NCBI RefSeq assembly: GCF_000231445.1
Contig: NZ_AGFR01000003.1
Coordinates: 620,001-684,000, forward strand
DNA length: 64,000 bases
Reading direction: 5' to 3'
Origin: Commensalibacter intestini A911
Lineage (GTDB): Bacteria > Pseudomonadota > Alphaproteobacteria > Acetobacterales > Acetobacteraceae
Part shown: piece after piece, positions 1 to 64,000 of the stretch
Layout of the letters: the number at the start of each line of letters is the position of its first letter
Numbering within the stretch: position 1 is the stretch's first letter
Translations under genes and position numbers: made by a program
The notes under the pieces: generated by a model
The model's input: the letters and a program-made list of their open reading frames with translations, nothing else
Told to the model about the DNA's origin: nothing
Database searches by the model: none

Positions 1-1296
1 CGTTCTTTATTGATGATTTCAATTCCTTTATTAATTACACAAGCAATTTCACTTGAGTTATTTTATGGAACTTTCTTGAATACTGTTTCACGTCGGTTAA
101 CGGATGCAGTCAGTGGTGAAGTTAGTTTTGTTGTGCAGCAATATTCGAATGCATCATCAGAGCAATATAAAACCTTTTTATTGGATAATGCTCAACAAAA
201 TTTGCAGTTAAATGTAAAGTGGCTTGCTAATCAAAAATTGAAAGTGGACATAAATCGTAATGCAATGGTTTTAGGTCCTGTTGATGAGCTCTTGGATAGA
301 GGATTAGATGATCGTTTAGACGTCCCTTTTGCAACAGATTGGCGTAGTTATACTGATCAAGTGGTTGTTTCCGTTCAGTTAAAATATGGTATTTTAGAAT
401 TTTTAGTTCCTAAAAAGAAACTGACAGCCGGTTCTGTGTGGTTGTTTGTAGTATGGATTGTAGGGAGTGCTTTACTTTTATTTTTAATTACAGCAGTTTT
501 TGCTTGGGTGCAATTTAGGGCTATTCGGCGTTTATCTAAGGCAGTTGAAAAGTTTGGTAAAGGAAGAGATCCAGGGCTATTAAACCCTGTAGGTTCCAAA
601 GAGCTACGAAATGCAGCAATAGCCTTCAATGTAATGAGAGAACGTATTTTGCGTTTTATTAAGCAACGAACTGTTATTCTTGCTAGTGTTTCTCATGATT
701 TACGTACACCTTTGACACGTTTGAGATTAAGTTTAGCAATGCTTCCCCAAAAGGGAGTGATAAATGCTGAAGATCAAGTGGCAGATATTACAGAAATGAT
801 TGCTGATACCGAAGAAATGGAACAGATGATTTCTGGGTATCTTTCTTTTGCTCGAGGAGAGGGAACAGAAGAGCCAAAAATGACAGATATGGTGCAGTTA
901 ACTGAGGATGTTGTCGCTGCTGCGTATCGATTAGGCACTGTTTTTATATCTGCTAATATTCCAGCTTCATTACCAGATATGATGATTAGATCGCATAGTA
1001 TTCGACGTGTTTTGGGGAATATTCTTGAAAATGCTAGACGTCATGGAGGGCAAGTTAATATCGAAGTAAAGGATCAAGATAGAGGTATTTTATACATTAT
1101 TGACGATAATGGTGCAGGGATTCCCGAGGAAAAAAGAGAAAGCGTGTTTATTCCTTTTGAGACAGGGAATAGTCAAAAAGGAACGGGTCTTGGACTGGCA
1201 ATTGCAAAAAATATTGTCCAAGCCCATGGTGGAGATATCGAATTAAAAAACAGCCCACTAGGTGGGCTGCGTGTTTTAATCTTTATACCCAAATAA
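1..1296 (+). CDS. EnvZ-like sensor histidine kinase (5' end cut off by window)
   Basis: Membrane sensor kinase of a two-component system that autophosphorylates a histidine and passes the phosphate to an OmpR-type regulator. The reading frame is open to base 1, so the true start lies upstream; residues are numbered here from the codon at base 10. The order is the end of a first membrane helix, a periplasmic stretch of about 110 residues, a second helix near residues 141-166, a HAMP linker, the H-box SHDLRTPLTRL with the phospho-acceptor at His229, then the ATPase with N-box NILENARRHGG, G1 box DDNGAGIP and G2 box GTGLGLAIAKN. The architecture matches EnvZ; the signal sensed cannot be read from sequence. 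The partner regulator is probably just upstream. The last codons overlap the terminator of the convergent bamE gene. Confidence 0.9.
   Translation, partial: RSLLMISIPLLITQAISLELFYGTFLNTVSRRLTDAVSGEVSFVVQQYSNASSEQYKTFLLDNAQQNLQLNVKWLANQKLKVDINRNAMVLGPVDELLDRGLDDRLDVPFATDWRSYTDQVVVSVQLKYGILEFLVPKKKLTAGSVWLFVVWIVGSALLLFLITAVFAWVQFRAIRRLSKAVEKFGKGRDPGLLNPVGSKELRNAAIAFNVMRERILRFIKQRTVILASVSHDLRTPLTRLRLSLAMLPQKGVINAEDQVADITEMIADTEEMEQMISGYLSFARGEGTEEPKMTDMVQLTEDVVAAAYRLGTVFISANIPASLPDMMIRSHSIRRVLGNILENARRHGGQVNIEVKDQDRGILYIIDDNGAGIPEEKRESVFIPFETGNSQKGTGLGLAIAKNIVQAHGGDIELKNSPLGGLRVLIFIPK
1243..1269 (-). terminator. rho-independent terminator of bamE, inside the kinase gene
   Basis: Perfect 8-bp GC-rich stem (CAGCCCAC / GTGGGCTG, 1251-1258 and 1262-1269) with a 3-base loop. 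On the minus strand it is followed by six T (1245-1250). It lies 33 bases past the bamE stop and within codons of the convergent histidine kinase. Confidence 0.8.
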
Positions 1297-1301
1297 TCAG
1301 C

Positions 1302-1922
1302 TTATCGAATAGTATTTCCAGAGCTTCCGATCCCACCAGAGGTGTTTGGATTGTTTGCAAAGGGTCCTGTGCTGTTGTTGGGTCCAAAGGTACTTCCTAA
1401 CCCCATAGCGCTAAGAGGAGAGTATTGCCCGATATTTCCCAATAATTGTTGGAAGAAATTAGTCTTGGTTCCTGGTGTTGGTGTTACTTCAGAAACCATT
1501 CCAACTGGCTTAGCATCTTTTTTTCCTAAATGCTGGATTTTTTGTAACGTTCCATTTTCGTCAAAGTATAAAGATAATACTTCTTGTTTACGTATACCTG
1601 GATATGACAAAGGAACAACTTGAGTCATCATCGAAATATAAATCCAGTTATTTGGATCAAAAGTAGCATAAGCAGTTGGAGATCCTAGAATATCTACGAC
1701 GTCCGCTTTGCTTGTGCTTCCGACTTGTAATGATTTTAAATCGTTTTTACCAATAATACTACCTCTGGGTAGTGGTGGTGGAGAAAAAATAGAACAAGCA
1801 GATAAAGTCATTCCAATTGACAGAATAGAAGCCAAACAGGCACCTTTTCTTGCTTTACGAAAAGATAGAAACCGTGTTTTAAAAGAAGAGACAAGAGGTT
1901 TCTTATTGAAGCATGGACGCAT
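1302..1922 (-). CDS. bamE: Outer membrane assembly lipoprotein BamE (SmpA/OmlA family)
   Basis: Small lipoprotein of the BAM complex that inserts beta-barrel proteins into the outer membrane. The N-terminus is long and basic, followed by a hydrophobic stretch and a lipobox ending LSAC with Cys43 as the lipidated residue. After a proline-rich tether comes the SmpA/OmlA domain (about residues 55-125), with the typical GSTSKADVVDILGSPT and NNWIYIS segments. The C-terminal 60 residues are low-complexity (Gly, Asn, Ser, Thr) and not conserved family sequence. The start at 1922 gives an unusually long n-region of about 28 residues; a later start is possible. It is divergent from DUF177, an arrangement common in alphaproteobacteria. 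Confidence 0.85.
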   Translation of the reverse strand: MRPCFNKKPLVSSFKTRFLSFRKARKGACLASILSIGMTLSACSIFSPPPLPRGSIIGKNDLKSLQVGSTSKADVVDILGSPTAYATFDPNNWIYISMMTQVVPLSYPGIRKQEVLSLYFDENGTLQKIQHLGKKDAKPVGMVSEVTPTPGTKTNFFQQLLGNIGQYSPLSAMGLGSTFGPNNSTGPFANNPNTSGGIGSSGNTIR

Positions 1923-2036
1923 GATTGATAAATATTCCTCGAGTTGGATATGAAAAAAAATAAATTACCCGTTATAAAAATGCGTATTGTAGTTTGAATA
2001 AAACTTCAACAAAAAAAAACAGATGAGAGAATAAAA

Positions 2037-2585
2037 ATGAAAGCATGTTGCGAGTTTTCAAGGAAAATACAGCTTAACCAAATCCAGAAAAAGCCATTAA
2101 CCATTAAAATAGAAGCTAATGAGGAGGAAAAAAAGGCTCTTTCTGAACGCTTTTCCATCCCAGAGATACATTCTTTGTTATGTACATATCAGTTAAAATA
2201 TTTCCATGGCAGACAAGTGCGTGCAGTTGGTGAAATGAAAGCAATTATCACACAGAATTGTGTGGTTTCGTTGGAAGATTTTGTAGTTACGATTGATGAA
2301 TCGTTTGAACTTCTTTTTATGTCTAGTGATAAAATTTCTGGTGAACTAGAGGAAATCGATGATCCTGATGTTATCCCTTATGAAAATGAAGTGATTGATT
2401 TGGGAGAAGTTACAGCAGAGCAATTAGCGTTATTTGTAGATCCTTACCCTCACAAAGATGGGACCGATAATAAGTTGATTTTAAATGAAAATGATATAAA
2501 AATCACAGATGAAAAAGATGTAAAAGAAAATCCATTTAAAGTGCTTGAACAATTGAAAAATTTTGGATCAGATAAAAAGAAATGA
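2037..2585 (+). CDS. DUF177 / YceD family protein
   Basis: A 182-residue member of the YceD/DUF177 family, which almost always precedes rpmF. Family members are associated with ribosome and 23S rRNA metabolism in bacteria and plastids, but the biochemical role is not settled. The recognisable core is the central CxxSLEDF-like segment (NCVVSLEDFVVTID) and the acidic stretch near residues 105-130 (DDPDVIPYENEVIDLGEVTAEQLAL). The start is the ATG after a weak GAGAG signal. It sits 200 bases upstream of rpmF and is divergent from bamE, and is probably transcribed together with rpmF-plsX-fabH. Confidence 0.85.
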   Translation: MKACCEFSRKIQLNQIQKKPLTIKIEANEEEKKALSERFSIPEIHSLLCTYQLKYFHGRQVRAVGEMKAIITQNCVVSLEDFVVTIDESFELLFMSSDKISGELEEIDDPDVIPYENEVIDLGEVTAEQLALFVDPYPHKDGTDNKLILNENDIKITDEKDVKENPFKVLEQLKNFGSDKKK

Positions 2586-2786
2586 TGATTTTGTACTAAT
2601 CTGCTTGTCATTTTTTGAAATAAGGGATATTAACCTTGAGAAAAGTAAAGTTACAGACGATATCCATTTTTATAACTTGCATATAAGGTTATTATCTGTT
2701 AGGAAACTCGTTTTAATTTGAATAGTTTAATAAATATCAAGCAGTTTTGAAAAATGTTTGATAGTTGGGAAAGGTAGGAGGGACTA

Positions 2787-2990
2787 ATGGCTGTTCCTAA
2801 GAGAAAAACATCACCTTCACGTCGTGGTATGCGTCGTAGTCATCATGCTCTACGTACAGAAGCACATGCAGAATGTGGAAATTGTGGCGAATTGAAACGC
2901 CATCATCACGTTTGCAGTCACTGTGGACATTATGATGGTCGTGAAGTCGTAGCTGCTGGAAAAGCGTTGAAAGTTGCTGTACGTCAGTAG
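2787..2990 (+). CDS. rpmF: 50S ribosomal protein L32
   Basis: Large-subunit ribosomal protein of 67 residues. The start [20 protein letters not shown] is the standard L32 N-terminus. It is the zinc-binding form: the pairs CGNCG and CSHCG provide four cysteines. A strong Shine-Dalgarno signal (GGAGGG) lies six bases before the ATG. Its place between DUF177 and plsX is the conserved bacterial arrangement that links ribosome production to membrane lipid synthesis. Confidence 0.97.
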
Positions 2991-3064
2991 TTTTATAAGG
3001 AAAACCTGTAGAACATCTATTTAGTTTTATTAAGTAAATGCTTTACAGGGATAAACTATAAATT

Positions 3065-4123
3065 ATGAACCAAGAAGTAGAAAATCCAAAAGAAGATCAA
3101 TATGATCTTGCTATTGATGCAATGGGTGGAGATCAAGCTCCCGATATTGTTATTAAAGGTTTGGATTTTACAGCACTCCGTCACCCAAACGTTAAAATAT
3201 TGCTTATTGGCGATGAAGCAAAAATTAATCCTTTGCTTCACCAATACCCAAATGTTTCAGCAGTTTGTACGGTCAGACATACTTCTGTGTCGATTCCGAT
3301 GGAGATGAAGCCAACAGCAGCATTAAAGTTGCGTGATTCATCTTTGCGTATGGCGATGGAAAGCGTTGCCAAAAAAGAATCCAAAGGTGTTGTTTCTGCT
3401 GGTAATAGTGGTGCAATGCTTGCTTTGGCTCAGATTATTGTTAAAACAATGCCTGGTATTGCGCGTCCAGCAATGGCTGCGATTAATCCAACTGCCAAAG
3501 GTGATGCGGTGATGTTGGATTTAGGGGCAAATGTTGCGTGTGATAGTCGTAATTTAGTTGATTTTGCGATTATGGGGCATGCTTTTGCCAAGGCAGTGTT
3601 AGGCCTCCCTCATCCTACAATTGGTTTGTTAAATGTTGGCTCAGAAGAGCTAAAAGGGGATGAGCGTTTACGTGTAGCCGCAGAGGTTTTACGTAATAGT
3701 CCTCTTTCTGATCAATTTTATGGGTTTATAGAGGGGCATGATATTACTGCAGGCACAACAGATGTTGTGGTTACAGATGGTTTCACTGGTAATATTGCAT
3801 TAAAAACCGGCGAAGGTGCATTAAAACTTGTTTTTCATTTATTAAAACAGGTATATACATCCGGTGTTCGTGGGAAGTTAGGATATTTGATGGTTCGTCC
3901 AGGTTTGGAACGAATGAAAGAGTGGCTTGATCCCCGTCGTTATAACGGCGCCGTTTTTGTGGGGTTAAATGGGGTTGTTGTAAAATCTCATGGTGGTGCT
4001 GATGAAGTCGGTTTTGCATGTGCTGTTGATGTTGCTATGGATATGATTAGTCATGGTTTCCATGAAGAAATCTTAGCTGGTTTATCTAAAGTAAACGCTG
4101 CAAAAGATATTGAGAAACAATAA
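3065..4123 (+). CDS. plsX: Phosphate acyltransferase PlsX
   Basis: Peripheral membrane enzyme that converts acyl-ACP plus phosphate to acyl-phosphate, the donor used by PlsY in phosphatidic acid synthesis. The 352 residues cover the whole family length. Seen motifs include AIDAMGGDQAP at the N-terminus, VSAGNSGAMLALA, MLDLGANVACDSRNL, VVVTDGFTGNIALKTGEG and GLNGVVVKSHGG. The only upstream ribosome signal is a weak AGGGAT about 13 bases away. It lies 41 bases before fabH, as is usual, so phospholipid and fatty-acid initiation are co-expressed. Confidence 0.96.
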   Translation: MNQEVENPKEDQYDLAIDAMGGDQAPDIVIKGLDFTALRHPNVKILLIGDEAKINPLLHQYPNVSAVCTVRHTSVSIPMEMKPTAALKLRDSSLRMAMESVAKKESKGVVSAGNSGAMLALAQIIVKTMPGIARPAMAAINPTAKGDAVMLDLGANVACDSRNLVDFAIMGHAFAKAVLGLPHPTIGLLNVGSEELKGDERLRVAAEVLRNSPLSDQFYGFIEGHDITAGTTDVVVTDGFTGNIALKTGEGALKLVFHLLKQVYTSGVRGKLGYLMVRPGLERMKEWLDPRRYNGAVFVGLNGVVVKSHGGADEVGFACAVDVAMDMISHGFHEEILAGLSKVNAAKDIEKQ

Positions 4124-4164
4124 ACAATATAACTAATAATTAACTAGAAATTTAGGATAACTAG

Positions 4165-5139
4165 ATGGCATATTGTTCACGCTTAGTCGGATTTGGTGGG
4201 TATTTGCCAGAAAAAATTGTAACGAATCAAGAGTTATCAGAACGTATAGATACATCTGATGAATGGATTCGTGAACGAACAGGTATTAGGCAACGTCATA
4301 TTGTTTCTGGTGAGGAAACATGTGCGTCTATGGCTGCTGAGGCAGCTCGACAAGCAATTGCATTCTCAGGTTTATCAGTGGATGATATTGATGCTGTGAT
4401 TGTTGCTACATGCACTCCAGATCAAGTTTTTCCAACAACTGCAGCCAAAGTACAGCAAATTTTAGGGATTAAAAAAGGATTTGCTTTTGATGTTTCTTCT
4501 GCTTGTGCGGGATTTGTTTTTGGATTGTCTGTTGCAGACAATTTTATTCGTAATGGCCAGGCAAAAAATGTTATTTTAATAGGTAGTGAAGTTTACTCTC
4601 GTATTTTAGATTGGTCAGATCGTAGAACATGTGTGTTGTTTGGTGATGGCGCGGGTGCAGTTGTTTTGAGTGCCGAAGAAGTTGTGAATACAACAGATCA
4701 AAAAGGAATTTTAGGAGTTTATTTACATACAGATGGTCATTATAGTGATTTATTATATGTAGATGGAACACCTTCTATAGCGGAAGATCATTGTCTGATA
4801 AGAATGCATGGGCAAGAAGTCTTTCGTCACGCTGTCACTAAGCTTTCTGAAGTTGTAGAGGAAGCATTGAGTGTTCACAATTTAAAACATGAAGATGTTG
4901 ATTGGTTAGTGCCTCATCAAGCAAATTTAAGAATTATTGCTGGTATGGGAAAGAAACTACATTTACCTGAAGATCGTGTGATTATCACTGTTGATCGTCA
5001 TGCAAATACATCTGCGGCTTCGGTTCCTCTTGCATTAAATGAAGCAGTCCGTGATGGACGTATTCAAAAAGGGGATCTTATTGTAATTGAAGCCCTTGGG
5101 GGGGGATTAAGCTGGGGATCTTCTTTAATTCGTTTATAG
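4165..5139 (+). CDS. fabH: 3-oxoacyl-[ACP] synthase III (FabH)
   Basis: Condenses acetyl-CoA with malonyl-ACP to start type II fatty-acid synthesis in the cytosol. The catalytic triad is visible: Cys114 in SSACAGFVFGL, His251 in VPHQANLRII and Asn281 in HANTSAASVPLAL. The C-terminal GGGLSWGSSLIRL is typical. Length (324) is normal. AGGA eight bases before the ATG supports the start. It follows plsX by 41 bases and precedes ihfA, the usual alphaproteobacterial order. Confidence 0.97.
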   Translation: MAYCSRLVGFGGYLPEKIVTNQELSERIDTSDEWIRERTGIRQRHIVSGEETCASMAAEAARQAIAFSGLSVDDIDAVIVATCTPDQVFPTTAAKVQQILGIKKGFAFDVSSACAGFVFGLSVADNFIRNGQAKNVILIGSEVYSRILDWSDRRTCVLFGDGAGAVVLSAEEVVNTTDQKGILGVYLHTDGHYSDLLYVDGTPSIAEDHCLIRMHGQEVFRHAVTKLSEVVEEALSVHNLKHEDVDWLVPHQANLRIIAGMGKKLHLPEDRVIITVDRHANTSAASVPLALNEAVRDGRIQKGDLIVIEALGGGLSWGSSLIRL

Positions 5140-5244
5140 AATGATTGAAAAAGGTCTTTGGCGTTAAAAGAATATGAAAATCATAAAGTCTTAAATTGAC
5201 TATATTTGTTAACAACTTTTTAATTATTGATTATTTGATATATT

Positions 5245-5559
5245 ATGCAAACTTTGACAAGAGCAGGACTAATAGAAAAACTTTATAGCCATGTTGGCCT
5301 TTCACGCAGTGAGTCCGCTGTATTATTGGAAGAAGTATTAGAAAAGGTTATTTCTACCTTAGAAGGTGGAGATTCTGTAAAAATTAGTGGTTTTGGCACT
5401 TTTTCAGTTAGAAGAAAAGGTAGTCGTATAGGTCGCAATCCGAAAACAGGGGAAGAAGTAGTCATCGAGCCAAGATTGGTTCTTGCATTTCGCCCTAGCC
5501 AAATGCTTAAAAATAGTGTTAATGAAGGTATGATGAAGCTATCTGCCAGAAAGGGTTAA
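5245..5559 (+). CDS. ihfA: Integration host factor subunit alpha
   Basis: DNA-bending nucleoid protein that pairs with IhfB. The 104 residues show the HU/IHF fold, with the beta-arm segment GRNPKTGEEVVIEPR that inserts its proline into the minor groove, and KISGFGTFSVRRK before it. The call IHF-alpha rather than HU rests on the N-terminal TLTRAGLIEKLYSHVGLSRSE and on the position between fabH and a MerR gene, which is the alphaproteobacterial ihfA locus. A TTGACT lies about 45 bases upstream, but no convincing -10 goes with it. The next gene starts four bases after the stop. Confidence 0.9.
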   Translation: MQTLTRAGLIEKLYSHVGLSRSESAVLLEEVLEKVISTLEGGDSVKISGFGTFSVRRKGSRIGRNPKTGEEVVIEPRLVLAFRPSQMLKNSVNEGMMKLSARKG

Positions 5560-5563
5560 ATAA

Positions 5564-6142
5564 ATGACGAATAGCACCTCTACTAGTTCTCCTAATGAAT
5601 TAGAAGAAGATTTCTTAGATCATTTAGAAGAAAATTCTGATTTAGAGGATCATGGAACGGCTAAGAAACTTCCAGGTGCTTTTCGTACAATTAGTGAGGT
5701 GGCTGAAGAAATTAATGTACCTCAACATGTTTTGCGTTTTTGGGAAACACGTTTTAAACAAGTTCAACCTGTTAAGCGAAGTGGTGGTCGTCGGTATTAT
5801 CGTGCTGAAGATATTGTTTTGTTACAAAATATTTCTGATTTACTTTATATACAAGGTTATACCATTAAAGGTGTACAACGGGTATTAGAGGAAGACTTGT
5901 CTCGTTTAAGCCCTAATAAAGACAACACTGAGGTTGCACAAGATGAGCCTATAAACAGTGATGGAGAGGTTATTACTTCTGTTTCCATTATCGCTGATGG
6001 ACAACATTCACAACATCATATAGAAACAATTTTTGAAGAAGTTAATCGGTTAAAAGAAAAAAACCTTTTTTTAGCTCATTCTTTACAATCTGTTTTAGCA
6101 GAATTACAAGTATTACGTAAAATAATTGCTTCTGAGTGTTAG
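5564..6142 (+). CDS. MerR family transcriptional regulator
   Basis: DNA-binding regulator of 192 residues. An acidic N-terminal tail of about 35 residues precedes a MerR winged-helix domain (about residues 42-110): [20 protein letters not shown], then [15 protein letters not shown] and [14 protein letters not shown]. The C-terminal third contains a helical stretch (about 145-190) likely to be a dimerisation coiled coil. There is no cysteine cluster typical of metal sensors. This gene next to ihfA is conserved in alphaproteobacteria, but its targets are not established. It is in an operon with ihfA and is followed by a 10-bp hairpin. Confidence 0.85.
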
Positions 6143-6157
6143 TTTTTAGTTGCTTAT

Positions 6158-6184
6158 AGCCATATAGGTTGCTATATGGCTTTA
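6158..6184 (+). terminator. Hairpin after the MerR gene, probable terminator
   Basis: Perfect 10-bp stem (AGCCATATAG 6158-6167, CTATATGGCT 6172-6181) with the loop GTTG, followed by only a short T stretch. It lies 15 bases after the MerR stop and 14 bases before tRNA-Pro, so it could end the ihfA-merR message or act as a processing site in a shared transcript. Confidence 0.55.
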
Positions 6185-6185
6185 C

Positions 6186-6284
6186 AACACTTAAACGGGC
6201 AGTAGCGCAGCCTGGTAGCGCATCAGTCTGGGGGACTGGGGGTCGTGGGTTCGAATCCCGCCTGCCCGATATCGTTTAAGTGTT
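6186..6284. repeat. 12-bp inverted repeat enclosing tRNA-Pro
   Basis: AACACTTAAACG at 6186-6197 and its exact reverse complement CGTTTAAGTGTT at 6273-6284 flank the tRNA gene. Ten bases of the left arm (6186-6195) directly extend the 5' side of the acceptor stem. On the 3' side a short interval of about six bases precedes the arm. The right arm ends one base before the stop codon of the convergent AI-2E gene. Confidence 0.75.
6196..6269 (+). tRNA. tRNA-Pro (anticodon GGG)
   Basis: Cloverleaf of 74 nt. The acceptor stem is CGGGCAG/CTGCCCG, the D arm GCGC-AGCCTGGTA-GCGC, the anticodon stem TCAGT/ACTGG with loop CTGGGGG giving GGG at 6230-6232, and the T arm has GTTCGAATC. The discriminator is A and the CCA end is not encoded. 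Proline tRNA after ihfA-merR is a conserved alphaproteobacterial arrangement. Confidence 0.95.
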
Positions 6285-7394
6285 TTAAGATAATCCTTTC
6301 TTTTTTGCAGTCCAGCTACACCACAGCATCATTAAGGCGGCCATTAATGCAGGGCCTATAAATAATCCAAGCATTCCCCAAGTTTCTAAACCACCTAAAA
6401 TTCCGATTAAAACCCAAATAAATGGTAGTTTTGTTGATCCGCCAATAAGAGCCGGTCTAATAAAATGATCAGCAATAAAGATAACAATACATCCGATTAC
6501 GACAACTGTAATCGCAGCAATAGAAGAAACTTTTAATAATGCTGTTAAAGCAACTGCTGTGATGGCAATAAGTGGGCAAAATGGAATCATTGCAGCAATT
6601 GCTGTTACAATACCAAATAAAGCTGCATGAGGGATGCCTGCGAGTGCATATACAATTCCTAAGATGATGCCTTGTCCCAGACCCACAAGAACTAATCCAG
6701 ATACGGTTCCATGAACAGAAGAAATCATTTGTGTGGCAATATTTTCTCCTTGTTTTCCAAATAGTCGACGAGACCCACGTAAGCATTGTTGAATAACGCT
6801 TTCCCCGTCTTTAAAAAGGAAGAATAAGGTGATGATCGTGAAGAGGAACAATAATCCTCTATGAAAGAGTTGAGCACCAATTCTTTGGGTGACATAAACC
6901 CCACGGCTAAGATGTAAGTTAGCGAACAAGTCTGATGCTGATTGAGGATCGGTTAAATTATCATTCCACCAATTTAGAATATAATCTTTAGCAAAAGGGA
7001 TATTATGTAACCATTGAGGTGGCGGTACGCCATCATGGCTAGCATGCATGACCCATGCAAAAGCTGTTTGAATATCTTTTGTTGCTTCGACTGCGATAAT
7101 TGTTAAAGGGAAGATAAAAAGAAAAGTAATGATGCAGGAAAAAATTAGAGGCAAAATAAAACCAAGCTTTTGATATGGCCAATGTTTTTTGGCTTTCATA
7201 TAAAGAGGCCAACAGGCAATTGCAAAGATAACCCCCCATATGAGTGCGGGTACAAAAGCACGGATGGTATAAAGTCCAAAGAGGAACAAGATAATCGTTA
7301 AGCAGGTTTGAGCGATCGTTTGGTTATGGATTTGCTCTGCTACGTTTAGTTGTCTAGTGATATTAAGTTCGGAATCTTTATTGTTAAGGGGCAT
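6285..7394 (-). CDS. AI-2E family transporter (PerM-like membrane protein)
   Basis: Polytopic inner-membrane protein of 369 residues in the AI-2E/PerM family. Members have been linked to autoinducer-2 export, Na+/H+ antiport and other transport, so the substrate here is open. Helices can be seen near residues 28-65, 75-100, 180-205 and in the hydrophobic C-terminal half, which carries the family segment GLVLVGLGQGIILGIVYALA and ends with a helix about residues 335-360. AAAGG seven bases before the ATG supports the start. It begins nine bases after the oligopeptidase B stop, so the two form an operon. Confidence 0.85.
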   Translation of the reverse strand: MPLNNKDSELNITRQLNVAEQIHNQTIAQTCLTIILFLFGLYTIRAFVPALIWGVIFAIACWPLYMKAKKHWPYQKLGFILPLIFSCIITFLFIFPLTIIAVEATKDIQTAFAWVMHASHDGVPPPQWLHNIPFAKDYILNWWNDNLTDPQSASDLFANLHLSRGVYVTQRIGAQLFHRGLLFLFTIITLFFLFKDGESVIQQCLRGSRRLFGKQGENIATQMISSVHGTVSGLVLVGLGQGIILGIVYALAGIPHAALFGIVTAIAAMIPFCPLIAITAVALTALLKVSSIAAITVVVIGCIVIFIADHFIRPALIGGSTKLPFIWVLIGILGGLETWGMLGLFIGPALMAALMMLWCSWTAKKKGLS

Positions 7395-7403
7395 CTTATA
7401 CCT

Positions 7404-9518
7404 TTAAAATATTGATGTTGAGTATTTTGTACGAATAATAAATAAAGCAAATGCTTGGATAAAAGCAGCTTCTTTTAATGAATCATATCGCCCAGCGGTT
7501 CCACCATGTCCTGTATCCATGTTGATTTTTAGTAATAATGGTGCATTGGAAAGATTATATTCTCTTAACTTTGCAATCCATTTGGCAGGTTCCCAATAAG
7601 TGACTCTGGGATCAGTTAGTCCTCCAATTGCGAGGACAGCAGGATATTCTTGTTTCTTGATGTTATCATAAGGTGAATAACTTGCAATATATTGATAAGC
7701 TTCTTTATCTTCGATTGGATTTCCCCATTCTGGCCATTCGGGTGGTGTTAGAGGTAAGGAAGTATCAGACATGGTGTTCAGAACATCGACAAAAGGAACA
7801 ACTGCGATGATGGCTGCAAACAGGTCAGGACGTTCATTGGCAATATATCCCATGACCATACCACCAGCAGAGCGACCATCAGCAACAATAAGACCTGCTT
7901 TTGTATAATTTTGTTCAATGAGATGATCTGCACAACAAATAAAGTCAGTAAAACTATTTATTTTGTTAAATTTGCGTCCTTGTAAAAACCAATTCCATCC
8001 TTTTTCGGAACCACCTCTGACATGAGCAATCGCATAGATCCAGCCTTGGTCTAGATAATTTAATGCGCTATTAGAGAATGTCGGGTCAATAGCATATCCA
8101 TAAGAACCATACCCATAAAGGAGAATAGGTGTTTTTCCATCTAAAATGGTATCTTTATGATAGGTAATGGTAATTGGAATTTGCTCGCCATCTTTTGCCG
8201 TCGCCAATAAGCGTTTTGTTTGATATTTTTCAGGATCGTGACCCGAAGGAATTTCTTGAACTTTCAGTGTTTTTCTTTCTCCCGTAATCATATTATAATG
8301 ATACCAATGACGAGGGGTGGTCGGAGACTGATAGCTATATCTCAACCACTCTGATTGATCGGTAAGGGTTTCGTCTAAAGATAAAACAAAAGCTTCTTCT
8401 TCGCCCGTTAATAAAGTGTCTTTGCCGTTTTTATCAGTAATAATCAGACGTGTATTTACGTTATGACGTTCTAGACGAATCAAATAGTATTGATAAGCAA
8501 TAACTTCCATTATGTAAGTTTGTGGATCATGTTGAATCCATTCTTGCCAATTTTCAGAGGATAAAGAAACATCGGATAATTGTTGAGGATCAGGTAATGC
8601 CATCCGCATGAGTTTAAAATTATCGGCATGATTAAGGTTGGTTTTAATCATAAAATGACCCTGCCAGTCGGTTAACTCATATTGAATACCGACTTGACGT
8701 TTCATGACACAGATAGGTGAGGCTGTGGGATCTTCATATGAAAGAAGCCAGGTTTCATTGGTATCATGATCATTGGCAGTAATAAAAATCCACTTGTTCG
8801 ATAAGCTTCGTTCGATAGAGAGGAAAAAGCCAGGATCTTTTTCTTCGTAGATAAGCGTATCTGTGCCAGAAGAAAGCTCGTGTCTGAATATTTGTGTAGG
8901 GCGTCCGTGATTGTCTCGATAGATCCAAAATAAATAATGGCTACAAGGAGAGAACGTAAATTGTCCTGCACAATTTGGAATAGTTTGCGGTAAAAGGTTC
9001 CCTGTATGTAAGTCTTTGATACGAATGTCCCATATTTCAGAACCTTGTGTATCTTCTGCATAGGCAAGATATTGATGGGTAGGGCTATGTTCGATATAGC
9101 CAACTTTATAATAGTTAGATTTTTTTGCTTCTGTATTCGGATCAAGAATAGTTTGTTCTGTAGGATCTTGAATAGACTTGCGATAATAGGTTTTATACTC
9201 GTTTCTGCTTTCATATCGAGAAAGGTAAATCCAATCGCCGTCTTCAAGCTCTGGGCTGCTATCTTTATCGACAAGACGATTTTTCATGGATTGAAATAGA
9301 TCTTCTTGTAACGCTTTGGTAGGTTCAAGATAACTTTCTGTATAAGCATTCTCGGCAATTAAATAGGTTTCAATATCTTTTCTTAAAGATTTAGGATTCT
9401 GTAATACTTCTTGCCAGTGTTCGTCTTTGATCCAAGCATATGCATCTGTGCGTTGATAACCAAGCTGTTCAATATGTGTGATTTGTTTTGACGCAATTGG
9501 AGGTGAAAGAGGTTTCAT
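7404..9518 (-). CDS. ptrB: Oligopeptidase B (prolyl oligopeptidase family S9A)
   Basis: Serine peptidase that cleaves short peptides after basic residues, normally cytosolic (no signal peptide is seen). The N-terminal two-thirds form the beta-propeller that gates the active site; the C-terminal hydrolase domain starts near residue 430. The catalytic triad is Ser550 in DGRSAGG, Asp636 in LTDPRVTYW and His671 in DTGHGG. The motif YGYGSYGYAIDPTFS before the nucleophile is typical of the B subfamily. At 704 residues it is full length. GGAT before the ATG is a plausible ribosome signal. It is the first gene of an operon with the AI-2E transporter. Confidence 0.92.
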   Translation of the reverse strand: MKPLSPPIASKQITHIEQLGYQRTDAYAWIKDEHWQEVLQNPKSLRKDIETYLIAENAYTESYLEPTKALQEDLFQSMKNRLVDKDSSPELEDGDWIYLSRYESRNEYKTYYRKSIQDPTEQTILDPNTEAKKSNYYKVGYIEHSPTHQYLAYAEDTQGSEIWDIRIKDLHTGNLLPQTIPNCAGQFTFSPCSHYLFWIYRDNHGRPTQIFRHELSSGTDTLIYEEKDPGFFLSIERSLSNKWIFITANDHDTNETWLLSYEDPTASPICVMKRQVGIQYELTDWQGHFMIKTNLNHADNFKLMRMALPDPQQLSDVSLSSENWQEWIQHDPQTYIMEVIAYQYYLIRLERHNVNTRLIITDKNGKDTLLTGEEEAFVLSLDETLTDQSEWLRYSYQSPTTPRHWYHYNMITGERKTLKVQEIPSGHDPEKYQTKRLLATAKDGEQIPITITYHKDTILDGKTPILLYGYGSYGYAIDPTFSNSALNYLDQGWIYAIAHVRGGSEKGWNWFLQGRKFNKINSFTDFICCADHLIEQNYTKAGLIVADGRSAGGMVMGYIANERPDLFAAIIAVVPFVDVLNTMSDTSLPLTPPEWPEWGNPIEDKEAYQYIASYSPYDNIKKQEYPAVLAIGGLTDPRVTYWEPAKWIAKLREYNLSNAPLLLKINMDTGHGGTAGRYDSLKEAAFIQAFALFIIRTKYSTSIF

Positions 9519-9658
9519 AGAATTTTTATCCTTAATGTATTGAATATATAATAAAAACGAATAAAGAATAAATATCGTTTATCAAAAAATGTTGATGTTA
9601 TTTATACTAAGATAACTATTAAATGGAAATAAAACGATTATTAAAGGGTATAATTTAA

Positions 9659-10300
9659 GTGGTTAAGAAAATTATCTTTGTTTTGATAGGCTGTATTGCA
9701 TGCTGGTGGTTTTTTAGTCCTGTATCTTTACAAGATCAATTATACTCTTCAATTAAAGCAAAATGTAAAAACCAAGAAAAATGTATTGTGCGTTTGCATG
9801 AAATTACATCATTTAAATGGGATAAAGCTTATTTCTTTCCATATACAATGAAAGACTCTTTAAAGGTTAATGAAATTGTAAAGGGGCAAACAAAATTAGA
9901 GCAAGACGTGTTAACCACACGGGGTGTGTTTACCAAAAATGGTAAAATAGTGCGCGAGGGTATTTTTGAGGTTGTATACAGTGATTATTATGATTTAAGA
10001 TTTGTTCCTCTTTTTCAAATATTCCCCCATGAAAGTCTAGATATCAATTTTTATTTGGATAAGATGCAATTGAAAGGCATGAATTATACAGGAGATATTA
10101 ATGACTTTGGAGATTCGATGGGTATTGAGTATTATGAGATAACGCCTCAAAATGATCAATTACATGCAGGTTGTACAACATTTTATCTGCGTGCCGCAGG
10201 AAGTAAAGTGCTAGAAAATCAATGTGCACTGAGTCTTACGAATTTAAATCAGGTTGTTTTATTTAATCCTAAAACACATAAAGAGGTGAGGCAACAATAA
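9659..10300 (+). CDS. Membrane-anchored hypothetical protein
   Basis: I do not recognise a named family. The 213-residue product starts with GTG (AAAGGG ten bases upstream) and has one N-terminal hydrophobic segment (about residues 3-20, KKIIFVLIGCIACWWFF), so it is either anchored in the inner membrane or secreted. The rest is soluble, with four cysteines outside the anchor. The segment WDKAYFFPYTMKDS resembles a W-D-x-x-x-x-F-x-P-Y-T pattern found in various small exported proteins of unknown function. It stands alone, in AT-rich flanks, between an oligopeptidase operon and glf. Confidence 0.7.
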   Translation: MVKKIIFVLIGCIACWWFFSPVSLQDQLYSSIKAKCKNQEKCIVRLHEITSFKWDKAYFFPYTMKDSLKVNEIVKGQTKLEQDVLTTRGVFTKNGKIVREGIFEVVYSDYYDLRFVPLFQIFPHESLDINFYLDKMQLKGMNYTGDINDFGDSMGIEYYEITPQNDQLHAGCTTFYLRAAGSKVLENQCALSLTNLNQVVLFNPKTHKEVRQQ

Positions 10301-10397
10301 GTAAGGATTGATCGCATTCACTTTATAGATACTGGATATACTAAAAAGTTAATTCTTGTTATAAACAATAAAAACAATTATTTAATTTAAAAAATGA

Positions 10398-11561
<1,164 letters not shown>

Positions 11562-11576
11562 AGATTACAAAGGTAG

Positions 11577-11608
11577 AAGGGGATATTCTGTGAGGGATAT
11601 CCCTTTTT
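11577..11608 (+). terminator. rho-independent terminator after glf
   Basis: Ten-pair stem (AAGGGGATAT 11577-11586, ATATCCCTTT 11597-11606, one G-T pair) with a ten-base loop and a T run at 11604-11608, 15 bases after the glf stop. Confidence 0.75.
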
Positions 11609-11627
11609 CATTTAGATAGTGTTTATA

Positions 11628-12923
11628 TTAGTAAGAAAGTTGGGTGTCTGTTATTAGATCGTATAATTGTTTGATTGTTCTTATATCTTTATACTTCTTA
11701 TTGTTTAAAAGCTCACTAATCGCAGTTCGTATAAAGTCATTTATCCAATATAAATCAATCGATTTCGAAGGTTGGCTGCCATGAACTAACGCAGATCTTG
11801 CGCTATATATTTCTTTAGTATGTTTGATAATTCCTTTTCTACCTTCTTTGTTTGTGCCAACGATAAAAGCTAGACAATTAGAAATTTTTTCACCAATGCT
11901 TTTTTGAAATAATTGTCCTTCATCGTAAGAAAATAAAGCTTCTAATGCAATGCAGGTATAAATAAGAGCATTCCTTTTTTCTTCACTTCGTATAGACTCT
12001 CCAATGGCAAGACTGGCACTTACAACTCTTTTTTCAATATCTGTTATTAAAGTCGAATTTTGACTTTTCTTTTCATATAGCTCCCATAGTTTGTGAAATG
12101 ATGCATAATAGTCTGAGGAAACCATATCATTTATATGTAGTTTATATGTTGTTTCCTTTGCTCCGGACATTCCAAGAGATTGCCAGTCTAAGGTAAAATA
12201 ATAATATGTTTGCAAGTCAGTAATGATGAGATTGCCAAATTCATGATAAGATGCGCTATTTATTTGAACCTTATATTGGAAGTTAAAATCACCACTTATA
12301 AAAAGAAGAAGGCGGATAAAGTCTAAGGAATACAATAATATTTTTTCTTGACTTCCTTTATGATCTTGTAGATCTAGATGAAAAATGTTTGCCTTAAAAT
12401 ATAAAAGATTTTCATTTTGGAAAAAGTCTTTTGGGATAGATTTTATTTGACTAGTTTTGTTTTTTATATCGCGGTTATAGCCTATTTCAAAACAGCCTAA
12501 TTGTATAGGTTCTTGATTATCTGCTAATGCAATACCTATAATATTTGTAACAACTTGTGTTGTTTCTATTTCCAACTCAATGAGTTGTTGAACTAAATGT
12601 TTTGTATTATCAATCGTATAATTATTATTCTCAGTTTTTGAAAGAATTAATTCTCTTAAAATAAAATCAGTTTTTGTTTCTTTTGATAGGTATGTTTTCT
12701 TTTGAAGTAGAGTGAGTGCTTCATCAATATATTGTCCAAATTGTTGATCATTATTGATTGTAAAAATAATATTTGTTATTTGGCCGTTTTTATCTACAAT
12801 AACTTTGTTGTGGGAATTTAGAATATCTTTATTATTGTGATGGATATTTATTAACTCTAACAATTCATTCAGTAATTCATAAAGCTGCATTTCACTCTCC
12901 GACAATATATTTTTGATAATCAT
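11628..12923 (-). CDS. Apea-like HEPN-domain protein, function unknown
   Basis: A 431-residue protein without membrane segments. The N-terminal 270 residues match nothing I can name. The C-terminal part (about 300-410) looks like an Apea-type HEPN domain: IYTCIALEALFSYDEGQL, then a helix with EKISNCLAFIVG, then YSARSALVHGS. The last contains the R-x4-H signature (Arg376, His381) of HEPN nucleases. HEPN proteins of this shape are often RNases in defence or toxin systems, but many have no tested role. Coding sequence is visibly more AT-rich than the flanking glf and purU genes, and no partner (antitoxin, nucleotidyltransferase) is adjacent. The start ATG lacks a strong ribosome signal. Confidence 0.6.
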   Translation of the reverse strand: MIIKNILSESEMQLYELLNELLELINIHHNNKDILNSHNKVIVDKNGQITNIIFTINNDQQFGQYIDEALTLLQKKTYLSKETKTDFILRELILSKTENNNYTIDNTKHLVQQLIELEIETTQVVTNIIGIALADNQEPIQLGCFEIGYNRDIKNKTSQIKSIPKDFFQNENLLYFKANIFHLDLQDHKGSQEKILLYSLDFIRLLLFISGDFNFQYKVQINSASYHEFGNLIITDLQTYYYFTLDWQSLGMSGAKETTYKLHINDMVSSDYYASFHKLWELYEKKSQNSTLITDIEKRVVSASLAIGESIRSEEKRNALIYTCIALEALFSYDEGQLFQKSIGEKISNCLAFIVGTNKEGRKGIIKHTKEIYSARSALVHGSQPSKSIDLYWINDFIRTAISELLNNKKYKDIRTIKQLYDLITDTQLSY

Positions 12924-12977
12924 AACAGTTTCTTAACAAGAAAATTATAATTTTACCCAAAATACAAAAATATTGTG

Positions 12978-12983
12978 TATAAT
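12978..12983 (+). promoter_or_regulatory. Possible -10 element for purU
   Basis: A perfect TATAAT preceded by TG lies 40 bases before the purU ATG. The best -35 candidates are poorly spaced (19-21 bases), so this is only suggestive. Confidence 0.3.
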
Positions 12984-13022
12984 TGCCGATCAATAAAAAT
13001 TAAAAAAGCAAGTTATAAACAA

Positions 13023-13895
13023 ATGACAAAAACTGACGGTATTATTGAATATGTATTAACCCTTTCTTGTCCTGATCAGCCTGGGATTGTGGCAGCGATT
13101 TCGACGGGGTTATTCGAAGCAAAAGCAAATATTTTAGAATCTCAACAGCATGATGACCCTTCTGGGCGTTTTTTTATGCGAGTGGTTTTTGCTTTACAAG
13201 ATCAAAGCGAATTATATGAATGGTTGCATACACGTCTAGAAGCATTGGCAGCTCAGTTTAAAATGACATGGTCTTTGCATAATCGATCAAAACGCAGACG
13301 CGTGATGTTGATGGTTTCTAAAATGGATCATTGCTTGGTGGACTTGCTTTATCGTTGGCGGATAGGGGAGCTTCCTATTGAACCCGTAGCGATTGTTGCG
13401 AATTATCCCAAAGAAGATTATGCGCATATTGATATGAAGGATATTCCTTTCTATTACTTGCCAATTTCCAAAGAGACGAAAAAAGAACAAGAACAGCAAT
13501 TATGGGATCTGATTAAAGAAACTCGAACAGAGTTGGTTGTGCTTGCACGATATATGCAAATTTTATCTGCGGATATGATTAAAAAACTACCAGGCCAATG
13601 TATTAATATCCACCATTCTTTCTTGCCAGGCTTTAAGGGTGCAAAAGCTTATCATCAAGCCTTTGCTCGTGGCGTCAAATTAATTGGCGCAACGGCGCAT
13701 TATGTAACCGAAGATCTTGATGAAGGTCCAATTATCGAACAAGATGTTGAACGGGTCAGTCATCGTGATGTGCCAGAAGATTTGGTGCGTAAAGGACGCG
13801 ATATTGAACGTAGAGTGTTAGCAAAAGCGGTTCGTTATCACGTTGAAGATCGTGTTATTTTAAATGGCAGTAAAACTGTTATTTTTGCAGATTAA
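13023..13895 (+). CDS. purU: Formyltetrahydrofolate deformylase
   Basis: Hydrolyses 10-formyl-THF to THF and formate, balancing one-carbon pools and supplying formate for PurT. An N-terminal ACT domain (about residues 5-85, [20 protein letters not shown]) senses small molecules. The C-terminal formyltransferase domain carries [16 protein letters not shown], the catalytic region [19 protein letters not shown] and [19 protein letters not shown]. The frame can be extended to a GTG at 12975, but that would add 16 basic residues before the conserved start and overlap a TATAAT box, so I prefer the ATG at 13023 (290 residues). Confidence 0.93.
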
Positions 13896-13904
13896 AATTG
13901 TTTC

Positions 13905-13942
13905 TTTTTAATGATTAAGCATTATTGCTTAATCATTAAAAA
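13905..13942. other. 16-bp perfect hairpin between purU and the Sel1 gene
   Basis: TTTTTAATGATTAAGC (13905-13920) and GCTTAATCATTAAAAA (13927-13942) pair perfectly around ATTATT. It lies nine bases after the purU stop. The T run is part of the left arm, so on either strand the hairpin is followed by A rather than T. It may still stop transcription from both convergent genes or protect the 3' end. Confidence 0.7.
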
Positions 13943-14091
13943 AAATAATAAATATCAAAGATGTAGTTCACCTTGTTCTGCGAAAAAGAAAAGAATTTTA
14001 CTTTTGATATAGTTTAGAATTTGTATTTTGACCAAGATACAGTAAAACTTTCACAGGCGAGCTCAGGAAAATGAAGAAAAAACAAAATAGC

Positions 14092-14919
14092 TTAGTGTGA
14101 CGCGCTTGTTGATTTATATAAATCACAGCCTTCTTGATTTTTATTGAGGCAAGCTTGTTTAAAGTAAAGATTTGCTCTGAATTTATTTTTGCGAACGCCT
14201 TGCCCTGCTTGATACATTTTACCAATCATGACTTGAGCAGGTGCATATTTTTGATGGGAAGATTTAGCAAACCATTTCAATGCTTTGGAATAATTTTTAG
14301 ACATACCTTGGCCGTTATAATACATTTCTCCTGCTTTATATTGAGCAATTTTATGACCTTGCTTGCCAGCTTTAGTAAAATATACTAGTGCCGAAGGGTA
14401 ATCTTGAGAAGAACCTTGACCGATAAGATACATTTCTCCCAATTTATATTCAGATGTTACATCTCCTTGATCAGCAGCTTGCGTATAAAAATCTCCGGCT
14501 ATATCATAATTTTGAGGAACGCCTTGGCCTTTGAAATACATTTCTCCAAGTTGAAATTGAGCGTCCACATTACGCTGATCCGCAGCCTTGTTATACCATT
14601 CTGCTGCTTTTTTATAATCTTTAGGAACACCTTGGCCGTTATAATACATTTCTCCAAGTTGAAATTGAGAGGTATCGTCACCTTGATCCGCAGCTTTGGT
14701 ATACCAATATAGTGCTTTTTTATAATCTTTAGGAGCACCTTGGCCTGTTAGATATGAAATCGCAATAAAATTTTGACTCGCAATATCTCCTCGATGTGCC
14801 TTTTCTATTACTGATTTCATGTAATTCTTATCTTTTGTATCATCGGCAAATGTTTTTTGATTACAAAAAATAAAGAAAATACTGAATAGTAAAATATATT
14901 TTTTTATTGTGAAATACAT
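14092..14919 (-). CDS. Secreted Sel1-repeat (SLR/TPR-like) protein
   Basis: A 275-residue protein with an N-terminal signal peptide (about residues 1-25, ending near KTFADD) and six Sel1-like repeats of about 36 residues (about 35-260). Each has the pattern A-x2-G-x2-x-A-x2-x-L-G-x-M-Y-x2-G-Q-G with W/F-Y-x-K-A-A. Such repeats form a curved scaffold for protein binding and are common in exported proteins of host-associated bacteria; the binding partner is unknown. It ends with a short tail containing two cysteines that could form a disulfide. It starts four bases after the NUDIX gene stop, so the two are co-transcribed. Confidence 0.85.
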   Translation of the reverse strand: MYFTIKKYILLFSIFFIFCNQKTFADDTKDKNYMKSVIEKAHRGDIASQNFIAISYLTGQGAPKDYKKALYWYTKAADQGDDTSQFQLGEMYYNGQGVPKDYKKAAEWYNKAADQRNVDAQFQLGEMYFKGQGVPQNYDIAGDFYTQAADQGDVTSEYKLGEMYLIGQGSSQDYPSALVYFTKAGKQGHKIAQYKAGEMYYNGQGMSKNYSKALKWFAKSSHQKYAPAQVMIGKMYQAGQGVRKNKFRANLYFKQACLNKNQEGCDLYKSTSASH

Positions 14920-14923
14920 TGAT

Positions 14924-15802
14924 TTAAGGAAATAGTTTGCCTCTTAAACCAACTTTTAACGTTTGTGCATTAGCTGATTTTGAGGAAATAATGCCTAGAC
15001 GTAAAAATAGGTCAATGAGAACAAGATTAATATTAAACTTAAAGTCATTTGTATCACAAACACGTCGATAAACATCTTTAATATTCATGAGCTCAAAGCT
15101 AACAACTTCGCCATCATTAGGGCTAGGTTTAAAATCTTTTGGTAGCCATAAATCATAGCAATATAAAACGTCACGACGTAAACCTTCGGGGCGTATCATA
15201 CTATAAGTCACCATACTGCTATATTCTGCCTTAGAAATTAATTCAGATGGAAGGTTAGCTTCCTCTTCAGCCTCTTTGGCTAGTGCGGTTTGATGTGTAT
15301 ATCCAGCAGGAATACCACCAGCAACAATATGATCTAATTTTCCTGGATCCAGACGTTTGTGAGGAGAGCGTGTGCCAACCCATAAATAGGTATCGTCGCC
15401 GTCTTTGACTAATCCATTGAGATGTACGCCAGTCCCAATAATTCCTAAAGGTGGTAAAACGGCTCGATCAATTTGCCCAATTGGTTTTGCGTAAGGTGAG
15501 GGGTAAACATCAAAGAGCTCATTCATGGTTTGAATAAGTTTATCTTGAATGAGCTTTTCGCCAAGAGCTTCTAGAGTCATATCTGTAGGTAATGTATCTA
15601 TCTGATCTTCGGCTTTAAAGACACCATAATTATATAAGATGTTCATAAAGTCAGGTCTAACCCATCCAATAATTTGATCGCAAGCACGAAAAGGTAAAAA
15701 ATCTTTATGAAGATGTGCGGTATTACAATGTTCTATATATTCTAATAGTTTTTTAAATTCAACAGGTTGCATAAGTAGCCTTTGTAATTGCTTTGAGGGC
15801 AA
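14924..15802 (-). CDS. NUDIX hydrolase with DUF4743 N-terminal domain
   Basis: A 292-residue protein of the family found in fungi (YJR142W-like), plants (N-terminal part of Nudix20/24) and proteobacteria. The DUF4743 domain covers about residues 15-130, then a NUDIX fold (about 135-270). The NUDIX box is a variant: AGGIPAGYTHQTALAKEAEEEANLP keeps the metal-binding glutamates (KEAEEEA), but Lys replaces the usual Arg and Asn replaces the late Gly. Relatives hydrolyse damaged thiamine diphosphates such as oxothiamine-PP, so thiamine clean-up is the likely role; that is transfer from family knowledge. First gene of a two-gene operon with the Sel1 protein; an internal ATG ten codons in is an alternative start. 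Confidence 0.8.
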   Translation of the reverse strand: MPSKQLQRLLMQPVEFKKLLEYIEHCNTAHLHKDFLPFRACDQIIGWVRPDFMNILYNYGVFKAEDQIDTLPTDMTLEALGEKLIQDKLIQTMNELFDVYPSPYAKPIGQIDRAVLPPLGIIGTGVHLNGLVKDGDDTYLWVGTRSPHKRLDPGKLDHIVAGGIPAGYTHQTALAKEAEEEANLPSELISKAEYSSMVTYSMIRPEGLRRDVLYCYDLWLPKDFKPSPNDGEVVSFELMNIKDVYRRVCDTNDFKFNINLVLIDLFLRLGIISSKSANAQTLKVGLRGKLFP

Positions 15803-15897
15803 TAGTGTAAAATATTTTTATAGAATGACGTAATTGTCTATATTTAATTTTTTTATTCTTCTAGTATAGAATTTTTATAACCTTTTAAAAATTGATT

Positions 15898-17724
15898 ATG
15901 TCAAAATACTCAAAATTTCATTTCTCTGCCAAAGATAGTAGCCGTTCAGGATGGTCAACTTTATTTGAGCTTTTGTCTTACCTTTGGCCTAAGCATCAAC
16001 CAATGATGCGGTTTCAGCTGATTTGTGCAACCTTATTGATGATTGTTGCTAAAGTCTCTGCTCTAGGCATTCCTTATTTATATAGTAAAGTTGTTGATGT
16101 TTTATCCAAAACAAATGGACAAGACTTAATTTATATCCCTTTATGGTTGATTTTAGGCTACGGTATTATTCGTATTCTATCAAGCCTTTGTTCAGAGTTA
16201 AAAGACACTGTTTTTGCACCTTTACGTTTTCGAGTGATGCGTACAATTACATTGCGATGCTTTGAGCATATGCATAATCTTTCTCTAAAGTTTCATTTAA
16301 ATCGTCATACTGGTGCGATTACCCGTGCAATCGAACGTGGTAGTGAAGGTGTGGAAACAATCCTGAGGGTCGGTGTTTTTAGTATTGTTCCAACATTAAT
16401 CGAAGCATTAATGGTGTTGATTGTTATTGCTAATTTATATGATTGGCGATATACAACGTTGGTTTGTGTGGCGATTATTTCTTATTTCTTGTTTACGATT
16501 TTATTTACGTCTTGGCGTATTCAAATCCGTCGTCAAATGAATGAAATTAATAATGAAGCAAATAACCGTGCGCTGGATAGTTTGCTTAATTATGAAACCG
16601 TTAAATATTTTGGGAATGAAGCCCATGAAATTAAACGTTATGATGAATCTCTGGCTCGTTATGAAAAAGCATCCATTACGACTCAAATGACATTAAATGG
16701 ATTGAACTTTGGGCAGTCTTTTATTATTGCGGTGGCTTTGACATGTGTTATGTTACTGGCTGCACATGATATTGTGATGGGGCGTTTTTCTGTAGGGAAG
16801 TTCGTGCTGATCAATACCTATTTAATGCAATTATATCAGCCTTTAAATTTCCTCGGTAGTATCTATTCTAATCTAAGAAAATCTATTGTTGATTTAGAAA
16901 ATATGTTTTCTTTGTTATCTCAAGATCCTGAAGTCGATAATCAAGAGAATGCTCAACATTTACCCGCTAGTCTTTCTGAAGCAGGGCCTGCAAAGATTGA
17001 ATTTCAAAATGTGCATTTTGGATATGATGTTGAGAGAGAGATCTTACATGGTGTGAGCTTTATTGCTGAGCCAGGGAATCAAGTTGCGATTGTTGGACCA
17101 ACAGGTGCTGGAAAATCAACGATTAGTCGTTTGTTATTTCGTTTTTACGATGTTAATTCAGGCCGTGTGATGATTGATGGGCAAGATATTCGTGAATATA
17201 TTCAATCGAATTTACGGGCTGCGATTGGGGTGGTGCCTCAAGACACGGTTTTGTTTAACGATACCATTGAATATAATATTGCTTATGGTCGTTTAGGGTG
17301 TAGCAAAGAAGAAATAGAGCAGGCGGCTAAACTAGCTCAAATTCATGATTTTATTCAAAGCTTGCCTGGAGGGTATCAAACCTATGTAGGTGAACGTGGG
17401 TTAAAGCTTTCTGGTGGTGAGAAGCAACGGATTGCAATTGCTCGGGCGATTTTGAAGAATCCACGGATCTTGATTCTCGATGAGGCAACCAGCGCATTAG
17501 ATAGTCGCACAGAACAAGAAATCCAGCAGGCATTGGATAGTGTCGCCAAAGGAAGAACCGTAGTCACAATTGCGCATCGTTTATCAACGATTGTTCACTC
17601 TGATTTAATCTTGGTGATGATTGACGGGAAAATACAAGAACAAGGGACACATGAATTCTTGCTTGCAAAAAATGGTTTTTATGCCAGTATGTGGGCTATT
17701 CAAGCAAAACAGTCTGATGAATAA
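15898..17724 (+). CDS. Atm1/ABCB7-type ABC transporter (fused permease and ATPase)
   Basis: Half-size ABC exporter of 608 residues. Six membrane helices fill about residues 35-310, followed by the ATPase: Walker [10 protein letters not shown], signature LSGGEKQR, Walker [13 protein letters not shown] and switch IAHRLST. The segment [14 protein letters not shown] between helices is the fingerprint of the Atm1/ABCB7/HMT1 group, which exports glutathione-linked sulfur or metal compounds and supports Fe-S cluster biology and heavy-metal tolerance. The frame opens with TTG-ATT-ATG; the ATG at 15898 is the best start. It is monocistronic and divergent from the NUDIX gene. Confidence 0.88.
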
Positions 17725-17830
17725 TTTTATTTTATAGAATTTTTATCGATTTTGATGTAAAAACACTTAAAACCCTTGACTATTGTTGTAATTTTAGTCA
17801 TTTAGAACGTATTAAGTTTTTGTTATTCTT

Positions 17831-17858
17831 GCCGAGCATTCGTGTGTCGGCTTTATTA
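17831..17858 (+). promoter_or_regulatory. Hairpin in the rpmB leader
   Basis: GCCGA(G)CA at 17831-17838 pairs with TGTCGGC at 17845-17851, a 7-bp stem with one bulged G and a UUCG-containing loop, followed by TTTATTAT. It ends 22 bases before the rpmB ATG. It could be a ribosomal-protein autoregulatory leader or an attenuator. Confidence 0.4.
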
Positions 17859-17873
17859 TCTGAGGATAAAAGC

Positions 17874-18176
17874 ATGTCTCGCCGTTGCCAAATTACAGGC
17901 AAAGGTGTGTTGACAGGAAATAATGTCAGTCACGCCAACAATAAAAATCGCCGTCGTTTCTTGCCTAACTTGCAAGATTATTCTTTGTTGTCCGATATTC
18001 TAGGACACTCTATTCGTTTACGTGTAACGAACCATGGGTTACGTACCATTGAACATAATGGTGGGTTGGATAACTTCTTGTTAACAACACCGAATCGTAA
18101 ACTTACAGTAGAAGCAATGGTGATTAAACGCCGTATTCTTCAAGCTAAAGAAAAGAAATTAGCTGCTACAGCTTAA
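17874..18176 (+). CDS. rpmB: 50S ribosomal protein L28
   Basis: Large-subunit protein of 100 residues. [29 protein letters not shown] is the standard L28 N-terminus (first 20 residues suffice to identify it). The frame is open further upstream, but the extra 18 residues are not family sequence and would cover the leader hairpin, so the ATG at 17874 is right. The C-terminal KKLAAT tail is typical of alphaproteobacteria. It has its own terminator and stands apart from rpmG. Confidence 0.96.
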
Positions 18177-18203
18177 TTTTCTGCTAATAGCTGGTACATA
18201 AAA

Positions 18204-18247
18204 TCCCTCTTAAATAATCATTTATTTAGAGGGTATTCTTGTTTTTT
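18204..18247 (+). terminator. Terminator after rpmB
   Basis: CCCTCT-T-AAATAA (18205-18217) pairs with TTATTTAGAGGG (18222-18233) around TCAT with one bulged T. A broken T-rich tail (TATTCTTGTTTTTT) follows. It lies 28 bases after the rpmB stop. Confidence 0.65.
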
Positions 18248-18318
18248 ATCGATTTGATACGAGCCTATATCATTCTTTTTAACTATCGTGTCATTCGTCG
18301 TTTGTGGAGGTTTTTCCT

Positions 18319-20406
18319 TTGTCCGCCCAGTCTGAACTTTCAAAAATCCGTAATATAGGTATTACCGCACATATTGATGCTGGTAAAACAACAACAACAG
18401 AACGTATTCTATATTATACTGGTGTTTCTCATAAGATCGGTGAGGTTCACGATGGAAACACTACAACCGACTATATGGATCAAGAACGTGAAAGAGGAAT
18501 TACCATTACCTCTGCTGCAGTTACTTGTGAATGGAATGGTCATCGTATTAACATCATTGACACCCCAGGCCACATCGATTTTAACATCGAAGTGAACCGT
18601 TCTTTGCGTGTTCTTGATGGTGCTGTGTTCGTTATTGAAGGCGTTGCTGGTGTGCAACCTCAATCAGAAACAAACTGGCGTCTAGCAGATCGTTATAATG
18701 TTCCACGTGTTATTTATATCAATAAATTAGATCGTACAGGTGCTAATTTTGATTATGCGTTCAGCACATTAAAAGAAAAATTAGATATTATTGCAATTCC
18801 ATTGCAATTCCCAATCGGTGCAGAAGAAAATCTTAAAGGTATTGTTGACCTTGTAGAAATGAAAGCATTAATTTGGGAAGGTGATGAACTCGGCGCGAAA
18901 TATAACGTCGTTGAAATCCCTGAAGAATTAAAAGAAAAAGCTGCTGAATGGCGTCAAAATCTGTTGGATACAGTTTTGGCTGTTGATGATGCTGCCATGG
19001 AAGAATTCTTCGAAAAAGGTGATGTATCTATCGAAGTTCTAAAGAAATGTATTAAAAAAGGTACAATTTCTGGTGAATTCCGTCCAGTAGTTTGCGGATC
19101 TTCTTTTAAAAACAAAGGCGTTCAACCTTTGTTAGATGCGATTGTTGATTACTTGCCAGCTCCTGATGACGTTGAAGGTATTCGTATCGCTCCTCCTGAA
19201 GATGAAGAAGTTGACGAAAATACATTGCCAATTATTCCAGTCGATCCAGACGGAAAATTTGCTGGTCTTGCATTTAAAATTATCAATGACAAATATGGTT
19301 CATTAACCTTTGTTCGTGTATATCGTGGTGTTTTACGTTCTGGTGACACTGTGTTGAATACAACTCATGGGCATAAAGAACGTATTGGGCGTATTTTCCA
19401 AATGCATGCTGATAAACGTATTGAACTTAAAGAAGTTCATGCTGGTGATATTGCTGCATTCGTTGGTTTGAAAGATACAAAAACAGGCGATACTTTGGCA
19501 GATCCTACCGATCCAGTGATCTTGGAACGTATGCAATTCCCAGTACCTGTTATCGATATTTCTGTTGAGCCAAAAACCAAAGAAGCAGTGGAAAAAATGA
19601 CACTTGCTCTACAAAAATTGGCTGCTGAAGATCCTTCTTTGCAATTGAAAACAGACCAAGAAACAGGACAAACCATCCTTTCTGGTATGGGTGAATTACA
19701 TCTTGATATTATTATTGATCGTTTACGTCGTGAATATGGTGTAGATGCAAATATCGGTGCACCTCAAGTTGCATATCGTGAAACAATTACTCAGTCTCAT
19801 ACAGAAACTTATACTCATAAGAAACAATCTGGTGGTGCTGGTCAGTTCGCTGAAGTTAAAATTACTTTCGAACCTACCGAACGTAATGAAGGTATTGTGT
19901 TTGAAAATAAAATCGTTGGTGGTGCTGTTCCAAGAGAATATATCCCTGCTGTTGATAAAGGGATTAGAAACCAAGCATCTTCTGGTGTTCTAGCAGGCTT
20001 CCCAACAGTTGACTTTAAATTTACCTTACTTGATGGTAAATACCATGATGTTGACTCTTCTGCATTAGCGTTCGAAATTGCTGGTAAAGCATGTTTCCGT
20101 GAAGGTATGAAAAAAGCTGGTCCAGTTATTCTTGAACCAATTATGGACGTTGAAATCACAACACCAAACGATCACGTTGGTGACGTTGTTGGGGATCTTA
20201 ACCGTCGTCGTGGAATGATTCAAAATCAAGAAACATCAGGTAGTACCGTTATGGTTCGTGCTTATGTTCCTTTGAAAGAAATGTTTGGATATATTTCAGA
20301 CCTACGTTCTATGACCAAAGGTCGTGCATCTTTCACAATGCAATTCCATCATTATGATCCTGTGCCTCGCAATGTTGCTGATGATATCATCAGTCAATCT
20401 GCATAA
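18319..20406 (+). CDS. fusA: Elongation factor G
   Basis: GTPase that drives ribosomal translocation and, with RRF, recycling. GTP-binding motifs are [15 protein letters not shown] (G1), DTPGHIDF (G3) and [10 protein letters not shown] (G4); domains II-V follow, with [15 protein letters not shown] and the C-terminal [16 protein letters not shown] place the start at the TTG (18319), because GGAGG at 18306-18310 is then eight bases upstream; the GTG at 18304 overlaps that signal. This gives 695 residues, normal for bacterial EF-G. Codon use is that of a highly expressed gene. Unlike the classic str operon, rpsL, rpsG and tuf are not adjacent here. Confidence 0.96.
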
Positions 20407-20427
20407 GCTTAAAGCCATAATGTAAGC

Positions 20428-20462
20428 AAAAAGCGAATGCCGTTTTGGTATTCGCTTTTTTT
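20428..20462 (+). terminator. rho-independent terminator after fusA
   Basis: Fourteen-pair stem (AAAAAGCGAATGCC 20428-20441, GGTATTCGCTTTTT 20447-20460, one G-T pair) around GTTTT, with a T run at 20456-20462, 21 bases after the fusA stop. Confidence 0.9.
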
Positions 20463-20580
20463 ATGATTATTAAAAATTTATTATGACAGTGCTAAAATTT
20501 GTATCCCTTTTGATATATGAGTTTTTTAATAAATTTATTATATGCATCTATAATTATTGTGTAAGCTTTGCATGGCATTA

Positions 20581-20618
20581 AAAAAAGCTGCTCTTATTGT
20601 TATAAAGAGCAGCCTTTT
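20581..20618 (-). terminator. Terminator of the GlsB-type gene (could act both ways)
   Basis: Nine-bp perfect stem (GCTGCTCTT 20587-20595, AAGAGCAGC 20605-20613), flanked by six A on the left and five T on the right. Read on the minus strand it follows the GlsB-type stop and ends in six T; it would also work on the plus strand as a backup for fusA. Confidence 0.85.
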
Positions 20619-20640
20619 TAAATGGGAGAGTTAATAGAAA

Positions 20641-20907
20641 TTATTGATTACTATTATACATGGTCTCTACAGCTTTTTTATAAAGATATAGAATGATTAA
20701 AGCTCCAACAACAGAGAAGATAAAGCCAGCTTTTTCTCCGCTATGGTAAATATTTAAGGCTTGTCCTAACCATGTGGCAAAGCTTGATCCGGCTATTCCG
20801 AGAATAATTGTTACTATAAATCCACCAGGTTGTTTTCCTGGCATAAGTAGCTTCGCAATCGCCCCGATGATAAAGCCAATAATAATTGCCCAGATAAATG
20901 TCAGCAT
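20641..20907 (-). CDS. GlsB/YeaQ/YmgE family small membrane protein
   Basis: An 88-residue protein made of three hydrophobic segments (about 3-20, 28-50, 58-80). The N-terminal WAIIIGFIIGAIAKLLMPGKQPGGF is the family core (transglycosylase-associated domain, a historical name), followed by TIILGIAGSSFATWLGQAL. Members are general stress-related inner-membrane proteins of unknown mechanism. AAGGAG seven bases before the ATG supports the start. A separate terminator follows. The next gene upstream on the same strand (PEP-carboxylase family) ends 81 bases away. Confidence 0.85.
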   Translation of the reverse strand: MLTFIWAIIIGFIIGAIAKLLMPGKQPGGFIVTIILGIAGSSFATWLGQALNIYHSGEKAGFIFSVVGALIILYLYKKAVETMYNSNQ

Positions 20908-20987
20908 TTTATTCTCCTTTTATTATACAATATGTATACTATTAGATGTAAACAAGTCTGGACAAAAACAACAAGTGTTTAATAAAA

Positions 20988-23825
20988 TTAACCAAAAGCA
21001 TGTAATCGATGGATTAAGGCAACACTAATTTCACGGATGAGATCAAAATTCTTTTGAATAGGTTTAAAGATCTGACGATCATCCATAGCATAAGCACCTT
21101 CATTACGGGGAGCTTTGGGTTCATAGAAATATAAATCAGACACATGTTCTCCAGCTTGAGGGAAGACGTGTAATAGTAGATTAAGCGCAGTTGGTATTTC
21201 TAGGGATAGAATTTTTGTTTCCAGAGCTTCTCTGCTAAAATCATGATAAGGAGAGAAATAAGGAATTTGTGTAGAAAGCATCCAGATTTCTTCAATAACG
21301 GTCAAGCGAATAGCATGTAATAAGATTTCTTTTGCATCCATGCTTGGGGCATTATCCCATATTGATAAGAGGTTAATATGATCAGCTTGTACACGATGGA
21401 ACATGGCTTGAGTGCTTGCCCATAAATCCATCCTGCGTAAACCCTTTGCTAAAAAGATATAGGATTCTTTTGTATTTGGATCTTCTTCTGAATTAGCTCT
21501 ATCTAACCACACTCCAGGATCGAGCATATAGATAATGGCTCTTAAAACGGTAGAGTTAGAGTGTTTCAATGCATGTCTTGCGAAATCAAGAGATAGTTTG
21601 AAGCGAGAGCTATTTTTGAACATATCTTGGAAAGTTTCGGGATTAGCAGAGGCAGCAGTCCCTAGCCCTTGTAATGTATTTGCACACCATCCGAGTTGTT
21701 GTAAAATTGCGTTGTTTGGAATCGCTCTTAATTGTCTTGGATGTTTGATATTCGTAACCGTTGATGATGCATCACTTTGTCTGACAGCTGGCCGAGATCC
21801 AGTACGATCAATCAAGGCAGGACCAAAAACGCTTAGAAGGGTTCCATATCCTTTATCTTTGACGAGTTCTTTCATTTCAGAACTGATGGTCGAGAAGAAA
21901 TCTGCACTGAAATCATTCTCGTCATAAATAGGATCATGCTCTTCAGTATCAAAATTATAAATATGTTTTGCAATAATACTGATGGTTGCATTGGCTAATG
22001 CTTGGGAACCAAAAAGTAAGTATCCATCTCCACCTTGAAAAGCAGTTTCTTGACGTGTTGAAATTCCTTTCTTTTGGAACGTAAGTTCAGTTTTCTTAGG
22101 AGATAAATATTTAAGACGGTCTTCCATACTAAATGGATGCCCACCACGCCCCATACTTTCTCCATGAGTATCAAATAGGATTACTTTGACATCTTTTAAG
22201 TCGTACTTGTGCAATAAGGTTGCAATTTTTTGACGTAGTTTCTCAATTTGATAAGTGGCAGCAATTTGTCCAATGAAACGACCAGAATCAGAATATCCAA
22301 ATTGTAAGCATAATTTTCCTGTGTTGCGTAGATATTCTCTCCAATGTGGAGATCTTAATGCTTGTTCGATGATATTCGCACCATGCTGTAATGCTTCATC
22401 GGTTTCAAACAAAGGTGAAATTTCAATTTGCTTTTCAATACCAAACAAACGTGCCAGCCAAAGTGCAACAAGTAATGTATAACCATTCTCTGTTTCTGCA
22501 ATTAAAAAACGGATAGGGGTTTTATTATCTACATGTTTAATGATTTGCGTGAGTAGCATCATGAGTGTGCTAGCAGATGCTTTTTCTGTGAGTAAAGAAC
22601 CGAAATCAACAGGAATAGATTTTACATTTCCTAGAGCTGTATTAATCGTATTGAATAATGTTCTGGTATGAGAGCGATTATCAGGATTACTGGTAATGCC
22701 CAAACGTTGACGTGCCATATTGTGGACTTGGACAGAGTTCAGTCGGACATGTGTATGAGACAAACTCATCCCATGACTGATAAAGCCAGCACGAGCAATT
22801 AAAAGATCAACTTTGTGGTGTTCATCAACTTGAGCAACAGCTTGATCGAAGAAAGGAAGTAAATCATCTGTTGAAAGCAACGCGTCATGACGGTTTTCGA
22901 TTAGGATTCTAGCAAAATCAGAGAATTGGTCTGGATCTGCGCTGGTTGGACATTGTTCTAATTGGTTATTAACCGTATTTAATGCCAAAGACACTCGGTT
23001 TTTAAGCTCGTCAATCCCAGTAGGGATCGGAGCAATTTGATTATGTAAACGTTGTAGTTGTAAGGATTTCATCTCCAAACGAATACGTAAGCTGTCCCAC
23101 CAACCAATATCGGTACGACCATCTGTATCATATCCAACCCAGCTGCTGAGTAAAATTGGGCAAGGGGTTAATGTTGTCCAATAATCTGGCCAATGTTCTT
23201 GCGCAGCTGTAAAAATATATTGGTTAAACATATCTAAAGCATTACGAGCACGCTCAATTGCGTGAATAGCTAGATTTAATTCCTCTTTTAAGGTTGGAGG
23301 AGTTGCTCTGCGGTGTGTTGTGAAAAACGGAACTTTGGTATCATCGGTAATTGGATGACTGGCAATATCTGCCAGTGCAGTATAAACTGCATTCGCAATG
23401 GAGAAAGTAGGATGTGCAGTAAAAACAGCTGCAAAGAGGCTCTGTTCAACTAATCCTTTAAAACATTCAAAACTTTCTTTTGTATTGGCTGGATGTTGAG
23501 AGGTTGCTTGTTGAACAACTTGTTGAATAATGCTTTCAATACGTTCGTGAATAATGGTCTTATCAGGGTTATTTACATATTTTTGCAAATGAATAGCATG
23601 AGATAAAAATGCAGAATCTCTTAATTTTTGGATAATTTCTTTTAAAGAGTCAAAAGAGAGCTGCCCAGATTTTAAGCGTTGTTTAATTTTTTGTGATAAG
23701 GTGAGGACAGGATTTTCAATTGGTTCGTGATTATGTTTTGACATAAGTTGATTGGTTAATGCAACCAGCTGATCCAGAGTGTCGGAAGTTGATGCCGAAT
23801 TGTTATTCATACGTAAATAATCCAT
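20988..23825 (-). CDS. ppc: Phosphoenolpyruvate carboxylase-family protein, atypical active site
   Basis: A 945-residue protein with PEP carboxylase architecture throughout: VFTAHPTFS (His138), SWVGYDTDGRTDI, ISPLFETDEAL, GYSDSGRF, MGRGGHP, GSRPAVR and LRAIP. PEP carboxylase makes oxaloacetate from PEP and bicarbonate. Several residues considered essential in E. coli are changed: the catalytic loop FHGRGG reads FDTHGE (Asp552 and His554 in place of His579 and Arg581), the lysine of GYSDSAKD is Arg516, GGDRDGNP is GYDTDGRT, and the C-terminal RNTG is absent. The catalytic His138 and the GRGG arginine (Arg560) remain. Assignment to the family is firm; activity as a PEP carboxylase is doubtful. 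Start could be 23825 or the ATG five codons later. Confidence 0.8.
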   Translation of the reverse strand: MDYLRMNNNSASTSDTLDQLVALTNQLMSKHNHEPIENPVLTLSQKIKQRLKSGQLSFDSLKEIIQKLRDSAFLSHAIHLQKYVNNPDKTIIHERIESIIQQVVQQATSQHPANTKESFECFKGLVEQSLFAAVFTAHPTFSIANAVYTALADIASHPITDDTKVPFFTTHRRATPPTLKEELNLAIHAIERARNALDMFNQYIFTAAQEHWPDYWTTLTPCPILLSSWVGYDTDGRTDIGWWDSLRIRLEMKSLQLQRLHNQIAPIPTGIDELKNRVSLALNTVNNQLEQCPTSADPDQFSDFARILIENRHDALLSTDDLLPFFDQAVAQVDEHHKVDLLIARAGFISHGMSLSHTHVRLNSVQVHNMARQRLGITSNPDNRSHTRTLFNTINTALGNVKSIPVDFGSLLTEKASASTLMMLLTQIIKHVDNKTPIRFLIAETENGYTLLVALWLARLFGIEKQIEISPLFETDEALQHGANIIEQALRSPHWREYLRNTGKLCLQFGYSDSGRFIGQIAATYQIEKLRQKIATLLHKYDLKDVKVILFDTHGESMGRGGHPFSMEDRLKYLSPKKTELTFQKKGISTRQETAFQGGDGYLLFGSQALANATISIIAKHIYNFDTEEHDPIYDENDFSADFFSTISSEMKELVKDKGYGTLLSVFGPALIDRTGSRPAVRQSDASSTVTNIKHPRQLRAIPNNAILQQLGWCANTLQGLGTAASANPETFQDMFKNSSRFKLSLDFARHALKHSNSTVLRAIIYMLDPGVWLDRANSEEDPNTKESYIFLAKGLRRMDLWASTQAMFHRVQADHINLLSIWDNAPSMDAKEILLHAIRLTVIEEIWMLSTQIPYFSPYHDFSREALETKILSLEIPTALNLLLHVFPQAGEHVSDLYFYEPKAPRNEGAYAMDDRQIFKPIQKNFDLIREISVALIHRLHAFG

Positions 23826-23916
23826 ATTATGATAAAGTCGCTTTTATATGTATATTATTATGATTGAATATTATGGATGAAATTAAAAGATAAAAATTTT
23901 ATTTTTAGATTAAAAA

Positions 23917-25227
23917 ATGAAAGAAATAGAAAAAAACTTGGAAAAAATACCTGAAGCAGATCGTATAGCCTGGAAATCCTTTGTTCGATATCGTCGAATG
24001 GCAACAGGGTTATTGATGTTAATGGGTGTATTTACTTTCTTGGGATATTTATTGCCATATTATGGAATAATCAAAGATAGCTTTTTATTAACTGTTTTTC
24101 GCACGGGTGCCCAAGCAGGATTTATCGGTGGATTTGCAGATTGGTTTGCGGTTACAGCGCTATTTCGTCATCCAATGGGAATTCCTATTCCGCATACAGC
24201 GATTCTTCCGATGCAGCAAAAACGTTTGGGAAAAGGGTTAGGGCATTTTATTGCGCGTTATGTTTTTACCAAAGAGGAAATCAACGAGACTTTAAATAAG
24301 ATCGACTTTCCTGGTATTCTAGCAAATTATTTATCGAACCCAGAGAATGTCGAGACTTGTAATAAGATTATATTAAATTCTGTTCCGAATATGTTGGATC
24401 GTTTTGAAGATGGAAGAGCTAGCCAATTTATCAGTCGTATTTTCTCACGTTTATTAAGTGGAGAATCTTTATCTCCTTTGATGGTTCGTGCTTTGCGCAC
24501 AATGGTTGAAAATGAACATCACCAAGAAATTGTTTCTTTTTTATTAGAGGTTGTGAAAAAGAATTTAAAAGAAAAAGAACAGGGCCTAAAAGATATTATT
24601 CAAGACCGTGTCAGAGAACAGGGTGGACGTTTTTTGGGGTGGATGATCGGAGGATCTGTTGCATCGAAAGTTTTAACCAGTATCAGCAAAGAGATGGATC
24701 GTATTGATCCTCAAAATTTAGATTTACGTCATGGGGTTGCGGATTGGATTAAAAATGAAATTGATAAATTTGAAACCAATCCAGAACGTAGCGAAAAAAT
24801 TTCAGAAGCGTTAAAGATTTTTGTCGATCATGAAAGTGTTCAAGAGTGGCGTGAAGATATCTGGAAAAAGTTAAGAGCTTTAGTCGAGGAGGATCTTGAA
24901 AATGATGATGGTTGGATGAAAAATTTAATCCATGATACATTGTCATATTTATCCACTCAATTACGTGAAGATCCTGTTGTTCGTGAAAAAGTAATGTTGG
25001 GTATTCAAAGTGCTGTTTTACGTTCTTTACCGCATACTCAAGAATGGTTAGTGCGCTTTACAGAAACTGTTGTTGCTGGATGGGATAGCCATGCGTTAGT
25101 TTCTCGATTGGAAACCAGAGTGGGTAAAGATCTGCAGTATATAAGGATTAATGGATCTGTTGTAGGTTTCTTGGTTGGTGTTATTTTATATTTATTCATA
25201 TATTTATGTTTTGGTCATGTCACATAG
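23917..25227 (+). CDS. DUF445 family membrane protein
   Basis: A 436-residue protein of the YjiN/DUF445 family, whose function is unknown. Helices at about residues 27-50 and 57-80 are followed by the conserved GGFADWFAVTALFRHPMG, then a long soluble helical region (about 110-400) and a C-terminal membrane helix (SVVGFLVGVILYLFIYL). The topology suggests a large domain held between N- and C-terminal membrane anchors. It is monocistronic; no ribosome signal stands out before the ATG. Confidence 0.85.
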   Translation: MKEIEKNLEKIPEADRIAWKSFVRYRRMATGLLMLMGVFTFLGYLLPYYGIIKDSFLLTVFRTGAQAGFIGGFADWFAVTALFRHPMGIPIPHTAILPMQQKRLGKGLGHFIARYVFTKEEINETLNKIDFPGILANYLSNPENVETCNKIILNSVPNMLDRFEDGRASQFISRIFSRLLSGESLSPLMVRALRTMVENEHHQEIVSFLLEVVKKNLKEKEQGLKDIIQDRVREQGGRFLGWMIGGSVASKVLTSISKEMDRIDPQNLDLRHGVADWIKNEIDKFETNPERSEKISEALKIFVDHESVQEWREDIWKKLRALVEEDLENDDGWMKNLIHDTLSYLSTQLREDPVVREKVMLGIQSAVLRSLPHTQEWLVRFTETVVAGWDSHALVSRLETRVGKDLQYIRINGSVVGFLVGVILYLFIYLCFGHVT

Positions 25228-25298
25228 TTCATAATTGTTCCATAAGTTACAAGTTTTTGTTTGCATTTTTAAATAAATCTTTTAAAAGACTTTTAAAT

Positions 25299-25320
25299 GG
25301 ACTAAAGTAGTCCTATATAT
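25299..25320 (+). promoter_or_regulatory. Candidate operator and promoter of the suf operon
   Basis: Perfect inverted repeat GGACTA-AAG-TAGTCC at 25299-25313, followed immediately by TATATA (25314-25319) as a possible -10. It is 57 bases upstream of the Rrf2 regulator, so it is placed to let that protein control its own operon. That it binds the regulator is inference. Confidence 0.5.
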
Positions 25321-25336
25321 GAAAAAGGTTTAACAT

Positions 25337-25355
25337 TAAACTGGTTAACAGTTTA
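25337..25355 (+). other. Inverted repeat in the suf leader
   Basis: TAAACTG-GTTAA-CAGTTTA, a 7-bp perfect hairpin between the candidate promoter and the regulator start. It could be an RNA hairpin or a second protein site. Confidence 0.45.
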
Positions 25356-25376
25356 TTTAAAAATGAAACATGATCT

Positions 25377-25802
25377 ATGCTAAAGATATCTAAACTAACA
25401 GATTATGCGACTATTCTCTTAATTCATCTTTCAAAACATGAAAAGGCGACGTCTTCTTCGATACTGGCTGTAGAGACTGGGGTTCCAGAACCAACTGTAG
25501 CTAAAGTATTGAAAATGCTTGCACGTGCGTCTTTGGTAAAGTCATGCAGAGGTGCAGGAAGTGGGTATACATTAGTATCAGATTTGGATCAAATCACGTT
25601 GGCTACGGTTGTTGTTGCAATTGAAGGGCCTATCAACTTGGTTAATTGTGATCGTGAAAATTGTAGAGTAATTTTAGAAGAGTGTGAGTTATACGGAAAA
25701 TGGGAGGGGATTAGTTTACAAGTCAGAAGTGTTTTTGAAAAAATTACAATTGCAGACTTAAAACATGAAAAAGCTACCTCTCAATTATCTGTACAGCCTT
25801 AA
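25377..25802 (+). CDS. Rrf2-family Fe-S regulator of the SUF operon
   Basis: A 141-residue winged-helix regulator of the Rrf2 family (IscR/SufR/RirA group) that senses Fe-S status. The DNA-binding part is KLTDYATILLIHLSK through VPEPTVAKVLKMLA (about 5-60). Three cysteines, Cys91, Cys96 and Cys103, form the expected cluster-binding loop (NCDRENCRVILEEC). It is 38 bases upstream of sufB and the first gene of the operon, which argues for autoregulation. There is no clear Shine-Dalgarno signal. A six-codon reading frame (25363-25383) overlaps the start. The exact subgroup name is uncertain. Confidence 0.88.
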   Translation: MLKISKLTDYATILLIHLSKHEKATSSSILAVETGVPEPTVAKVLKMLARASLVKSCRGAGSGYTLVSDLDQITLATVVVAIEGPINLVNCDRENCRVILEECELYGKWEGISLQVRSVFEKITIADLKHEKATSQLSVQP

Positions 25803-25840
25803 TTATAAAAATATAAAATATCAAGAAATAGAGTGATAAA

Positions 25841-27334
25841 ATGACTAAACCAACTCAGGACGAAGCCCTGTTAAAACAGTTAGAGCCTAATGCTTATAAA
25901 TGGGGCTTTGAAACTCAAATTGAAATGGATATGGCTCCCAAAGGATTAAACGAAGATATTATTCGTTTGATTTCTGCGCGTAAAGAAGAGCCTGAGTGGA
26001 TGTTGGAATGGCGTTTAAAGGCTTATCAATTATGGTTAACCATGACCCCACCACAATGGGCAAAAGTCGGGCATCCAGAAATTGATTTTCAAGATTTGCA
26101 TTATTATGCGGCTCCTAAAAAGAAAAAAGGTCCTAAATCTTTAGATGAGGTTGATCCAGAGCTTCTAAGAACTTATGAAAAGCTTGGTATACCTTTAAAA
26201 GAGCGTGCTATTTTGGCAGGCGTTGAGGGTGCAGAAGAAATGGCTGATAATCATCCTCCTGTTGCGATTGATGCTGTGTTTGATAGTGTGTCTGTGGCAA
26301 CGACTTTTAAAGAAACATTATCTAAAGCTGGGGTTATTTTTTGCCCAATTTCAGAGGCGATTAGAGACTATCCAGAGTTAGTGAAAAAATATTTAGGTAG
26401 CGTTGTCCCTCAAGGGGATAATTTTTATTCTGCTTTGAATTCTGCGGTTTTTACGGATGGCTCATTTGTTTATATTCCTAAAGGGGTGCGTTGCCCGATG
26501 GAATTATCTACTTATTTCCGTATTAATGCAAAAAATACAGGTCAGTTTGAACGGACGCTGATTATTGCGGATGATAAATCGACTGTTTCTTATTTAGAAG
26601 GTTGTACTGCGCCTCAACGTGATGAAAATCAACTTCATGCTGCTGTGGTTGAGTTGGTGGCGATGGAAGATGCCTTTATTAAATATTCGACAGTGCAGAA
26701 TTGGTATCCTGGCGATAAAGATGGTAAAGGCGGTATTTACAATTTTGTGACAAAACGGGCTGCTTGTCGTGGTGCGCGCGCTCGAGTTTCATGGACACAA
26801 GTTGAAACAGGATCTGCGATTACATGGAAATATCCATCTTGTATTTTGCAAGGTGAGGGATCTATTGGTGAGTTTTACTCTGTTGCTGTTACTAATGGTC
26901 ATCAAAAAGCAGATACAGGCACAAAAATGATTCATATTGGACGCAATACACGTTCAACGATTTTGGCAAAGACAATTAGTGCAGGAAAATCTGATAGCAC
27001 CTATCGTGGTTTGGTAAGAATGTTACCAAGAGCAAAAGATGCTCGGAATTTTACGGAGTGCGATAGTTTGTTGATTGGCGATCAATGTGGGGCGCATACG
27101 GTGCCATATATTGAAAGTCAAAATAGCTCTGTTAAAATTGAGCATGAAGCGACGACTTCAAAAATTTCAGAAGAGCAACTTTTTTATTGTCAACAACGTG
27201 GCCTTTCAAAAGAAGAGGCAATTGGGTTGATTGTTAACGGTTTTTGTAAAGATGTTTTAAAAGAACTTCCGATGGAATTTGCAGTAGAAGCACAACAGCT
27301 TTTGCAAATTAGCCTTGAAGGAAGTGTGGGATAA
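25841..27334 (+). CDS. sufB: Fe-S cluster assembly scaffold SufB
   Basis: Core subunit of the SufBC2D scaffold on which Fe-S clusters are built in the cytosol. At 497 residues it is full length. Characteristic segments are [43 protein letters not shown] (only partly quoted elsewhere), the cluster-related cysteine in YLEGCTAPQ, and the C-terminal [20 protein letters not shown]. It lies between the regulator and sufC, with the sufC ATG directly abutting its stop codon, which implies translational coupling. Confidence 0.97.
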
Positions 27335-28126
27335 ATGGAAAAGATGAATATGATTTTAGAAATTAAAAATTTGCATGCTTCTGTTATTGACGAGAGTGCA
27401 GAAGATAGTCGTAAAGAGATTTTAAAAGGCGTTAATTTATCTATTCCAGCTGGCGAAACGCATGTCATTATGGGGCCAAATGGTTCTGGAAAATCAACTT
27501 TATCTTATGTGTTATCTGGACATCCAAGTTATGAAGTGACAGAAGGGTCTGTGACCTTTAAAGGGCAAGATTTATTGGCAATGTCTCCTGATGAGCGTGC
27601 TGCTGCGGGCTTATTTCTTGCTTTCCAAGCACCTGTTGAACTTCCTGGTGTGAATAATGCTAATTTCTTAAGAACAGCGGTTAACTCTGTTCGTAAAGTG
27701 CGTGGGCAAGAAGAATTAGATCCTGTTAAATTCCTCAAATTGGTTCGTGAGCTTGCAAAGAAACTTTCTTTTTCAACCGATATGTTAAAACGGAATGTGA
27801 ATGTTGGGTTCTCTGGTGGGGAAAAGAAACGTAATGAAGTTTTACAAATGACTTTGTTAGAACCATCTTTTGCAATTTTAGATGAAACAGATAGCGGTCT
27901 CGATATTGATGCATTACGTATTGTTGCCGAAGGGGTAAAATCTTTACGCTCTCCTGAGTTTTCGTCTTTGATTATTACTCATCACCAAAGATTATTAGAT
28001 CATATTCAACCTGACTTTATTCACGTGTTAGCTAAAGGTCGTATTATTCATACCGGTGGCCCAGAGTTATCTCGTCAGTTAGAAGCAGAAGGTTATGGCC
28101 GTCTGGTTGGAGAAGCTGATGCATAA
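27335..28126 (+). CDS. sufC: Fe-S cluster assembly ATPase SufC
   Basis: ABC-type ATPase that powers conformational change of the SufBD scaffold. Walker A GPNGSGKSTLSYVLSG, the signature FSGGEKKRNEVLQ (SufC type), Walker B FAILDETDSGLDIDAL and switch ITHHQRLL are all present. It has no membrane domain, as expected. The 263-residue frame could start at the first ATG (27335), which touches the sufB stop, or five codons later. The 3' end overlaps sufD by eight bases. Confidence 0.97.
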   Translation: MEKMNMILEIKNLHASVIDESAEDSRKEILKGVNLSIPAGETHVIMGPNGSGKSTLSYVLSGHPSYEVTEGSVTFKGQDLLAMSPDERAAAGLFLAFQAPVELPGVNNANFLRTAVNSVRKVRGQEELDPVKFLKLVRELAKKLSFSTDMLKRNVNVGFSGGEKKRNEVLQMTLLEPSFAILDETDSGLDIDALRIVAEGVKSLRSPEFSSLIITHHQRLLDHIQPDFIHVLAKGRIIHTGGPELSRQLEAEGYGRLVGEADA

Positions 28127-29399
28127 GAATTCAGAGGGGAATAGCGTCACAGGGTTGGCTTCTCTTTTATCTCAGGTAAAGGGAAAAGATAATCACTCTG
28201 AACAAGGAAAAGCAATTGCGTTTCTTTCTGGATCAGAGCTTCCTACACGCCGTACTGAAATTTGGAAATATACGGATTTAAGATGGTTTAACCAGCATGA
28301 ATTCGTACAGTCTAATCCTGTGAAGACGCAGCAAGTTCAAGAATGGTTAGAAAAAAATGTTTTTTCTTCACCAGCTTTGTCTGAACTTCCGCGTTTAATC
28401 ATGGCGAATGGTCAAATTATGAAAGAGTATTCTACGTTATTGGAATATTCAGGGTGTCAAATTGCAATCAAAGAAGATGTGCATGGGTCTTTAGGGCAAC
28501 CTCAAAGAGATTTCATGACTGCTTTGAATTATGCAATGGGTCAACAAACGCTTCAGTTAACAGTATCTAAAGCGCAGCATGCGGGTACTGTGTTATTTGT
28601 TCACTTGGGTTATGGGCAAGATGCTGGATTAGCATCTTTTCATTATCGATTGAATATTGAGATTCAAGAGCAAGCACAGTTATCTGTGATTGAAATCAAT
28701 GCTGGGAGTGGTGAGTATTTTACCAATCCTGTATGTGAGGTCACCGTAGGGTCTGGTGCAGATTTTGAATATAATAAATTGTTGAACTCTTCTTTAGAGA
28801 GTTATAATTGTGCGAATTTATATGTTTCGCTAGCAGATCATGCGAAATATCGTCAGTTTTTAATTTCCAAAGGCTCTAAATTTTCCAGACAAGAAGTTTA
28901 TATCGACATGAATGGAGAATGGAGCAATGCGTCTTTTCAAGCTGTGCAAAAGCTTGGTGATAGACAGCATGCTGATATTACAACGGTCTTTTCTCATTTA
29001 GTACCTCATTGTCAGTCAGATCAAAATGTTAAGAATATTTTATCTGATCAAAGTCACGGCGTTTTCCAAGGAAAAGTTTTTGTTCATCAAAAGGCTCAGA
29101 AAACCAACGCACAGCAACAAAATCAAGCATTATTACTTTCCGATCAAGCAGAAATTAATACTAAACCAGAACTAGAGATTTATGCTGATGATGTGAAATG
29201 TTCTCATGGTGCGACGGTAGGGGCTTTGGATGAAGATCAGTTATTCTTCTTAATGGCCAGAGGGATTCCTTATGACCAAGCAAGAGATATTTTGATTAAT
29301 GCTTTTGTTGCGCAAGCCGTGGAAGATATTGATGATCCAATTGCAAAACAATTATTAAAAGAACAATTAGGCGTTGAAGTTGTAGAGGATATTACATAA
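28119..29399 (+). CDS. sufD: Fe-S cluster assembly protein SufD
   Basis: SufB paralogue that completes the SufBC2D complex and helps acquire iron. I place the start at the ATG 28119, which overlaps the end of sufC and has GGAG six bases upstream; an earlier in-frame ATG at 28095 lies deeper inside sufC. The conserved C-terminal half is visible: QKAQKTNAQQQNQALLLSD, INTKPELEIYADDVKCSHGATVG and FLMARGIPYDQARDILINAF. Its stop overlaps the sufS start (TAATG). Confidence 0.95.
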   Translation: MHKNSEGNSVTGLASLLSQVKGKDNHSEQGKAIAFLSGSELPTRRTEIWKYTDLRWFNQHEFVQSNPVKTQQVQEWLEKNVFSSPALSELPRLIMANGQIMKEYSTLLEYSGCQIAIKEDVHGSLGQPQRDFMTALNYAMGQQTLQLTVSKAQHAGTVLFVHLGYGQDAGLASFHYRLNIEIQEQAQLSVIEINAGSGEYFTNPVCEVTVGSGADFEYNKLLNSSLESYNCANLYVSLADHAKYRQFLISKGSKFSRQEVYIDMNGEWSNASFQAVQKLGDRQHADITTVFSHLVPHCQSDQNVKNILSDQSHGVFQGKVFVHQKAQKTNAQQQNQALLLSDQAEINTKPELEIYADDVKCSHGATVGALDEDQLFFLMARGIPYDQARDILINAFVAQAVEDIDDPIAKQLLKEQLGVEVVEDIT

Positions 29400-30634
29400 T
29401 GCAAAAATCAGCTCTTTTTGATGTTGAGGAAATCAGAAAAGATTTTCCAATTTTACAACAAAAAATTAATGGAAAGCCTTTTGTTTTCTTAGATAGCGGT
29501 GCGTCTGCTCAAAAGCCAATACAGGTTATTGAAGCAATGCAAAAATCTGTTTATACGCAATATGCGAATGTGCATCGTGGTGTTTATACGATGAGCGAAG
29601 CGATGACAGATCAATATGAAGCTGTACGTCAAAAAGTAGCTGATTTTATGGGTGCTTCTTCTGCTGATGAAGTTGTATTTACGAAGAATAGCACTGAGGC
29701 TATTAATCTTGTTGCATACTCTTTTGGTTCTTTATTACAAAAAGGACAAGGGGTTGTAATTAGTGAGATGGAGCATCATGCGAATTTGGTGCCTTGGCAA
29801 ATGCTGCGTGACCGTATGGGGATCCATTTATATGTTGCGCCGATTACAGATCAAGGGGATTTAGATTTAATTGCATTAGAGCAAATTCTTTCAGAAAATG
29901 ATATTGCTTTGGTTGCGATTACGCATATGTCAAATGTGCTGGGAACGATTAATCCGATTAAATTAATTACGGAGATGGCTCATCAAAATGGAGCCAAAAT
30001 CTTAATTGATGGTAGTCAAGGGATTGTGCATCAACAAGTCAATGTGCAAGATTTAGATGTTGATTTTTATGCGTTCACTGGACATAAGCTCTATGGCCCT
30101 ACAGGAATTGGGATTTTATGGGGTAAAAAAGAGATTTTAGAAACGATGCCTCCTTTTATGGGCGGTGGCGATATGATTGATAAAGTTTCTTTTGAGAAGT
30201 CAACATGGGCTTTGCCTCCAGTTCGATTTGAGGCAGGCACTCAACCTATTTTAGAAGTGGTTGGCCTTGGTGCTGCAATTGATTATGTTTTATCTGTTGG
30301 ATATGAGAATATTATTCATCATGATGAACAGCTTGTTGAATATGCGCTTTCTAAAATGGAAGCAATTGATGGTTTATCAATTATAGGAAGCCCTGAAAAA
30401 CGCGGTGGTGTTATTGCCTTTACGATGGAAAAAGCACATGCACATGATATTGCAACTTTGTTAGATCAGAATGGTATTGCTGTGCGTGCAGGTTCTCATT
30501 GTGCAGAACCTTTGTTACATCGCTTACATCAAACCAGTGTGGCCAGAGCAAGTTTTGGAATATATACAACATTCAAAGAGATTGATCTTTTTGTTGATGC
30601 ATTGAAACTGATTCAACAATTATTTGTTAAATAA
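29399..30634 (+). CDS. sufS: Cysteine desulfurase SufS
   Basis: PLP enzyme that removes sulfur from cysteine for the Suf scaffold. The PLP lysine is Lys230 in FTGHKLYGPTGIG and the active-site cysteine is Cys368 in RAGSHCAEPLL, as in group II desulfurases. Length 411 is standard. The ATG overlaps the sufD stop, so translation is coupled. Group II enzymes need a SufE or SufU partner for full activity; neither is in this cluster. Confidence 0.96.
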   Translation: MQKSALFDVEEIRKDFPILQQKINGKPFVFLDSGASAQKPIQVIEAMQKSVYTQYANVHRGVYTMSEAMTDQYEAVRQKVADFMGASSADEVVFTKNSTEAINLVAYSFGSLLQKGQGVVISEMEHHANLVPWQMLRDRMGIHLYVAPITDQGDLDLIALEQILSENDIALVAITHMSNVLGTINPIKLITEMAHQNGAKILIDGSQGIVHQQVNVQDLDVDFYAFTGHKLYGPTGIGILWGKKEILETMPPFMGGGDMIDKVSFEKSTWALPPVRFEAGTQPILEVVGLGAAIDYVLSVGYENIIHHDEQLVEYALSKMEAIDGLSIIGSPEKRGGVIAFTMEKAHAHDIATLLDQNGIAVRAGSHCAEPLLHRLHQTSVARASFGIYTTFKEIDLFVDALKLIQQLFVK

Positions 30635-30681
30635 TATTTATTTGATAATCGTCTAGTTTATATAGTTATATTGGTGTCTTT

Positions 30682-31152
30682 ATGGAAAATATCACAACAT
30701 CATCAACAGAAAATCAAGAGATAGATTCTGTCGCTGAAGTTCAACAGCAAGAACACATTTCTGTGATTGTGAATCAAGATTCTTCTGTTGAATCTTGGAC
30801 GCCAGAAGGGGATGAGAGTAAATCTGCTTCTGACGAATCTATTACTGGTGAAATTAATGAAAATGCAATTATAGACGCAATTTCAACGGTTTATGATCCA
30901 GAAATTCCTGTGAATGTTTATGAGCTTGGATTGATTTATGCAGTGGATTTACATGATGATGGGCGTGTAAATGTAGAAATGACATTGACAGCTCCGAACT
31001 GTCCAAGTGCACAAGAATTACCTATTATGATTCAGCAGGCTATTGAAAAAGTGCCTGGTGTCACCCAAGTAAAGGTAGAGGTTGTCTGGGATCCTCCTTG
31101 GGATGTTTCTAGAATGAGTGACGAAGCTCGTTTAACCTTAAATATGTTCTAA
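30682..31152 (+). CDS. sufT: SUF-associated MIP18/DUF59 protein SufT
   Basis: A 156-residue protein that helps Fe-S maturation; the domain is shared with eukaryotic MIP18/CIAO2. The first 60 residues are acidic and low in complexity. The DUF59 domain (about 60-156) has STVYDPEIPVNVYELGLIY, MTLTAPNCPSAQELP with the conserved cysteine, and VWDPPWDVSRMSDEARL. It is the last gene of the suf operon, 47 bases after sufS, and is followed by a strong terminator. In many alphaproteobacteria an A-type carrier gene comes next; it is absent here. Confidence 0.93.
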   Translation: MENITTSSTENQEIDSVAEVQQQEHISVIVNQDSSVESWTPEGDESKSASDESITGEINENAIIDAISTVYDPEIPVNVYELGLIYAVDLHDDGRVNVEMTLTAPNCPSAQELPIMIQQAIEKVPGVTQVKVEVVWDPPWDVSRMSDEARLTLNMF

Positions 31153-31183
31153 TAGATCTGATTTTATTCTATGCTGTTTTAGC

Positions 31184-31220
31184 AAGGTAGTCTCTTTTAA
31201 GTAAAAGACTACCTTTTTTT
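31184..31220 (+). terminator. rho-independent terminator of the suf operon
   Basis: Perfect 10-bp stem AAGGTAGTCT (31184-31193) / AGACTACCTT (31206-31215), with a 12-base loop and a T run of seven (31214-31220), 31 bases after sufT. Confidence 0.9.
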
Positions 31221-31235
31221 ATGGTTTATGCTTAT

Positions 31236-31266
31236 AGAAAAAGCTGAAATATTTCTATTCCAGCTT
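31236..31266 (-). terminator. Terminator of the DEAD-box helicase gene
   Basis: Eleven-pair stem (AAGCTGAAATA 31241-31251 with TATTCCAGCTT 31256-31266, one wobble) around a four-base loop. On the minus strand it is followed by a T run (A at 31238-31242), 30 bases past the helicase stop. Confidence 0.75.
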
Positions 31267-31295
31267 GAAATCAAATAATGTGTATCTATTATTAT

Positions 31296-32726
31296 TTACT
31301 TACGGAATGGTGATAGCATAAATGCGGGGACTAACTGTCCAAAACCAATCACTGGATTATTATCATCAGGTAAGGATTGAGACAAAGGAATACGAGGCAC
31401 GCTTTCTTTTTCTTTTTTGAATCGAGGTTTTTTCGTAGTTTTCTTTTGATGTTCTTCTTTATGTTTTTGGTTTTTCTTTACGTCTGTTTTTTCTTCGGTA
31501 TCAGAAGCTTCATGTTTATTTAAAGATAACAACGGAATTGGCTTTTGTATTAAAGCTTCGATGGCCTCAATTGTTTCTTTATCATCTTCAGTTGCAAGGC
31601 TATAGGCAAATCCTGTGCGTCCAGCGCGTCCTGTTCTGCCAATACGATGCACGTAATCTTCGGCTTGACGAGGAAGATCAAAGTTAAATACGTGAGATAA
31701 ATGATCAACATCAATTCCTCTTGCTGCAATATCAGAACAGACTAAGAATTGAATTTCACCATTTTTAAATTCTTCCATCGTTTTTGTACGATGCTGCTGA
31801 GTAAGATCTCCATGCAAAGCACTACTTTGAAAGCCATGACGATTTAAAGAGCGCGTCAGAATATCGACATCTTTTTTACGATTACAAAAGATAATGGCAT
31901 TTTTTACGCCTTCGTTGCGAAGTAATTGACGTAAAGTCGCTCTTTTTCTTTTTTCAGGAACAATAATCAAACCAGATTCGATTGTTGTCGCAACAGATGA
32001 AGGCGGAGCAACAGTTATTTCTGTTGGATTGGATAGAAAAGAATCTGTTAGCTTTTTAATTTCAGGAGACATAGTTGCAGATAGCAGCAATGTTTGTCTG
32101 GTTTTAGGTAAAAATGAAATGATTCTTTCGACATCAGGGATAAAACCCATATCCAACATGCGATCGGCTTCGTCAATCACTAGTATTTTGATTTGATTAA
32201 GAAGAATAGCTCCTTTATCAAACAAATCCATTAATCGTCCAGGGGTTGCAATAATGATATCTACCCCGCGATTTAAAATATCTTTTTGTTCAACAATACT
32301 TTCTCCACCCATTAATAAAGCGTGAGAAAGTTTTAAATATTGTCCATATTGCTTTAAATTGTCAGCAACCTGTATTGCAAGCTCTCTCGTTGGTTCTAAA
32401 ATCAACGCACGAGGCATTCTTGCGCGGCCTTTGGTGCTGGTGAGGATTTCTAAAATAGGTAACGTAAAAGAAGCTGTCTTTCCAGTTCCTGTTTGTGCAA
32501 TTCCGACTAAGTCCTGCTTTTGTAAGATAACAGGAATAGCTTGTGCTTGGATCTGCGTAGGAGTTTTGTAACCTATTTCATCAATAGCACGCATAATCGG
32601 CGCACATAACCCAAGATCGCTGAAAAGAACGGTATGTTCTGTTTCAATCTTTTGAGTATCTGAAATCGTTTCTGACTTTTTTTTGTTTGTTTTTTTAGAG
32701 ATCGCAGGCAAAGCAGTTTCTACCAT
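31296..32726 (-). CDS. DEAD-box RNA helicase (RhlE-like)
   Basis: ATP-dependent RNA helicase of 476 residues for ribosome assembly or RNA turnover. The Q motif region (SDLGLCAPIMRAIDEIGYKTPTQIQ), motif I AQTGTGKTASF, DEAD motif VIDEADRMLDMGF, motif III SATMSPE and motif VI HRIGRTGRAG are all present. The helicase core ends near residue 400, followed by a lysine-rich, disordered tail (KKNQKHKEEHQKKTTKKPRFKK) that probably binds RNA. A 35-residue charged N-terminal extension precedes the Q motif. Closest to the RhlE group, though the subgroup is not certain. Monocistronic, with its own terminator. Confidence 0.92.
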   Translation of the reverse strand: MVETALPAISKKTNKKKSETISDTQKIETEHTVLFSDLGLCAPIMRAIDEIGYKTPTQIQAQAIPVILQKQDLVGIAQTGTGKTASFTLPILEILTSTKGRARMPRALILEPTRELAIQVADNLKQYGQYLKLSHALLMGGESIVEQKDILNRGVDIIIATPGRLMDLFDKGAILLNQIKILVIDEADRMLDMGFIPDVERIISFLPKTRQTLLLSATMSPEIKKLTDSFLSNPTEITVAPPSSVATTIESGLIIVPEKRKRATLRQLLRNEGVKNAIIFCNRKKDVDILTRSLNRHGFQSSALHGDLTQQHRTKTMEEFKNGEIQFLVCSDIAARGIDVDHLSHVFNFDLPRQAEDYVHRIGRTGRAGRTGFAYSLATEDDKETIEAIEALIQKPIPLLSLNKHEASDTEEKTDVKKNQKHKEEHQKKTTKKPRFKKEKESVPRIPLSQSLPDDNNPVIGFGQLVPAFMLSPFRK

Positions 32727-32857
32727 TTATGTCAATAAAATGAAAAGAGGTTTCAAGAAGTAGAAACCTCAGACTTTTCTTATATTAATATAAAGGTAAA
32801 GAATCAATCTTTATATGTTATATATCAAATATATAATGATTTAATTTTGTTATTTTA

Positions 32858-33313
32858 TTATAAAACGAGTAAAACCCAGTTAATAATTCCTAAAAAGACA
32901 ATGAGTTTTAAAGGTGTATTGATTTTAGTAAAAACTGCAGGTTTTGGTCTTAATGCACGGCGTGCTTTGCGATAGGCAGTGGTAAATACATAAAATTGTA
33001 TAATAAACATTAAAAAAACAACTATTATTGCTGCGTATGTAGACCATGTGATTGCAGTAATATGAGGTGTATTTAATAAAGTTAATCCCATTGCAGCGAT
33101 TTGTGTAATTAAAGCCAGAAACGCGTTAATCCAACTGAATTGGAATAGTTTTCTGAGGCTTTGAAGTTGTAGAGACGTTTTTTGTGTGGGATCTAATAAG
33201 CTAAGGCAAGATTGTAATCCAAAGACATAATAAAAAATACTGCCGATCCACAACGCAAGAGTGATTGTATGAATGGCAGCAATAGGCTCCCAATAAAAAG
33301 CAGGTAGAGGCAT
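32858..33313 (-). CDS. Four-helix membrane protein, CopD-like
   Basis: A 151-residue integral membrane protein. Four hydrophobic segments occur near residues 9-32, 50-75, 82-105 and 130-150, with a basic loop (YRKARRALRPKP) before the last. The first helix, AAIHTITLALWIGSIFYYVF, resembles CopD-type copper-resistance membrane proteins with its conserved His and Trp-x-Gly, but the match is weak and the function is open. I prefer the ATG at 33313 (GGAAA upstream) over a TTG 23 codons earlier whose extra residues look non-coding. It is divergent from the NAD(P)HX repair gene. Confidence 0.6.
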   Translation of the reverse strand: MPLPAFYWEPIAAIHTITLALWIGSIFYYVFGLQSCLSLLDPTQKTSLQLQSLRKLFQFSWINAFLALITQIAAMGLTLLNTPHITAITWSTYAAIIVVFLMFIIQFYVFTTAYRKARRALRPKPAVFTKINTPLKLIVFLGIINWVLLVL

Positions 33314-33461
33314 TGTTTTTCCATTTCCAAAGTGTGGTAATATACAAAGTGAATTACTTAATTTTAATTGTAATATAAACAAAGAAAATAAAAAATGTGC
33401 AGGAAATTATTTCTTTTTTCGGCATATAGCATCATTAAAGGGTGATTGAAAGGCTGGCATT

Positions 33462-34871
33462 GTGAGAAAAGAAGCTTCATCATTAATTTTATTAACCCCA
33501 TCGCAAATGTCGGAGGTTGATAAAGAAGCCGCTAAAACGATTCCTATTATACAATTAATGGAGAATGCAGGTTGGGCAGTAACACAAGAGGTCGTAAAGC
33601 GATATAAGCCTTGCTCTGTATTGGTATTATGTGGCCCAGGTAATAATGGTGGTGATGGCTATGTTGTTGCGCGTTTATTAGCTAAAAAAGGTTGGCCTGT
33701 GCGCGTGGCAGCCATAGGAAGGCCAAAAGTTGGGAGCGATGCAGAACAGGCTGCGCATCGATGGGCAGGAAGTATTGTTGAGCATCCAGAAGATTATATT
33801 GAAAAGTCTGGGTTAGTAATTGATGCTCTTTTTGGGGCTGGCCTTAGTAGAAATATTGATTCATATATTAGTGAGTTGTTGCGTAAAGCAAGGCGTGTCG
33901 TTGCGATTGATACGCCTTCGGGTATTGATGGAGCAACAGGTAAAGTTATGGGGTATGCGCCTCATGCAGAATTAACTGTTACTTTTTTTAGAGCAAAGCC
34001 AGGCCACTATTTATTGCCTGGGCGTGAGTATATGGGTGAATTGGTTATTAAAGATATTGCTATTTCACCTGTTATTTTGTCTCAAATTAAGCCACAATGC
34101 TGGTTAAATGAGCCAGGATTATGGAGTATTCCAACTTCAGAGGTTGAAGATTATAAATACCGTCGAGGAATAGTCAGTATTATAGGCGGTTCTGTAATGA
34201 CGGGCGCAGCTCGGTTATCTGCTCATGCGGCTTTGAATGTAGGGGCGGGGCTTGTGCATATTTTTGCCTTGGGAAGTCATGATATATATAGCTCATCATC
34301 AGCTTGTTTTGTGATTGATAAGGATTCGTTAGAGACTTCCTTGCAAGATTCTCGTAGGAAAGTATGGGTTTGTGGGCCAGGATTATTGCTTGGTGAAGCA
34401 AAAGAAATTTTGTCTAAATTAATTGCTTCAAATGTAAAAATTATTGCTGATGCTGGAGTATTTCAAGCAGAAAATATTGAAATGCTTAAAGGGGTATCAA
34501 TTATTACCCCTCATATTGGTGAGTTTATTCGAGTTTTTGGAGAAATTAAAGCAGATAAGATCTCAGCAGCAAGAGTGGCTGCACAACAAACAGGTGCCGT
34601 TGTTGTGTTAAAAGGGGCAGATACAATCATCGCTTCTCCAGATGGGCGTGTTGCGATTAACCAGCATGCTTCTCCACGTTTAGCAACAGCAGGTTCAGGA
34701 GATACTTTGACTGGGGTAATTGCAACATTGTTAGCGGCAGGGATGTCGGAGTGGGAATCAGCTTGTGCGGGTGTGTGGTTGCATGGTGAAGCGGGATTAT
34801 TATGTGAACATTCATGGCCAACCGCTGAAATGCTGGCAAATAATCTAGGAAAAGCACGTGATAATGCATGA
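33462..34871 (+). CDS. nnr: Bifunctional NAD(P)HX epimerase / dehydratase
   Basis: Repairs hydrated, damaged NADH and NADPH. The N-terminal YjeF_N epimerase domain (about residues 8-215) has GPGNNGGDGYVVARLL and FGAGLSRNID. The C-terminal ADP/ATP-dependent dehydratase (about 225-465), a ribokinase-like fold, has VVLKGADTII and AGSGDTLTGVIATLLAAGMSEWESAC. The start is GTG, with GAAAGG about eight bases upstream. Length 469 is typical of the fused enzyme. Monocistronic, 97 bases upstream of tRNA-Leu. Confidence 0.93.
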   Translation: MRKEASSLILLTPSQMSEVDKEAAKTIPIIQLMENAGWAVTQEVVKRYKPCSVLVLCGPGNNGGDGYVVARLLAKKGWPVRVAAIGRPKVGSDAEQAAHRWAGSIVEHPEDYIEKSGLVIDALFGAGLSRNIDSYISELLRKARRVVAIDTPSGIDGATGKVMGYAPHAELTVTFFRAKPGHYLLPGREYMGELVIKDIAISPVILSQIKPQCWLNEPGLWSIPTSEVEDYKYRRGIVSIIGGSVMTGAARLSAHAALNVGAGLVHIFALGSHDIYSSSSACFVIDKDSLETSLQDSRRKVWVCGPGLLLGEAKEILSKLIASNVKIIADAGVFQAENIEMLKGVSIITPHIGEFIRVFGEIKADKISAARVAAQQTGAVVVLKGADTIIASPDGRVAINQHASPRLATAGSGDTLTGVIATLLAAGMSEWESACAGVWLHGEAGLLCEHSWPTAEMLANNLGKARDNA

Positions 34872-34917
34872 ATTATAAAAAATATTGATGAATTTATAAA
34901 AAAAATGAAAAAAGAGG

Positions 34918-34946
34918 TTGCTCAAAGTTAAATAGTGCGTTAATAA
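34918..34946 (+). promoter_or_regulatory. Candidate promoter of tRNA-Leu
   Basis: TTGCTC (34918-34923), a 17-base spacer, then TAATAA (34941-34946), about 22 bases before the tRNA. Both boxes match the consensus only in part. Confidence 0.35.
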
Positions 34947-34968
34947 AACAAGCATAAAGCACGGATGT

Positions 34969-35053
34969 GCGGATGTGGTGAAATTGGTAGACACGCTAGA
35001 CTTAGAATCTAGTGGCGTGAGTCGTGGGGGTTCAAGTCCCTCCATCCGCACCA
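34969..35053 (+). tRNA. tRNA-Leu (anticodon UAG)
   Basis: Class II cloverleaf of 85 nt, including the encoded CCA. Acceptor GCGGATG/CATCCGC, anticodon stem CTAGA/TCTAG with loop CTTAGAA giving TAG, a long variable arm (TGGCGTGAGTCGT), and T arm GTTCAAGTC. It reads CUA and other CUN codons. Confidence 0.96.
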
Positions 35054-35085
35054 ACAAATAAGTTTCTACTGACTTATTTGTTTGA
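35053..35085 (+). terminator. Hairpin abutting the tRNA-Leu 3' end
   Basis: Perfect 11-bp stem AACAAATAAGT (35053-35063) / ACTTATTTGTT (35072-35082) around an eight-base loop, starting at the last base of CCA. The T tail is short, so it may be a terminator or a 3' processing signal. Confidence 0.6.
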
Positions 35086-35168
35086 GTGAATATAAAAAAT
35101 CCGTTTACAATTATATATGTGCCCAGTCCGGGTAAAACACACTTTTGACCGAGAGGATGGCCTGGCTG

Positions 35169-36500
35169 ATGCAGGTTACTGAAACGCTTTCTGAAAGCCT
35201 AAAGCGCGGCTTTACAATCGTAATTAAAGAAACTCAACTCGCTGAAAAAAGAGATGCTCGTTTAGCTGAAATGGGACATCAAATGAATATTCCAGGTTTC
35301 CGTCCTGGAAAAGTTCCTTTGGCAGTAGTTAAACAACGTTACGGCGAAACAGTTCAAAATGAAGTTTTAAATGACGCAGTTAGTGATGCGATTAAAAATA
35401 CTCTTGAAGAAAGAGGTTTGCGCGCAGCTGCTCAACCACAAATCACCGTTAAAGAAGGTTACAAAGAAGGCGATGATTTGGAATTCTCTTTTGAAGTAGA
35501 ATTGATCCCTGATTTTGAAGTGCCTGATTTTAAAGGAATTAACTTAACTCGTTTAAAAGCACAAGCTAGCGATGAAGCGATTACTAAAGCTTTAGAATCA
35601 ATTGCTGAACGTCAACGTGATTTTAAAGATATCGAAGAAAAACGTCCTGCAGCAAATGGTGACATTTTAGTTGTTGATTTTGTTGGTAAAGTTGATGGCG
35701 TTGCTTTCGATGGTGGTACTGCTGATGATGTTAATGTTGAGATCGGTGGTAGTGGATTTATTCCTGGATTTGCAGAACAAATCGAAGGAATGACTCCTGG
35801 CGAAGAAAAGCAAATTACTGTAACGTTCCCTGAAAATTATCAAGCTCCAAACCTTGCTGGTAAAGAAGCAACATTTGATATTAAAGCTAAAGGGTTAAAA
35901 GAAGCTGTAACCCCTGAAATTAATGAAGAATTTGCTACTAAAATTGGTTTAGAAAGTCTTGATAATCTAAAAACACTTATTAGTAAGCAAATTGTATCTG
36001 AATATGATCAAATGTCTCATATGAGATTGAAACGTGATGTATTAGATGCGCTAGCTGAAAAAGTAACTTTTGAAATTCCTGCTGGTTTGTTGAATGCAGA
36101 ATTTGATCAAATTTGGCAACGTATTGAAAGTGATCGTCAAGCTGATCGTCTAGATGAAGAAGATAAAGCAAAAGACGAGGAAACACTTAAATCAGATTAT
36201 CGCAAAATTGCAGAACGTCGCGTTCGTTTAGGGTTGTTGTTGGTTGAAATTGGACGTTTAAATTCAATTGCTGTAACTGACGAAGAATTAACCCAAGCAA
36301 TGCGTAGTGAAGCTATGCGTTATCCTGGTAAAGAAAAAGAAGTTATTGAATTCTTCCAAAAAAATCCACAAGCAATAGATTCTTTGCGTGGACCAATATA
36401 TGAAAATAAAGTTATTGATTATATTTTGGAACTTGCAAATATCGAAGATAAAGAAGTAAGCGCTGAAGAGCTCGCAGAAATGCCTCCTTCAAAGGTTTAA
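35169..36500 (+). CDS. tig: Trigger factor (ribosome-bound chaperone and PPIase)
   Basis: Binds the ribosome exit site through the GFRPGKVP signature and folds nascent chains. The start MQVTETLSESLKRGF at 35169 matches alphaproteobacterial trigger factors; in-frame TTG and ATG codons upstream add residues outside the family, and AGAGGA at 35152-35157 is 11 bases from the chosen ATG. Domains: ribosome-binding (about 1-145), FKBP-type PPIase (about 150-245, GDILVVDFVGKVDGVAFDGG) and a C-terminal helical arm. 443 residues is typical. It heads the tig-clpP-clpX-lon block but has its own terminator. Confidence 0.96.
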   Translation: MQVTETLSESLKRGFTIVIKETQLAEKRDARLAEMGHQMNIPGFRPGKVPLAVVKQRYGETVQNEVLNDAVSDAIKNTLEERGLRAAAQPQITVKEGYKEGDDLEFSFEVELIPDFEVPDFKGINLTRLKAQASDEAITKALESIAERQRDFKDIEEKRPAANGDILVVDFVGKVDGVAFDGGTADDVNVEIGGSGFIPGFAEQIEGMTPGEEKQITVTFPENYQAPNLAGKEATFDIKAKGLKEAVTPEINEEFATKIGLESLDNLKTLISKQIVSEYDQMSHMRLKRDVLDALAEKVTFEIPAGLLNAEFDQIWQRIESDRQADRLDEEDKAKDEETLKSDYRKIAERRVRLGLLLVEIGRLNSIAVTDEELTQAMRSEAMRYPGKEKEVIEFFQKNPQAIDSLRGPIYENKVIDYILELANIEDKEVSAEELAEMPPSKV

Positions 36501-36523
36501 TTTCTTTGTGAAATTATTAAAAT

Positions 36524-36560
36524 GAATGTCTAGATTTGCTTCTAGGCATTCTTTTTTTTT
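36524..36560 (+). terminator. rho-independent terminator after tig
   Basis: Ten-pair stem GAATGTCTAG (36524-36533) / CTAGGCATTC (36542-36551, one G-T pair) around eight bases, followed by nine T. Confidence 0.92.
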
Positions 36561-36597
36561 GCTTTTTACGCTAGGTTGAATTAAATATCTATTTTGA

Positions 36598-36628
36598 TTA
36601 TCTATATGTATACAGTACACATAGATAA
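36598..36628 (+). promoter_or_regulatory. Interrupted palindrome upstream of clpP
   Basis: TTATCTATATGT (36598-36609) and ACACATAGATAA (36617-36628) pair at 11 of 12 positions around ATACAGT, 34 bases before clpP. It is a possible operator or leader hairpin; no known motif is assigned. Confidence 0.35.
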
Positions 36629-36662
36629 ATAAAGTAATAGTCTAACTTTAGGAAGAAAACTG

Positions 36663-37301
36663 ATGAGGGATTCCCACCCGTTGGAAATTTATGATAATGC
36701 TTTAGTACCTATGGTTGTTGAACAAACATCTAGGGGGGAGCGTGCATTTGATATCTATTCACGTTTGTTAAAAGAAAGAATTATTTTTTTAACAGGGCCT
36801 GTTTATGATCAGGTAGCTTCTTTAATTTCTGCTCAATTGCTTTACCTTGAGAGTGTTAATCCTAAAAAAGAAATCTCTTTTTATATTAACAGTCCTGGTG
36901 GTGTGGTTTCTGCTGGTTTGGCTATTTATGATACGATGCAATATATTCGTTGCCCTGTTAGCACGGTATGTATTGGTCAAGCTGCCTCAATGGGATCATT
37001 ATTGTTATGTGGTGGTGAAAAAGGGCAGCGTTTTGCGTTGCCAAATGCAAGAGTAATGGTGCACCAACCTTCTGGTGGTGCGCAAGGTCAGGCCAGTGAT
37101 ATTGAAATTCAAGCTAAAGAAATTTTAGCTATTCGTAAAAGATTAAATGAAATTTATAATATTCATACAGGAAGAACCTTAGAAGAAATTGAAGAGCGCC
37201 TCGAAAGAGACAGTTATATGTCTGCTGAGGAAGCTAAAGATTTCGGAATTATTGATCAGGTCGTTACAAAACGTAATGCTGATCTGTCTATAGATAAATA
37301 A
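36663..37301 (+). CDS. clpP: ATP-dependent Clp protease proteolytic subunit
   Basis: Serine protease that forms the 14-subunit barrel fed by ClpX or ClpA. The triad is Ser109 in [11 protein letters not shown], His134 in MVHQPSGG and Asp183 in LERDSYM. 212 residues is standard. The N-terminal [23 protein letters not shown] is the typical start of the mature chain. It lies 68 bases before clpX, the conserved arrangement that keeps barrel and unfoldase in step. Confidence 0.97.
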
Positions 37302-37369
37302 TTTTCCCTCTAGGTTCAATCTCTTTAATTGGCATAGTGTTTTCAAGCTATTAAAGGGTAGGAGTAAAG

Positions 37370-38629
37370 ATGACAGATAATAATAGCGATTCCAAAAATG
37401 CACTTTATTGCTCTTTTTGTGGTAAGTCTCAGCACGAAGTTCGTAAATTAATTGCGGGGCCAACAGTATTTATTTGCGATGAATGTGTTGAGCTATGTAT
37501 GGATATCGTGCGTGAGGAAAATAAAACTCAGATTAATAAAGATCAGAGTAGTTTGCCTACACCTAAAGAAATCTGTAAGATTTTAGATGATTATGTTATT
37601 GGGCAAGGTGATGCTAAAAAGGTGTTATCTGTTGCTGTTCATAATCACTATAAACGTTTAAATCAAGCGGATAAAGCAGGTGATGTTGAGATTGCAAAAT
37701 CTAATATTATGCTTATTGGTCCAACAGGAACGGGTAAAACACTTTTAGCACAGACTTTGGCTAGAATTTTAGATGTTCCTTTTACAATGGCAGATGCCAC
37801 AACATTAACAGAAGCTGGTTATGTTGGTGAAGACGTCGAGAATATTATTCTTAAGTTATTACAAGCTGCGGATTATAATGTTGAACGTGCACAGCGTGGC
37901 ATTATCTATATTGACGAAATTGATAAAATTTCTCGTAAATCTGATAATCCTTCCATTACCCGTGATGTGAGCGGTGAAGGTGTTCAGCAAGCATTGTTGA
38001 AAATCATGGAAGGGACTGTTGCATCTGTTCCTCCTCAAGGTGGGCGTAAGCATCCTCAGCAAGAGTTTCTTCAAGTTGATACAACGAATATGCTCTTTAT
38101 CTGTGGTGGTGCTTTTGCAGGGCTTGATAAAATTATCAGTGCAAGAAGTGTTGGTTATGGTATCGGGTTTGGTGCGGAAGTTCAATCTGCAGATGACCAT
38201 AATATTGGTGCATTATTCCGTCAGTTAGAATCAGAAGATCTAATGAAATTTGGCTTAATTCCTGAATTTATTGGGCGTTTGCCAGTGATTGCTACTTTGG
38301 ATGATTTAGACCAAGAGGCGTTAGTCCAAATTTTAAAAGAGCCTAAAAATGCCTTAGTGAAGCAATATCAAAAGCTTTTTGAAATGGAAAATGTTCAGCT
38401 TACTTTTGAAGATGAAGCTGTAGAAGAAATTGCAAATAAAGCGATTGAGCGTCGTACTGGTGCGCGTGGTCTACGCTCTATTCTGGAAACGATATTGCTT
38501 TCTACAATGTTTGAATTGCCTGATTTAAATGATGTAAGCGAAGTTATTGTCAACAAAGATGTGATTAATCGTAAAGCAGAACCTGTTTATGTTCATGATA
38601 AAAAAGCAGATGCTGGAAAAACGGCTTGA
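37370..38629 (+). CDS. clpX: Clp protease ATP-binding subunit ClpX
   Basis: AAA+ unfoldase that selects and feeds substrates to ClpP. The N-terminal zinc domain has four cysteines ([12 protein letters not shown] and ICDECVELC). The ATPase has Walker [16 protein letters not shown], pore loop GYVGEDVE, Walker [11 protein letters not shown], sensor segment [13 protein letters not shown], the ClpP-binding IGF loop region (YGIGFGAEV) and [10 protein letters not shown]. 419 residues is typical. AAAGGGTAGGAG is a good ribosome signal. A strong terminator follows, separating it from lon. Confidence 0.97.
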
Positions 38630-38655
38630 TCTTTGTTGATATCTTGTCAAGATAG

Positions 38656-38686
38656 AAGGGACCTATCTTAGGATGGGTCCTTTTTT
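38656..38686 (+). terminator. rho-independent terminator after clpX
   Basis: Twelve-pair stem AAGGGACCTATC (38656-38667) / GATGGGTCCTTT (38672-38683, two G-T pairs) around TTAG, with T to 38686, 26 bases after the clpX stop. Confidence 0.9.
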
Positions 38687-39002
38687 ATTATAAGGCTTAT
38701 ATAGTGTAAATCGAAATGATATTTAAAGTAAGTATTATTGTATTTTATCTATAGAGTGTTTATATTTGAAATGGGCTCTTTATCTATTTAGATTTGAGTA
38801 AATGGATTAAAGGGTTTATTCGTTACCTTGAACTATTCTATCATTACATTTTATTGTTATATAATTTGTGAATGCTTTTTTGAAATAATCATTAAGTTAT
38901 TTTATATGATAAAGCTTCAGTAAGGTAATTATTTTAATAATTGAGCGTGCCAATTTTGGGCGCTTATCCAAAGAGATCGTCCATATAAGGAGGTCATAAT
39001 TT
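38687..39002 (+). other. AT-rich leader region of lon
   Basis: A 316-base gap with no gene. I see only the promoter candidate listed separately, a CTTGAA at 38827-38832 that could be a heat-shock type -35 without a convincing -10, and a strong Shine-Dalgarno TAAGGAGG just before lon. No coding frame over about 15 codons stands out. Confidence 0.6.
38880..38908 (+). promoter_or_regulatory. Candidate promoter of lon
   Basis: TTGAAA (38880-38885), a 17-base spacer, then TATATG (38903-38908; TATGAT two bases on). It is about 95 bases upstream of the lon start. Confidence 0.4.
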
Positions 39003-41462
39003 ATGACAGAAGAAAAAGATAATGCTGCAATTAATGAAATTGATGTAGAGCAAACTGAACTGCAAGAAGATGAAAATTCTTCTGGGTTGATTGCGGTTTT
39101 ACCCTTAAGAGATATTGTTGTTTTTCCACATATGATCGTGCCATTATTTGTGGGGCGTGAAAAATCTGTTAAAGCACTAGAAGTGGTTGGTAAAAAACAA
39201 AATAAAATCTTGTTGGTTACACAAAAAGATGCTTCTTTAGAAGATCCTACTAAAGATGATATTTATCATTTTGGTACGTTGGCATCAATTTTACAGATTT
39301 TAAAATTGCCAGATGGTACTGTTAAAGTGTTAGTGGAAGGCTATCAAAGAGCTAAAGTGAAAAGGCTTTTTGACCGTGAAACCTATTTTGAAGCTGATAT
39401 TGACGCGATTGAAGAAACAGTAGACGAATCAAATAAAGAGATTGATGCTTTACAGCGTACGGTTGTTTCTCAATTTGAACAATATGTCAAATTGAATAAA
39501 TCAATTGCACCAGAAGTGTTGGTTGCTGTTAATCAAATCGATAATCCTTATAAGCTTGTCGATACAATAACGAGTCATTTAAATTTAAAAGTGCCTGATA
39601 AGCAGTTTATTTTAGAAACGATTCCTGTTGACGAGCGGTTGGAAAAACTACTTGAGCATTTAGAGGCTGAATTAAGTGTTTTACAGGTAGAAAAACGCAT
39701 TCGTAATCGTGTTAAAAAGCAAATGGAGAAAACTCAACGGGAATACTATTTGAATGAGCAGATGAAAGCGATTCAAAAAGAGTTGGGTGAAGGAGAAGAT
39801 GGCAAGGATGAGCTTTCTGAGCTAGAAGAGAAAATTAAAAAGACTCGCTTAAGTAAAGAAGCAAGAGATAAGGCTTTATCTGATTTGAAAAAATTACGTT
39901 CAATGAGTCCGATGTCTGCAGAGGCAACGGTTGTTCGTAATTATTTAGATTGGATTGTTGGGATTCCTTGGAAAAAACGTTCTAAGATTTCTAAAGATTT
40001 AAAAGAAGCAGAAAAAACGCTTGATCATGATCACTATGGACTAGAAAAGGTAAAAGAACGAATCCTTGAATATTTAGCAGTGCAAGTTCGTTCATCTAAA
40101 TTGAAAGGTCCGATTCTATGTTTGGTAGGTCCTCCGGGGGTTGGTAAAACGTCTTTAGCGCGTTCTATCGCAAAGGCAACCGGACGTGAATATGTGCGTA
40201 TGGCTTTGGGCGGTGTGCGTGATGAGGCTGAGATTCGTGGGCATCGTCGTACGTATATTGGTGCAATGCCAGGAAAAATTGTTCAAGGTATGAAAAAGGC
40301 TGGAACTTCGAATCCATTATTCTTATTGGATGAGATTGATAAGCTTGGTTCAGATTGGCGTGGAGATCCGACTTCAGCATTGCTAGAAGTCTTAGATCCA
40401 GAACAAAATTCAACATTTGCCGATCATTATTTAGAGGTTGATTATGATCTTTCTGATGTGATGTTTATAACAACAGCAAATAGTTATAACATGCCTCAGC
40501 CTTTGTTAGATCGTATGGAAATTATTCGTCTTTCTGGTTATACGGAAGATGAAAAAGTAGAAATTGCACGTCGTCACTTGGTAAAAAAACAAGGTGAAGC
40601 CAATAATTTAAAAGCAAGAGAGTGGTCTATTTCAGATGATGTTTTGCGTGAGTTGGTGCGCACCTATACACGTGAAGCCGGGGTTCGTAATTTAGAACGT
40701 GAAATTGCTAATATTGCCCGTAAGATTGTTCGTAAGATTGTTGTGGGTGAATTTGATCATGTCGCAGTCACTTTAGATAATTTAGAAGAGTATGCGGGTG
40801 TAAAGCGATTCCATTATGGTGAAAGCGAGAGCGAAGATCTTATTGGAATCGTGACAGGTTTAGCTTGGACTGAAGTTGGTGGTGATATTCTACATATTGA
40901 AAGTGTCACTGTTCCCGGTAAAGGACACATCAAACATACAGGTAAGTTAGGTGAAGTGATGCAAGAAAGTGTTTCTGCAGCCTTATCTTATGTAAAAAGT
41001 CGTTCACTTCAGTATGGAATTAAACCAGAACTATTTGATAAAAAAGATATACATGTTCATGTTCCAGAGGGTGCAACACCGAAGGATGGGCCGTCTGCTG
41101 GGGTTGCAATGGCAACGAGTATTGTTAGTGCAATGACGGGCATTCCTATTCGTAAGGATGTAGCAATGACGGGTGAGATTACTTTGCGTGGCCGTGTATT
41201 ACCTATTGGAGGATTAAAGGAAAAATTATTAGCAGCATTGCGTGCCGGGATTAAAACAGTCTTTATTCCTAAAGAAAATGAAAAAGATTTAGTAGATATT
41301 CCTGCCGTGGTGACGAGTAATTTGACGATTATTCCTGTAGTAAATGTTGATGAAGTGATTAATCAAGCATTGATTCGTCCAAGCGAATCAATCGAATGGA
41401 ATGAATCTGAAACGACAAAGTCAGTAGATTTGATTGCTAAAGAGGCATCGTTAACGCATTAA
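39003..41462 (+). CDS. lon: ATP-dependent protease Lon (LonA)
   Basis: Cytosolic AAA+ protease for damaged and regulatory proteins. The N-terminal substrate domain (from [20 protein letters not shown]) covers about residues 27-300. The ATPase has Walker [16 protein letters not shown] and Walker [12 protein letters not shown]. The protease domain has the catalytic serine in [12 protein letters not shown] and the lysine in [14 protein letters not shown]. Full length (819). The TAAGGAGG signal before the ATG is among the strongest in the window, as expected for a heat-shock gene. It follows clpX and precedes hupB, the conserved order. Confidence 0.97.
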
Positions 41463-41509
41463 AATGTGATGATCTTGCAACCTGATAGGCAAGAAGTGCA
41501 AGAAAATAG

Positions 41510-41558
41510 CTATTGAAGCACAGAGAATGGTTGACGTTCTGCAAAAGTGCTTCAATAG
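41510..41558 (+). other. Long hairpin between lon and hupB
   Basis: Perfect 12-bp stem CTATTGAAGCAC (41510-41521) / GTGCTTCAATAG (41547-41558) around a 25-base loop. A smaller CTTGC/GCAAG hairpin lies just before it (41474-41493). No T run follows, so it is not a standard terminator. Confidence 0.6.
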
Positions 41559-41629
41559 TCTGAGTATGGATTGGAAAACCAATTCAATCGATATAAATTT
41601 GTATCCTCATATAGTGGAAAGATAAATAA

Positions 41630-41917
41630 ATGGAAAAGCCGCTTAATAAACAAGAACTCGTTGCTGCTGTTGCAGAAAAAGTTGACTTATCAAAAGCAAA
41701 ATCTGCTGAAGTTGTAGATGCAGTGTTAAGCACAATCGAAGAAACACTTGCAAAGAAACAAGAAGTGCGTCTTGTTGGGTTTGGTAGCTTTGTTACTGCA
41801 ACACGTAAAGCAGCTAAAGGACGTAATCCTCGTACAGGCGAAGAGATTGATATTCCCGCATCTATTTCTGTTCGTTTCAAACCTGGAAAATTATTAAAAG
41901 AAGCTGTTAGCAAATAG
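41630..41917 (+). CDS. hupB: DNA-binding protein HU
   Basis: Histone-like nucleoid protein of 95 residues that binds DNA as a dimer. MEKPLNKQELVAAVAEKVDLSKAKSAEVVDAVLSTIEETL forms the helical base (first residues enough for recognition), then RLVGFGSFVTATRKAAKGRNPRTGEEIDIPAS carries the beta-arm with its minor-groove proline. The call HU rather than IHF follows from the sequence and from the lon-hupB neighbourhood. GTGGAAAG upstream is a plausible ribosome signal. Confidence 0.95.
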   Translation: MEKPLNKQELVAAVAEKVDLSKAKSAEVVDAVLSTIEETLAKKQEVRLVGFGSFVTATRKAAKGRNPRTGEEIDIPASISVRFKPGKLLKEAVSK

Positions 41918-41948
41918 TTTCCAAGTTATTAAAAAAATAACTAGACAT

Positions 41949-41983
41949 ACAACGGCTTCAATGCTAAGAAGTCGTTGTTCTGT
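41949..41983 (+). terminator. Terminator-like hairpin after hupB
   Basis: Eleven-pair stem ACAACGGCTTC (41949-41959) / GAAGTCGTTGT (41968-41978, one G-T pair) around eight bases. The T tail is broken (TTCTGTT). It lies 32 bases after hupB and before the tRNA cluster. Confidence 0.6.
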
Positions 41984-42008
41984 TAAAACAGACCAGTTTA
42001 AACAGAAA

Positions 42009-42084
42009 GGGCGATTAGCTCAGTTGGTAGAGCATCTCGTTTACACCGAGAGGGTCGGCAGTTCGAGCCTGTCATCGCCCACCA
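42009..42084 (+). tRNA. tRNA-Val (anticodon UAC), copy 1
   Basis: 76 nt including the encoded CCA. Acceptor GGGCGAT/ATCGCCC, D arm GCTC-AGTTGGTA-GAGC, anticodon stem TCTCG/CGAGA with loop TTTACAC giving TAC, T arm GTTCGAGCC. Identical to the copy at 42259. Confidence 0.97.
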
Positions 42085-42149
42085 TAATTTTTAAAGTAAA
42101 TAATACTTGCTTTAAAAGTGACTAGTCTGTAAAGACGATAATACACCAC

Positions 42150-42227
42150 GCGGGTGTAGCTCAGTTTGGTTAGAGCGTCGGCCTGTCACGCCGAAGGTCG
42201 CGGGTTCGAGCCCCGTCACTCGCGCCA
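42150..42227 (+). tRNA. tRNA-Asp (anticodon GUC), copy 1
   Basis: 78 nt including CCA. Acceptor GCGGGTG/CACTCGC (one G-T pair), anticodon stem CGGCC/GCCGA region with GTC in the loop (CTGTCAC), T arm GTTCGAGCC. Identical to the copy at 42395. Confidence 0.97.
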
Positions 42228-42258
42228 TTATAGTTTATTATTTTTCTTTAAAAATAAG

Positions 42259-42334
42259 GGGCGATTAGCTCAGTTGGTAGAGCATCTCGTTTACACCGAG
42301 AGGGTCGGCAGTTCGAGCCTGTCATCGCCCACCA
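42259..42334 (+). tRNA. tRNA-Val (anticodon UAC), copy 2
   Basis: Exact copy of the gene at 42009, 76 nt with CCA. Second member of the tandem duplication. Confidence 0.97.
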
Positions 42335-42394
42335 TAAATTATAAAGCAAACTTGCTTTAAAAGTGATTAGTCTGTAAAGACGATAATACACCAC

Positions 42395-42472
42395 GCGGGT
42401 GTAGCTCAGTTTGGTTAGAGCGTCGGCCTGTCACGCCGAAGGTCGCGGGTTCGAGCCCCGTCACTCGCGCCA
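42395..42472 (+). tRNA. tRNA-Asp (anticodon GUC), copy 2
   Basis: Exact copy of the gene at 42150, 78 nt with CCA. The last tRNA before the nuo operon. Confidence 0.97.
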
Positions 42473-42633
42473 TATTTTGCGTATGGTAATAAAAATTCTC
42501 AAAAAAATTAATATAAACTAGTAATCTCAAATATATTCACAATATATTTTAAATATTGTATTTTGTTTTCCTTTTATTTCACTAAAGTTCATAGTGTTAC
42601 GTTTGTCGTTATGGATTGAAACTAAAAGCGAAG

Positions 42634-42756
42634 ATGGAGAATTGTAAAATATTCCTAAATCTTATTATTTTTGCTTTTCTTATAAGATGTTTGTGCTTTT
42701 GTTTTGTTTTGATAAGTGAAAAGATCTGCAAGAAAAAATGTAGATTAAAGGTATAA
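42634..42756 (+). CDS. Possible 40-residue cysteine-rich membrane peptide
   Basis: An ATG frame of 40 codons with a hydrophobic stretch (about residues 6-27), six cysteines (4, 19, 21, 23, 32, 36) and a basic tail (KKKCRLK). No good ribosome signal is seen (GCGAAG only), and its stop overlaps a TATAAT. The region is T-rich, which favours Phe, Leu, Ile and Cys codons by chance, so it may well be non-coding. Confidence 0.15.
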   Translation: MENCKIFLNLIIFAFLIRCLCFCFVLISEKICKKKCRLKV

Positions 42757-42757
42757 T
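42752..42757 (+). promoter_or_regulatory. Candidate -10 element of the nuo operon
   Basis: Perfect TATAAT 86 bases before nuoA. No good -35 hexamer lies at 16-18 bases, so confidence is limited. Confidence 0.35.
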
Positions 42758-42843
42758 TTTCTTTTGTTCTCTGTTATAAGGTAAATCAATATTCAATTTT
42801 TTGTTGATAATCTTAATTATTATAGAAGCTAAAGAGTTATCTC

Positions 42844-43209
42844 ATGCAGGCTATTTTAGGTAATTATTTACCAGTGCTGATTTTTGGAGTGATTTCATTA
42901 ATTATAGCATGTGCTATGTTGGGGGCAGCATTATTTTGTGCGAAACAAAAACCTTATGCTGAAAAAAATTCCCCTTATGAATGTGGATTTCCAGCGTTTG
43001 AAGATGCGCGTCAATTGTTTGATGTGCGTTATTACTTGGTGGGTATTCTGTTTACGATTTTCGATCTTGAAATGGTTTTTTTATTCCCATGGGCGCTAAC
43101 ACTTTCCAAAATTGGAATGTTTGGTTTTTTTTCAATGCTCGCTTTCCTTGTCGTTCTAACCGTTGGGTTTGTATATGAGTGGTGCAAGGGTGCATTGGAG
43201 TGGGATTAG
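42844..43209 (+). CDS. nuoA: NADH-quinone oxidoreductase subunit A
   Basis: Membrane-arm subunit of complex I, 121 residues with three helices (about 10-32, 60-82, 90-112). The quinone-site loop between helices 1 and 2 carries KQKPYAEKNSPYECGFPAF, with the conserved cysteine. The segment FDVRYYLVGILFTIFDLEMVFLFPWA identifies the family. First gene of the nuo operon; an ATG right after AAAGAGTTATCTC. Confidence 0.97.
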   Translation: MQAILGNYLPVLIFGVISLIIACAMLGAALFCAKQKPYAEKNSPYECGFPAFEDARQLFDVRYYLVGILFTIFDLEMVFLFPWALTLSKIGMFGFFSMLAFLVVLTVGFVYEWCKGALEWD

Positions 43210-43268
43210 GTTAACAAAGATAACGTGGGTAATTATTAAACAGATTTATATCTGTAAATGAGATTGTG

Positions 43269-43844
43269 ATGAATCAGAATATGACAGAAAACTCTGGTCT
43301 TGAAAAAGTCTATTGGAATCAAGATGCCTTGCCGCCAGGGGCAGAGCAAGATGCAGTAATCAAAGGCATTACTGGAGCAATTACAGATAAAGGATTTGTG
43401 GTTGCTAAGTTGGATCAATTAATCAACTGGGGTAGAACAGGCAGTCTTTGGCCAATGACTTTTGGTTTGGCGTGTTGTGCGGTTGAGATGATTCATGCGT
43501 ATATGCCGCGATATGATTTGGATCGTATGGGGGTTGTTCCGATGGGATCTCCTCGTCAAGCAGACGTGATGTTAGTAGCTGGAACCTTAACGAATAAAAT
43601 GGCTCCAGCTTTGCGTCGTTTGTATGATCAAATGTCTGAACCTCGTTGGGTTTTATCTATGGGTTCATGTGCAAATGGTGGTGGGTATTATCATTACTCA
43701 TACTCTGTCGTCAGAGGGTGTGACCGTATTGTGCCTGTTGATGTTTACGTCCCTGGATGTCCACCAACAGCTGAGGCATTAATTTACGGTATTATGTTGT
43801 TGAAGAAGAAAATTCAAAGAACAGGGACAATTATCCGTGGTTGA
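43269..43844 (+). CDS. nuoB: NADH-quinone oxidoreductase subunit B
   Basis: Carries cluster N2, the last Fe-S centre before quinone. The four ligands are in GLACCAVEM (tandem cysteines), [12 protein letters not shown] and [11 protein letters not shown]. 191 residues from the ATG at 43269; a GTG directly before it and an ATG four codons later are alternatives. It overlaps nuoC by eight bases. Soluble, at the junction of the two arms of complex I. Confidence 0.97.
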
Positions 43845-44505
43845 TGATCATATTGATACATGCAAAAATAGCTTTATAAACATGCCTCGCTTACAAGCGA
43901 TCAGTTTTATGTTGTGTACCTCTGTTAAAGGGGTCGTAAAAGCAGATTTTGAACAAGATGAGCTGGTGGTTGTGGTTGAGTTAAGTCATCTAACTGATTT
44001 GTTGATTTTGCTTAAAGAACATCCTTTATGTCGTTATGAGCAATTGATGGATTTGTGTGGTGCTGATTATCCGCAACGTGCAGATCGTTTTGATGTTGTT
44101 TATAATCTGTTATCGATTTCGTTGAATCAGCGTATTCGAGTGATTACCCATACCGACGAGCAAACACCTGTTCCTTCTGTGCGCAATTTATGGAAATGCG
44201 CAGATTGGTGGGAACGTGAATGTTACGATATGTTTGGTGTTTTGTTCTCTGGGCAGCCTGACTTGCGTCGGATCTTAACAGATTATGGTTTTGATGGGCA
44301 TCCTTTGCGTAAAGATTTCCCTTTAACAGGATATGTTGAAGTGCGTTATGATGCGGATCAAAATAAAGTGGTTTATGAGCCTGTAACGTTGACTCAGGAT
44401 ATGAGAGATTTTGACTTTGACTCTCCTTGGGAGGGGTTGGTTACCTTACCAGGTGATGAAAAAGTTCATGAGAAACGTCAAAATATTAAGCCGTATTCTT
44501 TGTAA
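43837..44505 (+). CDS. nuoC: NADH-quinone oxidoreductase subunit C
   Basis: 30-kDa-type subunit of the hydrophilic arm, 222 residues, without cofactors. The C-terminal signature [24 protein letters not shown] and [22 protein letters not shown] are typical. It is separate from nuoD, as in alphaproteobacteria. The start is a GTG that overlaps the nuoB end; an ATG 15 codons later is possible, and neither has a strong ribosome signal. Confidence 0.95.
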
Positions 44506-44538
44506 TAACATTCAGTGTAATCGGCAAAAGGATATTTG

Positions 44539-45789
44539 ATGAGTGAAGTGATTAAAAAAGAATTAGCGACAAAAGCGCAAGAGTTGAATGCTGAAGTAAA
44601 GCAAAATGTTTCTCGCGTTTTATCTGGTGATTCACATACCTTAAATTTTGGCCCTCAACATCCATCTGCGCACGGTGTGTTACGTGTTGTGATGGAGTTA
44701 GAAGGGGAAGTTGTTAAGCGTGCGACGCCTCATATTGGGTTGTTGCATCGTGGAACAGAAAAACTATTAGAGCATAAAGCGTATCATAAAGGGCTTCCTT
44801 ATTTTGATCGGTTGGACTATGCATCTCCTATGTGTGAAGAGCATGCATATGTTCTTGCAACTGAAAAGTTGCTGCGTGTTGATGTGCCTGACCGTGCTAA
44901 ATGGATCCGCGTTTTATTTGCAGAAATTACTCGTATTTTAAACCATTTATTGAACGTAACAGCAATGGGCTTGGATTGCGGTGCGATGACACCAGCATTA
45001 TGGGCTTATGAAGAGCGTGAAAAAATGATGGAATTTTATGAAGGTGTGTCTGGGGCACGTTTTCATGCGAATTATTTCCGTCATGGTGGTGTGGCAAAAG
45101 ATTTGCCTGCTGGAATGGAAGATAGAATTGGAAAATGGGTTAAAGATTTTCCAAAAATTGTTGATGATATTGAAGGGCTATTAACAAACAATCGTATTTG
45201 GAAGCAAAGAACGGTTGGTATTGGTGTTTGTACGACTGAAGAAGCATTATCATGGGGTTTTTCTGGGCCTTGTTTACGTGCTTCTGGGGTTCCTTGGGAT
45301 CTTCGTCGCTCTCAACCTTATGATAACTATGATAAAGTCGATTTCCAAGTTCCTGTTGCTCGTCAAGGGGATTCTTATGATCGTTATTTGATTAGAATTG
45401 TTGAAATGCGCGAGAGTGCTAAGATCATTGAGCAATGCTTAAATAAAATGCAACCTGGTGCAATTAAAGTTGAGAGTGAAAAAGTTTCACCACCAAAGCG
45501 CAAAGATATGAAGCATTCTATGGAATCTTTAATTAATCACTTTAAGCTTTATAGTGGTGGTTTTCATGTTCCTGCTGGAACTACTTACACTGCTGTTGAA
45601 AGTCCTAAAGGAGAGTTTGGGGTTTATCTTGTTGCTGATGGTGGAACGAAACCTTATCGTTGTAAAATACGTCCGACAGGGTTTTCTCACTTGCAAGCAT
45701 TAGGTGAGTTATCACATCGTCATATGTTGGCTGATATGGTGGCGATTATTGGCTCTATGGATTTGGTTTTCGGTGAAGTGGATAGATAG
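44539..45789 (+). CDS. nuoD: NADH-quinone oxidoreductase subunit D
   Basis: 49-kDa subunit that forms the quinone cavity with NuoB. The conserved [33 protein letters not shown] and the C-terminal [18 protein letters not shown] are present, including the quinone-site His and Tyr region near HPSAHG. 416 residues from the ATG (44539; AAAGGA six bases upstream), normal. It is seven bases from nuoE. Confidence 0.97.
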
Positions 45790-45795
45790 GGCGTT

Positions 45796-46425
45796 ATGTC
45801 AGAGAAATCTATGAATATACAACCTGCTGAATTTGCTTTCGATCAAGAAAGTAACCAGCAAATTGAAAAAATATTAGCAAAATATCCTGCTGCACGAAAA
45901 GCAAGTGCTGTGATTCCGTTATTATATGTGGTGCAAAACCAGATGAAGCGGTTAACAAAAAGCGCATGGGTTCCAAAGGTTGCAATGTCTGTTGTTGCGA
46001 AACGTTTAGAAATTGCGCCTGTTCGTGTGTTTGAAATTGCAACATTTTATACGATGTTTAACTTAGAGCCTATTGGTGAATATCATTTGCAAGTTTGTGC
46101 AACAACACCATGTTGGTTGCGTGGTTCTGATGATATTGTTGCAGCTTGTAAAAAAGCAACGGGTATTAAAGAATTCGGCCAAACTAGCGATGATGGAATG
46201 TTTACGCTTTCTGAAGTCGAGTGTTTAGGGGCATGTGCGAATGCGCCTATTTTACAGGTTGATCATGATTATTATGAAGATATGACTGCGGAAAGTACGA
46301 TCAAATTGATTGACCTCTTACGTCAAGGCAGTAAGCCAGAGCGTGGGCCAATGATTGATCGTTTTAATTCTGCACCTGTGGGTAAGAAATTTTCACAAAA
46401 TACAGGGGCCGAAGATGTTAAGTGA
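45796..46425 (+). CDS. nuoE: NADH-quinone oxidoreductase subunit E
   Basis: 24-kDa subunit with the [2Fe-2S] cluster N1a in a thioredoxin-like domain. Four cysteines follow the pattern [11 protein letters not shown] and [15 protein letters not shown]. 209 residues. The C-terminal 35 residues (about 175-209) are a variable tail. Its end overlaps the nuoF start by 11 bases, indicating translational coupling. Confidence 0.96.
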
Positions 46426-47737
46426 TAAGGATCGTATTTATCTTAATTTACATGGTCATGATGATTGGAAATTGGCTGGTGCACGTCGCCGTGGAGACTG
46501 GGATAACACAAAAGATATCTTAGCTCTAGGTCGTGATACCATTATTAAAACTGTCATTGATTCAGGACTGCGTGGTCGTGGTGGTGCAGGCTTCTCCACA
46601 GGTTTAAAATGGTCTTTTATGCCTAAGAAAGAAGGGCCTTTGCCTCATTATCTTGTAATTAATGGGGATGAATCAGAGCCAGGGACGTGTAAAGATCGTG
46701 AGGTTATGCGTCATGAGCCACATAAAATCGTTGAAGGGGCATTATTGGCTTCTTTTGCGATTGGTGCGCATACAGCATATATTTACATTCGTGGTGAGTA
46801 TTATAATGAGGCAAACCATTTACAAGCTGCAATTGATGAAGCTTATGAAGCTGGCTTAATTGGTAAAAATGCTTGTGGTAGTGGTTGGGACTTTGATTTT
46901 TATATTCATCGTGGTGCTGGTGCTTATATTTGTGGTGAAGAAACAGCTCAGCTGGAAAGTTTAGAAGGTAAAAAAGGGCAACCTCGTTTAAAACCTCCTT
47001 TCCCTGCTGGTAAAGGTTTGTATGGTTGTCCAACAACCATTAATAACGTTGAAAGTATTTCTGTAACACCAACAATTTTACGTCGTGGTTCGGCATGGTT
47101 TGCGGGAATTGGTCGTGCAAATAATACTGGGCCTAAATTAATGGCGATTTCTGGTCACGTGAATACACCTTGTGTTTTTGAAGAAGCACTTGGATTACCA
47201 TTAAGAGAGGTAATTGAAACTCATGGTGGTGGTGTTCGTGGTGGATGGGATAATCTATTAGCTGTTATTCCTGGTGGCACGTCCATGCCGATGTTAAACA
47301 AAGAAACCTGTGAAACAGTCATCATGGATTTTGATGGTATGCGAGATGTTGGTTCTGGTTTAGGAACTGCTGGTATTGTGGTTATGGATAAATCAACAGA
47401 TATTATCCGTGCAGTTACATTGCTTTCAAAATTTTATAAGCATGAAAGTTGTGGGCAATGTACACCATGTCGAGAAGGTTCTAACTGGGTTCTGAAAGTT
47501 ATGAAGCGTATGACTGAAGGTCGTGCAGAAATTGAAGAAATTGATATGCTGATGGATGTAACCAAAAGTATTGAAAACACAACGATTTGCGCAATGGGAA
47601 TGTCCGTTGCTTGGCCAGTTCAAGCATTAATTCGCAACTTCCGTCCTGTGATGGAACAACGAATTATGGATTATAAGAAGTCCCGTGGTGGAGCATCACA
47701 AATTCAGGTGCCTGTTAATGCACCAGTAGGGGGCTAA
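46415..47737 (+). CDS. nuoF: NADH-quinone oxidoreductase subunit F
   Basis: 51-kDa subunit that binds NADH and FMN and carries [4Fe-4S] cluster N3. FMN and NADH site motifs are [16 protein letters not shown] and [19 protein letters not shown]; the cluster ligands are in [12 protein letters not shown] and TTICAMG. The ATG at 46415 starts [11 protein letters not shown] and gives 440 residues; an earlier in-frame ATG inside nuoE adds a non-family leader. Adjacent genes supply the other clusters of the NADH module. Confidence 0.96.
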
Positions 47738-47743
47738 TAAGAT

Positions 47744-49807
47744 ATGGCAAAAGTAATTGTAGATGGTATTCCTATAGAAGTGCCAAATGGTTCTTCTGTA
47801 TTACAAGCTTGTGAAGCTGCGGGAAAGGAAATTCCTCGTTTTTGTTATCATGATAAGCTGTCTGTTGCTGGAAATTGCAGAATGTGTATGGTTGAAATTA
47901 CAGGTTCTCGTAAACCTTTGGTTTCTTCTTGCTCTCAGCCTGTAATGGAAGGGATGCAGGTTACTACAGATTCTGAAACTATTCGTGCAGCACGTCGCAG
48001 TACAATGGAGTTTTTGTTAATTAACCATCCTTTGGATTGTCCAATTTGCGATCAAGGTGGTGAGTGTGACTTACAAGACCAAGCTGTTGGGTATGGACGT
48101 GATTGTTCTCGCTTTAAAGACGATAAGCGTGCCGTTGTTGATAAGTATATGGGGCCGCTTATCCGTACAGTGATGACACGTTGTATTCAATGTACACGTT
48201 GTGTTCGTTTTACGAATGAAATTGCAGGAACAGCTGAACTTGGTGGGATTTTCCGTGGCACAAATATGGAAATTACCCCTTTTATTGAGCAAAGTTTGGT
48301 TTCAGAGCTTTCTGGTAATTTAATTGATGTTTGTCCTGTCGGTGCGTTGACTTCTAAACCAACAGCATTCCATTTTCGTTCATGGGAATTGAAAAATACC
48401 GATTCAATTGATGTTGTTGATGCTGTTGGCACAAATATCATGCTTCAAGTGCGTGGTAACGAAGTAATGCGTATATTGCCTCGTAAGAATGATGATGTGA
48501 ATGAAGAGTGGCTTTCTGATAAAGGACGTTTTTCTTTAGATGGATTGAAACGTCGTCGTTTAGATCGTCCTTGGATTAAAAAGAATGGTAAACTTGTTGA
48601 ATCTTCTTGGTCAGAAACCGTTCAATATGTTGCTGATAAATTAAAAACAATTGCTGCTGATCGTATCGGTGCGATTGCTGGTGATTTATGTGATGCAGAA
48701 AGTATGCTCGCATTAAAACAGCTTATGAATGCTTTAGGATCATCAAATACAGATTGTCGTCAAGATAATGCATATTATGATGTTTCTAAACGTGGGCATT
48801 ATGTATTTAATACTTCGATTGCTGGTATTGATGATGCAGACGCTTTGTTGGTAATTGGTTCATTCCCAAGACAAGAAGCCCCAGTTTTAAATGCACGTAT
48901 TCGTAGACGTTGGTTGTCTTTAAGTGAGCAATTCCCAATTGGATACATTGGGGAGCTTCCAGATAATCCAACTTACAAAGTTGATCAATTAGGTGTAAGC
49001 CCAGAGTTGATTGACGAGCTATTATCAGGAAGTCATGCTTTTGCAGAAACGTTAAAAAATGCGAAGCGTCCAATGATTATTCTAGGTCATGGTGCGTTAA
49101 CTCGTCCTGATGCTAAAGTTATTTTTGAAAAAACAATGGCATTAGCAAAAGTTATTGGCGCTGTTTCTGATGATTGGAATGGCTTTAACGTGTTACATCA
49201 TGCAGCCTCTCGTGTTGCTGGTCTTGATTTAGGCTTTATCCCACAAGGACAAGGTAAAGATATTGCTGCTATGGTGAATGGTGGTGTTGATGCTTTATGG
49301 ATGTTAGGTGCAGATGAAGTTGATCTTTCAGCGTTGAGTCCAGAGTGCTTTGTGATTTATCAAGGACATCATGGTGAAAAAGCAGCATCTCGTGCAGATG
49401 TCGTTTTACCTGGTGCTACTTATACCGAAAAATCTGGAACATATGTCAATACAGAAGGGCGTGTTCAACGCAGCTTCCGTGCGATTTGTCCTCCAGGGGA
49501 AGCAAAAGAAGAATGGTCAATTATTCAGTTGATTGGTCAAGCACTATCCGTTGAACAACCTTATCATGACTTTGAAACGTTACGTCAGTATATGGCTGAG
49601 GTAAATCCAGTGTTTGCACAGCAAGGGTTAGTTAAAAATTCTGTTGATGTTTCTGTGGGTGATGCAGTGCAAGGAAACTTTGAAAAACAAGCGCTTAACG
49701 CCGTTATTTCAGATTATTTCTTAACGAATTCTATCAGCCGGGCAAGTTTGACAATGAACGAATGTTCGAAGTTGCGTTATGCACCTTCGGCTGAGGCAGC
49801 GGAGTAA
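47744..49807 (+). CDS. nuoG: NADH-quinone oxidoreductase subunit G
   Basis: 75-kDa subunit of the NADH module, 687 residues. The N-terminal ferredoxin domain has the [2Fe-2S] cysteines in [15 protein letters not shown] and SSCSQP. Next come the [18 protein letters not shown] cluster site and the [4Fe-4S] segment [10 protein letters not shown]. The rest is a molybdopterin-oxidoreductase-like fold without cofactor. Length is typical of the alphaproteobacterial and mitochondrial form. Confidence 0.96.
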
Positions 49808-49812
49808 TCGAC

Positions 49813-50838
49813 GTGGAACATTTCTTTTTTCATACGATGGTTGGATCGATTATTCTGATTGTCTTAAAAGTTCTTGCAGTGTTAGTACCTTTATTAATGG
49901 GGACTGCTTATCTAACTTGGTTAGAACGTAAAGTTTTAGCTGCAATTATGCTTCGTAAAGGACCTAACGTTGTTGGGCCTTTTGGGTTGTTGCAACCTTT
50001 TGCTGATGCTGTAAAAATGATTTTCAAGGAAACCATTATTCCAGCCAAAGCAAATCGTGTTATTTTCTTTGTAGCACCTGTTATTGGTTTTGCGCTTTCT
50101 ATGCTGGCATGGGCAGTTATTCCTACGAATGATGGTTGGGCTGTTGCGAACTTAAATATTGGTATTTTGTATTTGCTCGCGATATCATCAGTTAGTATCT
50201 ATTCAACATTGCTTGCGGGTTGGGCTTCTAACTCTAAATATTCTTTGTTAGGAGCTATGCGTGCTACAGCACAGATGATTTCTTATGAAATTTCAATGGG
50301 TTTGGTTATCGCATCAGTGTTATTGCTTGTTGGTAGTGCAAACTTGAATGATATTGTGTTGGCGCAAAAGCATGTTTGGTTTTTCTTACCAATGTTCCCA
50401 ATGTTCATTATTTTCTTTATTTCATGTTTAGCTGAAACAAATCGTCCACCTTTTGACTTTGCTGTTGGTGAAAGTGAGTTGGTTGCAGGGTTCTTCGTTG
50501 AATACTCTTCTATGGCGTTTGGTTTATTTTTCTTGGCTGAATATGGCAATATGATTTTGATGTCTGCCATTACCAGTATTTTGTTTTTGGGTGGATGGTT
50601 GCCTCCAATTGATTGTGCGCCATTTACATGGATCCCTGGGCCATTTTGGTTAATTATTAAAATTTTAGTTTGCTTGTTCTGCTTTATTTGGGTTCGAAGT
50701 GCATTCCCAAGATATCGTTATGATCAATTAATGCGTTTGGGATGGAAAGTATTCTTACCATTCTCTTTGACATGGGTTGTATTAACTGCTGCGTTTTTGA
50801 TGATTACAGGCATTGGTATTTATGGAGGTGCAGGTTAA
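49813..50838 (+). CDS. nuoH: NADH-quinone oxidoreductase subunit H
   Basis: Membrane subunit that closes the quinone chamber; 341 residues with about eight helices. Seen: [39 protein letters not shown] (family core, first part) and [23 protein letters not shown]. The start is GTG, five bases after the nuoG stop. Next to nuoI, which overlaps in neither direction. Confidence 0.96.
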
Positions 50839-50839
50839 A

Positions 50840-51328
50840 ATGGGTTTTATTGATAGAACAGCACGATCCTTTTTGCTGTCAGAATTATTGACAGGCTTAG
50901 GAATTACGCTGCGTTACTTTTTTAAACCAAAAGCAACGTTAAATTATCCGTACGAAAAAAGCCCATTGTCTCCTCGTTTCCGTGGAGAACATGCGTTACG
51001 TCGTTATGCAAATGGTGAAGAGAGATGTATTGCTTGTAAATTATGTGAGGCAACATGCCCTGCAGAAGCAATTACGATTGAAGCCGAAGCAAGAAGTGAT
51101 GGTTCAAGAAGAACCACACGATATGATATTGATATGACCAAATGTATTTATTGTGGTTTGTGTCAGGAAGCATGTCCTGTGGATGCTATTGTTCAAGGGC
51201 CCAATTATGAGTTCGCAACCGAAACCCGTGAAGAGCTAATGTATAATAAGTCAAAATTATTATCTAATGGCGATCAATGGGAAAGTGCTTTGGCATTAAG
51301 GTTGGAACAGGATGCCCCTTATCGGTAG
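50840..51328 (+). CDS. nuoI: NADH-quinone oxidoreductase subunit I
   Basis: 23-kDa subunit with two [4Fe-4S] clusters (N6a, N6b): [16 protein letters not shown] and [16 protein letters not shown]. An N-terminal amphipathic segment (about 1-35) docks on the membrane arm. The ATG at 50840 (one base after nuoH, GGAGGTGCAGG upstream) starts [15 protein letters not shown]; an earlier ATG inside nuoH is not family sequence. 162 residues is standard. Confidence 0.96.
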
Positions 51329-51344
51329 GCGGGAATTAATAACA

Positions 51345-51410
51345 ATGATGAATAACATGTTTTTATTACAAGTAGGCCTTGTGCCCCTACAAAAAGGATC
51401 AGGGTCATGA
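51345..51410 (+). CDS. Possible 21-residue leader peptide coupled to nuoJ
   Basis: In the 78-base gap between nuoI and nuoJ an ATG-ATG frame of 21 codons (MMNNMFLLQVGLVPLQKGSG and Ser) ends in a TGA that overlaps the nuoJ start as ATGATG. GCGGGA lies about 13 bases upstream of its ATG. It may be a translated leader that couples ribosomes to nuoJ, or chance. Confidence 0.3.
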   Translation: MMNNMFLLQVGLVPLQKGSGS

Positions 51411-52141
51411 TGCCAATTATTCTTTTTTATATTTTTGCAGTGATTTTGCTGTTATCAGCCGTTATGGTTGTTTCTTCTCGCAACTCTGTCCATGCCGCTT
51501 TGTTCTTGGTTTTAGCATTTTGTAATGCTGCTGGATTATTCTTAATCGCTGGTGCAGAATTTCTCGCGATCTTATTGATAGCGATCTATGCTGGTGCGGT
51601 TATGATTTTATTCCTTTTTATTGTCATGACAATGCAAACCAATTTGGTTCAATTAAAAGAAGGGATGCAGCATTATATGCATGTTGGCTGTTGTATTGCA
51701 GCTATCCTTGTCGTTGAACTTATTCTTGTTGCAATTAACTGGCATGTTGATCCGCTAGTTGCGGAAGCAGCACGTCAACCATTATTGGAAAACATGTCTA
51801 ATACCAAAGCTTTAGGTTCATTGATTTATACAGATTATGTATTTTTGTTCCAAATTGCTGGTTTAGTTTTATTGGTTGCAATGATTGGTGCAATTGTTTT
51901 GACCCTACGTAAGCGTCCAAATAATCGCAGACAGGTTGTGGCTCGTCAGCATATGCGTGAACCTAATCAAACCTTGGAAATGCTTTCCGTTGAATTAAAT
52001 AAAGGTGTCGATGATCTTGGTGGTTTTTTAAGGCCTAAAGATACCTATTATGGCATTGCTCAAGAAGATTCATTTGGACCAAAGCCGGGAGATAAGATGG
52101 ATATTACAGAAAAAAGACAACAACGGGAGCAATCAAAATGA
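51407..52141 (+). CDS. nuoJ: NADH-quinone oxidoreductase subunit J
   Basis: Membrane subunit next to the quinone site, 244 residues with five helices in the first 165 residues. The pattern [49 protein letters not shown] is diagnostic (the last part has the pi-bulge helix). The C-terminal 75 residues are a soluble, charged tail longer than in E. coli. AAGGA eight bases before the ATG supports the start; its end overlaps nuoK (ATGA). Confidence 0.95.
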
Positions 52142-52458
52142 ATATTTTGAACACAGTTGGTGTTGCTCCTTATATGATTGTGAGTGCGATTTTATTTGCA
52201 ATTGGTTTGTTTGGTATTTTCGCAAGTAGAAAAAATTTGATCGTTATTTTGATGTCGATCGAATTAATGCTTTTGTCTGCTAATCTTAATTTAATTGCTT
52301 TCTCTTCGGCTTTTGAAAATTTAACAGGTCAAGTTATGGTGATGTTTACCTTAACAGTTGCTGCGGCTGAATCCGCAATTGGCCTAGCGATTGTGATGGT
52401 TTATTATAGAAACCGTCATTCTGTTGAAGTTCAAGATACGACGATGATGAAAGGGTAA
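52138..52458 (+). CDS. nuoK: NADH-quinone oxidoreductase subunit K
   Basis: Small membrane subunit, 106 residues with three helices. The conserved glutamates in the membrane ([18 protein letters not shown] and [19 protein letters not shown]) form part of the proton path. The ATG overlaps the nuoJ stop. Seven bases separate it from nuoL. Confidence 0.96.
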
Positions 52459-52465
52459 TGGGAAA

Positions 52466-54412
52466 ATGACACCGGTAACATCATCGTTATTTGCAATATC
52501 AGTCTTCGCTCCTTTGGGTGGATTTTTAATTGCTGGGTTATTAGGCCGAGTTTTTGGTGATAATTTTGCTAAGTTTATTTCTATTCTAGGAATGGTTATC
52601 GCTGTTGCTTTTTCATGGTGCGTATTAGGCAGCATGTTACATTCAGGCATCAGCAGCGCAGTCGTGCCTTTAATTGACTGGATCCATGCAGGTAATTTCA
52701 ACGTCAGTTGGTACCTCAGAATGGACATGTTATCAGTATCAATGTTGACAATGGTGACGAGTGTTTCTTTGCTTGTTCATATTTACAGCATTGGATATAT
52801 GTCCCATGAAACAATGCCGACTTATCGTTTCTTTGCGTATTTGTCATTATTTACGTTCAGTATGTTAATGTTGGTGACTTCAGATAACTTAGTTGAGTTA
52901 TTCTTTGGTTGGGAAGCTGTTGGTTTATCCAGTTATTTGTTAATTGGTTATTGGTATACTCGCCCTGCAGCAGTTGCTGCTGCGATTAAGGCATTTGTTG
53001 TAAACCGTATTGCTGATTTATTTTTCCTTGTTGGGATTTGTGTATTATTCCTATTATCAGGATCTGTATTTTATGATGATATCTTCCATAAAATTCCTGA
53101 GCTAGCGAGCACACAATATCATTTATGTGGTTATAGTTTCCAAGCTTATGAATTTATTGCATTACTATTATTTATCGGTGCAATGGGTAAATCAGCTCAA
53201 TTATTCTTACATGTTTGGTTACCTGATGCGATGGAAGGACCAACGCCTGTATCTGCGTTAATTCACGCGGCTACTATGGTGACGGCAGGTATCTTCTTGA
53301 TGGCACGTATGTCTCCATTGGTCGAATTTGCTCCACATGTAAAAATGTTTATCGTAATTATGGGGGCAACGACTGCGTTCTTTGCAGGAACCGTTGCTTT
53401 GGCACAACCTGATATTAAGAAATCTATTGCTTACTCAACATGTTCTCAGTTGGGATATATGTTTGTTGCTGTGGGTGTGGGTGCTTATCAAGTTGCAATG
53501 TTTCATTTGACAACCCATGCATTCTTTAAGGCTTTATTGTTCCTTGGTGCTGGCTCTGTAATCCATGCACTACACGACGAACAAGATATGTTCAAAATGG
53601 GTGGTTTATCTAGAAAGCTACCAGCAACTTGTTTATTAATGTGGATCGGTTGTTTGGCGTTGGGTGGGATTTTCCCTTTTGCAGGATATTGGTCTAAAGA
53701 TGCTATCTTAGAAGCTGCATGGATGTCTGGTGGTGCTGTTGGTCATTATGCTTGGATTATGACGGCGTTAACTGCGTTTTTAACAGCATTTTATAGCTGG
53801 CGTATCTTGTTCTTGGTATTTCATGGTAAACCAAGAGATCAAAAAATATATGATCATGCACATGAATCTTCTTTTGTTATGACATTGCCAATGTGTGTAT
53901 TAGGGGCAGGGGCAACCTTTGGTGGTTTTGTTTTAGCACCTTACTATATTGGTAAACACCAAGTTGCTTTTTGGAATGATTCTATTTTCAATGCGCCAAC
54001 AAATCATATTATGACGTTAATGCATCATACCCCTGAATTGATTGCAAAAACACCGTTAGCGCTTGGTATCTTAGGGATTATTGTAGCTTATATTTGTTAT
54101 ATTGTTGTACCTAAAATTCCTGAATCTCTGGCTACTAGCTTAAAAGGCGTATATCAATTTTTGTTAAATGCATGGTATTTCGACAAATTATATGACTTTA
54201 TTTTTGTTCGTCCTTACGTCGCATTATCAAAAGCTTTATGGAAAGTTGGGGATCAAGAAATTATCGAAGGAATGCCTGTGGCTGTTGCACGAATTACAGA
54301 TCGTTCAGCTAAAGGGCTTTCTTGGATGCAAAATGGATCTTTTGCGTTTTATGCTTTTACCATGGCAATTGGGTTGGTGGTGGTTCTTGCCACTTTCCTG
54401 ATCTATCAATGA
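52466..54412 (+). CDS. nuoL: NADH-quinone oxidoreductase subunit L
   Basis: Distal antiporter-like proton-pumping subunit of complex I, 648 residues. The diagnostic segments are FFGWEAVGLSSYLLIGYW, GAMGKSAQLFLHVWLPDAMEGPTPVSALIHAATMVTAG (first part enough) and STCSQLGYMFVAVGVGAY. The C-terminal part includes NAWYFDKLYDFIFVRPY, typical of the alphaproteobacterial lateral helix region, and ends with its own stop, so it is complete and not fused. The next gene, 24 bases on, is nuoN instead of nuoM. Confidence 0.96.
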   Translation: MTPVTSSLFAISVFAPLGGFLIAGLLGRVFGDNFAKFISILGMVIAVAFSWCVLGSMLHSGISSAVVPLIDWIHAGNFNVSWYLRMDMLSVSMLTMVTSVSLLVHIYSIGYMSHETMPTYRFFAYLSLFTFSMLMLVTSDNLVELFFGWEAVGLSSYLLIGYWYTRPAAVAAAIKAFVVNRIADLFFLVGICVLFLLSGSVFYDDIFHKIPELASTQYHLCGYSFQAYEFIALLLFIGAMGKSAQLFLHVWLPDAMEGPTPVSALIHAATMVTAGIFLMARMSPLVEFAPHVKMFIVIMGATTAFFAGTVALAQPDIKKSIAYSTCSQLGYMFVAVGVGAYQVAMFHLTTHAFFKALLFLGAGSVIHALHDEQDMFKMGGLSRKLPATCLLMWIGCLALGGIFPFAGYWSKDAILEAAWMSGGAVGHYAWIMTALTAFLTAFYSWRILFLVFHGKPRDQKIYDHAHESSFVMTLPMCVLGAGATFGGFVLAPYYIGKHQVAFWNDSIFNAPTNHIMTLMHHTPELIAKTPLALGILGIIVAYICYIVVPKIPESLATSLKGVYQFLLNAWYFDKLYDFIFVRPYVALSKALWKVGDQEIIEGMPVAVARITDRSAKGLSWMQNGSFAFYAFTMAIGLVVVLATFLIYQ

Positions 54413-54436
54413 TTTTAGAAAGTCAGGATTAATCCG

Positions 54437-55861
54437 ATGAATTGGACACTTGCTATTCCAGAGATTGTTTTATCAATCAGCGGTCTTATTATTCTTTTAT
54501 GGGGCGCGATTCAAAAGAAAGGAAATGCTTTCTTTCCTTGTGCAATCGTCTCTATTGCTGCGTTTATTGCAGTAGGTTTTTTAACGTTAACGGTTTCTAA
54601 TGGCGTTGGATATCATGGGTTATTTATCAATGATGAATTCGCCCGTTATATGAAATTGTTGATTATTATTGCTGGATTTTTATGTATCATTTTATCTATT
54701 GATTTTAATGGAAAGAACGATACGAATTGCTTCGAATTTATTGCATTAATTGTATTCTCTACCGTTGGTGCAATGGTCATGGTTTCATCAAATGATTTGA
54801 TGACTTTGTATATGGGGCTAGAGTTATCTTCTTTGGCTTTATATATTTTATGTGCCATTGATCGTAAAAATGTATTCTCAGCAGAATCTGGCGTGAAATA
54901 TTTTATTTTAGGCTCCGTGGCTTCTGGTATTTTACTTTATGGAATTTCCATGATTTATGGTTTTTCTGGAGGAATGGGTTACGAAAATATTCACCATGTT
55001 ATTGCTTCTGATCATGGATTATCAGCTGGCTTTGCAATTGGGCTTGTTTTTGTTCTTGTTGGACTATGCTTTAAAATTTCTGCGGTTCCATTTCATATGT
55101 GGACACCAGATGTGTATCAAGGCGCACCAACACCAGTAACAACATTCTTGTCAACAGCACCTAAATTTGCAGCATTTGCATTGTTCTTACGTTTGATGGT
55201 TGGCCCTTTTGGTCATTTAGCACCACAATGGCAGATGTTAATTGAAGTTATTGCAATTCTATCTATTATTATCGGTAGTGTCGGTGCAATTGCTCAAACA
55301 AATATTAAACGTATGATGGCATATTCTTCTATTTCACATATGGGATATGCTTTGGTTGGTTTAGCTGCTGCAACACCTGAAGGTATTACTGGTACGTTAA
55401 TTTATTTAACAACCTATTTATTCATGAATGTTGGAACATTCGCAGTGATTGCAGCAATGTCTCGCAAAGGACATATGGTTGAAAATATCAATGATCTTGC
55501 TGGATTAGGCAAAACAGATCCTGGTATCGCAACTGCAATGGCGATTTTTATGTTTAGTATGGCAGGTGTGCCGCCTTTAGCTGGGTTCTTTGGTAAGTTC
55601 TTGGTATTTAAAGCGGCACTTGCTGCTGATCTATATACATTAACAATTATTGGTTTATTAGCTAGTGCTGTAGGTGCATTCTTCTACTTACGTATTGTAA
55701 AGATTATGTTCTTTGATAAGGCTGCAGAGGCTTTAGATAAACGTTCTTTATCTTTATCATTCATTACGTTTAGTATGGGTACAATCACAGTTGTATTTTT
55801 GCTCTTTTTATCCCCAATGTTACAAATGGGGCAAATCGCAGCACAATCTCTATTTCAATAG
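54437..55861 (+). CDS. nuoN: NADH-quinone oxidoreductase subunit N
   Basis: Antiporter-like proton-pumping subunit nearest to NuoK, 474 residues with about 14 helices. It is clearly NuoN, not NuoM: MGLELSSLALYILCAIDR, KISAVPFHMWTPDVYQGAPTPVTTFLST and QTNIKRMMAYSSISHMGYALVG are NuoN forms, while the HTWLPDAH-type segment of NuoM is absent. CAGGA upstream of the ATG serves as ribosome signal. In the usual operon nuoM stands between nuoL and this gene. Confidence 0.95.
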   Translation: MNWTLAIPEIVLSISGLIILLWGAIQKKGNAFFPCAIVSIAAFIAVGFLTLTVSNGVGYHGLFINDEFARYMKLLIIIAGFLCIILSIDFNGKNDTNCFEFIALIVFSTVGAMVMVSSNDLMTLYMGLELSSLALYILCAIDRKNVFSAESGVKYFILGSVASGILLYGISMIYGFSGGMGYENIHHVIASDHGLSAGFAIGLVFVLVGLCFKISAVPFHMWTPDVYQGAPTPVTTFLSTAPKFAAFALFLRLMVGPFGHLAPQWQMLIEVIAILSIIIGSVGAIAQTNIKRMMAYSSISHMGYALVGLAAATPEGITGTLIYLTTYLFMNVGTFAVIAAMSRKGHMVENINDLAGLGKTDPGIATAMAIFMFSMAGVPPLAGFFGKFLVFKAALAADLYTLTIIGLLASAVGAFFYLRIVKIMFFDKAAEALDKRSLSLSFITFSMGTITVVFLLFLSPMLQMGQIAAQSLFQ

Positions 55862-55875
55862 TTTTGTAGGTTAAG

Positions 55876-56637
55876 GTGGATAATAGAGTTACCTGGCAGG
55901 TAGAGCATTATCCAACCTTGCCATCAACAAATGATTATTGTATCGAGCAAGCCAGATTAAAGAGTAAAATTAATCTGGCTGTTTTGACAGATTCCCAGAC
56001 GGCTCCACGAGGAAGTCGTGGTCGTAAATGGGTTGAGCCGACTGGAAATCTTGCATTATCTTTTTTATATTGGCCGACATTTTCTGTTAAAAAAGTAGGG
56101 TGGGTACCCTTTATAGCATCTTTGGCATTATATGATGCGATTACGGAACTCTGTGGTGATTATCCTGACTTATATATAAAATGGCCGAATGATTTGCTGT
56201 TTCAGAATAAGAAAATCGCAGGAATTTTAATTGAAAGCCATGTTGAATATCCTGATATTTTAGAATGGTTAGTGATTGGAATAGGTTTGAATATCTGTTC
56301 AGCACCTGTGGTTGAGGGGCGCGAAGTAGCATGTTTACGTGATTTTGTTCATACAAATTTACCAAGTTCATTACTCGTTTCTTCAAAAATTAGAGAGCGA
56401 CTATCCTATTGGATAGGCTGTTTAGATCAAGGAAAAGAACTATTTATTCGAGAAACTTGGTTACAAAGAAGCTTACCAATGGATACATCCTTGTCAGTAA
56501 CGAGTAGTAAAAAAATATATACTGGTATATATAAGGGAATTAATAAGGAAGGGTTTCTGTTATTACAGACAGAAACAGGTTTAAAACATTTATCAGCTGG
56601 AGAGCTGTTTTGTTTAGATCAGTATGGGAATAAGTAG
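55876..56637 (+). CDS. birA: Biotin--[acetyl-CoA-carboxylase] ligase
   Basis: Attaches biotin to the carboxyl carrier protein of acetyl-CoA carboxylase. Motifs: [25 protein letters not shown] (biotinyl-AMP site), [20 protein letters not shown] and VIGIGLNI. 253 residues with no N-terminal helix-turn-helix, so it is a class I enzyme that does not repress biotin genes. The start is GTG (AAGG just upstream). It follows nuoN by 14 bases and is read through with nuo, coaX and rnj, an alphaproteobacterial conserved run. Confidence 0.93.
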
Positions 56638-56639
56638 AC

Positions 56640-57428
56640 GTGCTTTTAGTAATTGATGTTGGGAATACAAATATTGTATTTGCAGTTCATGATGGAAAGG
56701 ATTGGCTTGGAACGTGGCGTTTTGCAACGACAGTGAACCGTACTTCTGATGAATATGCTGCGGCTTTACTCGTATTACTTGAAAAGCAAAATATTCCTAT
56801 TGAAAAAATTACACGTGCAATTATTGGGACTGTTGTTCCACCCGTTTTATATCAGCTCCTTTTATTATGCCGTAAATGGTTTTCGGTTGATCCTATCGTT
56901 GCTTCGGCTTCTTTGGATTGGGGGTTCGAGATTAGAACAGATAATCCACAAGAAGTTGGGGTTGATCGTTTATTAAATGGGTTGGCTGCGCATCAATTAT
57001 ATGGCGGGCCATTGGTGGTTGTCGATTTAGGGACTGCGACGACATTTGATATTGTTGATAAAGATGGAAATTATTGTGGAGGGGTTATTTCACCTGGATT
57101 AACTCTTTCTTTGGAAGCATTGCATAGTGCTGCGGCTAGATTGCCTAGAATTGGTTTTGGAAGACCTCAGTCTGTTGTTGGAAAAGAGACAGTTGGGGCG
57201 ATGAAGTCTGGTATTTACTGGGGATATATTGGGCTTATTGAAGGTATTATAGAAAGAATTAAACTAGAATATTCTGTATCTGAGATGACAGTTGTTGGTA
57301 CAGGGGGGTTGGCACGATTATTAGCTGAAGGCACCTCTATTTTTAAAGAAATTAATGCAGAGTTAACTCTGGAGGGATTGAAAATCCTTGCAAATCGAAA
57401 TTCACTGGGAAATAAAAAAGATAAATAA
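56640..57428 (+). CDS. coaX: Type III pantothenate kinase
   Basis: First step of coenzyme A synthesis, phosphorylating pantothenate. The ASKHA-fold motifs are [15 protein letters not shown] (phosphate loop 1), [18 protein letters not shown] and [19 protein letters not shown] with [15 protein letters not shown]. 262 residues. GTG start two bases after the birA stop. Type III enzymes are not inhibited by CoA. Confidence 0.95.
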
Positions 57429-57446
57429 ATATAGAAAAGGGTAAAT

Positions 57447-59093
57447 ATGAATGAAGATGTAAACGATTTCGCCTTTCTCCCATTAGGGGGAACGGGTGAG
57501 ATCGGCATGAATTTTAATCTCTATCGATTAAATGGAAAGTGGTTAGCAATTGATTGTGGAATTGGGTTCAGTGGCAATGATATGCCAGAAGCTGATATCT
57601 TGGTTCCTGATCCTGAATTTATTGCGCGTCAAAATGAGAATTTATTAGCACTAGTGATTACGCATGCTCATGAAGATCATATTGGTGCTGTTGCTTATCT
57701 TTGGCCGGATTTAGAATGTCCTGTGTATGCAACGCCATTTGCAGCTTCGATTTTACGACGTAAACTCCGAGAAGCCGGTTTATTAGAGGACGTAAAAATC
57801 CACCTGATTAAAATGGGTGATCATTTAAAAATTGGTGAATTTGATCTGGAATTTATTCCTGTGACGCATTCTATTCCAGAGGCTCAAAGTGTATTTATTC
57901 GTACGCCTTATGGAAATGTATTGCATACTGGGGATTGGAAGCTTGATCCAGAACCTGTCATTGGTGATATTACAGACCTTGATAAATTTGCAGAGCTAGG
58001 ACGTGAAGGTGTCTTGGCAATGGTCTGTGATAGTACGAATGTGATTGTTAAGCGTGCACCAGAATCAGAAGCAGAAGTGCGTCGTAGTTTAACCGAACTT
58101 ATTGGCAGTATTAAAGGGCGTGTTGCGGTGACTTGTTTTGCCAGCAATGTCTCTCGCGTTGAGAGTATTGCTTATGCAGCAAAGCAAGCCAATCGTCCAG
58201 TTTTGATTATTGGCCGTTCGTTAAAAAATCTTGAAGTTTCAGCTAGAGAAAATGGGTATTTGGAAGGTATTCCTCCATTTTTTACCGAACAGAATATGAA
58301 TGACGTTGATTTAGATCATGTCGTTTTTATTGTGACAGGTAGTCAAGGTGAAGAGCGTTCTGCATTAACGCGTATTTCTTTTGATGTGCACCAACATATT
58401 TCTTTTGGAACTGGGGACACGGTTATTTATAGTAGCCGTACTATTCCAGGGAATGAGTTGGCAATTATGCGGGTGCAAGATAATTTAGCACGTCGTGGCG
58501 CAAGGGTTATTACATCACGCGATCATTTTGTTCATGTTTCTGGGCATGCTTGTTATGAGGAAGTCTGTGAACTTTATAAAATTGTTCAGCCTGCTTATGG
58601 GGTTCCAGTGCATGGAGAGTGGGTTCATTTAAATGCACAAGCAAATGTTGCCAAAGAGCATAATGCAGAGCCTATTTTGCTTGAAGATGGTGATATTTTA
58701 CGTTTAGGTCCAGGAAAACCGAAAATTGTTGGCAGTGCGCCTACTGGACGGTTAGTGATTGATGGTAGCCGTTTGTTATCTGTTGATGGTGATGTTTTAT
58801 CTGCCCGTCGTCGGATGTTATATAATGGTGTTGTTGTAGCCAGTTTTGCAGTGAATATGAATGGAGATCTGTTAAGTGATCCAAACATTAGTGCACCCGG
58901 TTTGTTTGACCAGCATGACGAAGAATTTGACGATGTGATTGATGAGTTCGGAGAGTTGGTTGAGCGTTTACCTCATAGAGTACGTTTAAATGATGATGAA
59001 TTGGTGGATAACGCCAAAGTCGTGTTACGTCGTATTCTTGGGCGTAGGTTAAAAAAGAAACCGATGGTTGATATTCATTTATTGCGTCTTTAA
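57447..59093 (+). CDS. rnj: Ribonuclease J
   Basis: Metallo-beta-lactamase/beta-CASP nuclease of 548 residues for 5'-3' exonuclease and endonuclease RNA processing. Zinc site ITHAHEDHIGAVAYLWP, then HTGDWKLDP, GSQGEERSALTRIS and VSGHACYEEV are present. Alphaproteobacteria use RNase J for 16S and 23S rRNA 5' ends. AAAGGG upstream of the ATG. Ends with its own terminator, so this appears to be the last gene of the nuo-birA-coaX-rnj transcription unit. Confidence 0.94.
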   Translation: MNEDVNDFAFLPLGGTGEIGMNFNLYRLNGKWLAIDCGIGFSGNDMPEADILVPDPEFIARQNENLLALVITHAHEDHIGAVAYLWPDLECPVYATPFAASILRRKLREAGLLEDVKIHLIKMGDHLKIGEFDLEFIPVTHSIPEAQSVFIRTPYGNVLHTGDWKLDPEPVIGDITDLDKFAELGREGVLAMVCDSTNVIVKRAPESEAEVRRSLTELIGSIKGRVAVTCFASNVSRVESIAYAAKQANRPVLIIGRSLKNLEVSARENGYLEGIPPFFTEQNMNDVDLDHVVFIVTGSQGEERSALTRISFDVHQHISFGTGDTVIYSSRTIPGNELAIMRVQDNLARRGARVITSRDHFVHVSGHACYEEVCELYKIVQPAYGVPVHGEWVHLNAQANVAKEHNAEPILLEDGDILRLGPGKPKIVGSAPTGRLVIDGSRLLSVDGDVLSARRRMLYNGVVVASFAVNMNGDLLSDPNISAPGLFDQHDEEFDDVIDEFGELVERLPHRVRLNDDELVDNAKVVLRRILGRRLKKKPMVDIHLLRL

Positions 59094-59100
59094 TTTTGAT

Positions 59101-59138
59101 AAAGAATCTCATTATCATGATGGGATTTTTTATTTTTT
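59101..59138 (+). terminator. rho-independent terminator after rnj
   Basis: Twelve-pair AT-rich stem AAAGAATCTCAT (59101-59112) / ATGGGATTTTTT (59120-59131, two G-T pairs) around seven bases, then TATTTTTT. It starts seven bases after the rnj stop. Confidence 0.75.
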
Positions 59139-59179
59139 AGTTCACACTTCATAACCCTATTTTTAGGATTGATTAGTCT

Positions 59180-60502
59180 ATGCGTTTATCTTCAAGTTTC
59201 CTTCCAACATTAAAAGAAGTTCCTGCAGAAGCACAAATTGCTTCTCATCGTTTTATGCTAAGAACAGGGATGGTTCGTCAGATGTCATCAGGTATTTATG
59301 CCTGGTTGCCAGCTGGTTTACGTGTATTAAATAAAATTGCGGATATTGTTCGTGAAGAACAAGATGCGATTAACGCACAAGAAGTGTTAATGCCGACATT
59401 ACAATCTGCGGATCTTTGGAAGCGTTCTGGTCGTTATGATGCATATGGTCCAGAAATGTTGCGTATCGTTGATCGCCATAAACGTGATTTATTATATGGA
59501 CCAACTAATGAAGAAATGATCACTGATATTTTTGATCAATTCGTAACGTCTTATAAAGGGCTTCCTGCACTTTTATATCAAATTCAATGGAAATTTAGAG
59601 ATGAAATCCGTCCTCGTTTTGGTGTGATGCGTGGTCGTGAATTTTATATGAAAGACGGATATAGCTTTGATCTTGATTATGATAGTGCTGTTGTTACTTA
59701 TCATAAAATGATGTTGGCTTATTTAAGAACATTCCAACGTATTGGGGTGAAAGCTATTCCAATGTTGGCTGACACAGGGCCAATTGGTGGGGATTTGAGT
59801 CATGAGTTTATTATTTTAGCCCCGACAGGGGAAAGTGGTATTTTCTTTGATTCTGCTTTTGCTGAACAAAATTGGCTAGAAATGCCTGTTGATATTAATG
59901 ATAAAGATTCTCTGGCAGCATTCTTTAAACGGATGACCAGCTTCTATGCAGCGACTGATGAAAAGCATGACGAAGCAGAATGGGAAAAAGTTCCGCAAGA
60001 AAGAAAACTTGAAGGTCGTGGGATTGAAGTTGGACAAATTTTCTATTTCGGTACGAAATATACAGAATCTATGGATGTTTCTGTAACAGGTTCGGATAGT
60101 AAGAAAATTTATCCTCATATGGGGTCTTATGGTATTGGGGTGTCTCGTTTAGTGGGGGCGATTATTGAATCTTCTCACGATGAAAATGGGATTATCTGGC
60201 CTGATGCGGTTGCTCCATTTAAGGCGGTGATTATTAATCTAGGTATGAAAGATCAAGCATGTAAAGATGTTTGTGAAGCGTTATATCAAACAGATCCTGA
60301 AAATTTCCTTTATGATGATCGCGATGAACGCGCAGGTGCAAAATTTGCTGATGCTGATCTGATGGGGCATCCATGGCAAATTATTGTTGGTCCACGCGGT
60401 GTCGCACAAAATGTTGTTGAAGTAAAACGTAGAAAAACAGGACAACGTGCTGAAGTGCCTGTGGATCAAGTTTTAGATTATCTATCCTCTCATCAGGATT
60501 AA
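59180..60502 (+). CDS. proS: Prolyl-tRNA synthetase (alphaproteobacterial short form)
   Basis: Class II aminoacyl-tRNA synthetase charging tRNA-Pro. Motif 2 region [21 protein letters not shown] and motif 3 [16 protein letters not shown] are visible, then the anticodon-binding domain (about residues 345-440). At 440 residues it lacks the editing insertion of about 180 residues found in E. coli ProS, the usual situation in alphaproteobacteria. It starts the proS-lolC-lolD-dnaE run. Confidence 0.95.
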
Positions 60503-60507
60503 TATAT

Positions 60508-61770
60508 ATGTTTGGCTCTTTTGAAAGAATGGTTGCAAAACGCTATTTACGAGCTCGTAAAGGAGAGCGTTTTGTTTCTGTGATTGCTATTTTCTCGCTA
60601 ATTGGGATTGCTCTTGGCGTTGGAACATTGATCGTTGTTATGGCTGTTATGAATGGGTTCAAGGATGATTTGCTTGGGCGTATTTTGGGCTTGAATGGGG
60701 ATCTGAGTGTTTATGGACAGATGAGTTACAATGGTCCAAAACCGATTACAGATTATGATCAGCTATCTATCCGTATGGAAAAGGTTCCTGGTATAAAATC
60801 AGCCATTCCTTTTACAGAGGGCCAAGTCTTATTAAGTGCTGGAAATTATAATTCTGGTGGCATGGTTCGTGGGATGAGTGCCGATGGACTTAAAAAGCTG
60901 AGTGTTGTTAGCAAAAGCCTTGATGCATCTTCTTTTGCACGTTTTAAAGGTGATGATGCAATTATTATTGGTCAAACCTTGGCTGATCGTGCTGGGCTTG
61001 GATTGGGTTCTAAAATCACGTTGATTTCTCCACAAGGGGCAGCAACGGTCATGGGAACGATTCCTCGGATTAAGTCTTATACTGTGGTTGGAATTTTTGA
61101 TTCTGGAATGCATGAATATAATTCCAGTTACGTGTTCCTACCCATTACAGCAGCACAGAAGTTCTTTCAAATGAAAGACGGTGTAACGGGTATTCAGATT
61201 TCTACGAATGATCCTGCGAATGTCAAAGAAACAACTCATAAATTAATGGCGCAATTTAGCAATGAAGATTTGCGTTTTATGGACTGGACTCAAAGTAATA
61301 ATGCGTTCTTTGGGGCAGTTCAGGTTGAGCAAAATGTGATGTTCTTAATTCTGACGCTCATTATTTTAGTTGCTGCTTTTAATGTGATTTCCTCTTTGAT
61401 TATGATGGTCAAAGATAAAACGCGAGATATTGCGATTTTACGAACGATGGGTGCTTCAAGAGGGGCGATTATGCGCATATTCTTGATGTGTGGTGCGTCT
61501 GTTGGGGTTACAGGAACTATTGCTGGAACGGTAATTGGCGTCTTATTTTGTAAAAATATAGAACATATCCGCCAAGGATTACAAAAACTTACGGGAACCA
61601 ATTTATTTAATCCTGAAGTTTATTATTTAGAGCATTTACCTGCTAAATTAGATTGGGCAGATGTTATTCAAATTGTTATTATGGCATTGACTTTGTCTTT
61701 ATTGGCGACATTATATCCGTCATGGAAAGCGGCTCGTACTGATCCAGTAGAAGGATTGCGTAATGAATAA
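60508..61770 (+). CDS. lolC: Lipoprotein-releasing ABC transporter permease
   Basis: Inner-membrane permease (LolC/LolE family) that hands mature lipoproteins to the periplasmic carrier LolA. 420 residues: helix at about 22-50, a large periplasmic domain (about 55-265), then three helices (about 270-300, 320-345, 380-405). N-terminal MVAKRYLRARKGERFVSVIA and the C-terminal YPSWKAARTDPVEGLRNE are typical. One permease gene is present, so the complex probably has two copies of it (LolF-like). It overlaps lolD by eight bases. Confidence 0.93.
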   Translation: MFGSFERMVAKRYLRARKGERFVSVIAIFSLIGIALGVGTLIVVMAVMNGFKDDLLGRILGLNGDLSVYGQMSYNGPKPITDYDQLSIRMEKVPGIKSAIPFTEGQVLLSAGNYNSGGMVRGMSADGLKKLSVVSKSLDASSFARFKGDDAIIIGQTLADRAGLGLGSKITLISPQGAATVMGTIPRIKSYTVVGIFDSGMHEYNSSYVFLPITAAQKFFQMKDGVTGIQISTNDPANVKETTHKLMAQFSNEDLRFMDWTQSNNAFFGAVQVEQNVMFLILTLIILVAAFNVISSLIMMVKDKTRDIAILRTMGASRGAIMRIFLMCGASVGVTGTIAGTVIGVLFCKNIEHIRQGLQKLTGTNLFNPEVYYLEHLPAKLDWADVIQIVIMALTLSLLATLYPSWKAARTDPVEGLRNE

Positions 61771-62455
61771 TCAAGATGCTGTTTTACAATTAAAAGATGT
61801 TCATGTTTCTTATAAAAGTGGTGATGAGCAATTAAATGTTTTACGAGGTGCTGATTTCTCTTTGGTTCAAGGGGAAATCGTTGCATTGGTTGCACCTTCT
61901 GGAACAGGGAAATCAACCTTATTGCATGTATCTGGATTACTTGAAAAACCTGCTCAAGGCGAGATTTTTATTAATGATAAAAATACGGCTAAACTGAGTG
62001 AAAAAGAAAGAACGTTACTTCGTTTAAGATCAATTGGGTTTGTTTATCAATTTCATCATTTATTGCCTGAGTTTTCTGCTTTGGAAAATGTCATGATGCC
62101 ACAAATGATTGATAAAAAATCAAAATCTGAAGCTAAACAAAAAGCAACAGAATGGTTAAAGAAATTTGATTTGGGACATCGTATCAATCATCAACCTGGT
62201 AAGTTATCCGGTGGTGAGAAACAACGTGTTGCTATTGCCAGAGCTTTAGCAAATTCTCCACACATTTTATTGGCTGATGAACCTACGGGGAACTTGGATA
62301 CTAAAACAGCGGATCATGTGTTCGATTTGTTATTAAATGTGGTTCGCCAAGAACGTTTGGCTGCATTAATAGTTACCCATAATAATGAACTAGCTTCTAA
62401 AATGGATCGAGTGATGACTTTGCAAGAAGGTAAAATCGTTCCGTTTAATTTATAA
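61763..62455 (+). CDS. lolD: Lipoprotein-releasing ABC transporter ATPase LolD
   Basis: ATPase of the Lol export complex, 230 residues. Walker A is APSGTGKSTLLHVSGLL, with Ala instead of the usual Gly at the first position, which leaves the loop intact. The signature [17 protein letters not shown], Walker B ILLADEPTGNLD and switch VTHNNEL are present. The ATG lies within the end of lolC, implying translational coupling, and dnaE follows after 20 bases. Confidence 0.95.
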   Translation: MNNQDAVLQLKDVHVSYKSGDEQLNVLRGADFSLVQGEIVALVAPSGTGKSTLLHVSGLLEKPAQGEIFINDKNTAKLSEKERTLLRLRSIGFVYQFHHLLPEFSALENVMMPQMIDKKSKSEAKQKATEWLKKFDLGHRINHQPGKLSGGEKQRVAIARALANSPHILLADEPTGNLDTKTADHVFDLLLNVVRQERLAALIVTHNNELASKMDRVMTLQEGKIVPFNL

Positions 62456-62475
62456 TTAATTGATAAAGTAATCCT

Positions 62476-64000
62476 ATGGCATTGGCTCCGTTTATTCATC
62501 TTCGCAATCATTCCGCATACTCGCTTAGCCAAGGAGCTATCCGAGTTCCAAAAATGGTAGAATGGGCAAAAAAGATGAATATGCCAGCCATTGCGATTAC
62601 GGATACAGGAAATTTATTTGGTGCTTTGGAGTTCTCTAAAGCTTGTGTAGAAGCTGGAATACAACCGATTATTGGCTCTCAGATTGGAATACCAGCAATT
62701 GGGGAAAACACGGAATATGCTCGTAGTTGGCCTATTGTATTACTTGCACAAAATGAAACAGGATTACTTAATCTACAATATTTGTCTTCTGAAGGGTTTT
62801 TAAAAGGGGATCCTTCTGATCCTGCGGTGGCAGTTGAAACTATTTGTGACTATTCAGAAGGCCTGATTTTACTGAGTGGTGGAACCAGAGGACCTATCTT
62901 TAAATTGCTCTCTGAAGGGCAAGAAAAGCATGCAACGGATTTATTAGAACAATTAGCAAAATCCTTTCCTGATCGTTTGATGATAGAGCTTAATCGTCAT
63001 GGATTACCAGAAGAGAAATCAATTGAACCAGGAGTTATTGGGCTAGCAGATCGTTTTGGATTGCCGTTGGTTGCAACGAATGAATGCTTTTTTCCTGCAC
63101 CAGAACTCTATGAAGCACATGATGCATTAATCTGTATTGCTCAAGGCTGTACAGTGGATATGCAAGATCGCTGGAAAGTAACCACTGAACATTGGTTTAA
63201 ACCGCCAGAGGTCATGTGTGAACTTTTTGCTGATTTACCAGAAGCGTGTTCAAATACATTGGAAATTGCCAAACGTTGTGCGGTTAAAATTGAAACACGC
63301 AAACCGATGCTTCCTCAAAGTCGTAAGATTCAAGATGGAATGACAGCGGATGAAACTTTGCAACAGATGGCTGAGGCAGGGTTGGAAGAACGCTTTAAAG
63401 CTATTCCTGATTTAACGGATGAGGGTAAAAAGGAATATCAAGAGCGTTTAGCATATGAAATCTCTGTTATTCAAAAAATGGGATTTCCAGGGTATTTCTT
63501 GATCGTTGCTGATTTTATTCAATGGGCCAAAGAAAATGATATCCCTGTAGGGCCAGGTCGTGGATCTGGTGCAGGATCATTGGTAGCTTGGGCCTTAACG
63601 ATTACAGATCTCGATCCGTTAAGATTTCAGTTGCTCTTTGAGCGTTTCTTAAATCCAGAACGTGTTTCTATGCCTGACTTTGATATTGATTTTTGTCAGG
63701 ATCGTCGGGATGAAGTCATTGAATATGTTCGTCATGCGTATGGGTTAAATCAAGTCGCACAAATTATCACTTTTGGTAAATTACAAGCCAGAGCTGCGGT
63801 AAGAGATGTAGGACGTGTGCTTGGCTTGCCGTTTGGGATGGTGAATAAAGTTGCAGAGCTTATTCCAAATAATCCTGCAAAACCAATGACGTTGGGGCAA
63901 GCGATTGACTCTGAACCACGCTTACAAGAAATGCGTGATAGTGATGAGAATATCAAGCGGTTAATGGATGTTGCTTTACAACTAGAGGGATTATATCGGC
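62476..64000 (+). CDS. dnaE: DNA polymerase III subunit alpha (3' end cut off by window)
   Basis: Replicative DNA polymerase catalytic subunit. The 508 codons visible run off the window end. The N-terminal PHP domain begins with IHLRNHSAYSLSQGAI (about residues 7-22) and has VATNECFFPAPELYEAHDAL. The polymerase core has FPGYFLIVADFIQWAKENDIPVGPGRGSGAGSLV (first part quoted) and the catalytic aspartates in PDFDIDF (Asp401 and Asp403, the same numbers as in E. coli). The ATG is 20 bases after lolD, so it is probably co-transcribed with proS-lolC-lolD. Confidence 0.96.
   Translation, partial: MALAPFIHLRNHSAYSLSQGAIRVPKMVEWAKKMNMPAIAITDTGNLFGALEFSKACVEAGIQPIIGSQIGIPAIGENTEYARSWPIVLLAQNETGLLNLQYLSSEGFLKGDPSDPAVAVETICDYSEGLILLSGGTRGPIFKLLSEGQEKHATDLLEQLAKSFPDRLMIELNRHGLPEEKSIEPGVIGLADRFGLPLVATNECFFPAPELYEAHDALICIAQGCTVDMQDRWKVTTEHWFKPPEVMCELFADLPEACSNTLEIAKRCAVKIETRKPMLPQSRKIQDGMTADETLQQMAEAGLEERFKAIPDLTDEGKKEYQERLAYEISVIQKMGFPGYFLIVADFIQWAKENDIPVGPGRGSGAGSLVAWALTITDLDPLRFQLLFERFLNPERVSMPDFDIDFCQDRRDEVIEYVRHAYGLNQVAQIITFGKLQARAAVRDVGRVLGLPFGMVNKVAELIPNNPAKPMTLGQAIDSEPRLQEMRDSDENIKRLMDVALQLEGLYR

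Follow-up and report, generated by a model that had tools for sequence, protein, structure and literature searches.

Does a complex I operon that passes directly from nuoL to nuoN specify an enzyme without NuoM, or does nuoM lie elsewhere in the genome? We addressed this question for the window, the whole 64,000-nucleotide stretch of Commensalibacter intestini A911 DNA analysed here, in which the nuo genes run in the order A-B-C-D-E-F-G-H-I-J-K-L-N from the nuoA start at 42844 to the nuoN end at 55861 (window ORFs). The reading that we favour, and hold with high confidence, is an ordinary, vertically inherited alphaproteobacterial complex I with nuoM at a second site, forming a normal 14-subunit, three-pump enzyme, the gene having moved once before the radiation of the acetic acid bacteria (AAB).

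The nuoL-nuoN junction in the window

The operon and the genes behind it are arranged as follows.

42844..52458, + strand: nuoA-B-C-D-E-F-G-H-I-J-K, alpha-type, upstream of nuoL (window ORFs)
52466..54412, + strand: nuoL, 648 aa, complete (TIGR01974)
54413..54436, + strand: nuoL-nuoN junction, 24 bases, the position of nuoM in intact operons
54437..55861, + strand: nuoN, 474 aa, complete (NF004440)
55876..59093, + strand: birA, coaX and rnj, downstream of nuoN (window ORFs, names by sequence reading)

NuoI, NuoJ and NuoK were named by family profiles, and NuoA to NuoH by sequence reading and gene order. NuoL matched TIGR01974 with 777 bits (cut-off 407.5) over residues 8-644, and NuoN matched NF004440 with 597.9 bits (cut-off 519) over residues 3-473; since the profiles cover nearly the whole proteins at scores above their cut-offs, both subunits are full length. 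The 24 bases at 54413-54436 hold no gene piece of nuoM and are too short for one. The preliminary description of this locus, which had reported an operon without nuoM, two complete neighbours separated by 24 bases and no trace of nuoM in the gap, was thus accurate on each of these points.

Throughout, we call an arrangement split where nuoL and nuoN adjoin and a matching nuoM lies elsewhere. With the nuoA-K proteins as queries, the same order, continued by birA (A-B-C-D-E-F-G-H-I-J-K-L-N-birA), was recovered in 17/17 other split genomes fetched, each with a short L-N junction, so the arrangement is not an error of assembly. The birA gene also follows nuoN in the three intact alpha-type operons viewed in full (G131, G019 and G133). 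Because birA follows nuoN in split and intact operons alike, the operon in the window occupies its native locus. A plasmid search with the nuoL-nuoN DNA gave 17 records; their identities were 60-80%, and each covered 18% of the query or less.

A full-length nuoM on the same contig

We then turned to the remainder of the genome (G000; 26 contigs, 100% complete, 0.24% contaminated). A profile search with PF00361 gave three matches, namely nuoN, nuoL and a third at C24:292184-293032, which falls within the following open frame.

G000:C24:291761-293329 (stretch L004:6762-8330), + strand: nuoM, 522-codon open frame (PF00361, TIGR01972)

This gene is flanked by mutL on one side and by a class II fumarase gene (fumC) on the other. 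It shares a single contig of 971,375 bases with the nuo operon, and the start of nuoL at C24:672466 places the two sites about 380 kb apart. Its product matched TIGR01972 (NDH_I_M) with 549.3 bits (cut-off 263.8) over profile positions 1-481 of 486, against 156.8 bits for NDH_I_N and at most 178 bits for MrpD-type models, so the protein resembles NuoM more closely than it does NuoN or Mrp proteins. It scored slightly under the cut-off of the equivalog model NF004499 (571.8 bits, cut-off 585). The exact HTWLPDAH-type motif proposed earlier as a probe would miss this protein, which reads HAWLPDAY.

The best solved relative was 8qby_M (415 bits, residues 12-494), from a structure that we take to be complex I of Paracoccus denitrificans. 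Glu153, Lys232, Lys263, His346 and Glu405, which also aligned to 8qby_M, were conserved in 18/18 split rows of the alignment; we take these to be pump residues on TM5, TM7, TM8, TM11 and TM12, respectively. Judged from the sequence, the TTG start listed for nuoM is probably too early. An alternative GTG start at L004:6789 would yield 513 aa with the N-terminus Met-His, and a His occupies that second-residue column in 13/18 split rows.

Of the two readings that the preliminary description offered, the one placing nuoM elsewhere holds, as the gene is intact and lies about 380 kb away on the same contig. The other, a shortened membrane arm without NuoM that pumps fewer protons per NADH, draws on the adjoining nuoL and nuoN and is now extremely improbable: an intact, full-length NuoM is encoded, its pump residues are kept in all 18 split rows, and in Acetobacter pasteurianus a separately numbered NuoM was detected and co-varies with the operon subunits in the portion of the proteome study available to us (PMC10742644). 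That reading falls by the very observation that the preliminary description had named against it, a nuoM located elsewhere in the genome. A complex I lacking NuoM requires a genome with no nuoM anywhere, and we rejected it on finding the intact gene.

Distribution of the split arrangement

Among named relatives, Commensalibacter communis (92% NuoM identity) and C. papalotli (90%) came closest. The comparison of the locus in relatives, suggested earlier, found nuoM away from nuoN in 9/9 Commensalibacter genomes: in seven it shared the contig of nuoN at a distance of at least 180 kb, and in two (G001 and G003) it was on a different contig. Among 140 evenly drawn Acetobacteraceae genomes, whose tables of L, M and N matches were read by eye, 17 had the split arrangement:

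G000, G002, G005, G009, G017, G021, G062, G148, G073, G153, G087, G162, G091, G165, G102, G104, G117

Left uncounted as split were several more of the 140 in which contigs end inside the operon, and 16/140 without a match to one given family of L, M or N at the E-value limits used. The 17 other split operons fetched comprise 16 of those listed (all except G000) together with G008, and G000 added to these makes the 18 split rows.

The possibility that nuoM truly sits between nuoL and nuoN, or that the lone gene is a contaminant, might be entertained for a draft of 26 contigs, yet its probability is negligible: one contig of 971,375 bases contains the two sites, the same order recurs in 17/17 further split genomes, and in G005, G008 and G021 the operon and nuoM are both on a single contig of near-chromosome size.

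The surroundings of the lone nuoM are also shared. In 15/17 other split genomes mutL lies upstream on the same strand, adjacent among the genes sought in 13 and separated by gaps of about 2 and 7 kb in the remaining two, and parE lies beyond nuoM within the fetched stretch in 14/17. At least one of mutL and parE is beside nuoM in 16/17; G148 has neither. Of the stretches examined, those with a fumC gene between nuoM and parE were the four from Commensalibacter (G000, G002, G005 and G008). Outside the clade, ileS, lspA, a DUF3035 gene (named by sequence reading) and mutL stand together with no nuoM beside mutL (G131, G074 and G018), and in 13/13 outside genomes the 7 to 20 kb around parE held no further gene of the mutL/nuoM block. 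Because mutL and parE sit apart in these relatives, without nuoM, nuoM marks a junction specific to the clade.

Kinship and rate of change of NuoM

The 18 split rows formed one clade both in the NuoL+NuoN tree (45 rows, support 100) and in the NuoM tree (64 rows, 96/88). In a wider NuoM tree of 88 rows, with other alphaproteobacteria and other phyla, the lone NuoM fell within Acetobacteraceae NuoM (99), closest to the operonic NuoM of G099, G031 and G127 and then to that of G160 (96 and 99). The next relatives of the split clade in the NuoL+NuoN tree were G160 first (83), followed by G099, G031 and G127 (93), and on IleS alone a grouping of the split clade with G099, G031 and G127 was not rejected (p 0.295). 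Since the lone NuoM nests in the Acetobacteraceae and its next relatives almost match those of NuoL+NuoN, nuoM is native rather than foreign. The rows form one clade, usually with nuoM beside mutL and/or parE, and these sequence comparisons therefore indicate that all split genomes trace to one ancient relocation of nuoM.

The composition of these datasets was as follows. TYPE2 rows, which belong to a second type of complex I described below, and G061 were omitted from the NuoL+NuoN tree, the branch-rate test, the NuoL+NuoN and NuoM AU tests and the column-conservation count. The 88-row tree omits six stop-bearing database hits, the split rows G005, G162, G148 and G165, and the second G044 copy. 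The NuoM AU test was run without three split rows and the three-protein tree without G061.

NuoM changed unusually fast along the stem of the split clade. When the topology was held to that of NuoL+NuoN, this stem had a length of 0.544 in M, 0.224 in L and 0.093 in N (44 taxa, 17 of them split; left out were G072x, the lone NuoMs of G131, G019 and G133, and G005 as a near-copy of G008). Its M/LN ratio of 3.24 was the highest among 85 branches with LN >0.02 (median 0.83), and the next deeper branch ranked second with 3.12. The split clade differs at 25 of the 196 columns that are conserved in operonic NuoM, which may reflect some functional change.

A long stem (0.55; 0.62 in the 88-row tree) could also be read as acquisition of the AAB lone NuoM from outside the family, displacing a native nuoM. 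We consider this very unlikely, as the 88-row tree, with the six stop-bearing hits left out, nests the lone NuoM inside the Acetobacteraceae (99), where its subgroup is the one also found with NuoL+NuoN.

A relative with two nuoM copies

G131, assembled as one contig of 2.74 Mb, carries two nuoM genes, one inside a complete A-N operon and a second, lone one. At the E-value limits used it counted two M, one L and one N, against one of each in the genome of the window. Complex I with two NuoM pumps is a known type, which we considered for G131 only. The lone NuoM of G131 was sister to the AAB lone NuoMs (100/100 in the 64-row tree; SH-aLRT 100 in two further trees), and in the NuoM tree the branch common to both measured 0.55, the own stem of the AAB 0.085. 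The lone copy of G131 could represent a surviving two-copy stage that preceded loss of the operon copy, or a later transfer into G131. It lies about 26 kb from parE of G131; nearness of this degree would arise at random with a chance of about 2% and was noticed afterwards, so we treat it as weak.

These observations raise a tentative possibility for the route of relocation, compatible with the reading that we favour: nuoM was copied to the second site, the copy diverged fast while the operonic gene remained in service, and the operon copy was later cleanly deleted, with G131 retaining both. Consistent with this sequence of events are the co-occurrence in G131 of an operonic nuoM and a lone NuoM sister to those of the AAB, the concentration of most of the fast change on the branch that they share (0.55 vs 0.085), the top M/LN ratio of the stem and, weakly, the distance to parE. 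Neither NuoL+NuoN (p-AU 0.43) nor three other proteins (p-AU 0.104) rejected G131 as sister to the AAB, and a single clade of the split, G131-lone and G131-operonic NuoM was not rejected either (p-AU 0.069). However, the lone clade groups with the operonic NuoM of G099, G031 and G127 (99/94; 96) and not with the operonic copy of G131, NuoL+NuoN puts G131 with G063 (85), the three-protein tree has G074, whose sole recognised nuoM is operonic, beside the AAB (98/96), and the lone copy of G131 could stem from transfer. The placement of G131 lacks resolution in the three-protein tree; in the IleS tree (without G061 and G010) G131 came together with the split clade at a support of 46/33.

A more far-reaching proposal is that the AAB exchanged their central pump for their own fast-diverged nuoM duplicate, which, next to a functional operonic gene, had changed at several times the rate of NuoL and NuoN before replacing it upon its deletion, that G131 preserves the two-copy stage, and that the 25/196 changed columns reflect a NuoM retuned for an acid-producing, ubiquinol-oxidase respiration. 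We regard this combination as unlikely.

Expression of the separate nuoM

About 119 bases separate mutL from the likely start of nuoM. The promoter scan listed no promoter-like match in this gap, and the matches around nuoM were no more numerous than in shuffled sequence (6 vs a shuffle mean of 6.8). On the 3' side of nuoM, at about L004:8362-8404, folding gave a strong hairpin with a T run behind it (-23.1 kcal/mol, z -4.34), so that nuoM and fumC are probably transcribed separately. The terminator-like hairpin was spotted by eye and is absent from the list of the promoter/terminator-type scan.

The sections available to us of a 2023 proteome study of A. pasteurianus (PMC10742644) list NuoM as entry HN.1610 and the operon subunits as HN.3342-3354 (NuoI 3350, NuoN 3354), numbers that presumably mirror gene order. 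In the same sections, the ratios in four comparisons were 0.62, 0.33, 2.16 and 1.78 for NuoM, 0.93, 0.31, 2.22 and 2.12 for NuoN, and 0.29, 0.09, 2.43 and 1.85 for NuoH. Together with the genome paper on A. pasteurianus considered below, these data are good, indirect evidence that NuoM is produced from its separate gene and belongs to complex I.

For Commensalibacter, we infer that the lone NuoM assembles into complex I and that the proton yield is normal. In the favoured reading, nuoM would have moved once, ahead of the radiation of the AAB clade, to the mutL/parE junction; NuoM would be made separately and then inserted into the membrane, where it would join NuoN and NuoL at its usual position and complete a 14-subunit enzyme with three antiporter-like pumps.

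Comparison with described complex I systems

Like the 14-gene alphaproteobacterial nuo operon, of which Paracoccus denitrificans (8qby) is an example, the present system encodes a clear NuoM, as the score to 8qby_M indicates; unlike that operon, Commensalibacter does not have nuoM between nuoL and nuoN. In the Rickettsiales, nuo genes are scattered over several chromosomal sites. The AAB resemble them in using several sites, whereas in the AAB only nuoM has left.

A closer counterpart is A. pasteurianus SKU1108, where, as in Commensalibacter, nuoM lies outside a 13-gene nuo operon: the available text of the 2016 genome paper lists nuoM (APT_00690) apart from a 13-tag nuo operon and gives no comment or history there (PMC5158111). 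The split position of nuoM is therefore already known in print, in passing, for a relative.

The TYPE2 complex I of Acetobacteraceae is also a complex I and is present in 5/17 split genomes (G073, G153, G091, G104 and G117), but in the NuoM tree its NuoM is a lineage of its own (99/97), distinct from that of the split clade. L, M and N were side by side in 12/14 TYPE2 stretches; only L and M were recognised in G033 and in one of the two stretches of G030. TYPE2 probably corresponds to the 'extra' nuo operon of PMC4596401, which, in its accessible portion, describes one nuo operon that is widespread in AAB and an additional one that may have been acquired by transfer, with a tree built from nuoHIJKLN, and which assigns two nuo operons to Gluconacetobacter diazotrophicus. 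For the latter species, the accessible part of PMC9368920 lists nuoM under Fur sites alongside the remaining nuo genes, nuoCD among them.

Operons termed nuo13 and nuo14 in Acetobacteraceae appear in the available text of PMC10715153, in whose main text the word nuoM does not occur. The same holds for the word nuo in the main text of PMC10149009, a comparison of Commensalibacter, and for nuoM in the available part of PMC12405394. Within the literature covered, with subscription papers mostly outside its scope, we found no discussion of the relocation of nuoM or of its history, and no published description of the fast change of NuoM on the split-clade branch or of the two-copy state of G131.

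Meaning for the acetic acid bacteria

The complex I of this organism is very probably complete and ordinary. The bioenergetic surprise raised by the preliminary description is absent, and what stands in its place is a true, old gene relocation. A 13-gene nuo operon without nuoM in the Acetobacteraceae is accordingly the mark of one AAB clade and not of fewer pumps, and a survey relying solely on the gene cluster could score the complex I of this clade as incomplete. If a duplicate of nuoM did replace the operon copy, the AAB together with G131 would provide a natural test case for the exchange of a central pump subunit in an assembled complex.

Genomic context of the stand-alone nuoM

In C. 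intestini A911, a class II fumarase gene directly follows the stand-alone nuoM.

L004:8443-9894, class II fumarase gene

This order was observed in all four Commensalibacter genomes examined; the fumarase gene was not found in the fetched nuoM stretches of 14 other genomes with nuoM outside the operon.

A second complex I type and divergent genomes

The NuoM tree revealed a second, distinct complex I operon in several Acetobacteraceae; in the NuoL/M/N family tables (140 Acetobacteraceae genomes), G016, G030, G033, G079 and G110 have this type alone.

L261 (G030:C1:206000-225000), second-type complex I operon
L263-L269 and others, further second-type operons
L236 (G061:C1:1039500-1045700), adjoining nuoL-nuoM-nuoN

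In the IleS tree, the 1.9 Mb genome G061 fell next to Commensalibacter on a long branch (87/83), and its NuoM was placed with the second type, not with genomes having nuoM outside the operon, again on a long branch. The ileS match of G087 (L286, G087:C39:205678-208554) contains one in-frame TGA, which may reflect a sequencing error or a broken copy.

Stand-alone NuoM in genomes with an intact operon

By family profile matches at the E-value limits used (140 Acetobacteraceae genomes), G131 has a single nuoL and a single nuoN but two copies of nuoM: an acetic acid bacteria-type stand-alone copy (NuoM tree) and, by gene order of the fetched stretch, one within its operon.

L200:8128-9660, G131 stand-alone nuoM
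L240, G131 operon with its own nuoM
L201:8054-9571, G019 stand-alone NuoM
L202:8066-9646, G133 stand-alone NuoM

G019 and G133 likewise carry a complete nuo operon, and their stand-alone NuoMs are sisters (100/100, NuoM tree). In the alignment, Tyr replaces His346 in one of the three lone copies (G131, G019, G133), and Asn replaces the TM8 lysine in both G019 and G133, as in 1 of 28 operonic NuoM rows. Judged by sequence, the stand-alone NuoMs of G019 and G133 may be non-pumping or repurposed paralogues.
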